In this document: positions 1-64,000 of the stretch, piece after piece
Layout of the letters: each line of letters begins with the position of its first letter
Position numbering within the stretch: position 1 is the first letter of the stretch
Notes under the pieces: model-generated
Told to the model about the DNA's origin: nothing
What the model saw: only the letters and a program-made list of their open reading frames with translations
The model's database searches: none
NCBI GenBank assembly: GCA_015178975.1
Contig: WHVD01000012.1
Location: 124,001-188,000 of the forward strand
Source of the DNA: Hysterangium stoloniferum
Lineage: Eukaryota > Basidiomycota > Agaricomycetes > Hysterangiales > Hysterangiaceae
Direction of reading: 5' to 3'
Length of the DNA: 64,000 nucleotides
Translations under genes and position numbers: made by a program

Positions 1-430
1 ATTAGGATAAAGGAGTCACTACCTTATCCATATCCATGATTATTGATCCCTTCACTGTCCATCGCGGTGGTGGTAACGGTAGCGCTAACGTGCGGGGGGT
101 CGAGTTGGCAAGACACAACATGGTAAACGAATGTGACAACCGGGAGCAACGCTGTCACAGGAATTATCGCGGATTTGTATGAGTTTTTATAGATCAGCAC
201 AAAGGAATGAATTGTACGAACCAAATGCTGGAGACAGGTCTGTCTGCGTGCTCGTACCGGCCAACACTTTCTGATCAGTGGCTTCATCGTCGCCATCGTC
301 GTTGAAGGAAGATTCTGTAAATAGAAGGATAGTTGAGTAATATACAATGAAAAGTAAAAACAACCGACACGAACCCGGTACCGTATACTCTGATCAATCA
401 TCGCCGGCAGTTTGTGACTTGGAGTAGATG
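1..430 (-). pseudogene. unrecognised coding remnant with a possible intron
   Basis: Read on the minus strand, a short first exon beginning MIDQSIRYR leads into a pyrimidine-rich stretch ending TTTACAG, a good fungal acceptor. Beyond it an acidic frame with ESSFNDDGDDEATDQK is followed by serine/threonine-rich residues and a stop. Acidic, low-complexity composition is typical of a real exon, but I recognise no family. The stretch at about 390-480 resembles 23380-23470, which lies just below a repeat-protein gene, so the two loci share ancestry. The piece runs off the window edge. It may be a gene fragment carried with repeat R1 rather than a functional gene. Confidence 0.3.
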
Positions 431-484
431 GTGGTATTCGTCTTGGGACTGATGTGGGGATGGTACAGTCTCCACACTTGAGCC

Positions 485-935
485 ATGTATTTCGGCTGTT
501 TGAAGCCAAGCTAAAAGTAGAGACAATGCTTCCATATTAAAACCACAATTCAAAAAGCAGGGGTAAATACAGAATTTGATCCCCGAGACGTCCGAAAATC
601 GGCTCAAATACCATACACGAGTCACGGACCACAGCCCACGGCCTCCCATGACCGACACTGAGCATTAGCGACTTGCCTATCATGGGTCCCCAGGGCACCC
701 ATGTCAGATTAAGTGCCATTAAGAAGCATCCTTCCAACGCTTAAAACAGGCGATACCGATGATTCGTTCACAACCGTCTGGTCTTTCTGTGTCTTTGGCC
801 GGATAGAGGTTGTGTAGGGTATCAGTCGATATGGACATCTAACACAATAAAGATAAATACTCTTATTTTTGTCCATAAATAATTCAGAATTATCGTCATT
901 CCGCTATGTCAAAATGAAAAAAATGAATTTACCGA
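485..935 (-). repeat. dispersed repeat R1, copy A
   Basis: About 450 bp that match 25862-26330 in reverse complement, including the block around GTCGGTCATGGGAGG and the tail near TTATTTATGGACAAAAATAA. A 60-66 codon open frame is shared by the R1 copies (LTWVPWGPMIGKSLML) but has no recognisable domain. Identity by eye is above 90 percent. Copy A is inverted relative to copy B at 1322. Confidence 0.75.
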
Positions 936-1322
936 TTTGTCCTTTGACCATGCTCAGTGGGCTGATGCCTGACTTAACCCATGTACACCCAACCTATCAT
1001 GTCAGAAGGTGATTCGCTGACTGACCCATTGATTGGTACAAGTATTTCATTACAAGCTTATTGAGCCATTGTAGTGCATTGACATTAAGCCAACCCATAC
1101 TATTGTTTAATAGAAAGTAACGTGTCAGGCTGTGTGGGACACTCGACAATCACGATTCATCGCCTGAATAAATATCTATACAAACTGCTCAGAATTTCTT
1201 GATCTTCCAAGTTCGAATGCATGGTTGCTAATTGCAATCGATGATATTTTTGGCGCTATGAGATCGCCCATTGGTATAACCTCGTTCCTTACCACCCCAG
1301 GTTTATTCTGCACTACCACCAT
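936..1322 (+). repeat. duplicated upstream region of the 23.5-25.1 kb gene
   Basis: This matches 25055-25455 in reverse complement, that is, the region just upstream of the minus-strand gene at 23.5-25.1 kb and the first bases of its 5' part. Shared blocks include CCAACCTATCATGTCAGA and TTCTGCACTACCA. At this locus the promoter-like piece is joined to R1 copy B instead of to its gene. A 405-bp segment present at 25456-25859 is absent between it and copy A. Confidence 0.7.
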
Positions 1323-1800
1323 GCTTCTTAATGGCGCTGAATCTGACATGGGTGCCCTTGGGACCCATGATAGGCAAGTCGCTAATGCTCAGTGTCGGTC
1401 ATGGGAGGCCGTGGGCTGTGGTACGTGACTCGTGTATGGTATTTGAGCCGATTTTCGGACGTCTCGGGGATCAAATTCTGTATTTACCCCTGCTTTTTAA
1501 ATTGTGGCTTTAATATGGAAAAATTGTCTCTACTTTTAGCTTGGCTTCAAAACAGCCGAAATACATGGCTCAAGTGTGGAGACTGTATAATGGCGAGAAA
1601 CATGTATTGGTATTTATATCTGGGAAACTGAGTAAATTCCTTTGTAGGATCTATGGCATCGGTCGTGCATTGACTTGGTATACATTAAACCTGTGACATG
1701 ACATCAGGTGGTCTATCTCTTTAGCAAGTTCATTTGCAAGTATTAATGGGGGCTAAAGATTGGCGGACGTTGCATGCGATCAAATGATATGGTGGGAGGG
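1322..1800 (+). repeat. dispersed repeat R1, copy B
   Basis: Matches 26047-26500 in the same orientation and 485-735 inverted. Its downstream end corresponds to the R1 stretch ending near GATTGGCGGACGT. The R1 sequence resumes at about 2495-2613 (TACGAGCGCATTTTTCACCC), so copy C at 25.9-26.6 kb lacks, or copy B has gained, about 700 bp. Confidence 0.75.
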
Positions 1801-2494
1801 CGATCCCGGCGGAAGCCCTTCGTTAGGACATATATTAACTCATACATTACAAAATTATATTCCTAGTCAAACATTCGCTCGATGATTATTGTGTACCTTC
1901 AATCCATCAGCGGATTTGGTGGGTATATGCGCTTTGTATATTAATTGCGTGAATTATTCATAACAAGGTGGTCAAAGACACAGCCGTGGGAGGTTTTACC
2001 AGCGTTATTTATCGATATCGTGACGTGATAGGCAAGTGTGTACGAGAATGCGAAAGGGAAAGGTAGCCGGGTAGCGACGGGCGCTGTTTCTGTAGTAACG
2101 CTGCCTACGTTTGTATAGTTCAATTTTAAGCGACTCCGAAATGGATGCTGACTCGTCACCTGTCACCATTCTCTCGCCCCGACAAATAGAGTCGCAAGCA
2201 GACAGAAGAGCAAATGTACGTCGTACATCAAAATACTCAAGGTCGTCGTCCAACTCTCCTCTCCATGCATCGCAGCAAAGTCCAGGAAGTCGTAGAGAGC
2301 AGGGATTGGGCTATTCGCTCGCACTGCCGTGCACGCAATTTCAGGTTCTGGAGATTGTGAAATTAACGACGATAACCCCCGTATTAGCGACAGAAACAAT
2401 GTTGTTGTGACAAAAACCGGCAATGCTCATACCCCAAAACGCGGGAACACTGCCAGATCGTATATCGAACTAGACCACCTGCTTATATTTTCCC
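1801..2494. other. R1-internal segment absent from copy C
   Basis: CpG-rich DNA bounded on both sides by R1 homology. Overlapping open frames of 70-100 codons exist on both strands (minus 2005-2253 begins MDDDLEYFDVRRTFALLS; minus 2163-2423; plus 2111-2410), but none shows a known domain, and overlap on both strands argues against all being real. It could be the original R1 interior or an insertion. Confidence 0.35.
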
Positions 2495-2613
2495 TTTCAT
2501 CGTACGAGCGCATTTTTCACCCGCACGCGTATATATGTATGCGATGGTATGAAGTGAAACCTTAGTCGTTTCCCTACAGCCCCGCTGCGCAGCGGCTGAG
2601 TCTTGGGCATCCG
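2495..2613 (+). repeat. dispersed repeat R1, distal end of copy B
   Basis: Matches 26500-26618 almost base for base (CATTTTTCACCC, CGCGTATATATGTATGCGAT, AGCGGCTGAGTCTTGGGCAT). In copy C this block follows directly on the sequence that ends at 1800 here. Confidence 0.7.
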
Positions 2614-3500
2614 CTGCCCCTCTTCTATTCTAGCTCGGCCCAATTTTGTCAGTTGTGCCGTCTTTCATGGTCCGGTAAATAAAACGAGGAAAATAAGTGA
2701 AACCAAATCAAAGCCAAACCATGAAGCATCCATCAACCTGACGCAACACCTTGGGAGCTCCCAAATCAAGCTCGGCCTCTTCCACTTTTATTTCATTTCC
2801 TTTCCATCCACATTCAATGCCCTCTCTCTTCTCATGCTCGTCGCATTGTAGATAGGCTCCATCTTGGACAACGTCCTCCTACTCTCCCAACCTCCCAACC
2901 TCCCCAAACCCAAACCCAAACCCAAACCCAAACCTGTCCCTTCAAAGTCCGCGACGATGTCTATTTCCACGAACCTCGTCGAGAAATCACTGACCCGGTT
3001 TTACTTGCGAGCTAACTTGTACGTCGAGGCATTACAACAGACTGCATCGGTGGTAACGGCGTACTTGGTGGGGCGTCAACAACGCCTCGAATATCGCTGG
3101 GACTCATTGCTTTGGCGTTTTAGGACAGGGTGCAGGATCCTGTTGACGAGGCTTATGATCCCTGTCAGTGGAAGTGACGAACGAGAGAGCTTCTGGTTGT
3201 CGACATCCATGGACAGTTGCGGCAACTGTGATGCTTCCTCTAAATATTCAAAGTAAATGGCATGCACGTACCCTCTTGTCTTGTTGCATTTGTTGCATCT
3301 CTTTCTTAGTATCCTTCTCTAGACCTTGCGTGGGTTTCGACAAGACACAATGGCCAAACGAAAGGGCTCCTGGGACTTTGTCAACTATGAATTTACTGAT
3401 AGCTTACGTAAATGGCAGAGATTTACCATGATAGGTGTAAGCACCTAGTGAAGATGACCATGGTCCCGTTCCCACGAGCCAGTGTATCGAACGCAAATTA
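2614..3500 (+). pseudogene. unrecognised coding remnant with K-P repeat
   Basis: The frame 2864-3256 contains five AAACCC hexamers at about 2906-2933, read as a lysine-proline run, then VPSKSATMSISTNLVEKSLT and YVEALQQTASVVTAYLVGRQ. A neighbouring frame carries VRDDVYFHEPRREITDP, which looks like protein sequence, so the reading frame probably changes. No family recognised. The KP run is also seen in the host-gene fragment at 31.3 kb, but I see no wider similarity. Confidence 0.25.
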
Positions 3501-3611
3501 GAAGGAAAGTGATAGAACCTCGTTGTAATGAATATGCAATGGTGCCCTCGTCAGATTTCGATATAATGCCGGCATAATGTCAGGCGACACGTGGGTTGGT
3601 TCACCAGGAAC
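3501..3611. other. no feature seen
   Basis: Spacer before the partial coiled-coil copy; nothing recognisable on either strand. Confidence 0.4.
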
Positions 3612-3812
3612 ACAGGAAAAATAAATGATGATGAAGTCAGAACCCTGCAGGAGCGGCTCACAATAACATGTCATGTCAACAAGACAGATCTTCACACTTT
3701 ACAAGAGGAACTTACAGCACAGCAAGGACTTTTCACTTGAGAACAAGAGCATCATGAAATGATTGAAGCACAATGGATCAAGGAGAAGGTCGGCTTTGTA
3801 GCTCACCTATCT
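3612..3812 (+). pseudogene. truncated copy of the coiled-coil gene
   Basis: About 190 bp align with 6622-6808. The shared frame reads EVRTLQERLTITC, then EELTAQQGLF, then MIEAQWIKEKVGFVA. Both borders are abrupt: the match starts near GAAAAATAAATGATG and stops after GGCTTTGTAGCTCACCTA. Several CpGs of the 6.6-kb copy are TpG or CpA here, so this is the older or more methylated copy. No other part of the gene accompanies it. Confidence 0.75.
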
Positions 3813-5133
3813 CATTTGTCTGAGGGCACATTACATGCTTGGCTTACATTTAATTGACATCACTCAAAGGTTCTTAGATATCCTTAATGGGATATCTATT
3901 TGGGAGATTCCATTGAATTCAGCTGCATGAGTTTTGAAACTCCATAATTACTGGTGATGTACACTGAAGACTGTTTATTAAGCATATATAACACCTGTTT
4001 AAAAACACCTGGTCACACTCGATGGAACATACTTAACTTCACCCCCCCCCAATAATCTCTCTATAACCAAAAGAGTGCTATATCAAACTCTTATCATCCC
4101 TCCCCCACAGTTGTCACTGTGAGAGCAGGTGAAAATGAACCCCATAGTCTTGTTTGCATAGCTGGTGTAGGAAGAGTGGATTTTGTGGATTTGTGCAATG
4201 GTGAGACACAAGGATCTTTGCCTATCAGAGGTGATTTATAGGTCATCACTGTAGACAATGAGACTCTGACATATTTTCATGTGTACTTTGTGCAGGACAA
4301 GAACAAATCAATTCATTTGCAGTGAGCAATATCTGAGGTCAATTTATGTAATGAAGGTTTTCCCCCAATGGTTGGGTGTTAATATGATTGCCATTTCTAT
4401 TCTGAATGAAAGATCTTTGGAGAATAATAAAATATGGACATCTTCACAGACAATTCAAGTCTCTCCAAGGGCCACAACTGCTCCAGTCTGCATCAGGATG
4501 CAAAACCCATTTTTGGCATCTGAACAAATACAGGTCAGTCAATATTTAGTCACCTAATAGTACCAATTAACTATACATTTAGATGTAAACAATCCTCCTG
4601 TCAGGGCTCTAAATATTTTCTTGTTTTTTTATCTCTGTTTAAATTTATGCTTATTTTAGTTTAGTTTATTTTATCACACATTAAACAACACATGATACAC
4701 ATGTGTCAAAATATTAAGTTTATTTAGTTTTTTCTTTAGTATAAATACTTCAGGATGTACATAACTAGACCCCAGTTTTAATCCCTTAGGATTTCCACTA
4801 AACACAAGTGTGATATTCTTAAGTCATTAGAACCGCTCTTCCTTTACTCCTTATCCTTGTCCTATCTCTTGTTTCCTCTTTGTGTTTTGGTAGCCTTGTT
4901 AGTGCTGCTCTAAGAGAAGATTGAAACTCTCTTAACAACTCTACCATCTCTCTCTCTCTCTCAATATGTAACTCCTCACATCCAATTCCCCTTTCCTCCA
5001 TCCTTTCAACCTCTCAGGCTCTTCTGTGCAGCCTCCCCCTTTATTATTCACAGCTTTACTAATGTTCTTACTAAGATGACTCAGATATAATTCATACCAT
5101 ATTGCATCATTATTGCATCATTGTTTGTGCATG
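3813..5133. other. AT-rich non-coding stretch
   Basis: Low CpG, no credible coding frame. It holds a CT microsatellite near 4950-4966 and a C-run near 4042. The block at about 4735-4920, with AGTATAAATA and GGTAGCCTTGTTAGTG, is a diverged copy of 42295-42480 and may be an LTR fragment. Confidence 0.5.
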
Positions 5134-5310
5134 TGTTAGGACTGGGACACCCACTGGGACCCAGACCCCATCCTATATGCACTCAACTATCTTTATTGCA
5201 AGAATCACACACCAGACCCCAACTGGACATTCTGGACCCCCTTGTTCTCAATCCATCTTTTCCCATTTGATATCTGGTTTATTGTGTTATTGTACAGTAT
5301 CTTGGCCTGT
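5134..5310 (+). mobile_element. LTR relic abutting RT remnant
   Basis: Shares about 180 bp with 37881-38065 (GACCCAGACCCCATCCTA; CCCTTGTTC; TGTTATTGTAC). Part of the motif also occurs in the complete solo LTR at 63243-63629, so it most likely belongs to that LTR family. Old fragment; the match stops where RT homology begins. Confidence 0.5.
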
Positions 5311-5898
5311 GGTATTCCTGATTCTGAAGCCTCCATCATGTATGAACCCATTGAAGCAGCCCTCCAGGTTGTTCAGGAATTTGGCCATGGCACATGCTTG
5401 GCCAAACTTGATCTCAAAGAGCCATTTCATCATATCCTGGTAGCCCCATCACAGTGGCACCTCCTTGGTTTCCACTGGACTTCTAAATTATATCATGCAG
5501 TAGTACTAATCTTTGGCTTACATTCTGCACCTTATGTTTTTAACCTTTTTGCTGAAGCATTACATTGGATTATTGTGCATCCCATTCCAGCTGCCCTTCA
5601 CCACTACTTAGATGATTTCCTGCTGATATTCAAACCAGGGACCTCACTACAGACTGCCAATGCAGCTATCAACTGGTGCCAAGCCCTTGGCAACCAGCTT
5701 GGCCTCTCATTTCAACATGAAAAGACTATTCGGTCCTGCACAATGTTGGAGTATCTTGGCTTGGAAATTGACACCATTGCCATGTACTCTAATCCAGGGT
5801 CTTCCCTGGATGCTGCCAACCTCGATGCGAGCGTAAAGCTTGCTTTGCTTCATTCCTTAAATGCGGAGAAGTCACTGTTAAGGGCAACAAATTCGTGA
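5311..5898 (+). mobile_element. DIRS-like reverse transcriptase fossil
   Basis: The frame carries RT motifs in order: LAKLDLKEPFHHILV, then LIFGLHSAPYVFNLFAEAL, then the catalytic HHYLDDFLLIF, then LEYLGLEIDT. The YLDD box with FGLHSAPYVFN is typical of the tyrosine-recombinase (DIRS/Ngaro-like) retrotransposons of mushrooms rather than Ty1, Ty3 or LINE RTs. Only the RT core is present: no recombinase, gag or split repeats were found near it. Fragmentary and not functional. The downstream edge meets the coiled-coil gene at about 5.9 kb. Confidence 0.75.
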
Positions 5899-5934
5899 CT
5901 TTCAATCCCTCTGCCCACCTGACACGTAACGCAT

Positions 5935-8420
5935 GATGATCTCAAGCCCTGCAGATGGACAAACTCTACCCCCTGGCGCCGACAAATAAAGTTGGATTAG
6001 GAACAATGTTTTCCCCACCTGATGCTTGACGAATGAACACAAGGTTTTCTCCCCCGAATTCCCCACCCCTCCAGATGCTCCAGCAGACGAGTCGCATGTT
6101 CCTGCATCAATACACGAGGTTCCTTTGTTCCAATCAAACCTGGAAGTTACAGCTGAAGAGCTCGTGGCCGAACTACGAGAACAAATCTCCCTCCAGCAAC
6201 AACTTGTCTGTAAGTTCAAAATAGAGCTCGACGCATGTGAAGAACAGGTCTCCTTACTTAGTGCACAACTTAAGAATGCCGACGCTGGTGCTGAAAAGTA
6301 CCTCAAGGAAGTTAGAAGGCGACAAGTCAATGTGTTCACTCAGGCGCAAGGTTAGTGAGCTAGAAAAACTCTGTCGTATACTGGAAGAGATCGAAAGAAG
6401 CAAGGAGGGAATTTTTGACAGGAGTATAGTGGACGAGGCGAGTAAGGGAGTGTTGGTTGTCCTGAACGCCAGTATCGGGCAGCTCAAAGTTGAACTTGAT
6501 GATGCAAGAGTATACGAAAAGCAGGCACGCGAAGAGACTAACAAGCTTAAAGGTGCTGCAGCTCTCAGCACAAAACGGCAGCGCTCATAAGGGGTTGAGA
6601 AGGAGTTGCGAGCACCCACGGGAAAGAAAATGATGAAGTCAGAACCCTGCAGGAGCGGCTCACAATAACATGTCGCATCGACAAGATGGATCGCACATTA
6701 CGAGAGGAACTTACAGCACAGCAAGGCCTTTTCACTCGAGAACAAGGACGTCATGCAATGATTGAAGCACAATGGATCAAGGAGAAGGTGGGCTTTGTAG
6801 CTCGCCTAGATGCACACACCGTCGATCAAAACTCATGCTCGAACGATATTAATGACTTGCAGTGTACGTTGGAGGCGAAGAGACTGAATTACATGGCTTT
6901 AAAGCGGAGGTGGGTGCACAGTGGGGCTATGCAGAGAAAGCGGATGAGAAAATAAAATCTTTAGAAGGTGAAAAGAGGGGCCTTACTAAAATCGTACAGG
7001 CAATGGATGCTACGCTTGAGGAGCTGCACAGTCATTGGAAGGCGGCTGGAGCAAAGAGAGTGGAATTGAAAGATGAGAGTAATGAGGTGTGACTGACGCG
7101 AGAAGAATTGGAACAAGACTGAGATGTAAGGTCGTTGATTGACCTCACTGAGTCGATGCAGACAGGGCTAAGTTTTCTCTGTTTAATTGTAGGTGGTTCT
7201 TTGATACAGAATTTTAGGATCTTACTTGTAGCTATGTCCTTCGAGAGTTGATATACCCTTGACGGACATCTGATGCCGATGCAAGGAAACAAGGGTAATT
7301 GAGGCTGTGCCATGAGGTAGGGGAATAGAGGGGCGGCTCAGCCGACATCAGAGACGATCAGATGGAGAAAACAGGAGGGTTGTCTGAGACCATGTGGAGT
7401 CGATCCGTAATGTGTGCCTGTGGTAAGACGGCCAGGATTACAGAGATCAGGTTTGTCATATTCTCCTGATTAGGCATGTAAGGTGACCCACGAAGCTTTT
7501 CAGCTGGCCAAAGATGTCAACTTGGAACGTTAACACGCAGAGAGACTAACTCAAAGTCTCCAAGAACGTGGAATGAAGCCAAACCAAGAACGACAATACA
7601 CTTTAGGTGTTGTGGCACGCCTAAAGGAAATACTTCACACGCGAGATGGTGACGATACTCAGATGCACCAACGAATCCTAGAACGTGAGCATGAAACAGA
7701 TGACCTAAGGGCTCAAATGAACAAGATGACATGCGAACATTGGTTGGTGGATGACCAAACCCTGGACCTTCAGGAATACGCACGATGCGAAGACAGAATT
7801 AGAGGATGCGGTACGGCAAAAGGCCGAAGCCAATTTAATGCTGGATTGATGAAGAAGTAATTCGGAGTCTTGACTGCTGAGGTGACTTGCAACAAGAAAG
7901 TGCGGGTAAAGAAGTCAAATTGCTCCATTTACACAGCACATGTCCCAGATATAGAGGACAAGGATGGCCTCAACATTGCACTAGACTCCAAACAACAAGA
8001 ATTGGAACTAGTACATGTTTATTTTGCACTTTGGTCAGTATTTATTCATGTTCTTATTGCAGTTGAAGCGCAAAATTGGCGTAAAAGAACCAGGAGGCTC
8101 GATGCCTGCGCCTAACCGCATTTGGCTCCCCGACTTGTCTCGTCGACCATTTGCTTTTGCGACGCATGCCATACACTGTTCCCAACCTAGCTTTGTCAGA
8201 GTCATAGCTCAACCAATACATTTCAAGATACCTTTGAAAAAAGAGACCCCCGCAGTACACCGCCATCAAGGTCAACGTCAAGTTTTGTGCAGTCAACATG
8301 GACAGGGAGATTGCAAGCCTCGCTTCCCGTCTGCTCAGTTCCACACCGTCGATCGTCGTCGGTGATGTCCTCCTCAGCTGCCAGCATGTTACAGAAGATA
8401 GCTAAATGGAGAACACCCAA
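5935..8420 (+). pseudogene. decayed coiled-coil protein gene
   Basis: A long run of highly charged, helix-forming frames on the plus strand: TAEELVAELREQISLQQQ, then KVSELEKLCRILEEIE, IGQLKVELDDARVYEKQARE, EVRTLQERLT, EKADEKIKSLEGEKRGL, MKPNQERQYTLGVV and TELEDAVRQKAEANLML. The composition is that of an extended coiled coil of more than 500 residues. Frames switch repeatedly (near 6340, 6590, 6920, 7090 and 7800), more often than plausible introns explain, so I call it a pseudogene. About 7320-7480 may be an insertion, since part of it (GGTAAGACGGCCAGGATTAC) recurs at 25.83 kb. No specific family can be named. A 190-bp piece is duplicated at 3612-3812. Confidence 0.6.
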
Positions 8421-9429
8421 TCTATCGAAACACCTATTGCGAGGAGCAAGACCCTAGTTCCCGTTTGATAATTCCTCTTGGACGCTTACTATTATATTTG
8501 GTTAGGCTTTGGTTGCTGGTATTACTTATTGACTCTTTTCGTCTCATTTTGTGTTGTTGGGTTCCCATACTTTACTGTGCTAGTATATGTTGTTAGAAGG
8601 ATTGAATAAAAGGGGGTCAGGGCACAGAATAGTGATCCTAGTGGACGAATAGACCACCACTCGGACACGGACACATACTGGTAACCGAACTCAGACGACC
8701 ACACGCTTGACAGAGTCACAGACATGGATAGGGACTACTGTGGATACATGTGGGTACTTAGGGTTCTGAACCACAAATTCCACCATATGTATCAATGATA
8801 CAATTTTTCGATGGATTGTTATTGTTAATGCACCTCATTATTTGAAGCTGGTATCTACATAAGTGGTTCAGTCAAACCTATGCCATGTTAAGTAGGAGAC
8901 AAGAATTCGAAAGGATAGAGTCTAAATTCGAAGCTCAGTGAGTGAGTGAGTAAACTTCACTATATATTATAATACCTAAATTCGAAGCTATAAGACGTTT
9001 AGTAAGTAATAGAATAAGAATAGATGATTGCGCATATACCTCAGTGAGTGAGTGAGTGAGTAAACTTCACTGAGGTATATGACGAAATATCGCGACTTTT
9101 TATCTATTCTCTAATTATTATAGGAGAGTTATTAGGGGAGTAAAAAGGGGAAATTTTTGATGCTCGAAGTTTCTAGTCAATTGCATCATTAAGGAGAAAT
9201 TCGTAATTTAACGGCACTACAATATATGCGCATATATTCGTCATCGGATCCATATTTCGGTTACGTTTTGTGCGAAGACTTGATTACTAACATGCCATGC
9301 TAGTTGAAACAGCCAATCGGAGTGACACAGGATAAGGAGCAGAAAGTCAAGGAAATCCGAAGAATGAGTAGTGTACATGTATCGGTATATATACATAAGT
9401 GCCATGTAAGGAACAGAGATGTGTTACTT
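8421..9429. other. intergenic; AATAAA signal and hairpin
   Basis: No coding frame. A possible polyadenylation signal, GAATAAAAG, lies near 8604 downstream of the coiled-coil remnant. GTGAGTGAGTGAG tracts occur at 8938 and 9045, the second inside a hairpin (separate entry). Confidence 0.45.
9034..9080. repeat. 14-bp inverted repeat around (GTGA)n
   Basis: Arms ATATACCTCAGTGA (9034-9047) and its complement (9067-9080) enclose GTGA repeats. A near copy without the outer arms sits at 8936-8962. It could be the remains of a small foldback element. Confidence 0.6.
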
Positions 9430-10170
9430 ACCATATTTCAGTCATTTCAGAGTAGCGCATACCCACTTCCCACTGGCCGTGAAGCTTTGATGAAGACGCC
9501 GTTAGCAAACACAAGTTGGAAATGCGAGGACCGACCTTTGAGTAGTAGTTACAACACAAAATCCCCCCATCCTTCTCAGTAATATGCGTAGAATCAAGTA
9601 AAACGACGCCTTCCATGCACCTCAAACAAAGCTTATGCCATGCCCCCCCGCCACCATCACTTCATGAATTGCGCCTGAAAACATCACCATCTGCTCTTCC
9701 CGCGGATCCCATGAAGTTGGGCACCACTACCGTCTTAAAGGAATCAACATCACAGGTGTTTTCTTCCGTGCATCTAGCGCGGGACGAAAGGATCATGCGA
9801 TATCCAAGGAAATATCTGGGCGAATTGTACGGGGCGTACTGGGGGTGGGGATAAATCCGAGCAATGTGGTGGTTAGGATCGATGGTCACCGCGGAGAGTA
9901 CCGGCCATAGGAAGAGAACCAGGAGCAAAGTTCACAAATAAAACGTCAGATATCCAGAGAACGCCAACGCAGAATAGGAACCAAATAATCCAACGCAGCA
10001 AAGGACGACCACAACCGAAGGACAGCCAAACATTCAGTGAGGATGAGCGTTGTCTGCTGAATGACTGACATGGGTTCGGAGTATTTTGAGGTGACAGGGA
10101 ACTTAGAATGAGTGATGAGCACTGAGTGAACTGAAAATGCATCAAGAAAATGGGTGATACCTATGTACAC
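9430..10170 (-). pseudogene. possible membrane-protein gene remnant
   Basis: On the minus strand several hydrophobic stretches follow one another: LRWIIWFLFCVGVLWISDVL, LLVLFLWPVLSAVTID and the preceding TTLILTECLAVLRLW. They lie in different frames, with possible short introns between, and are followed by polar segments such as PQYAPYNSPRYFLGYRM. The alternation suggests a multi-pass fungal membrane protein, but no family motif is visible and the gene model cannot be closed. CpG content is high, unlike the transposon blocks. Confidence 0.3.
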
Positions 10171-10614
10171 CTACATGGCCCACAAAGGGATTGTTGGTGT
10201 AAGGCTGCCGTCAGTTGCAAGTCTCAGCCCAAGTGTTGATAGGACTCGAGTATATTCGTCAATGAACAGAGACGGTAGGTAAAACGATAATGAAAAAACG
10301 ACTATGCGCGTTTATCGTAATTATCTAACGAAGCGGATACTAAATATTTAAGGTCCGTTGTGGTATAGCCTCACCAGGCTTACAGTTGGCGGATAGGCAA
10401 GTCCCTGTTTTGCTACCAATGTGCCCGTTCACAGCAAAGGAGTATCTACGTTATTGGATTCATGGGAACACCATGGACAGGATAGAAAGCAATGTAATTA
10501 AAAGGCACACCCTGCACAATCACCTTGCGCTGGTCATCATAGCGTGCATCCTTGGTGTCGTGAGGTAGTTGCTTTGGTTCAGATGTTGGTCATATCGCTA
10601 CCGACGGTGCTCCT
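10171..10614. other. intergenic, no gene seen
   Basis: Between the membrane-protein remnant and the 3' end of the HNH-like gene. One 60-codon plus-strand frame at 10386-10568 has no recognisable features. Confidence 0.4.
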
Positions 10615-11941
10615 TCAGGGCGTGTTTCTCACAAACAAAATACAAAGGATGACTGACCTTTCTGCCATTTTCTGCCTTATGAGGTAAGCATGCACATGTG
10701 AACCTAGCGGGGTCGACCATCTTGTATCACCAGTATCTATCTCGCCATTGTAAATGCCAAGTTCTTCCATGAAATTCTCAATCTCCTGCTCATGGTAATC
10801 TTCCATGACGTCGCCACGGCAGACACTGACAGCAAGACATTCTTGGAAATGCAGACGGAGAAACCGGTCGCTAGGTCTATAAAGCCCATCGATAAGGATG
10901 ATATGGCTTTTCAACGGCACACCACTGTTTAAGCTTTCCGACACTTCGAATAAGATGATGCGATAATCGTCCTGTATGTCATGGATACTACAGCTAACTA
11001 TTTGAAAGGGAAAATACGCACTTCAACGTCAACGCCGAGTTTGTTTTCCCAAAAGAGGGTGACAATGTCCTTACGACCTGATACGACATTTTCGACCACC
11101 ATCAAGTCGCTTAGATCGCATGCATCGGCATCTTTATAGTACTTGGACTCTAACCATGGGTCATCTGACAGCTTATTAGGGATAATAAGGATCGCAGAAA
11201 ATATCAACATAGATGCGATGGTTCGAAATGTTACACACTTGCCTTGTGACCCAAGCATGGGGGAAATACCCATGTTGCTACCAGCGCATCAGAGCCACAG
11301 CTTGGCACGACACCAGAAAAAATGCATTGACGATCTCTATCGAGAGCTTGTTGAATGATAGGGGCAGTCAAGGACGCCTGTTAAGCATCAGAGAAAGTAA
11401 AGCACATTCCACGACACAATGAGGTACCTTGGCGGAGAGCGACGGGCTATTTTCTTCCACTACTTCCTCCATAATGGAAAATGGGTGAACTGGATGGAAG
11501 AAAAAGTAAGGTGAGGGGTCTCCTGTGTCAAGGTCACGTAGCCTGTAGTGGTACACGAAATGGTATTCTTGCCTATAGCATATAACCCATAGTCTCCAGG
11601 AACAATGATGTCTTGAGATTCTCGGGACAAGCTAGCCCCATTTTTGTGGACAGAATACGTCAACACAATACTAGGTCGAACCTCGACCGGGAAGAGAGTA
11701 TACGTCTCGGATTCGTCCCAAGTATGATACCGAGCTCGACTCAAAACAGCATCGGTTATCCAGCGATATGCTGTCGAAACAGTAATGGGTGAGTTGTTAT
11801 CAACACGCCAGCCTAAATATGAGTTTGAGGACGATTTTGGAGATTGAGGGTCTCCTAAGGCCACGCGGTGCGAATCAATGCACCAAATGAAGAAACGGGC
11901 TATAGGAAAGTGCCGCGCAGGGTGTCGCGCTGCCGCGCAAG
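10615..11941 (-). CDS. HNH-endonuclease-like fungal protein, 5' end uncertain
   Basis: Best-preserved host-type gene. Exons: about 11930-11428, 11377-11243, 11171-11022 and 10971-10615, the last three introns all phase 0. Intron 11427-11378 is GT-AG (50 nt). Intron 11242-11172 is GC-AG with donor AAG|GCAAGT (71 nt). Intron 11021-10972 is GT-AG (50 nt). Across them the frame stays open: LDRDRQCIFSG, SDALVATWVFPP, LSDDPWLESKYYKDADACDL, VVENVVSGRKDIVTLFWENK, then SDRFLRLHFQECLAVSVCRG and MEELGIYNGEID. The RDRQCIFSG then LVATWVFPP pattern fits the HNH-type proteins common in Agaricomycetes. That is an inference; the metal ligands are not clear. A frame change near 11577 needs one more intron or marks decay. 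The N-terminus (WRVDNNSPITVSTAYRW) lacks a convincing ATG because a MITE occupies the next 300 bp. Confidence 0.6.
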
Positions 11942-12241
11942 TGCCGCGACATGTTTCTTTTTTCAAAATCAGTAGATACTTCGTCAATTTTTTATTGAAA
12001 ATTACCAAAATAAAATAATATTTGACATTATATCATCAAAACATGAGCACTGTTACATCTAGTGTACATTTTCCTGCTGAAATATACCTTGTGCACCACT
12101 TTAATTGGCACATACTTAGTTTTAGCCCTTCCTTGAGTGGTACTAATCCTCAAATTAACTTATTAAAGTCTTAAATAATAAAATATAACTTCTAAATGAA
12201 ATGGGTTCTAGGTTTACACGAAAAACTTGCATGTCGCGGCA
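11942..12241. mobile_element. 300-bp MITE-like element, TIR TGCCGCGACATG
   Basis: Starts TGCCGCGACATG and ends with its inverse CATGTCGCGGCA; the terminal inverted repeats extend imperfectly to about 26 bp (…TTTCTTTTTTC). The interior is AT-rich and non-coding. The same TGCCGCG core recurs just outside at 11912-11940 and 12262-12272. No clear target duplication. It sits where the HNH-like gene should begin. Confidence 0.6.
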
Positions 12242-12295
12242 GTTGTCCTTCCTAATTAGGCCGACTGCCGCGACACTGAAACAACTGTACTTGTG

Positions 12296-12600
12296 GATGA
12301 GAGGCTCTAAAAAACATCAAATACTATGTGTGAAATGCTTTATATTATGTTATATGCTCTTAAAAGTGAATATTATCTACAAAAAATCTTGTTATTAGGG
12401 GTTAGGGTTAGGGTTAGGATTTACCATACCTCTATGTCTTTTCATAATTCACCCTGGGTCATTTTCTGAGTATTCTTTTAGGCTGCCTCTGAAACATAGC
12501 TTCCTCACCCATTCACTCTGCTTTGTACTTCTGAGCTAATCAGAACTTTGGTCTATTTAGAGGCAAACATGAGATTCTTGGGTGTCTGGTTCACTGCATT
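12296..12600 (+). repeat. direct repeat, unit 1 (with 13162-13437)
   Basis: About 270-300 bp shared with 13162-13437: AATACTATGTGTGAAATGCT, CATTTTCTGAGTATTCTTT, TGGTCTATTTAGAGG and GTGTCTGGTTCACTGC. Non-coding, CpG-poor. A telomere-like array interrupts unit 1 only. Confidence 0.75.
12395..12419 (+). repeat. interstitial TTAGGG repeats
   Basis: Roughly four units of the fungal telomere motif (TTAGGG plus one GTTAGG variant) lie inside a dispersed repeat, far from a chromosome end as far as the window shows. The sister repeat at 13.25 kb lacks it. Confidence 0.85.
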
Positions 12601-12639
12601 CACTAAACCCATATTACATACATGAAAGTATAAGTATCA

Positions 12640-12996
12640 GATTTTGAAATTGATAGTGAAATACCTAATATTCAGTCTCTTCTGGTTCAGGAATATCATA
12701 TTCATTCCAAGAGTAAGGAATGAAAGAATATGGACTCCACTATTTCCAATCTCATGTCACTGTAGATGCACTGGTGATAACAATGAGGAGGCAGCTCAGG
12801 GGTTTACCAATGACTATATTCACTATGATCAATATCATAATTGGTCTATATTGGTTGTCAACATGAAGGAAGGGTTAGTAACCTTGGAAATAAGCCATTC
12901 ATTTGTGATGAATATGATATGATGCAGATTCAACTGTCATTGTGACCTCAATCAGAACTGTATGTGAACTTGGTTTGATATTAGGATAACCTCTTA
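12640..12996 (+). mobile_element. MULE C-terminal fragment, plus strand
   Basis: The part from 12785 is an inverted, diverged copy of 14640-14845 (AGTAACCTTGGAAATAAGCC; GACCTCAATCAGAAC). It encodes the remnant FTNDYIHYDQYHNW, where the sister copy reads FTNGYIHCAECHNWSH, so the zinc-ligand cysteines are lost here. Upstream bases carry no known domain. A deleted piece of the same transposon family as 14640-15475. Confidence 0.55.
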
Positions 12997-12999
12997 CAT

Positions 13000-13161
13000 A
13001 TTAAAATAACTTTTCTGTCTATATACACATATATGTAGAAATAGTATTTGCAATCCAATCTGAATATGGTGTTACATCACATTGCATTTAAACTTACTTC
13101 TCTGCAGCAAAACTACCATTCCCTTTCTATTTTGGCATATTGAATAATAACTTTACTTAGG
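13000..13161. other. AT-rich spacer
   Basis: Between the MULE fragment and direct repeat unit 2; nothing recognised. Confidence 0.4.
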
Positions 13162-13437
13162 GATGACAGAGGCCCCAAAAAATGTCGAATACTATGTGTG
13201 AAATGCTCTTAAAATGCAAATTATATATACAGAAACTCTGTTTATTTGCATTAAAATATTTTATACCTTCAAGTCTCTTTATAATTCAACCTGGGTTGTT
13301 TTCTGAGTATTCTTTCAGATTGCTGCTCAAACAAAGCTTCCTCACACACTTCCTCTGCTTTGTGCTTCAGAGCTGGTTGGGGTTTTGGTCTATTTAGAGG
13401 GAAAATATGGGATTCTTGAGTGTCTGGTTCACTGCCT
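13162..13437 (+). repeat. direct repeat, unit 2
   Basis: Second copy of 12296-12600, about 85 percent identical by eye, lacking the TTAGGG array. Confidence 0.75.
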
Positions 13438-13496
13438 GTAGGTCTTGAAATAGTTCTGTATGTTTAGGAAGATCCTCAAAAGGTGGGCCATCAGGG

Positions 13497-13727
13497 TGTT
13501 ATGACCAGACAATCCCACTGGACTCCGGGTACTAACCTGTACACCACCATGCCCTACACACACCAAATGTCTGTTTATAAGATTTCCCGCCCGGACTCTG
13601 TACATCAAGACATGTTACATTCGACCTCATTAAGACACATATCAGTCACCGGACTTCCCCCGGACTCCATCTCTGTCTATGTCCATCTTCGTCCCACGTT
13701 TATCCTTGTTCCTTGTGCCAGAGTCTA
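13497..13727 (+). mobile_element. gypsy-type LTR relic (TGTTATGACC start)
   Basis: Begins TGTTATGACC and contains the short direct motif CCGGACT/CTGGACTCC, as does 43223-43900. TG start and composition fit a Ty3/gypsy LTR fragment. Only the 5' part is present; old and isolated. Confidence 0.4.
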
Positions 13728-14037
13728 GGTTCATATGCAGCCAATAATGTGTCATGGCAATTTGTATGGAGGAGAGATTTCCAGAAAACAATATAAGATG
13801 GTTTTTAAGGTAAGTGGATTCAGCCTTCAACTCTGAAATAGCCTTCCCAGTGTACAGGTAATCCAAGGCAGGACATTCTTCCCTTCTAACTTGTTTTGGT
13901 GTCTTCACCAGCTTGTTAAGTAATGGAAGATGAGGTTTCAGAAGAGCATCAAATATTGGAGATGAGGGATAAAGAAGGTAATCCAAGATCTTGTCATCCT
14001 CTTGTGATAATGAGCACACCAAATCCCATTTTCCCAA
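13642..14037 (-). other. 131-codon open frame, unrecognised
   Basis: Open from an ATG at 14037: MGKWDLVCSLSQEDD, then LYPSSPIFDALLKPHLPLLN and LDYLYTGKAISELKAESTYL. The first 100 codons look protein-like, but the last 30 read through the LTR relic, so the frame is truncated or fused there. No family recognised. A fragment of a gene or transposon is more likely than an intact gene. Confidence 0.3.
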
Positions 14038-14156
14038 CTATAAAGTCAAACTTCAGTTATGTTAATAACTACAAATACCTTCAAATAGCTTACTCTAATT
14101 TTCCATCTGTACTTCTGGTCCCTCTACAAGGAGTCAATAACATCATGTTCTGGAAT

Positions 14157-14505
14157 CCATGGCTCTGTTGAAGATAGATTATGATAGTGATTGTGTCACC
14201 ACCATTTTACATGCCATCTTTTGGGATCAGAATCATGATCAAGTCGAATTAGCCGCACAGGATAGTAATACTTCCCATTTTGGGCAAGGGCACCCACACC
14301 CGGTCTATCGTGAGTGCAGACTTACATCATGGAATTTATTCTTCTCACTTCTCACATGCAGAAAGAATGGATAGCGATCCTGTCAGCATCTGCTCGTGCA
14401 CAAGTACCTACTCGTCAGGCTGCAGATCGTCCTCACAATGCTATGCTTCTCCACGCAGATATTCACAGTTTATTCAATGACTATCAATGGAGCAAGTGAT
14501 TAATA
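14157..14505 (+). pseudogene. HNH endonuclease domain fragment
   Basis: The end of this plus-strand piece reads PHNAMLLHADIHSLFNDYQW, the closing motif of fungal HNH_2-type domains (N-x-ILL-x-x-D-x-H-x-LFD-x-Y-x-W). Upstream, DQVELAAQDSNTSHFGQGH and KEWIAILSASARAQVPTRQA occur in a different frame, so the copy is frameshifted. It has no start and no downstream part. This is a different HNH family from the gene at 10.6-11.9 kb, or a very diverged relative. Confidence 0.55.
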
Positions 14506-14639
14506 TGCACTAAGACAATTGAAGGTGAATTTGGATTTGGAAACTTACAAAAGGCACTTGTGCAAAGGTTGAGTAGCATGATTATTTAGCTGTTGAGCTG
14601 TTGAGCTATTTAAAACACAACTGTAAGAGGTTATTCAAA
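14506..14639. other. spacer, no feature
   Basis: AT-rich DNA between the HNH fragment and the MULE; nothing recognised. Confidence 0.35.
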
Positions 14640-15475
14640 TATCAAACAAGTTCACATCCCATTCTGATTGAGGTCGCAATGCCAGTTGAATCCGAACCAT
14701 ATCACATCCATCACAAATGATGGCTTATTTCCAAGGTTACTAGCTCTTCCTTCACATTGGCAAGCAATATGAGACCAATTATGACATTCAGCACAGTGAA
14801 TGTAGCCATTGGTAAATCCTTGAGATGATGAGATCCAAACTCAGCCAACTGTTCCAATCCTGATTCTGCAGTCCCTCCAATAACCTTATGTATTTCTCTT
14901 GTGAACAATTTTCTTCTCATACAGAATATGATCAACATTTAATAGAACTGGGGATATCTCTGTGACAGATGTACCTGGACCAGAAAATCCAGGAATGCCA
15001 ACAGCTAATTGTAGTGAGCCCATTTTTGGATGTTCCTGAAATATTTTGTGGAGCTGAGATTGTTCATTGGGAAGAAGATGGAGTTTATGAGTGGGTCATT
15101 GGTGAAGATGTGTCCCACCATTGTGATACATAATCCTATTTCTATATAATGAATAAGTGTGGACAGTACATTGCATGTCACATGATGTATATTCCATCCA
15201 CAGTCACAACTACATTTTAATTGCTTTTGAATACCAACATCTCTGGTCTGCAGCCGAATGACAATATCACAGTCAGGATTTTTGCAATGTATGATACCCA
15301 AACATTTATGCTTTGTATGCTTTCCAACATCTAAAGTTAAAGAATTTATATCATGGTGTTTATCCCCACCTAGCACTATGGTTGCCCAGTGAACAGATAA
15401 TTTGTTGAGGGCTTCATATTCAGAATGTGTAAACTGATATGACCATTCACCATTGGGCCATTGGAGGTTGCACAC
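14640..15475 (-). mobile_element. internally deleted MULE with WRKY-GCM1-like zinc finger
   Basis: On the minus strand the 156-codon frame 15475-15005 begins MCNLQWPNGEWSYQFTHSEY and holds a cysteine/histidine array CLGIIHCKNPDCDIV, CSCDCGWNIHHVTC, matching the WRKY-GCM1 zinc fingers that precede MULE transposases in fungi. A short stretch VGIPGFSGPGTSV follows (about 15001), the point where the transposase core normally starts. The core (DDE) region is missing. The sequence jumps to a C-terminal zinc-binding piece FTNGYIHCAECHNWSH (about 14800-14840), PHD-like in spacing. So this is an internal deletion derivative, with one or more frame changes. Terminal inverted repeats were not found. A second C-terminal copy lies inverted at 12640-12996. 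Confidence 0.65.
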
Positions 15476-16089
15476 ATATATCCATTAATTGGTGCATATG
15501 GGTATGTCGGTTTTACCCTACATTCTTCTCTTTAATTTTCATAGCAGTCTGACCAGGTATACATAAAATTGTTCATTTTGAGAAGTCGGGTGCTACAGTT
15601 TTGGAACAATAGCCTACTGCAAATATTTAACCGTCAAGTTTGAATACCACTGACCCATGTAGCATGGAGTTGCTTCGGGCACACCCCCACATCACCTTGT
15701 TGATACATGTCAGAGGAGTGGGCAAATGGGCAGTTGCTGGCTTTAATGCTACCTTACTCTAGCGAGCTGGAACTGGGCTTCATTAAATTAGCAAAACGGT
15801 TTTATATCATCCTTTAGCTCTAGTATCATGTTGTTTAATGATCATGTATTATGAATACTAACTTTTTTTTGTCTTGTAAATATTAGGGATTCCTTATTGT
15901 GAGTATGAATGTCATTACACAAGGAGCAAAATAAGGTAGCCGTCTTGAAATCGGCTGTTGTCTTAGACTCTTACTGGCTCCTTACCCTCTTTGAATAAGT
16001 CACATAAGATGGGTAAGGAACAAGAGATAGTGGCCGAAATTTGCCGTAACACGGGGTGGAGCAGAGGCTTAACTCAAAATTTTAACCTA
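15476..16089. other. non-coding spacer
   Basis: AT-rich, CpG-poor; no coding frame over 60 codons and no repeat recognised within the window. Confidence 0.45.
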
Positions 16090-18003
16090 ATATATATACA
16101 TCTTCTGAATGGTGAAAGGGGAAAGTTACAGTAAACCAAGTGTCAGGGCACCATGGTGGGGGATGCTGATAGTGGAGTATGAGGGCAAAACAACCTTGCA
16201 GGGGGCCAAACAGCAGGGATTCTAACACATGGCAGGGGATGGTGTTGGATATAGATGCAATATTGATAGAAGGATGAATGCTGAACTGCATGTTCAGATT
16301 CTGGAAGATGATCTTCAAGAAAGCCAAAACATGGTTTGCTGACAATGGGGTTGTCATGTAACAGGTAGATTTGATATCAATTACTCAAGCTGCTAACTAA
16401 ATTGTCACGCTACAGTCCATTCATTTAGTTTTCATTCTCTCATCAGATACAATCAATTGTTATGATGCATGTATTCAACATACAAACATTACCAGGTATC
16501 TGAGCTATTAATGTTTGCTACATGTAGTTAGGATACCTATTTGTGAATGGACAGTAAAGACTCAAGATGCATATCATTGTTTAGCTAAAATTAATCTGAG
16601 ACAATCATAACAGTGCATGTGCAGCCACACTATGTTTCCATCATGTGCAGCTGCACTATATTTCGATCATGTGCAGTTATTATGTAGCAACCGTAGTTTG
16701 TATGCAGTAATGCGCAGTTGCACAGAACCATGCCTATGTATTTAAATGGCTGAGCTGAATCACGAAAATATAACTTTTTTGGTGGATATCGGAAAACTAT
16801 TAAGTATACTAAATTCTAATATACTCTAACGGTCATTTAAATATCTGGGATGTGATTCAAACATAATTTGGTTTTTAAAACTTTCAAAAAGTTTTAAACT
16901 CTCTCATACATTACAAACTAAAGAATCTTTCTGGACACAAGTAGACAATAAAAAAAATTAGTAGTTTGAAACACTAATACTTTTAAAAAATAGATACCTT
17001 TAGATAGTCCATTCCATCCATATGTATATCATTGGCACCTCTAAATACATATGTATTACTTCGGAATGGATCTGTCAATCTGAACAGATTTCTACTTGAT
17101 TCAACATACCCAGAATATATAGGGTGTTTTACTTAATAAAGACAGCTGTGGTATGAAAAATTTCCAATAATATTTTACATGGAAATAACTTCATTACAAC
17201 TTTTAAAAAACAAAGTACTAATAAAAGTATTAGTAGGCCTCTGTAAAAGGAAGGAAATTATATGGAATTTGTTAAATAACTATGGGTTGTGTGGGATGTA
17301 ATATGGAGAACTATTTCTGATGGTTGTTTTTTGATGATATAATTGTTTCAGAATAGATATCACTATTTAAAGATGGAGTTTTGTAAAAATAAGACTTTTA
17401 TTAGTAAATATTTGAGATTATAGTAATCATAAACACCCTCCTTTGAGCCCCCTAAACTAGACAACCTTGTCACATTTGCATTTGTGCATCTTATTCCACC
17501 TGTTCCAGGCTTGCAGAATATTACCTTTCTCAGGTTAACAAGAATCACTCTTATCACTAACGTGACTTATCTTAATTACACACTCCAAACGAAAGCTATT
17601 CATTCATTTTCTGATATTTTATTTTATCTTTAACTACTATTAAACAAGAACCCTAAACTAATAGTCTACTGACACACTCAGCCCTTTCATATATAACAAG
17701 TTGACTTCTTTAAGTTACTGCTAAGTACCTAAGGACCCTCAGCCTAAACAATACATCACAGGGGTCAAGGTTATATCATGGCCAGCAGTCTACAGATCAT
17801 AATCCTATTGAATGCCTAAGGCATCACTTCAAAAAGAGACTTGGAGAATATCAATAGCCACCAAATGGGATACTGGAATTGTGGGAGCATGTGCAAAGGG
17901 AATGGGATAGGATGAAGCCAGAGGTGTGTCAGAATGTGATTGAAAGTATGCCTAGAAGAGTGGCAGCTGTGATAAACACCAAAAGAGGTTACCCAAACTA
18001 TTG
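16090..18003 (+). mobile_element. Tc1/mariner relic split by a 1.4-kb insertion
   Basis: Plus-strand transposase pieces. About 16230-16345 reads GVGYRCNIDRRMNAELHVQI then LEDDLQES, the stretch between the first and second catalytic acids. About 17775-18003 reads DHNPIECLRHHFKKRLGEYQ, ELWEHVQREWDRM and VIESMPRRVAAVINTKRGYP, the C-terminal part with the third acid (E in NPIE). The intervening 16360-17770 has no transposase and contains repeat R660, so another element was inserted and the second aspartate region lost. The same protein segment appears in the 18373-19877 element, but about half the residues differ, so it is a separate lineage. Termini not identified. Confidence 0.7.
16786..17446 (+). 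repeat. dispersed repeat R660, copy 1
   Basis: About 660 bp shared with 20978-21641 (CTATTAAGTATACTAAATTC; CAAAAAGTTTTAAACTCTCT; GGATCTGTCAATCTGAACAG; AAGATGGAGTTTTGTA). AT-rich, non-coding, lies inside the Tc1 relic. No terminal inverted repeats or target duplications seen; likely part of a larger element. Confidence 0.8.
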
Positions 18004-18370
18004 ATACATAGGAGTTTATATGTTTCAGAATGTCAGGACAAAACCTTTCTCATGATGATCCTCAAAAGAAATATTTGTATACTTACCATATACAGGTACT
18101 ACATAATTGTTATTGTACAGATACAATGTCATGATGTATTAAGTGCCATGTCAGGAACTTATTCTGGAACTATCAGAAAGTCCCCAGGAATTTGGGAACT
18201 ATTGGATAGGGTCAGGATGTTGGCTTCAGCTTATGTGCTGCACCTCTACAAAAATGCTCAGAAGTCCTTAATTTCAAAGGCGAGACTTACGATGGAAGAT
18301 ATGGATATTGAGAGTTCTGAAGAGTTCTGAATATCGAGCATACAGAAAGATGGAAGAGGGAATAAGAAAC
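18004..18370 (-). mobile_element. LTR-like relic
   Basis: Contains, on the minus strand, GCAGCACATAAGCTGAAGCC (18246-18227), the TATA-region signature of the LTR family complete at 63243-63629 and also at 38260. A plus-strand open frame (109 codons from 18001) crosses it but has no domain. It ends where the Tc1 element was inserted at a TA. Confidence 0.4.
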
Positions 18371-18372
18371 TA

Positions 18373-18582
18373 CAGTGAGGGACAAAACCCTTCCAAAGAT
18401 TTTTAGTTGTGCAAAGATTCTTGAATAACTCAAGAACTATTGTAGATACAGACCTGAAATTTGAAGGTTGGTTAGGTCTATATGTTATCTATATGCCCTT
18501 AAAATATTATGACCTAAGCATTAGTATTTCCCACGCTATAAATAAAACACTAATAAAATCACATTGGAAGGTTTTGTCCCTG
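18373..18582. repeat. left terminal inverted repeat of Tc1 element
   Basis: Outer border CAGTGAGGGACAAAACCC, inner border the reverse complement GGAAGGTTTTGTCCC, with the transposase-proximal edge at about 18582. It matches 19678-19877 inverted at roughly 85-90 percent. Confidence 0.85.
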
Positions 18583-18605
18583 GTATAAAGAAATACAAAT
18601 TAAAC

Positions 18606-19537
18606 AATCTAGTACTTGGTATAGCCTCCCTTGGCCTTCAAAACAGCCTCAACCCTTCTAGGCATACTCTCTATCAAGTGCTGACAAGTAGAGGCAGGGA
18701 TCTTCTCCCACTCTGTCTGAACCCTCTCCCACAACTCATGAATACTCTTGGGTGCCGCCCAGCCTCCTATTGAGGTAACACCAGAGGTGTTCAATTGGAT
18801 TAAGGTCAGCAGACTGAGGTGGGCATACCATGACCACAAATCCATTGTCTTTAAACCAATTGGTGGCCTTTTTGCTCTTGTGTTTGGGGTCATTGTCTTG
18901 CTAAAAGACCACATCTCCTGTGTTCTTGCCATAATACTCCATGATTTCTTGAAGTTCATCTTCTACAATGTTAACATAAAGGTCAGCATCCATCCTTCCA
19001 TCAATTTTGGTGGAATATCCTGGTCCTTCCCACAATATACAACCTCACAACATCAGATTTCCTCCTCCAAACCTGATTGTACCCTCAGCCACCCTATCAC
19101 TGAGCCCCTCTCCTGTCCAATCATCCACAGTCCAGTCCTTGTGTGCCAGAGCAAAGTCCATCCTTGCCTTCCTATGCCTCTTAGTGAGTAAAGGCCTTTT
19201 CTCTCCACCACAGCCCTCATTCCAGCCTTCTTGAGTGCTCTATGAACAGTCTTCACTGAAATGGACTGTCCAGTCATATTTTGAAGGATTTTGGTCACCT
19301 CAGTGACATGTTCTGCCTTGTGAGAAGTGATTTGTTAGAGGGAATAATGAATATCTGAAGGAGAAAGCTTGCATGGATGGCCACCAGGTGCTTTGGCAAG
19401 TGATGGGCATGGATATAGTGAATTCTGGATATAGTAAACAGATCTCTGCCAGTGATTGCAGAGATCTGAGAAGTAGACTTGCCCTTATTGAGTAAAATGA
19501 GAATGTGGCTAACCTGAGGAGGAGTAAGAGCTTTCAT
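18606..19537 (-). pseudogene. Tc1-type DD34E transposase, frameshifted
   Basis: Length (about 310 codons) matches the family. From ATG 19537, a helix-turn-helix N-terminus (MKALTPPQVSHILILLNKGK, then SQISAITG) is followed by the second helix-turn-helix QNMTGQSISVKTVHRALKKA, the region DWTVDDW near the first catalytic acid, then QDNDPKHKSKKATNWFKDNG (second D) and ADLNPIEHLW (E). Thirty-four residues separate D and E, so DD34E. The frames differ between these blocks (changes near 19300, 19190, 18960 and 18740) and a stop precedes QDND, so it is inactive. It would cut and paste the element between TA dinucleotides. Confidence 0.85.
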
Positions 19538-19612
19538 GGTGTAGAATGTTGAGTTGTGGGGATGTTGTTGAACTAGAAAGTGAACAGCTATATATATATC
19601 TAATTTTGACAG

Positions 19613-19676
19613 GTCACATGATTAAACAAAACCTTATTTGCTGATAATCAATAAGGTTTTGTGTTAATCATGTGAC
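19613..19676. repeat. 64-bp perfect-stem palindrome beside right TIR
   Basis: GTCACATGATTAAACAAAAC at 19613 mirrors GTTTTGTGTTAATCATGTGA up to 19675; the stem is about 26 bp with an 11-nt loop (TGCTGATAATC). It lies between the transposase ATG and the right TIR; the left end has no counterpart. Confidence 0.8.
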
Positions 19677-19677
19677 T

Positions 19678-19877
19678 GGGACAAAACCCTTCCAATGTGA
19701 TTTTATTATTATTTTATTTATAGCGTGGGAAATACTCATGCTTATGTCATAATATTTTAAGGCCATATGTAGACCTAACCAATCACCAAATTTTAGGTCT
19801 GTATCTACAGTGTTTCTTGAGTTATTCAAGAATCTTTGCACAACTAAAAATCATTGGAAGGGTTTTGTCCCTCACTG
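19678..19877. repeat. right terminal inverted repeat of Tc1 element
   Basis: Mirror of 18373-18582. Inner border GGGACAAAACCCTTCCA at 19678, outer border ending GGTTTTGTCCCTCACTG at 19877. Confidence 0.85.
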
Positions 19878-19879
19878 TA

Positions 19880-20187
19880 AGTTGATATCAGATCTAAAGT
19901 AAAGTACAAACTCACAGAAACTAATATAAGTCTTTTCGTTATTGTACTACAAAATAAGACCACAATAAAATGGAAATGGAAGTATTCTGAAACGGGAATA
20001 CAATAAGATGAATTGGGGAGACAATATTCCGAAACGGGAATATAATAAACAAATGAGTGAATACTTGTCAACAGACAAATTACCAAATGCAGAACAAGGG
20101 AAGAATACAGAAGGTATGGTAACTATGATGTTCCATAGTTGGAGGTCAGAAGTCGGATATTGAAACATCCAGGAATGGGTTGTAACA
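19880..20187 (-). mobile_element. gypsy-type LTR fragment
   Basis: On the minus strand an LTR-like start TGTTACAACCC at 20187 directly follows a purine tract (AACAGGGGGGTAC, 20200-20188), the arrangement of a polypurine tract and 3' LTR. Two copies of GAAACGGGAATA lie inside. It probably belongs to the chromovirus whose integrase tail lies at 22264-22985. The distal part is interrupted by the Tc1 element. Confidence 0.45.
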
Positions 20188-20799
20188 GTACCCCCCTGTT
20201 AGGCTGGAAGTCCCATAGAGGTGATTAGGTACTGAGTGATTGAAGCAACAGCTGATCATTAGGTGTCATGAAATTTACACAATTCTGGAGGTGAGAGTTT
20301 CGGCTGCTGGTCTCAGTATAAAAATTTCCAAATATTTGAATTAACAATTTTGTTTCTTTAACCACAACTTGCATGTTGATTCGTCGGCCATTGTTTATCA
20401 CTACTGGCCCTCCGAATATACATTTTGATAACTATTTATTTAACTATTTATTTACTTTATGAGGTCATTATTTAGGTCATAATGACCTCATATTCTACTT
20501 ATTTTTTACCCTTTATTTACCATGTGATTCCCCTCTCTGAGACAAGGGTTCCAACCTTTGGCTTGAACATGAAGGTTCAAGGCCACAGTCCTGGGATGGA
20601 AGCAATTGATGAGTTGGCGGAATCAAATAATGACTTAAGTAGTCACATCCATGACTTGTGTGATATCCCAACACCGGAGGCTTATCTAATAAGTCACATG
20701 ACTCCAAAAATTACGCAAACAAGGCTGCAGCAAGGTGCCAAAAAGCAATAACTAAGGAGGATATCTGTGTAAGAATTACATAAGCAGGGTGAAAATATT
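20188..20799. other. polypurine tract and unassigned stretch
   Basis: Beyond the putative polypurine tract at 20188-20200 (minus sense) there is AT-rich DNA with one 89-codon plus frame (20482-20751) containing HSPGMEAIDELAESNNDLSS. I do not recognise it; it may be a leftover of the retroelement or of a host gene. Confidence 0.35.
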
Positions 20800-20878
20800 G
20801 ACCTGAGCTGGATTTGAACCAGTGACCACTAAGTTTGGATTACATGTCTAGTGCTCTTAACCCCTGAGCTATCAGGCC
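20800..20878 (-). tRNA. tRNA-Thr(UGU)-like pseudogene or SINE head
   Basis: On the minus strand the acceptor arms GGCCTGA and TCAGGTC pair over 7 bp. The D-stem GCTC/GAGC and T-arm ACTGG-TTCAAAT-CCAGC are present, and the B box GGTTCAAATCC is intact. The anticodon arm is disturbed: a 6-nt insertion on its 3' side and no U33 (loop CATGTAA, nominal anticodon TGT). So it is a decayed tRNA or the tRNA-derived head of a SINE, not a working gene. Confidence 0.6.
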
Positions 20879-20977
20879 ATTAAGAGTAGTTCTATTAAGA
20901 ACCAGTTACTACTGAGATGATTAGTTATCAGTAAGATATTAATATATCCAGGTCAACCATTACTCATTCAACAATCT

Positions 20978-21641
20978 AAAAACTATTAAGTATACCAAAT
21001 TCTAATATACTCTTAAGGTCATTTAAACATCTGAGATGTGATTCAAACATAATTTGGTTTTTAAAACTTTCAAAAAGTTTTAAACTCTCTCATACATTAC
21101 AAACTAAAGAAGCTTTCTGGACACAAGTAGACAATAAAAAAAATTAGTAGTTTGAAACACTAATACTTTTAAAAATAGATACCTTTAGATAGTCTATTCC
21201 ATGCATATGTATATCATTGGTACCTCTAAATACATATGTATTACTTCGGAATGGATCTGTCAATCTGAACAGATTTCTACTTGATTCAACATACCTAGAA
21301 TATATAGGTGGTTTCACTTAATAAAGAAGGCCATAGGATGAAAAATTTCCAATGACATCTCACATATTTTACTAGGAAATAACTACAGTTTAGTTTTTAA
21401 AAAACAAATTAACAACAAAAGTATTAGCAAGTATTTACATAAATTGGAAAACTATATACAACAGGTTCTATTAATTGATTCTGAATTGTTTAGGATGTAA
21501 TATAGAGAATTGTTTCTTATGGTTGGTGGCTGACAATATAATAGTCTCAGAATAGATACTGCTATTTCAAGATGGAGTTTTGTAGCAATTTTGCTTTTAT
21601 TAGTAAACATTTGATATTATAATGATTATGGACAACCTCCT
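20978..21641 (+). repeat. dispersed repeat R660, copy 2
   Basis: Second copy of 16786-17446 in the same orientation, about 90 percent identical in the first 330 bp and lower beyond. Non-coding. Confidence 0.8.
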
Positions 21642-22263
21642 AAGTAGATAAAATATAAATAATCAGTTAAAAATTATAATAAAATAAATAAGATATAATA
21701 GCATTATATGAGCTCATATATACTATTATTATGCAAAGTTAAAAGGAATTAGGCCTTATATTTCACAATAAAAATATAATAAAAATACAATAAATTCGAG
21801 ACAATATTAAATAATTCACAGAAAATTAAGAGAATATTATGAGATGAGGCTGATGCCTCACAGACACCATTGACACATTGATTTTTATTGGGACAGAACT
21901 TATAAAAATGCAGGATGCACTGGAGTGCCATAACAATATCCAGGAAAAAGGTTTCCATTCAATGACCCAGAATTTCCAGAGGCAAAATGAATTTCTGGAG
22001 AAGGTAATGGTTAGTATTGGCATTATTGCAGTTTCTGAGAGGTTTTCTGATAAGGCAAGGGACCAGCCAAATGATCCATTGGTGGAATGTGTCGAGAAAA
22101 GGTGGGAGTCAGGAAAGGGGCTGGAAAGTGAGGATGAAGAAGTGCAGGATATGGTGGAAAGTGCAGAGATTGCGGATGATATGGGAGTTGAAGTGGAAGG
22201 AGGATTTGGGGTGTCAGAGACTTTAAAGTAGTGGCAATAATATTTTTTTTGACTTGCATGATT
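21642..22263 (+). other. AT-rich stretch with 117-codon acidic frame
   Basis: The frame 21878-22231 contains FHSMTQNFQRQNEFLEKVMV and an acidic tail SEDEEVQDMVESAEIADDMG. It could be the fossil of a small coiled-coil protein or chance; no family recognised. The flanks are very AT-rich. Confidence 0.3.
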
Positions 22264-22985
22264 TCAAAATGAGTGTGATATCAGAAGTGTTGGAAGTGTT
22301 GGAAACTGAACAGAAAGAAAATGGAAAACGTTAGAGTGAGGATAAAGATCTGGGTTTACTCGGATACTGTAAGCTGTGTGGAAGTCAGTAACAATTTCCA
22401 TAGCATATCCAAGTTCCATGGCCAATATCCATGAAGTTTCCTTGTTGGTATCTTCATAACCTGCCCATTTGACTAGATAGAGCAATTTACAAGTATGTCG
22501 GCAATTGTCGATTTTTGAATCCAAGATCTCCGAAACTTCAAATTCGGGTTCTCCGTCAATGATGACCAGAGGGGGCAGAAGTTGAATATGTTGAATATGT
22601 TCTGGGATATTGTTAGGAACACAAGGTTCTAACATGGAAATGAAAGTGAGCCGGCTTGTGCTATAATTTCAAAAGGGCTTAAGAATTTCTCAGCAAGTTT
22701 TTTAGAAGGTTGGGTGGTTCGGAAGAATTGAGCTTTTACAAAAACCTGATCACCAATTTCAAGTTAGGAGGCTGGATCCTGTTTTAGTTGGTGGAATGTT
22801 CATAATATTCCTGGGTGGAAGAAATAGCTTTCTGAAGTTCTTGATGTAACTCATCCAGATCGGTAATAAATTCTTGAGCATAGATAGAAGCCAAATCTTG
22901 TTCAGAATGTACTGTGAGATTCAGATTATAGCCTTTGTTGGCAAAAAAAGGAGAGATGCCAGTAGCACATGCCCTGCTCAATTCC
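22264..22985 (-). mobile_element. Ty3/gypsy chromovirus fossil: integrase end and chromodomain
   Basis: On the minus strand: ATGISPFFANKGYNLNLTVH and TDLDELHQELQKAI (end of the integrase, 22981-22790), then FVKAQFFRTTQP-type residues, then MLEPCVPNNIPEHIQ with EFEVSEILDSKI and LLYLVKWAGYEDTNKETSWI, a chromodomain. The order fits the C-terminal third of a mushroom chromovirus Pol. The rest of the element is not attached. Broken. The LTR fragment and polypurine tract at 20.19 kb could be its 3' end. Confidence 0.8.
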
Positions 22986-23089
22986 TGATGAATGCAGCAA
23001 GCCTCACAGCAGTTCTAGGCAAGTTGCAAAACCATGGCACTAAATGAAAAAAAGTCCGACACATTGGAGTCGATCCTCGAAACAAAAGA

Positions 23090-23338
23090 TTAACATCCCA
23101 GTTGTTGAACCCATGAATCAAATACGTCCTTGGTGATCGATACATGTTTGTCACGACCTGGTCTGTGGTAACAGAGGCCGTGTTCCTCTACACTACACGC
23201 CCATTGTCTCTGGAGTATGCCCTGAAAATGACTTTCGAGGACTTCAATCCTTTGAGACTGAAAGGAAGCAGGTGAAACCAATTGGGGTAGCACTGCACCA
23301 TGGTCAGGGTGATTGGGTACTACCTCATGGTCAGACAT
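23090..23338 (-). CDS. 82-codon hypothetical protein
   Basis: Begins MSDHEVVPNHPDHGAVLPQL and ends with CYHRPGRDKHVSITKDVFDS. A proline/histidine-rich start followed by a compact CY...H(V)xI/LTxxxxxxW pattern recalls short fungal orphan proteins seen near transposons, but I cannot assign it. CpG content is moderate. It may be an exon of the larger gene that starts at 25 kb, or a fragment. Confidence 0.35.
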   Translation of the reverse strand: MSDHEVVPNHPDHGAVLPQLVSPASFQSQRIEVLESHFQGILQRQWACSVEEHGLCYHRPGRDKHVSITKDVFDSWVQQLGC

Positions 23339-23512
23339 GGGGAACGTGAGATATAGACATGAGGCATGTCACAAAAATAGCCGATCCATCATCACCAGCA
23401 GTTTGTGACTTGGGGTGGATGGTGGTATTTGCCTTGGGACTGATGTGAGGATGGAACATCTTATCATTGGGTCCTGGTCAAATTAAGTCCACTAAGTATA
23501 CAATGACATTAA

Positions 23513-25060
23513 TCAAATGACGTCAGACAAACCTTGCACAATGCACTGGGTGAATGATCCCATCCATAGCGATCCATCCAACATGAGGGGGCCATACTCT
23601 CTAAGGTCTACTCCCTTTCCCTTGTCTTCCCACGAGATACGTGTGGTAGAGTCGGGACCTGTGTCGGTGCCCTCAAGGCTACCGTCATGCACAGCGGGTG
23701 GGTGATCAGCGTCATCAGTTCCCTCGAGGTTTCTGCCATCCACAGCGGGTGGGTGATCAGCCGCATCACTGCCCTCAACATTCCCATCATCCGCAGCAGG
23801 TGCATGATCAGCCTCATCGCTGCCCTGGATGTTCCCATCATCCGCAGCGGGTGCTTGATCAGCTGCACGCTCACACCTGACATGCACATTTTGAAGACGA
23901 GAGTGTGCGAAGTACAAGATGGTGCCGAGCAGCGTGAATATCAGAGCGGTGTGTATCAAGGCAATACACGCACCGCCAATCACCACAGCATGTCTAGAGA
24001 ATCATTGTCAAATATATAACTATTCGTTGCTCCATATAACACTCACCATTGCTTGAGCTCACGACAGATTGTCTCCTCGATGTGTACATGCAGCACATGT
24101 GGGAAGCGCACGACACTGCTGGGTTGTGCCTCTGAATGGCTTGCTCATCAACACTGTTGCAAGGTTGCCTTGTGAGAATGGATGCAGTCTAATGGGAATG
24201 CAACTGGTAAGTGACAACATAGCAGGCAAGAGCCACCACCACACACATCACTGTAACAAACCGAATACAAGGAGTGTTTCATGTCACTCATGGGAAGCCA
24301 AATGAATAATCCTGCAGCCTGCTCCAGGTTCAACTCGAGGTTTTCAAATATCTTGAATCCTGTGACGGCAGCCAAGAAGGGACTAAAACCCCTGTTGAAA
24401 CCTGGGAGCTGGTAGCCAAGTGATATAGAAATATTGGTCAGTATATCCAACACCTTGAACTGAGTATCCGAGACGTAGTGCTGAAGGATGACTGATAATA
24501 ATTTTTGCGAGATCAGTGCTGTGGCAGTAATGTGAGTATGGTGGCAGAGGTCGCAATGGGAGAAAGAAGGATAGATACACATACTGAGCATTTGAGATGT
24601 TGCCTGTGAAAATCCAAGTAGAAATGGAAATAATGCTGGGAACCATGGATAGCATGAAGTTCAACTGTGTCATCAACAGACACAGGAACTGATGGGAGTA
24701 TTAAGGTGGTCAGAGTGATCCCACTTAAGACCATGATGTGTCTGGTGAAACTGAGGGGCTTCATCGTCATTGTAGAGGTGATGATTTTATTCAAATGTTT
24801 GGATTCGGTGGTAGTGCAGAACAAGTGAGTATGGTGGAGGAGGTGGCAATGCGAGAAAGAAGGGTATATATACGTGCTGAGTGTTTGAGATTCTGCCTGG
24901 AAATGGCAATAACGCGACACAGGAACACCGATGGGAGTATCAAGGCCATCAGAGTGATCCCACTTAGGACCACGATGGGTTTGGTGAAAGCAAGGGGGTT
25001 CATCGTCATTGTAGAAGTGATGATTTTATTCAAATTTTTGGATTCAATGGTAGTGCAGAA
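23513..25060 (-). CDS. membrane/secreted protein with 17-residue repeats
   Basis: A minus-strand, multi-exon gene. The last exon, 23993-23513, opens HAVVIGGACIALIHTALIFT, then LLGTILYFAHSRLQ (one membrane span), four 17-residue repeats of the type ADHAPAADDGNVEGSDA, and a polar tail ending GLSDVI. The preceding exon ends CAACTHRGDNLS; the intron 24062-23994 has donor GTGAGC and acceptor CTAG and keeps the frame. Upstream pieces include LELNLEQAAGLFIWLPM (about 24320) and two alternative signal-peptide-like starts, MTMKPLSFTRHIMVLSGITL (about 24770) and MTMNPLAFTKPIVVLSGITL (about 25010), produced by a tandem duplication. The exon chain between 24.1 and 24.7 kb is uncertain. No known family; a surface or secreted protein is an inference from the hydrophobic segments. 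Confidence 0.5.
23690..23880 (-). repeat. coding minisatellite, 51-bp unit x4
   Basis: Four in-frame 51-bp units (GGTGATCAGCC…GCAGCGGGTG on the plus strand) encode the PAADDGN-type repeats of the gene at 23.5 kb. The unit ends diverge, the core is conserved. Confidence 0.8.
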
Positions 25061-25065
25061 TAAGC
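24531..25065 (-). repeat. tandem duplication of the gene's 5' end
   Basis: Units of roughly 295 and 240 bp, 24531-24825 and 24826-25065, share GAAAGAAGG…TACGTGCTGAG and TTCATCGTCATTGTAGA. Each carries an ATG followed by a similar hydrophobic segment. Confidence 0.75.
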
Positions 25066-25455
25066 CTGGGTGGTAAGGAACGAGGCTAAACCAATGGGCA
25101 ATATTATAGTGCCAAAAATATCATTGATTGCATTAGGAACCATGCATCCAAACTTGGAAGATCAAGAAATGCTGGGCAGTGTGTAAAGATATTTATTCAG
25201 GCCATGAATAGTGATAGTCAAGTGTCCTGGACAGCCTGATGCATTTTCTTAAGATAGATCAAGCTATAAATTTCCATTTCCTGTCTATTAAAAAATAGTA
25301 TGGGTTGGCTTAATGTCAATGCACAAACTACAATGGCTTCATAAGCTTGTAATGAAGTACTTGTACCAATCAATCTGTCAGTCAGTGAATCACCCTCTGA
25401 CATGATAGGTTGGGTGTGCATGGGTTAAATCAGCCCACTGAGCGTGGTCAAAGTA
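25055..25455 (-). promoter_or_regulatory. upstream region of the repeat-protein gene
   Basis: Non-coding DNA 5' of the minus-strand gene, also present at 936-1322, where it is joined to different sequence. Conservation in two places of upstream DNA plus the first bases of the gene makes it the likely promoter region; no TATA box can be fixed with confidence. Confidence 0.4.
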
Positions 25456-25861
25456 CAAATGAAAGGATGTGGTGTCAACCTCACTCAGTGAATAACAGAC
25501 AGGACAAAGTTCTCTTCTTTTGTAGATGGTGGGTAGGAGTATGTACAGTGTAGTATAGATCTTCTGAAGGGTTAATATATATGTGGTCAACAATAACGGG
25601 GGTGGCGTTTAATGTGTGAACAGAAAAGGGGCTAAAAGAACAATAATGGAATAGGAAACGAGGGGAAGACTCGGGGTGGCACGGTGAGTCAATGTATCTC
25701 GATTGGATCAGTAGGACAACAAGGGGACGATCGAAGCTGCGCAGTAGAGAAAATGAATCTTGATCAGATCGGCAGCACAAAGGGGCATGATCAATAGGTG
25801 ATGGTGAGGTGATTGTTGATGGGATCTGTGTGGTAAGACGGTCAGGATTACAACAAATCAG
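25456..25861. other. segment missing from the left-hand copy
   Basis: 405 bp present here but absent between 935 and 936. CpG-containing, no credible gene. It includes GGTAAGACGGTCAGGATTAC, also seen at 7420 inside the coiled-coil remnant. It may be an insertion here, or a deletion there. Confidence 0.45.
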
Positions 25862-26620
25862 TAAACTTTTTCATTTTTTCATTTTGACATCAGCGGAATG
25901 ACAATAATTCTGAATTATTTATGGACAAAAATAAGAGTATTTATCTTTATTGTTTTAGATGTAATGAAACCATATCGGCCGATACTCTACACAACCTCTA
26001 TTTGGCCAAAGACCAGACGGTTGAGAAACGAAGTATCGGTATCGCCTGTTTTAAGCGTTGGAAGGATGCTGCTTAATGGCACTTAATCTGACATGGGTGC
26101 CCTGGGGACCCATGATAGGCAAGTCGCTAATGCTCAGTGTCGGTCACGGGAGCCCGTGGGCTGTGGTACGTGACTCGTGTATGGTATTTGAGCCGATTTT
26201 CAGACGTCTCGGCGATCAAATTCTGTATTTACCCCTGCTTTTGAATTGTGGTTTTAATATGGAAGCATCGTCTCTACTTTTAGCTTGGGTTCGAAACAGC
26301 CGAAATACATGTCTCAAGTATAATGACGAGAAACATGTATTGGTGTTTATATCTGGGAGGCCGAGTAAATTCGTTGACTATCTACCTTCCTTCCTTCTTG
26401 ACTGGCGTAGTCGTAGAATTGGTCTATGGCATCGGTAGTGCATTGACTTGGTATACATTGAACCTGTGACACGACATCAGGTGGGGCTAAAGATTGGCGG
26501 ACGTCGTACGAGCGCATTTTTCACCCACGCGCGTATATATGTATGCGATGCTATGAATTTCAACCTCAGTCGTTTCCCTACAGCCCCGCTGGGCAGCGGC
26601 TGAGTCTTGGGCATCCGGGA
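25862..26620 (+). repeat. dispersed repeat R1, copy C
   Basis: Matches 485-935 (inverted), 1322-1800 and 2495-2613. It carries the same 66-codon frame (SLMLSVGHGSPWAVVRDSCM). The most continuous copy, lacking the 700-bp interior of copy B. Confidence 0.8.
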
Positions 26621-26669
26621 AACATTCGCGTCTCACCGTTTAGAAGAAGCGAACAGTTCGAATCGGAAG
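26621..26669 (+). pseudogene. 48-bp fragment of the inverted-pair host gene
   Basis: AAACATTCGCGTCTCACC and AGAAGCGAACAGTTCGAATC match 35626-35672, and 32380-32335 inverted. A tiny piece of that gene wedged between R1 and the DUF6533 copy. Confidence 0.75.
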
Positions 26670-26898
26670 ATGGAAGATGGCACCTTGCTATGTAATGATG
26701 AAGTGATGGTAATTTGCTATATGACGGAACTCCTTGGCACTCAAATGAGTACTCTCATCAAGGTTCTGATGGAGCTGTAGCTGTGAACCTGTGTCCAAGC
26801 AAACTGAATATAATGTCACATACTGCACCGAGAATGCTAATAATCTAATTTCTTGAGCAGCTAAGAGTACCCAGCACTGGTACTTGTCAAAATCTCAC
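26670..26898 (+). repeat. duplicated 5' flank of the DUF6533 gene, copy 1
   Basis: Matches 33565-33827 (TATATGACGGAACT; CACTCAAATGA; CACCGAGAATGCTAATAA). Non-coding in this copy; presumably the promoter of the gene that follows. Confidence 0.55.
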
Positions 26899-27980
26899 AT
26901 GGCATCCGTGGCAGAAATTCAAGCAGCAACTGCATGGTAACTACCTTATGCCATTTCATCACACACAACACTCACGTGGGTTTCCAGGAAGCTCCTGGTT
27001 TACATCGATTTCGCAACACTAGGTCTGTCCACACGAAGTCTCAGTTGTTTACCATATTTATAGACGGGTATCTCAGTTTTGTTTATTTATGATACAATCT
27101 TGACCTTCCCAGCGGAAATCCAGTTCGTATGGAAGAGTAAGATCAGACTAGCATCTGTGCTGTACATCATCGCCCGATATTCGTCCCTACTTGAGTTTAT
27201 ACTTTCTGTCGGCATTGATGTACCAGATGAACCGTTAGAGGTGCGTGATGGGATGGGCCTGTGAAACCTGTCCCTTGACTTACCGCAAGTTGATAGTGTG
27301 TGGTCCCAATTGAGCCTCAGGTTAGTTGTTTACTGATTAGCCATAGAGCATGCAATGCACTATTCCACACCTTTTATGTTCTGGACACTGTCGTGCTGCT
27401 TAGTGTACATGGTGATTAACCTATTTATCATTTACGTTCTCAAATAACTCAACCAAGAGGGATGTCAGGGGTATTAATTGCAAGGATTTACGCTATCAGC
27501 AGGGCTAACAAATATCTCTTAACTCCAATCTTGTTCACATATCTTGGAGAAGTCTCCGGCCATGTGGTGTGTTTACTTACTGGCAATGTGTGGACCGGTG
27601 TATACCCATGAGTGTGGTAGCTTCTCATAGTCCATCAAGACTGTAGTGCTGACTCCAATATCAAACTGCGCGTTTCACTTAGCTAAAACTACGCAACTGT
27701 GTATTGACATTATTAAACAGGAGTACAGAAGTCGATCGCGTATGCCTGAAGACCTCGAGTTGACATGATCGTTATAGAGTCAGCAACAACCGCTCTTGTA
27801 ATTACATTGGATGGGCTCATATTATTCACCACATTGTTCCACACCATCGGCACGATTAGGCTGCAAAGAGGTATTAAAGGATTGCGGAAACAATCTATAA
27901 CCTATCTACTTATGCAGCAAGGTAATTTATCTCGGCGTTTGAGTCTACATGTCCTTATATGACCATATCAATCGCAGGTG
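26899..27980 (+). pseudogene. DUF6533 seven-helix membrane protein, decayed
   Basis: ATG at 26899 starts MASVAEIQAATA; a donor GTAACT follows. Then KLLVYIDFATL, a second short intron, and the DUF6533 block FIYDTILTFPAEIQFVWKSK, IRLASVLYIIARYSSLLEF. Later helices: MSGVLIARIYAISRANKYLL (27460) and LVITLDGLILFTTLFHTIGT (27795), with a donor CAAG|GTAATT (27921) and an acceptor TCGCAG (27978). This order (YDxxLTxxxEixxxW, RxYAL, last helix before a short tail) is the DUF6533 pattern common in Agaricomycetes; function unknown, probably a plasma-membrane receptor-like protein. Frames between 27230 and 27460 do not join cleanly, hence pseudogene. The 3' end is replaced by repeat A. Confidence 0.7.
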
Positions 27981-28084
27981 TTCTCCGATTTGCGTCAGTG
28001 CTAAATTAACGTGACTTCAGTTGATAAGATTTTGATTTTGATTTCTCAGCGTAATTTTCATCTGGAGTTTACAGGGCCTAATTG

Positions 28085-29304
28085 GAAATAAGGTTTGGGA
28101 TTGCCGCTCCTTTCCCCCTTTTAGCTGATACTACATTTCTTCTAAGTTTCCTTTCGTGAATATCTTTTATCCTCTGTGAATTCCTTAACACCTACTCATT
28201 CCAAATCGAACAGACCTCATTTCTCAACTTCACCAGCAACGTGGGGGTCTGGCAAGTATTTATCTCATGCATTTCACCTGACGTCTTAATGGCAACTGCA
28301 GCATATCCACCCTTCTCGTTTGCCGCTTCTTTCTCGATCTGCGAGAATTCAACTCGTCATGTAACGTGATCAATACGTCCAATAATCTCGGGCTCACTAC
28401 CTTCCGAGGGGCCGTACGTAGTATTGGACATTCTTTGATTGAGGACGTCGGAGATAATTATATAGGAGATTTGATTTCGAGGGAACATTATGAAGGAGGA
28501 AGCCCCGTCCATTCCGCAGAGGGGCGTGAAGAAACCTCTGGTGGGAGGCATGAAGGCCTTGCTGCATAGTAATGTAAGGGGGTTATCTGCTGAATATTAT
28601 CAGTGACCATGCAATTAAAAATATTTATGACACTTGATGAAGTAAAATAAAAGCCCCCAGAAATCGTTGGATACAGTTCACATCTCAACTCATTTTTCTA
28701 TAGATGTATTCAGGATATTAGTAGAGCCGCAAGAATACTCGTATTTATTTATTTATAAAGCACCCGCTCACTCCAAATTGTGTGGAATCATACACATAAA
28801 TCAATTTGAACCTAGCCATACTTGAGAAGAATACAGTGGGCTATCCAGCAGGTGTATATCAGTCATTTCATGTAGTACCATTGCATCCCATTCGCAACAC
28901 ATTAATTATAGAAAGTAAATATAATAGTTGTATCAGACTGAAAGGAAACTTTGGCTTCGAAAGCTACTCACTGCATATGATCTGTACACTCAGAATGGAT
29001 GACTAGAGTCCTTCCTTAGGCGGAAGCGTTCGCGTCTATATGAAGATTGGACGTCTCAACGTGAATATTCGAGGTTAACGAGGTTGAGCTCTGCCGGGAT
29101 AATGTTCACAGCACACCACCCGAGGAAATGACTGAAGCTTTTGTGATTTCAATAGTAATTCTTTAACCGACAATGCCAATCGGTTGATCACTGCAGTAGT
29201 ACTTACTAGGCTAAATTGATGCTATGCATTCTTGCATCCGCTAATATATTTGGTACCAGCGCCGCTACTGGGGTCCGTCAAGCGACAGCAGTTTCAACGT
29301 GTTC
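28085..29304 (+). repeat. dispersed block A, copy 1
   Basis: About 1.2 kb shared with 50930-52135 in the same orientation (TTTGGGATTGCCGC; ATTTCACCTCACGTCTTAAT-like; AAAGCCCCCAGAAATCGTTG; GTCAAGCGACAGCAG). It has no gene; several 60-codon frames (28366-28569, 28806-29006) are not conserved as protein. Parts recur inverted and diverged at 34170-34990. Confidence 0.85.
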
Positions 29305-30184
29305 ATGAAGTCCAACGATGTTCCACGGTGTAGAAAGTCAGTGCACTTAAATGAAGTACTCTAAGCACTTCATCGAAGGTCACTTTGTAACAGTGTTCAA
29401 ACTTTGATTTAAAGCCTTTAAGCGGTTGTTGGATGATGGATTTAAGGATTGAATCTAAGTAGGGTAGATGTCACTTTTTGCGTTTTTTTGCACTTGATTT
29501 CAGTTCATATTACTCTTCAAACCAATCCATTAAAATACTAATCACACTGAATACTTTCCACTAATACATTGCATTCACTGAGCATTTCTACCATGCTCTT
29601 ATTCCACCACCAACCACTAATATAATATATCACCACCCATCACCATTATCGCTGTCATCATTGCCACCACTCCCACCTTCACCGGCATCCACCGCTTCCA
29701 CCATCCACCATTGTCACCCTCCACCACCATATGCCAGTAAACACGTTCTGAGCAGTCAGAGGTTGTTGGGAGGGTGGGATTATGCTGTTAGGCGATGGGA
29801 ATGTAAACATGCTGAGCACACCGAGTGATGAGACGATGCTAGACTATGCCATTAATTAGAAGACCAAAATCAAAATGAGAATGAAAACTCACTATGTAAT
29901 AGCATTTACCCCAACACAAATATCCACGTTTGGTGTCTCCCAGAACGCATATACCCACCTCTTATGGGCCCACATTTCCCCATTTATACTGCAACAACCG
30001 TCAGATATGGAGCACATCATGATCTTCATTGATCTCAACAAGATCCCTACCACATCTACACCTGCAACCGCAACCGCAACTGCTTCGGCGAGGCCACTGC
30101 CGATATGCAGTCACATGCTAGATGCCACATGGAATACCATAGAGTCCGAAATGTCAGAATTTGTAATAGAATACATGTATTGAC
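29305..30184 (+). repeat. block B, copy 1, upstream part of 18-residue repeat gene
   Basis: Matches 50925-50152 and 45800-45690 in reverse complement. It holds CCACCA-rich DNA at 29610-29730. The frame 29875-30183 includes MEHIMIFIDLNKIPTTSTPA, a run of Thr/Ala and LDATWNTIESEMSEFVIEYM, which is probably the first exon of the repeat protein that follows. Confidence 0.6.
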
Positions 30185-30960
30185 GACTTACTGGTACCGA
30201 GTTTTCCAAAAAAAATAAAGGAACGTTCAGAGAGGAGCTATGAGCTTGCCAAGAATTCAAAGGAGCATTCAGAGAGGAGCGGCTGGTGTAGGCTTGCCAA
30301 GGATTTAAAGAAGTATTCAGACAAGAGTGGTGGACCTGCCAAGAATCTAGAGGAGCATTCAGACAGGAAGGACGGCTATGCCAAGAATTTAACACACCAT
30401 TCAAAGAGAAGCGTCAAGCTTTCCCAGATATTAAGGAGGCATCCAGAAAGGAGTATCAAGCTTGCCCAAACTTTGAGGGAGCATTCAGAGAAGAACACCA
30501 ACTGTGCAAAGAATTTAGAGGAGCACTCAGGGAGGAATGAGCTTACAAAGCATTTAAAGCAGCATTCAAAGAGGAACGCACAGCTCGCCAATGATCGAGA
30601 GAAGCATTTAGGGAACGCCAAGCTTACCAAGAATTTCGATGTTTGCGCAAGAGGTTTCCATCCTTCACCAGCAAAAGATCAGCTTAGAGTGTTTGTACGA
30701 AACCACTGCCGAAGGAAAATCGACTTGGTATGTGACACCCTGACATGCATCAGTCTGCCAGTATCTTCAAATTATAGTCGTGTCTCTAGCAGGAAGAATT
30801 GCATGTGTCGTCGACACTAAGGAGAGTGATGAAGAGGAATCACGAAATGCTGACGAAATTCGAGTCGTCATTAGGCAAGTCATAAAGGGAACATTACAGA
30901 AAATGGAACGTCCAAGATCCAGCCTCGTAGGAGGGGATTCGGAGGATAGTTGATACTGGA
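30185..30960 (+). pseudogene. gene with about nine 18-residue charged repeats, copy 1
   Basis: From 30230 to 30650 a unit of about 54 bp (GCCAAGAATTTAGAGGAGCA) recurs about nine times. One frame reads AKNLEEHSGRNELTKHLKQH, the alternative CKEFRGALREE; both are charged and helical. The repeats lead into CARGFHPSPAKDQLRVF, an intron with donor GTATGT (30729) and acceptor TTATAG (30774), and a last exon AGRIACVVDTKESDEEES, then VVIRQVIKGTLQKMERP and VGGDSEDS with a stop near 30950. Copy 2 lies inverted at 44640-45680. Frame changes within the repeats in both copies suggest decay. No family known; coiled-coil scaffold is a guess from composition. Confidence 0.5.
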
Positions 30961-31240
30961 CTCCAAGGCAGAAAAGGCTGTCAAAGACGTCAGCCTTCGC
31001 ATGTTATGAAATAGGTAGGTTGGATACCTGACATGCAGAGCCATTCAACAGCCGAGTTGATGATGAAATACTCAAGACAACTCCAGAGTCAATTAAAGTA
31101 GATTCTTTCTGATAAAATACATCGAGCTTTATAAAAATATTTTAACATCAACCACGGATCTACATACCTTTATCTTCTAAAAACCTATTCAACAGCATAA
31201 AAAACGGATTATCTTCCCGGTTGGATTTCATTGGGAGGAA
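30961..31240 (+). repeat. 3' flank of the repeat gene, copy 1
   Basis: Non-coding, matches 44595-44880 inverted (ATTCAACAGCCGAGTTGATG; TAAAATACATCGAGCTT-like; CTATTCAACAGCATAAAAAA). Confidence 0.7.
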
Positions 31241-33020
31241 TCCACTCAGATGGTTATCAACCTGTTACCAAAACAATCATCACATCCCAACATCCGCCTT
31301 TGTATCCGCGTTTTCCTTCGACACGGCCCTTGCAGGCTTCTTCGCGGCGATTGTCTTTGAGGAGCGTGTCTAGCGGGCATGCGACGTTGCTTTTGGGTTT
31401 GGGTTTGAATGTGGTTCTGGGTGTGGATGGGCCGGGGGAGTCGTCACGGAATAATTTCACTTTCACATCTCGGTTGGGGAGATGGCGCGTGGACTGTCTT
31501 GTATTTACTTCATTGAATGTGCTGGTGTGGGCGGATGCGGAGACGCCAGTCTGTGTAGCACATGTTCGTTAGATCAGCACGCTTTTATTATTATTAAAGA
31601 TGAATAGAAAACCCACCTAGCGTCTAACCCTTTCACAATGGTATCTAACTCAAGTTCCAAACCCGACTCATCCGACTCAGGACTATCCATCTTCGGCACG
31701 TCAGAAAGGTCACCACCACTATCCTTTAAACCTGAGGGTGACAAATTTCATTCCTGCAGCGCCTGCGTTGCAGCTTGAATCTCCGCGTTAGCCTTGATAT
31801 GAGCGATGATACTAACTGCATGCATTTTAGATGGGGATGGTTGTGCAGAGGCCGCTGGCGGGGGATTTGTCTCGTCGCATGCGGCACGTGAATCATTATC
31901 GAGTCTACTGGGAAGGATTGCCAGACGTTTTGATGAGACTATGTTGTTTGAAGATGATGGACCTGTGCTTCCCTGCTTCAACGTCTATGCCATCATCCAA
32001 GAACATATTGGCATCTGGGTCGGGGTCTGCATGGGATGGCGAGGCTCTATTCGCGCCGATAGGATCTTTTCATCGTCCGCATCACAATCTGGGCGGCTTA
32101 CACCACTAAGCCAGGCGCATTTAGGTGAAGGGCCCTGACGCTTAGTACTTTCAGCCTTCTTCGGTAACTGTGGAGATGGTTCTGTTCTGACGGTGTTGGA
32201 ACGACTGCACCAATTTTCAATTGGGTTGACTTTACAGGACCTTGGATATTCTGGAGTTGGCCAAGAGGGGTGGGTGCAATGGATGTGGATGCCCGAAAGC
32301 CCACAGCCAGTTGTGAGAACGAGCGTGATACGGACGATTCGAACTGTTCGCTTCTTCTAAAAGGTGAGACGTGAATGTTTGGAAATGGTACAATGTCGTC
32401 GGCGGATTCTCCGGAGTATACGATCGTGTCGAGCTGCTGTTGCGTTTTTTATTGATCATTGTGAAGAGAGGTGGATGTCAACGTGGTCGGTTTGGACGCG
32501 TTGTTTGGAGGTATTGGGGATGGCTGGAAAAGCGCTGCAGACGGTGGTGTGGCCTCTGATATCAGCTTTTTTTGAAGACAATGAAGATGACGACGGGGTA
32601 GAGGATGCTGCTGTTGAAGACCCGCCATCCGGGAACCGAAACCGCGAAAGTCTACTCCCCATCTCACGTGTCGCTCCCTTTAATTGAGATGGCTTTGACT
32701 TTGAAGAAAGATCGTACTAATTTGGGTATATTAGTTGGGTTGAACACATTCCCTTCGGTAGAAGATTTTACGCCACGGTACTGTGGTTGGTGAATTATGA
32801 CACGTGACACGCGTTTTGACTCCATGTTTCTTCCACGGAAATTTCGATTGAATTCAGTCGATCCTGAAATCATAAAAATAAAATTGCAAGTAATGTGATT
32901 ATCCCACCTTGAATTTTCTCTAATAACATCCGCAGGCCTTCCCCACTCCAAATCTTCGGGGAAATCTTGACCTCTAATAGAGGACCAACGGCCTTTCTTC
33001 ACACAGTAGCGCAAAACCTT
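31241..33020 (-). pseudogene. unrecognised host gene, copy 1 of a facing pair
   Basis: Minus-strand coding pieces in order: RYCVKKGRWSSIRGQDFPED, LEWGRPADVIRE, an intron ending TTTCAG (about 32870), DRLNSIEISVEETW, VIIHQPQYRGVKSSTEGNVF, NPTNIPKLVRSFFKV, EVDFRGFGSRMAG, FPNIHVSPFRRSEQFESSVS, KKAESTKRQGPSP, RLDNDSRAACDETNPPPAAS, LSDVPKMDSPESDESGLELE, LDTIVKGLDA, and beyond a splice site VKLFRDDSPGPSTPRTTFKP, KPKSNVACPLDTLLKDNRRE. An ordered head, a long low-complexity middle and a basic tail suggest a nuclear protein; I cannot name it. Several frame changes. Copy 2 is at 34998-36460 facing it; fragments at 26621, 44165-44250 and 62182-62440. Confidence 0.6.
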
Positions 33021-33563
33021 TCTTGCCGACGGACAAGAGTGCGGGCTTTGCTGTAGCTATTGAGGGAAATGGCGTGTTACATAGAATTCTTTTGTTTGAA
33101 CAAAACAAAAGAACGAGATACGCTGCTCTCAACGCCTATACGGTCTCCATTTGCGTTCCTTTGCAGAACCTACCTTAACGAATAAATAATGTTAGTCTTT
33201 CGAGAGTCCAATTTACAGAAGAAAGTACATACTAGGGTTTTCCCCGCAAGCATGCCTGGAGGAAAATTGCTTAGGTGTAATACATATTTTACTCATTGAG
33301 TTCACTTCATCTGTCCCTACCCAGTGGACGTCGGGGAGCAAAAGATGTGGGTGGCAAGCCGGGTGTGACGCTTCTGCAGACTGCCTCTTCTAATGACGTG
33401 TCTGAGTGACAAACATCTGACGGCTCTCTCCGTGGGAGTTGACCAGAGTGGTATACGGGTGCATACTTAGTAAAAGATGGCTTTGCCACAGATACAAATT
33501 TATTCCACAACCATGTGCCCAGTACATGCACATGACAAATGATCACACTGATTTGCCACGAGA
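33021..33563 (-). other. CpG-rich stretch with a 183-codon minus frame
   Basis: The frame 33858-33307 stays open for 183 codons (VSVAKPSFTKYAPVYHSGQL; DTSLEEAVCRSVTPGLPPTS). It runs antisense over the 5' flank and start of DUF6533 copy 2, and the same region at 26.7 kb is not open, so it is more likely chance than a gene. The rest is unassigned. Confidence 0.3.
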
Positions 33564-34165
33564 TGGAAGATGGAAGATGGCAGGTTACTATATGACGGAA
33601 CTTCTTCGCACTCAAATGAATACTCTCCTCAAGGTTCTGATGGAGCTGGTAGCTGTGAACGTGTGCCTCCAATTCATAATTCCATAAATTATTATGTACC
33701 AAAGCGACAGACCGCTTAGAGTTGCTTCTCACCGAGCGCCCGCGATCATACTGCACCGAGAATGCTAATAACTTAATTTCTTGAGCAGCTAAAAGTGACC
33801 CAGCACTGATACTTGCTAAAATCTCACATGTCATCCGTGGCAAATATTCATGTAGCAACTGTAAAGTAACTACCCTAGGCTACTTCATCGCACACAACAC
33901 TGACCGTAGGTTTCCAGTAATATTTGGATTTACGCCGATTTTGCAATACTAGGTCTGTCTACACGAAGTCGCAGTTGTTTACCACACTATACGGCATCTC
34001 AGTTTTGTTTAGTTATGATAAAATCTTGACTCTTCCGGCGGAAATCCTGTTCGTATGGAAGAATAGGATGAGGCTAGCATCTGTGCTGTACATCATCGCC
34101 CGATATTCATCGCTACTTCAGTTCATATTTGCTGTCGACGAGATTGTTCTTCATATTGATCGCGC
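33564..34165 (+). pseudogene. DUF6533 gene, 5' part, copy 2
   Basis: Flank 33564-33827 and ATG at 33828 (MSSVANIHVATV) match copy 1 at 26670-27230. The DUF6533 block is SYDKILTLPAEILFVWKNRM, then ASVLYIIARYSSLLQFIFAV. The acceptor before it differs from copy 1 and looks damaged. Homology stops at about 34140, where repeat-A sequence begins, so only the first third of the gene is present. Confidence 0.7.
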
Positions 34166-34997
34166 TACATGACGAGTTTAATTCTCGGAGATCGAGAAAG
34201 AAGCGGCAAACGAGAAGGATAGATACGCTGCAGTTGGGATTAAGAAGTCAGGCGAAATGCGTGCTATAAATACGTGCCAAGTTTCGAAGTTTCCGCCGAA
34301 GTTTTTAAATCCGGCCTATATTGAATGAGAGATGAGTGCGTGGTATAGAATTCTCCGAAGGACAAAAGGTCTTCACTGAGACAAACTTAGGAGAAGTGTA
34401 GTAGTATCAGTTAAAAGGGGGAAAGGAGCGGTAATCCCCTTGAAACACGTCTCACGTGTACGAAACCGAATTCTCCATGTTCGAAAATTAAATATCAAGA
34501 TTACTGGAAATCCTCGGTCATTGTTATGTATGCAACAAAATGGTGTAAGATACGTAGTTTCGCTACAGTTGCTTCGTCAATAACCGCTCTTTGAAGATAT
34601 TTACAACGGACCGGATGCCATGTGAGATATTGGTAAGTAACAGTGCTGGGTCACTGTTATTTTTTCAGGAAAAGGAGTTCACAGCATTCTCGGTGTAGTA
34701 TATGTAGCATGACTGCAAGGGCTTACTGAGAAGCTGTCTGCACCGTAGCCTCAGAAAATAATAACACACAATTACGAATGAAAAATCCTCTGAACCATCT
34801 ACTGTATTCTTCTCAGGTTTGACCCGGTTCAGGTTAATTTATTTGTATAATATTCATACTAAGACTGACATGACCGTTTGATACAACTATTATATTTGAT
34901 TACTGTGATTCGAATGGGATGCAATGGTACTACATGCAACGACTGATTTGCATCCTTTTGACCGTCTACTGTATTCTCTTCAGGTCTGACTAGGTTC
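34166..34997 (-). repeat. diverged inverted fragments of block A
   Basis: 34170-34440 and 34795-34990 match 28080-28380 and 28800-28960 in reverse complement (GAGATCGAGAAAGAAGCGGC; GAATGGGATGCAATGGTACT). Order is kept but pieces are missing between them. It is a third, old copy of block A. Confidence 0.65.
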
Positions 34998-36460
34998 AGA
35001 TTGTTTTGCGCTGCTGTAAAGAAAGGCCGTTGGTCCTCTATTAGAGGTCAAGATTTCCCCGAAGATTTTGAGTGGGGAGTGCTTGCGGATGTTATCCGAG
35101 GTAACGTCAAGGTGGGATAATCACATTATTTGCAGATCATACCTTTTATGATTGCGGGATCGACTGAATTCGATCAAAGTCAAAACGCGTGTGACGTGAC
35201 AAAATAGGCACTTGACACCGACCGCCGACCGACCAACCGCGGCCTATCGAAGGGAATGTGTTCAACCCAACTAATATGCCCAAATTAGTGACGATCTTTC
35301 TTCAAAGTCAAAGTCTTCTCAATCGAAGGGAGCGACACGTGAGATGGGAAGTTGACTTTCGCACTTTCGGTCCCAGGAACGGCGGGTCTTCAACAGCAGT
35401 ATCCTCTACCCCGTCGTCATCTTCGTTGTCTTCAAAAAAGCTGATATAAGAGGCCACACCACCGTCTGCCGCGCTTTTCCAGCCATCCCCAATACCTCTA
35501 AACAACGCATCCAAACCGACCACTATGACATCCACCCCTCTTCACATTGATCAATGAAAAACGCAACAGCAGCTCGACACCATCATACATTCTGGGGAAT
35601 CCGGCGACGACGTTGTAACCTTTCCAAACATTCACGTCTCACCTTTTGGAAGAAGCGAACAGTTCGAATCGTCCGTATCACGCTCATTCTCACAGCAGCT
35701 GACCGCGGGCTTTCGGGCACCCACATCCCCCGCACCCACGTCTCTTGCCCTTGCAAGGTCCTTTAAAGTCAACCCAATCAAAAATTGGTGGGGTCGTTCC
35801 AACCGCGTCAGAACCATCTCCACAGTTACCGAAGAAGGCTGCAAGTACTAAGCGTCACGGCCCTTCACCACCTAAACGCTCCCGACTTAGTCCTGCAGAA
35901 GCAAAACGTGCGGCTTATGCTCTCCATTGTGACGCCGATGATGAAAAGATCCTATCGGCGCGAATAGAGCCTCGCCATGCCATGCAGACTTCGACCCAGA
36001 TGCCAATGTGTTCTTAGATGATGACATGGACGTAGACACATAATTTACACCTCGTTCCGCGATCCAGCAGCAAGGAAGCGTAGATCCATGATCCTCAAAC
36101 GACAAAGTCTCATCAAAACCTCTGGCAATCCTCCCCAGTAGACTCGATAATGATTCACGTGCCGCATGCGACGAGACAAATCCCCCGCCAGCGGCCTCTG
36201 CACAACCATCCCCATCTAAAGCGCGTGCAGTTAGTATCATCGCTCCTATCAAAGCTAACGCGGAGATTCAGGCTGCAACGCAGGCGCAGCAGGGACGAAA
36301 TTTGTCACTGCTAGGTTTAACGGATGGTGGTGGTGACCTTTCTGACGTGCCGAAGATGGATAGTCCTGAGTTGGATGAGACGGGTTTGGCACTTGAGTTG
36401 GATACCATTGTGAAAGGGTTAGACGCTAGGTTGGATTTTCTGTTCATCTTTAATAAACAG
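34998..36460 (+). pseudogene. unrecognised host gene, copy 2 of a facing pair
   Basis: Plus-strand mirror of 31241-33020: KKGRWSSIRGQDFPEDFEWG, MFNPTNMPKLVTIFLQSQSL, LNRRERHVRWEVDFRTFGPR, SSTPSSSSLSSKK, KKAASTKRHGPSPPKRSRLS, PAEAKRAAYALHCDADDEKI, LSLLGLTDGGGDLSDVPKMD, SPELDETGLALELDTIVKGL. The splice site after GLDAR is followed by a pyrimidine-rich stretch ending AACAG (36451). Copy 2 retains frame in places where copy 1 is broken and the reverse, so both decayed independently after the duplication. Fewer CpG losses than in the transposon blocks. Confidence 0.6.
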
Positions 36461-37003
36461 AAAGCGTGCCGATCAAACGAACATGTGCTATACAGACTGT
36501 CGTCTCCCGCACATAGCTTGCTAACTATGGATGTAGTAATAAACACCAGGGTCATCGGGTCAAATCCCCACTCAAGCATGAGTCAGGAATTCAAATAGAT
36601 GTTGCAGATCAATGCCCATTGAAAAAGCAGTGTCTCACCCTTTATGACAGATAGTATGAGTTGGCTACACCATGAGCTTCCTGGTTTTAAGGAGAGTCTT
36701 GAGAAGATTGCTGTTCAAGCAAGAGAGGATAGATGAGATTTAAACAGTTGGTTGGATGAGCTTCTTGATGAAATCTGGCAATAGTCTTGAGCCTGTACAT
36801 ATGAAAAACCTGTACTAAATATGAAGTTCATCATACTGAGCTAATACATCTGTGTTGATGTTACCATACAGCAATTGAGCAAAGCAATGTGGTACTGTAT
36901 TAGCCTGTGAATCATAAATATAGTGTCTAACTGAGAAACTAGATCTGACATAGATACATTTGTGGTGATCACTACTGAGAAACATAGTCAGTGGTTATCA
37001 TTG
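36461..37003. other. no gene seen
   Basis: Boundary between the CpG-rich host-gene copy and a CpG-poor block. A short protein-like trace, SMSWLHHELPGFKESLEKIA near 36655, cannot be assigned. Confidence 0.4.
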
Positions 37004-37745
37004 TTAAAGCCCAGGTTTCAAAAGCTAAAGAAGATGGGATGCTGGAGGTCCATAGAGGTAGAACATACTTAACCAGGGGGTCCAGTTCTACAGGACAAGT
37101 GGAGTATGTGTTGTGCCCTTACATGAACTGTTTGGGTGCTCTGGTATTTCAAAACAAGCAAGTAGTATGTAATAAACTAAAGGTCCACACTTAATTTGAT
37201 TAATCAGGAGGCTGAAATGCTAAGAGTCAGAGTAAATAGAGTCTCAGCTGGCCAAAGACATCTGGAAGAAGATTTGGTAAAGAGTAGGGGAGCTTACATT
37301 GATATTTTAACTAAAGAACTATAGCATATAATCTGAGAGTTATATACTCAAGTGAGACAGGTGCTTGGGAGCCCAATCATTGAGGTAAGCTGTCAAGATC
37401 TAAAGTCTAAAGACAAGAGGGGGAATGATGTCAGAGGGCTGATGGGTATTTTGTACTTAACTGGAACATCTGGTTCTACAAACAAGTGGAGCTTCACTTC
37501 AACTTATGTGTTCTGCCCTCAGACAAACTGTTAAGGTGCTCTGGGATTTCAAGGAGAGCAAGTAGTACTAATTGAACTGATGATACTTAACTGAATCAAC
37601 TGGAAGGCCAAAATGCTAAGGGTTGTGGAGGTAAGAGTTGTGGCTGGCTGACAATGTCTTCAAGAGTATTAGGAGCAAGCAAAGGGGCTTAAACACAAAG
37701 GGGGTAATCTAAGTTGATATTTGAACTGAAGAACTATAGCATACA
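37004..37745 (+). repeat. tandem pair, about 385-bp period
   Basis: Units 37004-37345 and 37388-37745 share TACTTAACC/TACTTAACTGG, GTTCTAC, TATGTGTTGTGCCC/TATGTGTTCTGCCC and GAACTATAGCATA. Around 75 percent identity, non-coding. Confidence 0.6.
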
Positions 37746-37880
37746 CGATAGGGTTTTTATACAAAAGCATAACAGATGATCAGAAGGCTGGTCAAGAAAG
37801 TGAGAAGTCCTGATGGTCAAGGGAAGTCGGAAAAGGAACAAGGATCTAAATAAGACTATATGTGTTACAGCTAGAAAATC
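37746..37880. other. spacer, no feature
   Basis: Nothing recognised. Confidence 0.3.
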
Positions 37881-38345
37881 TGCCAGGACCCAGACCCCAT
37901 CCTACATACACCTGACTCACTATATTGTATGAACAACACACCAGACTCCACCTGGACATTCCAGAACCCCTTGTTCCCAATCTGTCTTTGCCCATTTGTC
38001 ATCTGGTTCAGTTTTACCTTTGTTCCTGATTAGTTTTGACACCTGGTTTATTATATTATTGTACTTTTGTTATGTCCTTTTGTATGTCTGAATTAGTAGT
38101 ACAATAAGCTACTAGTCTATATAGCTAAGTAGGTATTTGTACATACAATCCAATCAGAAAATTGACCTGGCATCCACTTGTCTTTTGCACTTTGCATATT
38201 CTCAGAACCTGCAAGTTTCCCATCTGCTCCTGTTTGAAATTGGATAATGTGATCTATGAAGGTGCAACACATAAGCTGAAGCCAAGTCCTTCCCAGAACT
38301 TCCACAGGTTTTCCTCAGCAACCCACCTGTGAGCCTCACACTTAA
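37881..38345 (+). mobile_element. LTR relic of the 63.2-kb family
   Basis: Starts TGCCAGGACCCAGACCCCAT, shares CCCCATCCTACAT and the promoter-region block CACATAAGCTGAAGCCAAGT with the complete solo LTR at 63243-63629, and about 180 bp with 5134-5310. Diverged; ends not defined. Confidence 0.5.
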
Positions 38346-38409
38346 CAAAATGTCATAAAACACAAGTATTCTAAAGGTTGTGAAGTGGCAAAATAAAACA
38401 TACATGTAA

Positions 38410-38582
38410 AATGGGAGAGCATCAGGACAGAGAGGAACCAAAAGGGTAATCTACAGAAGAACAGGTGTCAGGGCACTGCAGGGAGTGACACTGTGGTCAG
38501 GAGTACCAATAGTGGGGTACTAGAGGGTTACAAGGGTAAAACCAAGTTATGGGGGTCCAAAATGATGAGGATCCTGTCAGGG
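38410..38582. repeat. dispersed repeat shared with 42610-42800
   Basis: About 170 bp: GGGGTACTAGAGGGTTAC versus GGGGTACTGCAGTGATAC and the following GTGAGGATTTTAAC/ATGAGGATCCTG. Similar short blocks occur at 16140. Probably part of an LTR on the minus strand; not proven. Confidence 0.45.
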
Positions 38583-38584
38583 TA

Positions 38585-38618
38585 TTGATTTTATTTTATT
38601 TTATTTTATTTTATTTTA
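38585..38618 (+). repeat. (TTTTA)n microsatellite
   Basis: About six ATTTT units. Confidence 0.9.
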
Positions 38619-38743
38619 CACCTACAAACACTACAGGCAAAGGTGCAAGCACGATTACATACATAATCACACAGCCACCTGCATGAAAAGCAGCCATGCA
38701 GCAGCATTGCAACACAATGCAGTGGTGGCACAGCCAAATGATG

Positions 38744-38872
38744 TGTTAAAAGTGTAGAAAATGAATGGCCAGACTGGGGATTGAACCCAGGGCTTCTGCT
38801 TACATAACAGAGGTGTTAACCCATTACACCATCTAACCCTGGGAAACTGTGCTAGCATTACTCAATCTAACA
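38744..38872 (-). repeat. 129-bp LTR-like unit with internal tRNA fold, copy 1
   Basis: On the minus strand it starts TGTTAGATTGAG and ends ACACTTTTAACA, the TG…CA ends of an LTR. It is an inverted copy of 39147-39275 with one mismatch over 129 bp. A complete tRNA cloverleaf lies inside (38767-38838). No flanking duplication. Confidence 0.8.
38767..38838 (-). tRNA. tRNA-like cloverleaf, nominal anticodon UGU (Thr)
   Basis: 72 nt folding fully: acceptor GGTTAGA/TCTGGCC (7 bp with two G-U), D-stem GTGT/ACAC, anticodon stem TCTGT/GCAGA, T-stem CTGGG/CCCAG with loop TTCAATC. Anticodon loop TATGTAA lacks the universal U33, so function as a tRNA is doubtful; the A and B boxes could still serve RNA polymerase III. 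Confidence 0.65.
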
Positions 38873-39015
38873 CACTCCCTTAATGCTAGCACTCAATTAT
38901 ATTATAAGCAGATATAGGTCCTCTCTGGCTCTTTTGTCCAGACTTGTCCACTATACCACACAGAAATATAGCTGTTCACTCTACACACAGGAACCATGCC
39001 TTATAGCACACAGAA

Positions 39016-39143
39016 GGGCCCATAACCTGTTAGAATTCAAGACCCATATTATTAGGGAGTCATGGATAAGTATAACAGACTAAGTAACATAGTAACAGAC
39101 TCTTAGTATTTATACAAGGTGACATGGCCCTATATCCCCGTGT
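39016..39143 (-). mobile_element. Ty1/copia LTR end plus primer-binding site
   Basis: 39028-39143 is the inverse of part of the copia LTR at 41897-42084 (GTCTTGAATTCTAACA end; TATAAATACTAAGAGTCTGT). Beside it, minus strand, GGTTATGGGCCC (39027-39016) resembles the complement of the initiator tRNA-Met anticodon arm, the primer used by copia-type elements. The rest of the element is absent. Confidence 0.65.
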
Positions 39144-39146
39144 GTT

Positions 39147-39275
39147 TGTTAGATTGAGTAATGCTAGCACAGTTTCCCAGGGTTAGATGGTGTAATGGGT
39201 TAACACCTCTGTTATGTAAGCAGAAGCCCTGGGTTCAATTCCCAGTCTGGCCATTCATTTTCTACACTTTTAACA
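39147..39275 (+). repeat. 129-bp LTR-like unit with internal tRNA fold, copy 2
   Basis: Mirror of 38744-38872, TGTTAGATTG to TTTTAACA. It is followed at once by GGTTATGGGCCC (39276-39287), the same copia-type primer site, as an LTR would be. Its 5' edge lies inside the copia LTR fragment. Confidence 0.8.
39181..39252 (+). tRNA. tRNA-like cloverleaf, nominal anticodon UGU (Thr)
   Basis: Identical to 38767-38838 except for one base in the T loop (TTCAATT). All four stems pair. The fold sits inside an LTR-like unit, so it may be a domesticated promoter rather than a tRNA gene. Confidence 0.65.
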
Positions 39276-39287
39276 GGTTATGGGCCC
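39276..39287 (+). promoter_or_regulatory. copia-type primer-binding site
   Basis: GGTTATGGGCCC immediately 3' of a TTTTAACA end; one mismatch from the complement of the iMet-tRNA anticodon arm. Also at 39027-39016 and 61899-61888 (minus). Confidence 0.55.
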
Positions 39288-40059
39288 TGGCTCGTGCCGT
39301 ATAACCAAGTGACAAAACACTGTCCAATTGTGTTTTCGAGTCTCAAGACCCACCTTCCACTTTCTGCACAGGTTGTATTCATCTTCGAAATACTCTTCGC
39401 AATATTTTCTTTAGGGCTTATTATTCAGGACTAATCCCAACAATAACCATTTGAAAATCCATTTATCACATCTACCATAATTCTATTTCATCCACAAGAC
39501 TTTACAACCGTTCTACAATCGAGAACTCAAATAACATCACTCATCGCCATTCTATGGTCTCCGGCAGGGAACTACGTAACAGGAGGAGTAGAGTGGTGAG
39601 AGGGAGCATTGAGAGTTAAGACTCCGCACAATAGGAAGGAGGTGGTCCCTATGTTTATGTTTGATGCACTGATCGCGGCTGCCTTCATATCTTCCATTCT
39701 TTAGAGTGGCGAGGAGGAGTATTGAGAAGAGAACACCACACTATGGAAAGAAGCGACCCCTCCTTTATTTAGGTTCGCTGCGCAATAGTGTCTATCCATC
39801 CTTCACCGCACTTGTCACACGTGCATTATACCCGCCATCCTTCAATGTCTCTCTCAACCTACTCTAGCACGTAATTGCATCCACTTCATTGTCTCATCAT
39901 CACCACATGTTTTGACAGCATCTGCACTCAACGTGCTCAACTTTGTCACCCTATCTGGCCTATCCAATCCGCGATGCAAGCACATCTACTATCACGACAG
40001 CATCCATTTCAAACACTGCTCAAAACATTATGATGCATAAATGTCATTTTATTATTGCC

Positions 40060-40175
40060 TCTGTGTGAATTTTTAATGGATAAACGTCTCTTCATTATCA
40101 CCTCTGTGCGAATTTTTTAGTGTGCTAATACGCACCATCATCTTATATTGCCTCTGAGTGCAATTTTTGCCATCA
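40060..40175 (+). repeat. degenerate tandem repeat, about 55-bp unit x3
   Basis: ATTGCCTCTGTGTGAATTTT, ATCACCTCTGTGCGAATTTT and ATTGCCTCTGAGTGCAATTT at 40056, 40099 and 40147. Confidence 0.7.
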
Positions 40176-40194
40176 TTTTTCTGTTGGCTATATT

Positions 40195-40470
40195 TTCTTG
40201 GAACCACCTGTTCCAAAGTCTACTGCAACCACTCCTCAATAGGAACTAGGTAATTTCTGGGACAAAATTTATGGCAAAATTTATAGAGCTTAAACTTGAA
40301 TTTTTATGGAACCGCCTGTTCCAAGTTGACCGCGACCATCTCTCTCTGGCCAGTGACGAAACTTACAGCAATATAGCTCAATTGTTTATGGAACTGCTTG
40401 TTTCAAGTCCACTGCACCCACCTTTGTGTGGCTATTTCGGTGACAAAATTTATGGCACAATTTATTGAGT
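40195..40470 (+). repeat. degenerate tandem repeat, about 85-bp unit x3
   Basis: GGAACCACCTGTTCCAAAG, GGAACCGCCTGTTCCAAGT and GGAACTGCTTGTTTCAAGT head three units; two end with GACAAAATTTATGGCA. Confidence 0.75.
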
Positions 40471-40784
40471 ATAAAACTCACATTTCATTTCCTCGACATT
40501 CGATCCTTCTATTTTTTGACAGGCGTATGCATAATCAGGAAACAACAATCTATGCCAGCTTAACGGCACATTTATAGGGCATATGTATAATCAAGAGGCA
40601 ATACCACTTTTCAGACCAAGACCTTAATACCGTAACAGGGCAGGAAGCTTCGACATCTTGCCTTATGAATTTATTTTAGGCCAAATCTGACTCTGGAATA
40701 CCCTCAATAATCTACTACTTTTTATTACTTCTCTAGCAATGCGTCGGTCCTTATACAAGACCTACACGGGCTGAGGAGGAGAAT

Positions 40785-40885
40785 TTTGGACCTATGTTAT
40801 ACGAGCCAGCAAGCTCTATTTTGGACCTATGATATATGACCCAGAAAGCTTTATTTTGGACCTACGTTATACGACCCAAAATTCA
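40785..40885 (+). repeat. tandem repeat, about 41-bp unit x3
   Basis: TTTTGGACCTATGTTATACG, TTTTGGACCTATGATATATG and TTTTGGACCTACGTTATACG. Confidence 0.85.
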
Positions 40886-41896
40886 CTTCACATTTTGTAC
40901 CCTCGTCGGTGCACCAAAGCTATGCGATTTGAGGAGGAGAATTTCAGTCCTGTCATGTGCGACTCAGCAAGCTTTCCAGACCAACATCCTCACTTGGTTT
41001 ACCCACACAGTGCTAGACATTGTCACCTAGTTGCCATACGGGACAATCTATCCCATTGCCCCATTCCTAGTTGCTGCTGCCCTGTTTCTTTTGGTCCGAA
41101 ATGCTCCCTCCAATTTTGGGCCAGCATCTTCGGACATATGAATTGGCGCATTTTCGCAGGTCTATAATGTGGCATGCAGGGCAAAACAACATATGTTCAA
41201 TCATTCTATACTGGGAAATTATGTACCACACATCACTATCTCACTGACTTTGTGGGTGATGAATGCTTAGCCAGGGCCTGTTCCTACTTCTATCCCCCCT
41301 GCACGCTCACTATCGCGACCAAACGCTGTAGTTGACATTGTGTCCCTCATCGTGTCTGTCAGCACACTCATCACACACACACTATGCAGATAACAGCGTC
41401 CACCATTCTTCCTATGATGACATCCACACGTTATCAAATACCCGTGGTCGACACCCATTCTTGAGATGGAGTACTGCAGTGAGGAGGAGTGTTGAAGAAC
41501 AAAGAACACCACATATGCTGCAGGGTCGACCATATCAGGAGTTGTGACACCAACACAGTAGAGAAGGGTAGTAAGAGGAGACGCCTCTTGGTCTTGATTT
41601 TTTTAACATCGAACCCTAGAACCATGCGTATCGCCACCCTCGAACCCTAGAACATCCTCTGACGTCCATTTGGAACACTATGACACGTCATTGTGTCTAT
41701 CGACTGTTCACACTCTCGCTGATTTTTCAACATCGGGGAGTGATAACAACGATTGCCTTTTCATTCTCACCCATAGCATTCTCATTTGATCCCAAATTTA
41801 TTCTGGAGACAGGCGTCTAGAGACTCATCCGAAGGAAGACTCCCATGCATGCATGAGGAGGAGCTTACCTTAACTGTTGTCCATGCTGAGGAGGAG

Positions 41897-42084
41897 TGTT
41901 GGAAAGCATCATGGACAACAGTGTCTATTCTTAGAATGACCAAGGGATGGTCTCCGGAACTTGTGGACACATGGGGATATAGGGCCGTGTCACATTGTAT
42001 AAATACTAAGAGTCTGTTACTATGTTACTTAGTCTGTTATACTTATCCATGACTCCCTAATAATATGGGTCTTGAATTCTAACA
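41897..42084 (+). mobile_element. Ty1/copia LTR, 188 bp
   Basis: TGTTGGAAAG … GAATTCTAACA, with TGTT/AACA ends, a TATA box (TGTATAAATACTAAG) and a purine tract GCTGAGGAGGAG directly upstream, all as in a 3' LTR. A partial inverted copy lies at 39028-39143. No intact element attached. Confidence 0.75.
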
Positions 42085-42294
42085 TGATGATGTCAACATA
42101 TGTAAGGCTGACACCACCTCCACCCTGATGGACACAGTGCTTTGCACTGTGTGCCCATGAGGCCTCTGGATGTGCTGGTACTGCAAAAACAGTTGGCACC
42201 CATGCAAGGTGGGCTTACATAAGTGCCAAAAGTGTGGCTATGCACTGAAGGTGCATACATGCCATTTTTAGTGTTTTTCTCAGATTTTTAATAA
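42085..42294 (+). other. short cysteine-rich frame
   Basis: One frame reads CWYCKNSWHPCKVGLHKCQK then CGYALKVHTCHF, zinc-ribbon-like spacing, with a stop just upstream. It could be the fossil of a small zinc-finger protein or chance. Confidence 0.25.
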
Positions 42295-42480
42295 ATAAAA
42301 CATACTAAATAAATATTAAATAAATAGTATAAATAGTATTAGACCTGTACATACTCATTTCCTTAGTTTCAATCTCTTAGGAATCCCACTAAAACAAGTG
42401 TGATCTCCCCTGTCATTGAGCTGTCCCCTTTTCACTTCATATTTCTATATCCTATCTTGTGTTTGGTAGCCTTGTTAGTG
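42295..42480 (+). repeat. dispersed repeat shared with 4735-4920
   Basis: AAATAGTATAAATAGT, CTTAGGAATCCCACTAAAAC and TTTGGTAGCCTTGTTAGTG parallel the copy at 4.7 kb. Possibly an LTR 3' half. Confidence 0.5.
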
Positions 42481-43222
42481 TTACCCTAACAGATCCTAAC
42501 ATAAGCAGACAAACAGATCAAAGGAAGCAAGTGATGGAATGGAGGGATGATAGGAACTATGCAAATGCAAAGTAGTAGGAGAATACTAGGGGGTTTGATG
42601 TGGCAAACAGCGTGTACATGTAGAGCATATGACAGGAAATCATCAGGATGGGAGCAGAACAGGATGGCTAAAGGGTTATAGTAATCCAAGTATTGGGGTA
42701 CTGCAGTGATACTGTAGCCAGGGGGTACTGATATCAGGATGTTAGAAGGTTGCCAGAGTGAAAACAAGTTTCAGGGGCCAGAAAAGGTGAGGATTTTAAC
42801 AATCATACAGGCAAGTAGTGATTTCTGTTCATCACCCTCAGCACTAATGATCACCTTCGTCTCATCATCATTGTCAGCTGTGATCCACTCTCATTACACT
42901 TGTCAGTGGATATCACCCTTATTGGTGGTTATAATCCTCATCAGTAGTGGTCATTATGATAGTACATTATAGGTAATTGTTGAAGCATACATAGGGGTCA
43001 TATAGCTGATGGCCTGATGTGTTGATGTGTTTGTATCTGTACATATTGTCAAGACCTGTTCCCGGGAACTCCACAGAGTATCCCCTGGATATTATATCAG
43101 GCTCTGAACCATCTTCTGGACCAGTACCAAGATCTGGAATCCACCAGAACCTGACCCTCATCCCTCAAGTACCCTTTGACTCACATCCCATTCTGTCAGT
43201 CTGCCCCTGACTAGACACTTTC
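42481..43222. other. no gene; repeat block at 42610-42800
   Basis: Contains the partner of 38410-38582 and otherwise unassigned CpG-poor DNA. An open 93-codon minus frame at 42767-42486 follows the repeat and is not taken as a gene. Confidence 0.4.
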
Positions 43223-43900
43223 TGTTATGACCTGGAATCCATCAGACTCCACTGGACCTCCACAACAACCTGTTTATACCCGACTCTCTGTGCCTGTCAC
43301 GGGACTCCAACCAGACTCCCAGAACCCCTCTAACAGAGCATAGAACCCTGCTCCCACAGTCATTGGGCTCTGCCAGACCCACATGTCAACCTGTCTATAT
43401 CCAACACTGTGTCTCATGCACCAGTTCTCGGACTCTGCCAGACATGCACAACAATCTGTTTATACCCAACTCTCTGTTCCCATCACTGGACTCCAACCAG
43501 ACTCGCAGAACCCCTCTAACAGAGCATGTCAACCTGTTGATATCTGACACTGTGTCTCATGCACCAGTTGTTGGACTCCACTGGACCCACATGTCAACCT
43601 GTTTTTACCTGACTCTCTGTACCCATAACTGGACTCTGAATGGACTCCCAGAACCCCTCTAACAGAGCATATGTAGAACCCTGCTCCCATTATGGTCAAA
43701 TGACCTGTCATGTTTCAGACCCTGCTTCCCATTCCGTTCCATCCCTAATACCTAGTTTGGTATTTGCTTGTCTCATTTTATGTTTACTTCTTTTGCACCT
43801 CATTATTACCATATTTGGTATTATTACATTTCAAAGTCTATATAAGTCTCCCATAATCACGTACTTAGAATTCAGTTCAAATAATCATACCAATGGTGTG
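43223..43900 (+). mobile_element. gypsy-type LTR-like block with internal minisatellite
   Basis: Starts TGTTATGACCTGGAATCC like the relic at 13497. It contains three units of about 145 bp built on CTCTCTGT…GGACTCCAACCAGACTC…AGAACCCCTCTAACAGAGCAT (43280, 43460, 43600). A TATA-like TCTATATAAG lies at 43837 and an ACA end near 43895. No flanking duplication, no coding part. Old. Confidence 0.45.
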
Positions 43901-43944
43901 CAACAATGTGGTGAATAATATGAGCTCATCCAACATAATGGTCA

Positions 43945-44250
43945 GAGCGGTTGTTACTAAGCCTATAACGATCATGTCAACTCGAGGTCTCCAGGATGCA
44001 ATGAACTTCTGTACCACTGTTTAATACACACTCGCGTTGTTCTAGCTAAGTGAAACGCACAGTTTGATACTCTTCCCAGTGGACTACGATAAGCTATCAC
44101 ACTCATGGGTATACCGTCCACACATTGCCAGTAAGTAAACACACCACACGGCAGGAGACCTCTCCCAAACACGCTCCTCAAAGGCAATCGCCACGAAGAA
44201 GCCCCCAAGGCCTGTGTTAAAGGAAAAACGCGATACAAAGGCGTGGGCAG
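43945..44250 (-). pseudogene. fragments of DUF6533 gene and of the facing-pair host gene
   Basis: 44163-43945, minus strand, matches 27545-27795 of the DUF6533 gene (GTGTGTTTACTTACTGGCAA; TCGAGTTGACATGATCGTTA). 44250-44165 matches 31297-31375, the basic tail of the host gene (GGCTTCTTCG, GCGATTG, TTTGAGGAGCGTGT). The two unrelated gene pieces are fused within a few bases. Confidence 0.7.
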
Positions 44251-44594
44251 CTGAGGCGTCAGGCTAGGATGAGTCAGATATTTCGATTCTGCAGAGAGGA
44301 AGCGTGGAGACGATAGAATGCGTCCTCAGAGAAGCTTTTCGAGCACGCCTGGAGATAAGAGCGAGGAAGCGTTAATGGGTGACGAAGCCAGGGAGGCGCT
44401 GTTGGACAAGGAGGACACTGAGGCTGTTGGGATGATCTTGGAGGAAGGATAGGAGGAAGGAGGATGTTGTTGAGGTGGTAGTGGAGAATGGCTTTACGTT
44501 TTGGAGTGGGATTGAGAGCGAGATGGTATGTTGTATTCTTTTTGTTGTCTTGATATTGGGATGTGATGATTGTTTGGTAACAGGTTAATAACCA
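44251..44594. other. unassigned CpG-rich stretch
   Basis: Frames on both strands (minus 44636-44274; plus ETIECVLREAFRARLEIRAR) look protein-like but cannot be assigned. Near 44580 it joins the block shared with 31240. Confidence 0.3.
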
Positions 44595-45800
44595 TCTGAT
44601 TGCATTCCTCCCAATGAAATCGATCGGGGCAGACAATCCGTTTTTTATGCTGTTGAATAGGTGTTTAGATAATCAAGGTATGTAGATTCGTGGTTGATGT
44701 TAAAATATTTTTATGAAGCTCGCTGTATTTTATCAGAAAGCATCTACTTTAATTGACTCTGGAGTTGTCTTGAGTATCTCATCATCAACTCGGCTGTTCA
44801 ATGGCTCTTCATGTCAGGTATACAACTTACCTATTTCATAACATGCGAAGGCTGACGTCTTTGACAGCTTTATGTGCCTCGGAGTCCAGTATCAACTATC
44901 CTCTGAATCCCCTTCTACGAGGCTGGATCTTGCACGTTCCATTTTCTGTCACGTTGCCATTTTGGCTTGTCTGATGACGACTCGAATTTCCTCAATAATT
45001 CGTCACTCTTCTTAGTGTCGACGACACTGGGAATTTTTCCTGGCTAGAGTCACCGTCTATAAATTGAAGATACTAGTAGACTGACGCATGTTAAGGTTTC
45101 ACATACCAAGCTCGATTTTCTTTCGGCAATGGCTTCGTAAAATTACTCTACGCTAATCTTTTGCTGGTCAAAGATGGAAACCTCTTGCGCAAATAGCGGC
45201 TGCAACCACCCCGAACTCCCATCGAAAATCTTGGTAACCTTGTCGTTTCTCCTTAAATGCTTCTCTAGATCGTTGACGAGCTGTGCGTTCCTCCTTGAAT
45301 TCTGCCTTAAATTCTTCGCAAGCTCGCTCCTCCCTGAGTGCTCCTCTAAATTCTTTGCAAAGTCGGTGTTCTTCTCTCAATGCTTCCTCAAAATTTGGGC
45401 AAGCTTAATACTTCTTTCTGAATGCCCCTTTAATATCTTGGCAAGCTCGACGTTTCCCTTTGAATGGTTCTTTAAATTCTTGGCAACGCCGTCCTTCCTG
45501 TCTGAACCCTCCTCTAGATTCTTGGCAAGTCCACCGCTCTTTCTGAATACTTCTTAAAATCCTCGGAAAACCTACACCCGCCGCTCCTCTCTGAATGGTC
45601 CTTCAAATTCTTGGCAAACTCATAGCTCCCTCTCTCAATGTTTCTTTTTTTTCCAGCAAGCTCGTTACCAGTAAGTCGTCAGTACATGTATTCCATTACA
45701 AATCCTGACATTTCGGACTCAATGTTATTCCATCTAGCATGTGACTGCATGTCGGCAGTGGCATTGCCGAAGCAGTTGTGGTTGTTTGTGGTTGCAGGTG
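44595..45800 (-). pseudogene. gene with 18-residue charged repeats, copy 2
   Basis: Inverted counterpart of 30060-31240. The repeat array 45660-45170 (unit about 54 bp, nine units) reads LCKEFRGALREERACEEFKA and EREAFKEKRQGYQDF-like in one frame; the last exon SDEEESR-type follows at about 45010. It differs from copy 1 by a 16-nt insertion near 45200 that alters the frame. At 45800 the homology is interrupted by the TIR element and resumes at 50152. Confidence 0.55.
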
Positions 45801-45804
45801 TAGG

Positions 45805-45824
45805 TACATCAGGAAAATGTTTTC
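45805..45824 (+). repeat. left TIR of the 4.35-kb element
   Basis: TACATCAGGAAAATGTTTTC; perfect inverse at 50132-50151. Confidence 0.85.
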
Positions 45825-46217
45825 GGTACTTGATCTCCCTTATTGCACTTAATCATATTTAAGGTAAATAAGGTGAATAAGCCACCATTTTGTACTTGAA
45901 ATGCACTTGAAACTTTTTACTTCAAGTACAATTCATGTAATTTAAGGCAACATACCGATTTCAAGGGCTGCCAAGCTGGAGTAAGAAGAAAATGGCAAAT
46001 AATGCATATTTGATATGTAAGAGTGCTCAAGTACAGGTCTAAGGTAGAAGTTCAGGATTCATCAGCATGCATAAGGTATGTAAGTATATACATACAAAAT
46101 GGTACGAAGGATGTTCACGCAGGTCTAGACCGTGAAAACCAGACCAATCAAAATATCTACAGACGCACACAGTCAAAGACTGAGCATTGTCAAGGACATA
46201 TATCATGTGCCTCCATC

Positions 46218-46975
46218 TTTTTTTTATTTAATACATTTATATACCACATCACATAACTAAGATACATGGCGGTTAGGGGAAAAGGAGCCCTAAAGGTAGG
46301 TAGAGATGAGAAAGGTATAGAAGTAGCGGGTTGGGGGGGGGGCAGGAGGGTTGAGAGAAGGATGGGGGAAGGCAGGGAGGATACAGAGAGAGCCTGGGGT
46401 GGGGAGAACTGACGAAGTTGCGAGGGGGGGAGGCGGTGCTGATGTCTTATGGAAGGCGTTGGAGGCAGCAATAAATTCAGCCAGGGCTTCAAGGCCTTTG
46501 TGGGTGCCGAGGATGATGGCGGGTGACAGGTCTTGGGAGGCAGAGAGGAGGGTGTGTCGGTGCTCCTCATAGAGGGGCACTCAGAGAGGATGTGGAGGTG
46601 GGACTGGATGTCCACAGTGCCACAGGGGCGGGAGGCGGGGAGGTCAGGGAGGAAACGGTGGTAATAGGTGCCGTAGAAGCTGCGGCCCGTGATCACCTGG
46701 ATGATGCAGGGCTCTCCATAGGGTGGGGGGTTTATGGAGGGCAATGGCAGCTTGGCTGGTGTGGGGGAGGTGGCACCAGTCCTGATGCCAGAGTCTCAAT
46801 GCACGGGACTTGGCAGGTTCCAAGGCCCAGGAGATGGTAGAGTGGAGGATGGGGGGGGGGGGGGGGGCGGAGGTTAACGGCTTCTTTCACAAGGGAGTCG
46901 GCCTCTTCATTTACATTGAATTTTCTTTTGTTTTTTGAAGGTAGCCAATGATCAAACGCAACTAACATCACGTTG
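46218..46975 (-). mobile_element. LINE 3' end: RNase H and C-terminus
   Basis: On the minus strand, HWLPSKNKRKFNVNEEADSL (46960-46900) has the RNase H motif N-E-x-A-D-x-L. Further on, the frame after TSSPTSTSSL reads PLYEEHRHTLLSASQDLSPA and ILGTHKGLEALAEFIAASNA, the characteristic C-terminus of basidiomycete LINE ORF2 proteins. A poly(A) tract (ATTAAATAAAAAAAA) ends the copy at 46218. It is 5'-truncated in the RNase H domain, as LINEs usually are, and shows at least two frame changes, one at the homopolymer 46851-46867. It lies inside the TIR element. Confidence 0.8.
46851..46867 (+). repeat. G17 homopolymer
   Basis: Seventeen G in a row inside the LINE (proline run on the coding strand); likely unstable. 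Confidence 0.95.
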
Positions 46976-47635
46976 CACTAATGCAGTATACAACCCTCCC
47001 AGGAAGAAATGCATTGATGCAGACCCAATCCACCAACGCCAAGTGCAAACCCACTAAAACTCCCTGGTGGCTTTGTGGGATTTTAACTCACAATCTGAAC
47101 AGGCGGTCGGCATAATGGGAGATCATCATTGACGACATATGCCACTTAGCCGTTGCACCCTCTCTTGTTTGATACGCACCTGACATGTCTGAGAAGATGT
47201 ATTATAAAGAAAGGAACAGATGGTAAAGACAAAGGATGCTTCCCCTTCATTCATGATCATTGGTTTTTGGACTGCTCCTGCAGTTTTGAATAATAAGCGA
47301 AAGGAATGAAGGGTCGACTCAAACGATACTCAGTTCATTTTTGTTCCTTGTTAGTTGGTTCCCCTGTAGTTTTGAACAATAAGTGAAAGGAATGAACAGT
47401 CAACTCAAAAGATACTCGCCTTTTTTGAGCCATTTGGTGAGTTGCGAAGAACTACGTGAGTAGGGAATATATTAACACAACGACTCCTCATCTCCAGCGG
47501 TAAAGTTCACGTAGAAGGTGAACCATAGGTTGAGGAAACCCCATGCCAATCTATAATAAATAAGAAGCACACTATTAGATAAACATAGCAATGGATAGGT
47601 TTTGGTACATGGCACCGGGAGTTCATTGAGGTGAC
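46976..47635. other. unassigned, small tandem repeat
   Basis: A pair of about 60-bp units near 47275 and 47370 (TGAATAATAAGCGAAAGGAA / TGAACAATAAGTGAAAGGAA). No gene seen. Confidence 0.4.
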
Positions 47636-48025
47636 GAGGAGCAGCAGCTCAGTGCTAATCATATGAGTAATGAATTTAAGGAGACAGTTGAAGACTGTCA
47701 AGGGACAAGAGTGTACAGTGTGAGGACAGTGGAGCAGTGGCTCAGTGCTAGTCGTAGTAGTAATGAATTGAAGCGGACAGCTGACGACTGTCAGGGGAAA
47801 AGTGTGTCCAGCGTGGATTTGGTGGTGTATCAGCTCGGTGCTAATGGTAGCAGTAACGAATTCAAGCGAACAGTCGAAGACTGTAACTTTTATCCATTGA
47901 TCCTCGTCTATTCCATGTTATAGCGGTGCTAAATGTAGCAGTAATGAACTGAAGTGGACTGTCGAAGACTGTCAAGGGGTGTGTGTCCAGGATCGGGTTT
48001 GAAGAGCAGCAGCTCAGATTAATGA
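47636..48025 (+). repeat. 93-bp minisatellite x4, partly open
   Basis: Units start AGTAATGAATTTAAGGAGAC, AGTAATGAATTGAAGCGGAC, AGTAACGAATTCAAGCGAAC and AGTAATGAACTGAAGTGGAC. The first two and a half encode 31-residue repeats (SSNEFKRTVEDCQGKSVSSV); the rest is degenerate. Confidence 0.75.
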
Positions 48026-48039
48026 ATTTTAGTGGAAGA

Positions 48040-48665
48040 TTACTCGATGGGCATAGGATGCAAAAGGTAGATGGAGGGGTACCTACCCCAAGATAGACTG
48101 ATAGAATCTGGATTACATGATGTGGACATTGCAAATGAATGTGAAGATTCAGCCAATGGCACATACCGTCTGACTACCACAACACCTAATACCAACCGTA
48201 TTACAACCCCTCCTCGAAGTCCTCGCCTCGTCCAAGTCGTCACTCCTCCGCCTCATCCAGCCGCGCTCCCACATCGTATGCATACTCTCTCTCCCCTCGT
48301 CAAACTCGCCAGCCACACATTCCTCATCCTCATCCGCACCTCATGCCTCAGCCACCGCCTGCCTCAGCACTATCGATCTGGTCGATTGCTCACCGATATT
48401 ACATGCCTGGGTTGACAGCTTTACCTCTAAAGCATATAATGAATGAGTGCCTGTGAGGCTTCTGTTTTGACCATACCATAACGATCCTCGTCACTGATCA
48501 TTGGATGACACAACCATCGAGTGCGTTTCCATTGTTATTGGCATCCTCAAAATGGGACGATTTGCATGCACTAGTCGAGGTATGCCGCTTTTAGCTGGGT
48601 TGAGGGGTTGATTGACTGGAATTTTGACAGGATTATGTCATTGATTACCAGCACTACTATAGGTA
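48040..48665 (+). pseudogene. BTB/POZ-domain protein, C-terminal fragment
   Basis: Plus-strand exon ends LSIWSIAHRYYMPGLTALPL then KHIMN, preceded by a Ser/Pro/His-rich linker (SSKSSPRPSRHSSASSSRAP). Then QPSSAFPLLLASSKWDDLHA, LVE, an intron 48580-48630 (donor GTATGC, acceptor TTGACAG) and DYVIDYQHYYR with another donor-like AG|GTATGT. The ADKY-x-MPGL-x-x-LAL-x-HI-M and SAFPLLLAS-x-x-WDDLHALVEDYV pattern is typical of fungal BTB proteins (protein-protein interaction, often ubiquitin-ligase adaptors). The BTB fold's N-terminal half is missing, and about 50 bp separate two joined motifs without a splice site. It is carried inside the TIR element. Confidence 0.65.
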
Positions 48666-48945
48666 TGTTTGGAGGTGGGAACCACATTGGTCTTCGAAGA
48701 TATACAGAATGTGATGGCAGTGCAACATGAAACAACAGTGGGGATACAGTCTGTTCTGCTTGCTATTCATGACTTTGTCGCTCCCGAAAATTGTCCAAGC
48801 GAACACAGCAACGAGCCATCTCAGCAGCCATTGTATTTCTGTTGTATAACGTTTGTCATTTTCTTCTCAGTTCAGCATTAAATTTCTTCTTATAGAATTA
48901 TCCATATACAATATAGCTTGTGCACCTTACATGTGAATTGGCAGT
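48666..48945. other. unassigned
   Basis: A 70-codon plus frame (48669-48881) beginning MEVGTTLVFEDIQNVMAVQH has no recognised domain; it may be a trailing exon of the BTB fragment. Confidence 0.25.
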
Positions 48946-49600
48946 GAGGGGCATTGTTGTTAGCATTTTTGAAACTGGGATATTAGGTCCGAACTTGATT
49001 GTTTTGACCTGGTGTGGTACATCATATTGGTTTGGAAATCTGGCTGACATTTGATCACAGCCGAATTTCAACCTGCCATTGTGCCCAACATTGTCATGCT
49101 TTTGAGAGACTCCAATGCAACTGTTCAATAAAATGGTGAATTACCACTGGTCAAATTTTTGGAACAAGGTACAGTGCCACACGATCCAAGTGACATCTGA
49201 CCACAGTTGTGTTTCAGCCTGCCCTTTCGACCACGGCTGAATTTTGAACTGCAATTGTGGATACTATTCCTGAGATCACTACACTTTTGCATCACTGGGA
49301 CAAATCCTTGCCCAGCTTCAACCCTTAGAGTGCGTGAAGGAAAATTGGCTCTCTGAGTGGTACAGGTGGTCATTACTCTCCATGTGTTTTATAAGTGTGC
49401 TGACTTGGGTTTCAGGGCAAATTTCCAACCGCCATTGCCATTCCTGACATTGTCATACTTTTGAAGGACACTGACGACTCCATTCAGCACAATGGAGTAT
49501 TGGCACTGATCAAGCTTTCAGAATGAGGTGGGATGTCTCTTAATGGGATTGGAATCCAGCTGACAATTGATCACAGCCAATTTCACAATATTTGACACAT
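48946..49600 (+). repeat. degenerate tandem repeat, long unit
   Basis: TTTGATCACAGCCGAATTTC (49045), a diverged unit near 49200-49250 and TTGATCACAGCCAATTTCAC (49567), with CATTGTCATGCTTTTGA (49090) and CATTGTCATACTTTTGA (49452). Three units of roughly 190-360 bp, non-coding. Confidence 0.5.
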
Positions 49601-50131
49601 GGTAGGTCTTTGAAAAATGCATGCACTACATTATAAAACTTTCTGTTAATCCAAAAAGACCTGGCACTATTACCACTGGCGGCATCACTATTGGCATTGG
49701 TGCAGTTACCTAGTAGTACAATGGTTATTTAGGTTGAGTATCACTGGCAGCGACCTATGAAGTCGTATTTATATTAGGCATGGTTGTAGTGTTAAGTGAA
49801 TGAAAAATAAATTATTAAACATCATTAATATACAAGCATTGTTATTCACCTTTTGGCTGGAAGGGATCTTCCTTATTCACCCTTTGGCCATAAGGTATTT
49901 TCCTTACACACCCCTTGACAGGAAGGTATTTCCTTATGGTGGCACAGATCCACTTAGCAGTAGGAACACTCCTTATATCCATGTCTATTTCCTTGGGGTA
50001 AGTGGCATTCCAGGGTGTTTCAAGGTAGTTTTAAGATCCAAAGTCCTTGCTGCAAGCCAGGTCAACCTTACCAAAATTTTCCTTAATTCTACTTAAACAT
50101 TTTTCAAGTGCATTTAAGGTATATAAGGACA
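49601..50131. repeat. subterminal region with AAGGTATTTTCCTTA repeats
   Basis: Short direct repeats of about 33 bp at 49845-49950 (TTCACCTTTTGGC, TTCACCCTTTGGC, ACACCCCTTGACAGG). They probably belong to the end structure of the TIR element. Confidence 0.5.
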
Positions 50132-50151
50132 GAAAACATTTTCCTGATGTA
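50132..50151 (-). repeat. right TIR of the 4.35-kb element
   Basis: GAAAACATTTTCCTGATGTA, the inverse of the left TIR. Confidence 0.85.
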
Positions 50152-50925
50152 GGGATATTGTTGAGGTCAATGAAGATAATGAGGTGTTCCAAATCATCAC
50201 AGTTGGAGTATAAATGAGGGAATGTGGGCCCGTATGAGGTGGGTATGCATTCTGGGAGACACCAGATGTGGATATTTGTGTTGGTGGTATTGAATGGTGG
50301 GGGTGAATGCTATTACCTAGTGAGTTTTCATTCTCATTTTTATTTTCGTGTTATAATTAATGGCATAGTCTAGCATCGTCTCATCACTTGGTGTGCTCAG
50401 CATATTTACATTCCCATGGCCTAACTGCATAATCCCACCCTCCCAACAACCTCTGACTGCTCAGACCTTGTTTACTGGCATCTGGTGGTGGAGGGTGACA
50501 ATGGTAGATGGTGGCAGTGGTGGATGCTGGTGAAGGTGGCAGTGGGAGTAGTGGCAATGATGACAGCAATAATGGTGATGGGTGGTGATGTATAATGGTA
50601 GTGGTTGGTGGTGGAATCAGAGCATGGCAGAAATGCTCAGTGACCTCCTTTGCAATGTATTAGTGGAAAGTATCTAGTGTGTTTAGTATTTTAATGAATT
50701 GGTTTGAAGAGTAATATGAACTGAAATTGAGTGCAAAAATACATAAAAAGTGACATCTGTTCTGTCCTGCTTAGAGTCAATGCCTTAAATCCATCATCCA
50801 ACAACCACTCAACGGCTTTAACCAATGTTTGAAATGTGACAAAGTGACCTTGGATGAAGTGCTTAGAGAGCTTCTTCAAGTGCACTGACTTCCTACAGTG
50901 TGGAACATCATTGGACTTCATGAAG
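50152..50925 (-). repeat. block B, copy 2 (inverted)
   Basis: Reverse complement of 29305-30060. A 76-codon frame is open here from 50921 (MKSNDVPHCRKSVHLKKLSK; VKAVEWLLDDGFKALTLSRT) but interrupted in copy 1. Many CpGs of copy 1 are TpG or CpA. Confidence 0.8.
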
Positions 50926-52135
50926 TTTGGGATTGCCGCCCCTTTCCTCTTTTAGCTGATACTACTACATTTCTTCTAAGTTTGCTTCTGTGAATATCTT
51001 TTATCCTATTCCATAACACCTACTCATTCCAAATCAAATACAGACCTCATTTGCCAACTTCACTATAAGCTTGGAGGCCTGACAAGTATTTATCTCATGC
51101 ATTTCACCTCACGTCTTAATGGCAACTGCAGCATATCCACCATTCTCGTTTGCCGCTTCTTTCTCTAACTGCGAGAATTTAACTCGTCATGTAACGTGAT
51201 CAATATGACGAATGATCTCGGGCTCACTACCTTCTGAGGGGCCATACGCATATTGGACATTCTTTCATTGAGGACGTCGGAGATAATTATATAGGAGATT
51301 TCATTTCGAGGGGACATTATGAAGGAGGAAGCCCTGTCCATTCCGCAGAGGTGTGTGAATAAACCTCTGGTGGGAGGCTTGAAGGCCTTGCTACACAGTA
51401 ATGTAAGGGGTTATCTGCTGAATATTATCAGTGACCATGCAATCAAAAATATTTTATGACACTTGATGAAGTAAAATAAAAGCCCCCAGAAATCGTTGGA
51501 TACAATTCACATCTCAACTTATTTTTCTATAAATGTATTCAGGATATTAGTAGAGCTGCAAGAATATTTGTATTTATTTTTATTTATTTATAAAGTACCT
51601 GCTCACTCAAAATTGTTTGGAATCATACACATAAATCAATCTGAACCTAGCCAGACTTGAGAAGAATACAGTAGGCTATCCAGAGGGTGTATATCAGTCA
51701 TTCCATGTAGTACCATTGCGTCCCATTCGCATCACAGTAATTATAGAGGGTAAGTATAATAGTTGTATCAGACTGAAAGGAAACTTTGGCCTCAAAAGCT
51801 ATTCACTGCATATGATCTGTCCACTCAGAAGGATGACTAGACTCCTTCCTTAGATGGGAGCATTTGCCTCTCTATGAAGATTGGACGTCTCAACCGTGAA
51901 TATTCGAGGTTCTTGAGGTTGAGCTCTGCCGGGATAATTTTCACAGCCACCACCCGAGGAAATGACTGAAGCTTTTGTGATTTCAATAGTAATTCTTTAA
52001 CCGAGAATGTCAATCGGTTGCTCACTGCGGTACTACTAGGCTAAATTGATGCTATGCATTCTTGCAATCTGCAAATATATTTGGTGCCGGCGCCGCTACT
52101 ACTGGGGTCCGTCAAGTGACAGCAGTTTCAACGTG
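50926..52135 (+). repeat. block A, copy 2
   Basis: Matches 28085-29300 at about 90 percent by eye in the same orientation, while block B next to it is inverted. Non-coding. Confidence 0.85.
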
Positions 52136-52329
52136 TTTAATGGAGTCCAGTGGGTATTCCGGTGGCTGAAACACAACGTAACAAAGATGAACATAGACAA
52201 GGCTGACATGCGGAGTCCAGCGGGAATTCGGGTAAACTGATAATGGGTGCATGTAGGGTGCGGGTGTGTATAAGTTAATGCCCAGAGTCTGGCGGGACGT
52301 TCAGTCATAACATCAATGACTTACCTAAG
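52136..52329. other. junction between block A and chromovirus
   Basis: Contains GGAGTCCAGTGGGTATTCCG and, 70 bp on, GGAGTCCAGCGGGAATTCGG, a short direct repeat. No LTR could be defined. Confidence 0.35.
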
Positions 52330-52462
52330 GATAAAAGGATCACTCTTAACACCAATGACATCAAGATAAAATGGTCTGACCTTCCCAAATACGATGGAAC
52401 TCGATCTAAAGCTTTGGACTACATCATGAATATCATGAGTCTCTCGGAGATATCAGACTCCA

Positions 52463-52936
52463 TGTGAGGAGTATGCTTTTACCACAGTTTCATTGTGGTA
52501 AAACACTCCTTTTATTTTATTTATATTTTACATATTCTATTCATATTTTTCTATCTTTCATATTCTTTGAATATTGCATATTTCATTAGTTCGAAGCATT
52601 GTGTATACTTGTGGGTGCACTCAGCACCAATTAGAACTCAGACACACTTTAACCCAAGAACCACCACTCGTAAGACACAAACTAGGTCTACTACGAGCGG
52701 TGATCAGGGTAACGTGTCAGCTACTACATAAGTAGCAGTATCTGAACTACTGAACACTTCTGGCCTCGAACTGTAATAGTCGAGGCCTCCACTCGAACCA
52801 TTGCGCTCGTTGACTCCTTTGTCATCTCGTGCTCCTTCTCTCACTTTCTCTTATATTGCACCGAATAGGTCAATATCCTTCCTTTCTACTCATTTCTTTG
52901 TATATAGAACGGTCTGAACTTCCACCACTCTTCACA
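52463..52936 (+). mobile_element. solo LTR, 474 bp, in chromovirus gag
   Basis: Begins TGTGAGGAG and ends CTCTTCACA (TGTGA/TCACA inverted ends), flanked by the direct repeat CTCCA at 52458-52462 and 52937-52941. Gag-like sequence is present on both sides. A textbook solo LTR left by recombination, younger than the gypsy copy it interrupts. Confidence 0.85.
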
Positions 52937-54099
52937 CTCCATGAGCATGTTGTTAGGAGTCGCTCTGCAAAGACAACTCACTGGCAATGCCAAGATCTGG
53001 TAGAGCACTCTGGACCATGAACATCACACTGAATTCAGTTGATCTCATGGATTGTTCCTTTGGGGTATCATAGAGGGATTACTCAGAACCTGTTGGCACA
53101 AATCCTTAGCCTTAGAATGGGAAGCCATGAAATTTCGACAAGCCGGCAACAATCATGAGACACCTGCTCACTGTATTCAACAGAGAATTAAGCTTTATTG
53201 ATTCTCGTATGGGTTCCACCAAAATTGAAAGGACAAAATGTGCAGACTTATCCTCACACTACCCACGGAATGGCTTTACCTTCTACAAGGACAACCCATT
53301 GATGACATCATGAGCTTGCAGACCTATGCTAACAATCTACAAGAGGCTCTGATTAATGCTTCGGTCCAAACACATTGAGAGCATTATCAGTTTCAGAAGC
53401 CCAGAGTCATGATCGCCGAACAGGAAGAGTTGCATCCCTGGCATGAGGAAGAGCACTCCAGAGGAATTGCCTGCACTAATCAAGGCCATGTCCTTCTCAG
53501 CGAAGCCAAAGATAAAACTGTCCCTAGGAGATCCAACATGAAACAGGGTAAGAAACACGGCAAGTTCTTTTTTGAACGAAGTGACAAGAAAAGTGTTGCT
53601 AAACCCCCGAAGGAGTGCTGGATTTGCAGGAGCTTAGAGCATTTTAAGATTGACTGCCCTCACGTTGGTAGGATGTTGCACTATGTCTCTATTAACAAAT
53701 GCTCCATGCAGAACCCGACTGAGGAGGCAGAGTATCAGAGGGCTTATGAAATGGTTTATGGATTAAGCATACAGGGACAAGTACATAAGATTGATGAGGA
53801 ATCAATTTTCATTTCTGTCTACCTTCCTCAATCAGAGGACGACATTGTTTTAGATGCGAGTTCATCCCCAAATGAGAACAAAGCATTGCAAGTCTATGTT
53901 TCTATATCAGACTGTGATTTCCTTGAGAAAGGAGACTGGCTGGACATTCATCGTCAGAACAGGAAAGGTCTGACTGAGACGGGACCCTTATTGCAATATG
54001 AACCTCCTACCAATGAGGAAATCATCAAGAGGAAGTATTTGCAAACTGATCTAAATAAATAAGTCAGACCTACATTATAGAAGACCCCTCTGAGTTAGA

Positions 54100-54771
54100 G
54101 GATTGGAGGAGGAGAACTTCCCCTTTGACCCAGGGCAGTCACCCAACCTAATTCCTTGTGAGGAGTCGGATTCTAAAGCGGACGACTTTGTTCCGAATGT
54201 ACCTAATGGTAGAGGTGACAGGAGGAATGTCAAACTGGCCACAAGAAAGGAAAGCAAAAGTCCCAGGGTCCAATACCCTCGATCCGGTCAGCTTATGAAA
54301 GAGGATTCGACCATCATTTACTGCAGAAGGGATCCCCCAGGTGGATACTCCAGTATTGGGATCTCAGCATTACACATCTATGGACGTGTAGGGAACTCAG
54401 AAGCCTCTAATCCTATTAAAATCAGGGGGGACGCCAGAGCCGATCTTTCCTTAATTTCAGAGGATTTCTATAAGGAACTAGTGGACTGCCCCAAGCTCAA
54501 GCAGGGACTCAAATTACGCCTCATACAGCTTACCGGTAATGCTAAGGTCTTAGGATACATCAATATCCCCATTTACCTCGAAGATGACACTGGTATGCTC
54601 CTTAAATTTACTGCCGAAACATACATTGTCCAAGGCATGACTGTCCTGATTCTTCTCCGAGAGGGCTTTCATGTGAACTATGAGATCGGAACACTACGAG
54701 ACCAGCCATTGGGCTCTAGATTGATTCTGCCAGGGAGGGTGGGGTCTATCCCAGCCAGTTCCTCCAAGTAG
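54100..54771 (+). mobile_element. chromovirus protease-like region
   Basis: Part of the element at 52330-58690. A frame of 222 codons with an aspartic-protease-like segment (DLSLISEDFYKEL, then LGYINIPIYLEDD, VQGMTVLILLREG), placed between the gag knuckle and RT as usual. The active-site motif is not canonical. Fossil. Confidence 0.55.
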
Positions 54772-57361
54772 CCACAGCCTTTAGCCTTCTCGATTAGCAA
54801 GATCACACTTGAGGAACTAGCCAATGACTCACCTGAATTGACTTCCAAACCAGACAAAGGGGTGCATACTGAAAGTGTCACACGGGCCCTACAGGATTGT
54901 ACTATAGAGCTGGAATCAGCTCGACTAGTACCAATTTTTGTTGGAGACCTTATCGGTGACCAATGGATAGTCGAGGGAGTTGTCCTGAAGAATGACGATG
55001 GAAGTATACTACCACTGCTATCTCTAGGGAATGCACTACGATACCTCTCACTAACCCCTCTCTGACACCAAGAATCATTAGATGAGGGGAAACTGTTGGA
55101 TTAATTCACAACACGAACAAATGGGCCCAGATGCCTAGATCTTCAACTGAGAAGGCATCAATGCAGTCAGCAGCAACCAAGATTGCTCACCTCATAGAGA
55201 GCCTATCAAGAATAGAAGAGGAGTGTGTCCTTAATCCTCGACCTTCCAGACAGCCCCCATAACAGGAACTCACAGACAATTTTGACCCAGCAGGCCCTAA
55301 AATGCCAGAAGTCGCCACCACGGAAACATTTTGGGTGGAGGACCTAGATAAGTTGGTTAACTTAGGACCTGACATTCCTGCTGACATCTCCTCCCACCTG
55401 GAGTCAGTATTGACTAAGAATGTCCAAGCCTTTGGAGTAGATGGGTGTTTAGGACAAGTAGACATCAAAGTCAATGTCCCGTTGAAAGAAGGTGTGCAAC
55501 CTATTTCAATGTCAATGTTTCCAACGTCCCCAGCTAATTGGAAGGCCATTGATGAACAAATGGATACTTGGTTTCAACAGGGAGTAATCGAACTGTCCAA
55601 AAGTCCTTGGGGGGTGCCAGCCTTTGTCATCTATCACAACGGGAAACCGAGAGTGGTGATTGACTATAGGAAGTTGAACAGCCTAACGGTTCCGACGAAT
55701 TCCTGTTGCCACGCCAGTCTGAAATCATGCAAGCACTTTCAGGATCCAACATCCTATCTTCCTTTGACACATTAGCCAGCTTTGCCCAACTTGAAATGTT
55801 AGAAGAAGATAAACCAAAGACCACTTTCAGATCCCATCGAGGACTGTGGCAATTCAGGTGAATGCCCTTTGGACTTCATAATGGACCCTCTATATTCCAG
55901 AGAGTTATGCAAACTGTACTTGCACCTTACTTATGGATATTCTGTCTAGTTTATATTGACGACATTGCGATCTTTTCTAATATATGGGATGATCATTTAG
56001 AGCATCTAGACCAGGTTCTACAAGCCATAATTGCTGTGGGAATCACTCTCTCACCCAAAAAATGCTACATTGGGTATAACTCAGTTCTATGACTAGGACA
56101 TAAGGTGTCTAGACTCAGTTTTTCAACCCATCAAGAGAAGGTCGCTGCCATACTGGAACTAGCTACACCTTCCAAGATAGCATATCTTTAATGCTTCCTC
56201 AGGATGGTTCTGTACTTTTCAGCTTACATACCATTTTATTCCTGGACAGTTGCTCCACTCTTCAACCTCTTAAAGAAAGGAGTCCATTGGACTTGGGATT
56301 CTGAACACACCGGAGCTTTTGAAGACATCAAGGTTGCATTGAGCTCTGCTCCAGTACTTGGACACACAGTGAGTGGCATGCCTTATCGGCTATACACAGA
56401 CACTTCGGACTTCACACTGGGATGTTGCCCCCAACATATACAGAAAATGATTCTCAGGGATCTAAAAGATACTAAAATCTACACCCAAGCAAGATCAGCC
56501 TTCAATCAATCTTGAGATGTGCCCATTTTCATTACTCATTATAAAACCAAGGAGCTGGAATTCGCTTCGGCAGATTCATGGGCCTCAGATTTTGATGACA
56601 CCAGTGTCACTGTCGAGCATGTCATTGCCTATTGGAGCTGCATGCTCAAGAAAGCAGAATGTAATTACTCAGCCACAGAGCAAGAAGCATTAGCTGCTAA
56701 AGAGGGATTAGCCCATTTCCAGCCCTTTATTGAAGGAGAACATATCCTTTTGATCACTGACCATGTGGCGTTACAATGGGCCAGATATTATGAGAATACC
56801 AATTGTCGACTGGCCACATGGGGGGTGGTATACGCTGCATACCCCAGTCTGGAAATCTTACATTGAGTGGGATGGATACACAGCAAAGCTGACCCACTGT
56901 CTAGACTTCCTCAAGTACCTGACTGTGCTAGTCCCGTGAGAGATGACCTCTTACCAATCGTAGTGGATTCTCACAACCAGAATGACAACGAGACATTATG
57001 GGAGAACAAACCAGCGGAAAAGGCCCTCTTTCTCACTCACCACAAGTTAGTTGAACCAGTTGGGCCAATGGAAGAGGTCCCCCAAACGAAATGGGATTTG
57101 CACAACCTCCCCAGAAACGATGAAATTGATGAGGCAGAGTTTACTCTCTTGAACCCCCAATTGCTTATAGAAATCGATGAGAATTATGTCAAGGAACTTC
57201 GTGACAGATATCAGAAAGATCCCACCTTCAGAAATCATTATGCCACCGATCCCATTTCCCCAAATATGGTAGCTACCCCCTTGCACTATTTCATTGGCAA
57301 GAATAAGCTATTATTCTTTCGAGATTTGGACTGGAAAAGTTGAATATGTGTACCTAGCAGC

Positions 57362-58190
57362 ATGATGTCAACCATACTCAAATTGATACATGACAACCCC
57401 TTTGAAGGAGCTCATGCAGGCAGTCACAGATTTTTTCAGCTGATGAAGGACTGGTTTTTCTGGCTGAGGATGTTACAAGACTGTGTGGCATATGCTCACA
57501 GCTGTGACATATGCCAGGAAACTAAGGTTGATCATTCTGCTCGACAGGGAGCTCTTCAACCTGCAGATATACTCTTAAGGCCATTTGAGGTTGTCTCAAT
57601 GGACCTGATTACTGGATTGCCTCCTTCTGCAGAGGGTGCTTACTCAGCCATCTTTGTTGCTGTGGATAAACTTATGTGTTTTTTTAATTTTTGAGCCCAC
57701 AACTTCAGATCTATCCACTGAAGGATTCACACGAATATTTGTAAATAAAGTAGCTGCTCCTTTTGGCTTACGCTCAAGGATAATCTGTGATCAAGACAAG
57801 AGATGGACCTGTAGGTTCTGGAGAGAGGTCGGCAAGGTATACGGAAGTGCCCTTGCGGTATCCTTGTCTCATCATCCTCAAACTGACAGTCAAACAGAGA
57901 ATGCCAATGCCATCATTGAGCAAATGCTCAGAGTGTACTGTGCTTCTTCGAAAGAGGAATGGTCTAAATGGACTCAGGTGGTGGCTCATACCTACAATTC
58001 GATGGTTCAGAGTTCAACAAGTTATGCACTGGCCTTTTTGCTGATGGGATACCTACCGAGAGGAATGTCCCGCCACCTAGGAGGGGATGACCCCGTGGTT
58101 CCCAGGGAATTGTTGGATAACCCTTTAGCCGACCAATGGATTTTAGAATTGGAAAACCATCAACAGGTGGCATGGGATTCAATTGCATGA
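57362..58190 (+). mobile_element. chromovirus integrase region
   Basis: Part of the element at 52330-58690. H-H-C-C zinc-binding region and the retroviral-type catalytic core, recognised from VSMDLITGLPPS and the block around HHPQTDSQTENANAII. Fossil. Confidence 0.8.
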
Positions 58191-58690
58191 GCACAAGAAA
58201 TGCAAGCTCGTAACTACAACAAGAAAAGGAGATCAGTGGAAGATATCATTATGTTCTAATCAATCCCCATTCCCTCGAGCTTGTTGAAGCCAAAGGGCCT
58301 GGGAGGAAACTTATACAAAGATGGATAGGACCATTTGAAGTCTTGGAGAAGATCAATCCTCAAGTCTTTTGACTCCACATTCCCTCGGAATATCAACTAC
58401 ACCCAGTGATCAACCGAGACCATCTTAAAAAGCACCATCTCTCCCCCAAGGAATTTAGATCAAGGGAGCTACTCGAGAATCCTCAGGAACTAGACGGTAA
58501 CAATGAGGAATACAAAGTAGAAGCTATAGTAGGACACAAAAAGCATTGAAATCAACTCCTCTTCCAAGTTCGATGGAAAGGGTATGGACTGGAAGAGGAC
58601 ACCTGGTTAAATGGCAATGACCTTTGTAATGCCCCCACTCTTCTCAGAGCTTACAAAACTATTTATCGAATCTAATGATCTTTTCACCTT

Positions 58691-59446
58691 TTCACGATGA
58701 CAACACTGTTTATTTACTTTAACTCTACTCCTCACTATTCATCCCCCTCGGTCTTTCACCTCAATAACCGAGCGGAGCTTGAAATTAATATAAAATACAT
58801 AAATCCGCTAAAGAAAATTTTATCCCCCTATTTCTTCCCTCCATGTCAAACTCTCAAATCAGTACACTATGTCGCAGGACCAACAACCCAAACCCAAGTT
58901 CCCCAACTTCAAAAGAAATACCGTGACCCCAACCTATTAATACTTCTACCATGTCATCTCGTACTGAAAATGTCAAGCACTGTATGGGTAATTCTGGGAT
59001 GCCATCGTCAATGCACTCCACCTTGCAGGACAACACGGCAGGCACCTCCACCAACTCAGGGAGTGGTACTGCTTTCACTCCATATACTCCTCCCCCAGAC
59101 CCCAACTCTGCAACTTCAAAAGGATACCTCAACCCCAAACAACAGTTCCACCTTCCCCACCACCTCGAGCAGAAATTGTCGAGCACCTGGGGGAAGCCTC
59201 TTCGTCCACATACCCTACACAGACAGACCCCATTCCAGAAACCATGCCCCTGTCCTATGGTACTTGGGGGGCTCCCTTGGGAACATGGAGCGAAACCCCC
59301 CCACCCCCTTGTAGTATCTTCCCTTCCACCAAGGAGGAGATCAGGAAAAAATGGCAGTCTGAGGCTTTCTCCATGCAGGTTCAGGAGGAATTGAAAACGC
59401 TCAAGAGGAAGAGGAGGGAGGAGTACTTTGAAGGACAGTGAAAGAT
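58691..59446 (+). other. proline-rich stretch after the chromodomain
   Basis: Open frames in all three plus frames for 600 bp (STNSGSGTAFTPYTPPPDPN; YLNPKQQFHLPHHLEQK; then STKEEIRKKWQSEAFSMQVQ and KTLKRKRREEYFEGQ). The basic, glutamate-rich end looks like a gag N-terminal or extra C-terminal domain of a gypsy element. It is either the tail of the chromovirus or the start of another element. The long minus frame 59462-58854 is its antisense shadow. Confidence 0.35.
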
Positions 59447-62181
59447 GGGTGCTAGGGATCATATCCCCTCAAGGTGGACATGACAGGAATGGAGGAGAAT
59501 GGAAGGAAACAACAACCCTTCAACCATCGCTCCCCCCTCCCAGGGCATAAATGGACGGATTTTGCTGAGACAGATTGCAGTGACAGGGACACACCATGTT
59601 GGTCGATGTTCAGTTTTTCAGAAAGACAGCATGACTGACAGCTTCTCCCCATAGAGAACGTGGTAAGCCACTGTCATGAAGCATGGCATGAACCTTCTCT
59701 ATGAGAGTGCGATTCAAACGCTCAGCAACACCGTTATGCTGGGGGGTATCATGAACTGTAAGTTTTTGTGCTGTACCCACATTCTTCAAATGGAGTGTGA
59801 ATTCCTTTCCTAGGTACTCACCACCTCAATCTGAGTGAAGGGTTTTCACCTTGGCTCCCATCTGTGTATGGCACCATGCTTCACACTCCTTGCAAGCAGG
59901 AAAAGCAGCAGACTTCTGCTTTAAAAGGTAAAGGTGTGTGAAATGAGTTTTATCATCTGTGAAGGATATATAGTATCTTCATCCCCGCAGAGTAGCGACA
60001 GGTGCAGGACCCCAAATATCTGTATGGACCTCTCCAGCGAACTCTGTGGCACAGTCCCCTTGGTGGGTCTTGGCAATAGGCTTCCTAGTTGCTTTGGGAT
60101 AGATGCAAGGCTCACAGAAAGTAAGCTCATCTGATGTTGTATCCAGTTTGAGGCCGCTGACAAGGCCTTTTTCAACTAGTCACTGTGCAACTTCAGGTGC
60201 AATGTGCCCCATCCGATGATGAAGTTCCATGACAGTGACACTTTCTGTTTCAGTTACAGCATGTGTAATACCACCAGTTTCATGAACCACTCTGTAAAGT
60301 CCTTTCGCCATCTTGGGAACCTGACCAATGACTTCACCGTCAGGATCAGTGATAGTGCACATACCATTCCCAAAAGTGGAGGAGAATCCTTTTTCATCAA
60401 GATGGCCAATTGACACTAATGTGTAGCCTACTTCAGATGAAAAAAGCACTTCAGTAAGTCGAAGCATAGAATCATCAAACCCATTTGGAACCTGGATGAC
60501 CATTTCTCCAACTCCTGTAGCAGCAAAACTCTGTTTATTTGCAGCAGTGAATGACTTCAGGGGAATGCTAGAAAGGGTATCAAACATTTTCCGGTAAGGA
60601 GATATGTGTCGTGTAGTTCCAGAGTCATATAACTCAACCATTGGCTTGTCAGGAGAATCTGTGCTGACCCCAGCAGCTGTTCCGACTTCCTCGTCCTGGG
60701 CTCTGGGTGAGTGAGACCTTTTGTCCATGAACAATCCACTGTTGCTCATCTCAGATACTTCCAGGTCTTCCATTTCGCAGCCTAGAGGTGAATCATCATC
60801 ACCTACTTCAGAGAACCAGTCATTGACATTCTCTTCATTTTCCATGTGGTCTTCAATATCTGCAATAGAGGAAGACTCGACAGACAGGAGTTCAGGTAAG
60901 GAGCTCTTGTCAAAAAGACTAAACTCAGACTCACTGACTGCGAATGCTCCATCCTTGGAGTTGGAGTCCTCAGTGACATTGGCCAAACCTTCATTTGGCT
61001 TCAGAAGGCCTTTATTTGCCTTGGGTGGGAGTGGACACTTGCACTTTAAGTGTTCAGTTGAACCACAGTTCCAACAAGCCCGTGGGGGCCTATCACTGGT
61101 GTATTGACTATTGAGGTATCTGGTTTTGCTATCAACTGCCATGGCTTCATGAGCAATGTCAATGCCCTTGACTTGACGGTGCAGAGGGTACCCCATTGTT
61201 TGACATTCCCACTCTTCAGATATGATGGAAATGAGGATATCTGGGTCAATGATCTTGGTAGGACTCCAGAGCTTGGCAGAGGTAAACTGGTTTGAGGTGA
61301 AGTTGGCAAGAGAGTTTGAAAGGGATTTGATGATTGTAGAGCAATAATCCTTTTCATCAATTGTAACTCCAACTGATGCAAGTTCCTCACACTTTGTCCA
61401 TAAACCATCCAGGAACTGCCATACATCACCTCCACCAGGGCATGATGACTCAAGGAATTGTGTCTGCAGCTCTGTTTGTGCATATGCTCCTTTCTCAGTG
61501 AACTCCCGAGTGATCTCTGCCGACATGGCAGTGACAGTGGCAAGACCCTTGACACGTAATGCTGTTGAATCAGGGATTCATTGGGTAAGCAGGTTTTTCG
61601 CTAGGCTCTCATTCTTGCACCATTTGTTGATACCTGCTGTTTCAACAGTGGTAGGCATGGTGGTGACAAGAGGGGATGGGCAGGGATTACTGCCATCAAA
61701 CTGATTCTAGAGTTCTTTGGCTTCTACTGCAGTCTGGAAACAAAAAACGAAAATAGCCCAGTTGGTCCCTTTCAGGTCAAGCTTGGGTACATTGTTAGGG
61801 AGGGTGTCAGTAGTGATGGAACCAGTGAGGGGCATGGTTCACGAGGTAAGGTAGTGTACAAATAGTGAGATGTGAGATTATAGTGGAGGGCCCATAACCT
61901 ATAATCTGTAACGAGACAGTTACACTCAGTCGTGTGCAGATAGTATGCAAATGTCTGAGGTGATGTGTACCTAGCTCAAAGACTAAATATGAAATGTAGT
62001 CTTTTCATGTACAAATAAGTAAATCAATAATCACATTGTTGAAAATGTTATATGAAACCAGGTTAGTGTGATGAGACACTAAACAAAAAAGGAGTCGGAC
62101 AAAGATATATATCAATTGTGTCATTTCAGGACAATCAGAAACAAAGGGTCAATAGCCTGTGTCGCACTTGAATTTCCAACA
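59447..62181 (-). mobile_element. Ty1/copia element fossil, 3'-truncated
   Basis: Minus strand: 5' LTR 62181-61900 (TGTTGGAAATTC start), primer site GGTTATGGGCCC 61899-61888, gag from ATG 61835 (MPLTGSITTDTLPNNVPKLD), knuckle CWNCGSTEHLKCKCP (about 61085), protease VELYDSGTTRHISPY (60645), GAG-pre-integrase MELHHRMGHIAPEVA (60230), and integrase pieces EVHTDIWGPAPV (60020), KVKTLHSD and PQHNGVAERLNRTLIEKVHA (59700). Homology ends around 59447 at the gypsy boundary, so RT, RNase H and 3' LTR are missing. A few interruptions besides the truncation. One long frame (61526-60180) is still open, suggesting moderate age. Confidence 0.88.
61900..62181 (-). mobile_element. 5' LTR of the copia element
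   Basis: 282 bp between the primer site and the host-gene fragment at 62182; begins TGTTGGAAATTC on the minus strand. Confidence 0.7.
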
Positions 62182-62440
62182 TGACATCCACCCTCTTCAC
62201 AATGATCAATAAAAAATGCAACAGCAGCTCGTCACCATCATATACTCTGGAGAATCCCACGGTGACGTTGTACCATTTCCAAACATTCGTGACTGTCATC
62301 TCCAGCATCCACCCACAGTAGCACATCCAATGAAGTAAATACAAGATGGTCCATGCACCATCTCCCCAACTGAGATGTGAAAGTGAAATTATTCCAGGAT
62401 GACCCCCAGCCCATTGGATGACTGGATGACTCTCCATATC
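62182..62440 (+). pseudogene. chimeric fragment of the facing-pair host gene
   Basis: 62182-62290 matches 35529-35637 (TGACATCCACCC, TGATCAATAAAAAATGCAAC, GAATCC, CATTTCCAAACATTCGTGA). 62310-62420 then matches 31540-31430 inverted, i.e. the same gene's last exon (AATGAAGTAAATACAAGA, CACCATCTCCCCAAC, GAGATGTGAAAGTGAAATTA). Both parts have the gene's sense on the plus strand, but the roughly 800 bp between them are gone. Copia was inserted at its 5' edge. Confidence 0.75.
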
Positions 62441-62454
62441 CCTAGTATTCTAAA

Positions 62455-62870
62455 TTCTCAGTTCTAAATGATACTGCCAGTATGCCAATGGTTAAGCGAC
62501 GACAGGGAAGCTGTCATGTCACCTTTCAAAGGTGGTTAATTCCTCCTAAACAAAAAATTATGAACAAGGATCAGGACCCTCATTCATAATTTTTTTGAGT
62601 ACCTAATTCCCAATGTGTCATATTAATCCATCTATCCTTTTCAGTCATTTGCTTCCACCCTGCCACCTGGCCCTCTATGTATCTGGTCTGCAGCTGTGAC
62701 TCCTGCTTTGTTCATTGTTATTACCCTTTTGCTCTGGAAAGTCCTTTAAGGTTTACTGGTGAGCAAATATATTATTTTAACATTCAGTGAAATGTGTCAA
62801 ACAATTTACACAAATAGATACAAAGGTTACAAACATATAGGGGCTGTAGATTGAAATATGAGTCAAGCTT
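62455..62870 (+). repeat. tandem duplication, unit 1
   Basis: Matches 63190-63242 plus 63630-64000 (GATACTGCCAGTATGCCAAT; GGGAAGCTGTCATGTCACCT; GGAAAGTCCTTTAAGGTTTA). Non-coding; period about 735 bp, excluding the LTR inserted in unit 2. Confidence 0.85.
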
Positions 62871-63189
62871 TCAACAGCAGTAATGTCTCCACTTTGCTAT
62901 TCATTTTGAATGTCTTACAGCACCTTTGAACCATTCCCTACACATGAACATTGAATGTATTGCAGGTAAATATGGCACTGTGACCTGAGTGGTGGCATTC
63001 CAACGTCACAACAACAGGATGGCTATGATGGTCTAGTTATATATACATATCTAATCCCCCATTTTATGGAAATTGGCTCTATGGTTTTGACAGCAAGTTC
63101 TGAACCCTCTCACTTGTCACAGCTGTCAGTTTCAATTAGAAACTTAGAGTTTTAGTGCTATGGAGAGTCACCCACTCTCTGTAGCACTA
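62871..63189. other. spacer of the tandem duplication
   Basis: CpG-poor, no gene; presumably repeats beyond the window edge. Confidence 0.4.
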
Positions 63190-64000
63190 GCTAAATTCCC
63201 AGTTCTAAGTGATACTGCCAGTATGCCAATGGTTAGGTGATGTGTCAGGAACCGGAAAGCCCACTGGCCTCTGGGCCCCCGGACCCCATCCTACATGCTC
63301 TCTGTCTGCATGCTCAATTCCCAGAACTCCCGGAGTTTCTACATCTCCTTGTATGCATTCTGTCAGCTCAAAATATGGATACCCGAATGAGTGTATGAGG
63401 GTGCAGCCTATAAGCTGAAGCCAAGTCCATCTCAGCTGTACCACCACACCTTTCTGGTAATTATTCTGATAGCACATTCCCTTGTACTAATATCCCCAGA
63501 ACTTTCCCTGGACCTATTACCTGGGGACTCTGTGGGACAATTCCTGGAAGAAAGTGTGTGTTTGGAATAATTACCGGAAACACTCCGTGGGACTTCCTCG
63601 GAGTTTATATCTTTGTTCGGAACTTAACACGACGACAGGGAAGCTGTCATGTCACCTTTCAAAGGTGGATGATTCGTCCCAAATGAAAAATTATGAATGA
63701 GGGTCAAGACCCTTGTTCATAATTTTTGTGAGTACCTAATTCTCAATGTGTCATATATTAATCTATATATCCTTTTCAGTCATTTGCTTCTGCCCTGCTG
63801 CCACCTGGCCGCCCTCCATGTATCAGTCTGCAGCTGTGACTCCTGCTTCATTCATTGCTATACCTGTTTGTCTGGAAAGTCCTTTAAGGTTTACTGGTGA
63901 GCAAAATATTATTTAACATTCAGTGAAATGCATCAAACAATTTACACAAATAAATACAAAGATCACAAGCATATAGGGGCTGTAGATTGAAATACGAGTC
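63190..64000 (+). repeat. tandem duplication, unit 2, interrupted
   Basis: Second copy of 62455-62870, split by a solo LTR and running off the window. Confidence 0.85.
63243..63629 (+). mobile_element. solo LTR, 387 bp
   Basis: TGTCAGGAACCGG … GGAACTTAACA, absent from unit 1 of the surrounding duplication, where the target reads AAGCGACGACAGGG. Flanks are TGATG (63238-63242) and CGACG (63630-63634), a 5-bp duplication whose left copy differs by two C-to-T changes at CpG. Contains GGACCCCATCCTACAT and CTATAAGCTGAAGCCAAG, the signature of the relics at 5.1, 18.2 and 37.9 kb. Confidence 0.85.

Follow-up and report, generated by a model that had tools for sequence, protein, structure and literature searches.

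Two inverted 129-bp units in a 64,000-nucleotide stretch of Hysterangium stoloniferum DNA (the window) are LTRs of a TRIM. They do not form the LTR pair of a single element; they are parts of a composite made of two. In the account that we favor, a Helenus-type TRIM was co-packaged with a larger Copia-type element, the two exchanged 5' LTRs at the primer site they have in common, and the products became joined into a composite. We put the probability of this account as a whole at roughly 80%.

The inverted copies, first pointed out in an earlier note on this DNA, occupy 38744-38872 (minus strand) and 39147-39275 (plus strand) and differ at a single base (T/C at LTR position 94). Both have the TG...CA ends described there, beginning TGTTAG and finishing TTTTAACA. 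The note was right to take the units for LTRs; that the locus combines two elements had gone unnoticed. On the left, after a copy of the duplication TGATG (38739-38743), the composite (38744-42084) starts with a minus-strand half that runs COP-HINT-HEL when read on its own strand. Its 3' LTR is the Helenus-type LTR, HEL (38744-38872), followed by the 155-bp internal region of the TRIM, HINT (38873-39027), with a primer site at 39016-39027 and a purine tract that ends AAGGGAGTG at 38873. Next comes the last 118 bp of a second LTR, COP (LTR positions 71-188; 39028-39145, minus strand), 97.5% identical to 41967-42084. An odd base at 39146 belongs to neither LTR. The plus-strand half consists of a second HEL in the role of the larger element's 5' LTR (39147-39275), the larger element's internal region, INT2 (39276-41896), which is apparently non-coding, of Copia type and ends with the purine tract GAGGAGGAG, and a 188-bp COP as 3' LTR (41897-42084). 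The right-hand TGATG follows at 42085-42089. The primer site of the larger element, GGTTATGGGCCC (39276-39287), adjoins the plus-strand HEL and complements 12 nt of the anticodon arm of the host tRNA-iMet genes, so the earlier label of a copia-type primer site is correct.

Elsewhere in the genome, COP stands immediately upstream of INT2 (for example at C8:277031-277221, followed by 277222-277452), and HEL stands immediately upstream of HINT at other copies. These adjacencies show that the 5' LTRs have been swapped in the window, exactly at the common primer site. The left end of the composite is the U5 (3') end of the minus-strand HEL, both outer ends are U5 ends, and one perfect duplication, TGATG, lies on either side of the whole. 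We consider it very probable that the composite was inserted as a single unit.

Sequence other than HEL was found upstream of HINT at seven sites: C24 (the window), C290, C58, C124, C135, C533 and C140. They come from a set of 33 distinct HINT-site sequences, in which identical copies at different places were merged and which was used for these seven junctions only. The seven upstream sequences all differ, and in every case the junction consists of AACA followed directly by GGTTATGGGCCC, a combination with 631 occurrences in the genome. Because the hybrid sites were found by their similarity to the window, we claim no frequency for them. A perfect target-site duplication (TSD) surrounds the whole hybrid at each of the four sites checked for one, namely the window (TGATG), C135 (GCCAT), C533 (TGAGA) and C140 (AGGTA). 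The order at C135 is LTR-HINT-HEL-internal region-LTR. At C141 the order is HEL-HINT-HEL-INT2, interrupted by another, nested copy, and the HEL-INT2 junction is that of the window.

Copia elements may mobilize the TRIM; two of the hybrids, at C533 and C140, involve gag-pol Copia elements. C533 is a Copia copy with its own 5' LTR, then HINT-HEL, then the primer site and gag. Searched against Pfam, four of five open pieces contained Copia-type domains (gag, beta-barrel, integrase, SH3-like and RT) and one contained none. At C140, HEL, the primer site, gag through pol, HINT and HEL follow one another over 4649 bp within AGGTA, 1.2 kb of the middle not having been read, so that Copia gag and pol are enclosed by two tRNA-bearing LTRs. 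The two HEL copies there are identical at 124 of 129 positions, the 5' copy ending AATA instead of AACA, and the pol-HINT junction coincides with AACAGATATGGG, a primer-site look-alike, in L070, a 98% identical copy of pol. Six open pieces taken from the Copia element at C533 had no match in INT2 at E <= 1e-5. Copia gag and pol remnants do occur elsewhere in the window, at 59613-61577 on the minus strand, with Retrotran_gag_2 and Pol_BBD domains and tblastn matches to C533 pieces (59613-60638, minus strand).

Tandems of the TRIM family itself, each within a single outer TSD, were found at C16 (TCGTG), C517 (GATTC), C66 (CTATC), C510 (AATCT) and C520 (TTTAT). Judged by three diagnostic positions, one LTR-subfamily junction in the C510 array apparently lies inside the internal region and not at the primer site. 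Further rearrangements may be present at C35:966638-967110, where two LTR-primer-site junctions on opposite strands, separated by 457 bp, could mark another head-to-head join, and at C61:146972-147360 and C254:29252-29640, where a COP-type LTR is followed directly by an inverted primer site and an inverted LTR. The layout common to the last two is seemingly a rearranged form that has propagated.

We propose a cycle in which Pol III would initiate near the tRNA-like sequence of the 5' LTR and terminate at the TTTT 3' of its counterpart in the 3' LTR. Judging by the hybrids, a Copia element that shares the primer site would then package the TRIM RNA in trans. A tRNA-iMet fragment would prime at GGTTATGGGCCCCGC, the main form of the TRIM primer site, for which 15 nt of complementarity to the host tRNA-iMet anticodon arm is observed, against 12 nt for the window copy; three copies of this tRNA gene turned up when the host genome was searched by pattern. 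Integration of the TRIM DNA, as observed, generates a 5-bp duplication. In LTR elements it is established that plus-strand strong-stop DNA ends 3' in a copied primer site, through which it normally pairs with the minus strand of the same element. If the TRIM were co-packaged with a larger Copia-type element, the plus-strand strong-stop DNA of one could instead move onto the other's minus strand, and at a common primer site the outcome would be a reciprocal exchange of 5' LTRs. Repeated transfer would build LTR-INT-LTR-INT chains. For the window, the reciprocal products would in addition have joined head to head, the U3 end of HEL entering the COP LTR at about position 70/71 in a step resembling self-integration, and the joined molecule would have integrated once through its two U5 ends, leaving TGATG on both sides.

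Transfer at the primer site would place junctions there regardless of which LTRs are involved, in agreement with the observed sites, and we regard it as the probable cause of the exchange. Template switching in the R region, proposed for wheat elements (PMC1950507), is not a step at which one would expect unrelated LTRs to become joined. Counting against our account, the C510 junction described above apparently lies away from the primer site, the 5' HEL of C140 ends AATA, the two COP copies in the window are 2.5% apart compared with 0.8% for the two HEL copies, and the head-to-head join requires an additional step and leaves one base unexplained. More tentatively, strand transfer may recur in this genome as a way for tRNA-LTR TRIMs and Copia-type elements to exchange LTRs, and one that may enclose gag and pol between Pol III-type LTRs, as at C140.

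The main rival to strand transfer is recombination after insertion, in which one-LTR circles of the TRIM recombined into resident elements at the short homology provided by the primer site and the window locus underwent an inversion between its inverted primer-site repeats. Inverted stretches at 39015-39042 and 39261-39288 (28 nt, 86%) coincide with the two limits that such an inversion requires, and LTR-LTR recombination accounts equally well for the same-family tandems and maybe for the C510 array. The foreign LTRs, however, have little in common with the TRIM apart from AACA and the 12-nt primer site, and it is here that all seven junctions are located; an inversion alone leaves the perfect LTR end beside the left TGATG unaccounted for. 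We therefore hold post-insertion recombination to be possible but rather doubtful as the source of the hybrids and the composite. Repeats this long and numerous may also mislead assemblers; even so, an assembly chimera is very unlikely and was rejected, since the composite has a perfect TSD at its outer ends and the same type of junction recurs at six other sites on other contigs.

Both HEL copies contain a tRNA-like sequence, at 38766-38838 on the minus strand and 39181-39253 on the plus strand. The cloverleaf described in the earlier note was recovered in each by ARAGORN as a 73-nt tRNA-Thr(TGT), and the Rfam model RF00005, whose gathering score is 29, accepted both, at 50.6 and 52.9 bits. 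An Rfam scan of the window returned tRNA only and no 5S. In a set of 93 distinct LTR copies, 91 have the A box, 89 the B box and 90 a TTTT 3' of the B box; TTTTT was present in none. Within the family, the mean minor-allele fraction was 0.036 for the A box and 0.044 for the B box, compared with 0.053 for U3, 0.048 between the boxes, and 0.021 and 0.003 farther 3', and by this measure the boxes were not clearly better conserved than the remaining LTR. Depletion of TTTT outside U5 was not significant either (P = 0.185, one copy each of three families). Because box conservation and terminator depletion were indecisive, we infer Pol III transcription from the anatomy of the LTR, in which the tRNA-derived sequence most likely serves as an internal Pol III promoter.

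Covariance scores above the cut-off would also be expected of genuine tRNA-Thr or tRNA-Ile genes that the element has spread, a reading that the anticodon loop makes highly improbable. The loop is TATGTAA in the window and TATATAT in most fetched copies. Every one of the 87 readable loops has A at position 33 (6 of the 93 LTR copies were unreadable), and the anticodon varies, being TAT in most copies and TGT in some. U33 is, to our knowledge, near-universal in tRNAs; A33 thus makes a decoding function unlikely for these sequences, and decoding tRNA genes were rejected on A33 together with the variable anticodon.

Direct-orientation pairs of the unit with a primer site and purine tract between them, which the earlier note had recommended looking for, exist in the genome. 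They enclose a 155-bp internal region in an element of 411 bp (128 + 155 + 128; individual LTRs are 128 or 129 bp), too short for a retrotransposon protein, with the purine tract AAGGGAGTG just 5' of the 3' LTR. These LTR-INT-LTR copies bear out the proposal of an LTR or TRIM with tRNA-derived sequence, its promoter function being inferred. Perfect 5-bp TSDs flanked 27 of the 28 simple full copies examined, whereas pairing the flanks of different copies gave 2 matches in 756. Among copies classed as solo LTRs, four of five had a TSD and the fifth was the 5' LTR of a larger element. The two LTRs were identical (128/128) in 24 of the 28 full copies; as the copies retrieved were those most similar to the query copies, with 40 of several hundred candidates scored per search, their recency holds for that sample and not for the family at large. 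A 30-nt tRNA/LTR signature, searched with up to two mismatches in the 111-Mb host genome (554 contigs), occurred 462 times (242 + 220). The reversed pattern, used as a control, occurred 0 times, so the signature is not a product of chance. We consider it almost certain that the 129-bp units are LTRs of a non-coding, 411-bp, Helenus-type TRIM.

Copies ending within the tRNA, or with a SINE-type tail, had been named as signs of a plain tRNA-derived SINE. Four 5'-truncated copies (L083-L086) do begin within the tRNA-like sequence, all at LTR position 47, which falls in the A box. Each of them retains an intact 3' LTR and a perfect 5-bp TSD and has no SINE tail, and the reading as LTRs still stands; the truncation possibly reflects plus-strand priming at an alternative tract within the LTR (GGTGGTG/T). 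A SINE, which the tRNA-like head and high copy number might suggest, is barely credible and was rejected, because paired direct LTRs, a primer site and a purine tract contradict the single-unit form, the TSDs are fixed at 5 bp and the examined copies have no SINE tail.

Other tRNA-bearing LTRs occur in the window and elsewhere in the genome. A 206-bp solo LTR of a second family lies at 20768-20973 on the minus strand, its tRNA-like part at 20798-20879; in this family, 8 of 10 fetched solo copies had a perfect 5-bp TSD; for the window copy, 4 of the 5 bases agree. L093 (C4:59600-61150) represents a third family, whose anticodon is ATA, and has four LTRs and three internal regions within the TSD GGTTG, the middle internal region being unlike the outer two. 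L081 (C520:240950-242150) has four 65-bp LTRs flanked by TTTAT, in which the tRNA has been almost entirely lost between CCCAG repeats. This tRNA-less junction had exact matches only in L081, and two matches with two mismatches (C29 and C431) begin GTTTCCCA. Many tRNA matches of about 95 nt lie on both strands of C112:913000-1219100, a cluster that could be an array of tRNA genes or a different tRNA-derived repeat. The genome-wide tRNA search scored 63 of 5384 candidates and is not a tRNA gene count; hundreds of tRNA-like LTRs would inflate such counts for this host. The best 5.8S/ITS stretch of the host genome (L091) and its Copia-type gag suggest a basidiomycete that resembles Agaricomycetes more than rusts.

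In several insertions the TRIM is physically linked at the primer site to another element, in two of them to one with Copia gag or pol, and the question of which helpers serve Pol III-promoter TRIMs thereby becomes testable from sequence. If strand transfer is indeed a recurring route, the hybrids would be a genomic record of which autonomous elements mobilize which TRIMs, and strand transfer would be a way for TRIMs with tRNA-bearing LTRs to originate and switch helper. A search of open-licence PMC papers turned up no description of hybrids that join unrelated LTR elements at the primer site. LTR exchange as such is not new, since Du et al. (2010), going by the title, reportedly described swaps of LTRs between autonomous soybean elements and their non-autonomous partners. 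Hybrids that join unrelated elements, including Copia gag and pol, at the primer site may be new, and the soybean work may cover part of this.

TRIMs with tRNA-derived sequence in the LTR were named as a class, Helenus (TRIMp3), by Kojima in 2024 (PMC10886601). In the accessible part of that description, Helenus elements resemble the 411-bp element in being shorter than 1000 bp and non-coding, with two LTRs, a primer site and polypurine tract beside them and A and B boxes in the LTR, and in having many tRNA-like loci and tandem arrays, the latter published for a zebrafish family. Most fungal members also have 5-bp TSDs and a primer site for the anticodon loop of tRNA-iMet, a mode of priming stated there for Drosophila Copia, Ty5 and most fungal Helenus. 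Plant Helenus likewise have 5-bp TSDs, and Copia is given as the mobilizer of the fungal ones. By these features, though not by sequence comparison, the 411-bp element fits Helenus, and its kind is therefore already known. Helpers were inferred there from primer-site similarity and one common internal region; that account, as far as accessible, has neither the primer-site hybrids nor the gag-pol between tRNA-bearing LTRs found here. A meeting report (PMC12859917) is the sole later mention of the class that came up.

Cassandra, as described in the accessible part of PMC7215508, likewise has a Pol III-type promoter in its LTR and forms tandem LTR-INT arrays, for which template switching is proposed as one origin. 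It differs in carrying 5S instead of tRNA sequence, in its plant hosts and in its primer site, TGGTATCAGAGC. According to the accessible text of PMC5668417, recombination within LTRs falls mostly at the first template switch, in the R region, and involves members of one family. Comparable to the window composite are complexes in Triticeae that have three LTRs within one flanking 5-bp duplication and are attributed to template switching between two co-packaged RNAs (PMC1950507). The partners in those complexes are closely related and the switch lies at R, whereas here unrelated LTRs meet at the primer site.
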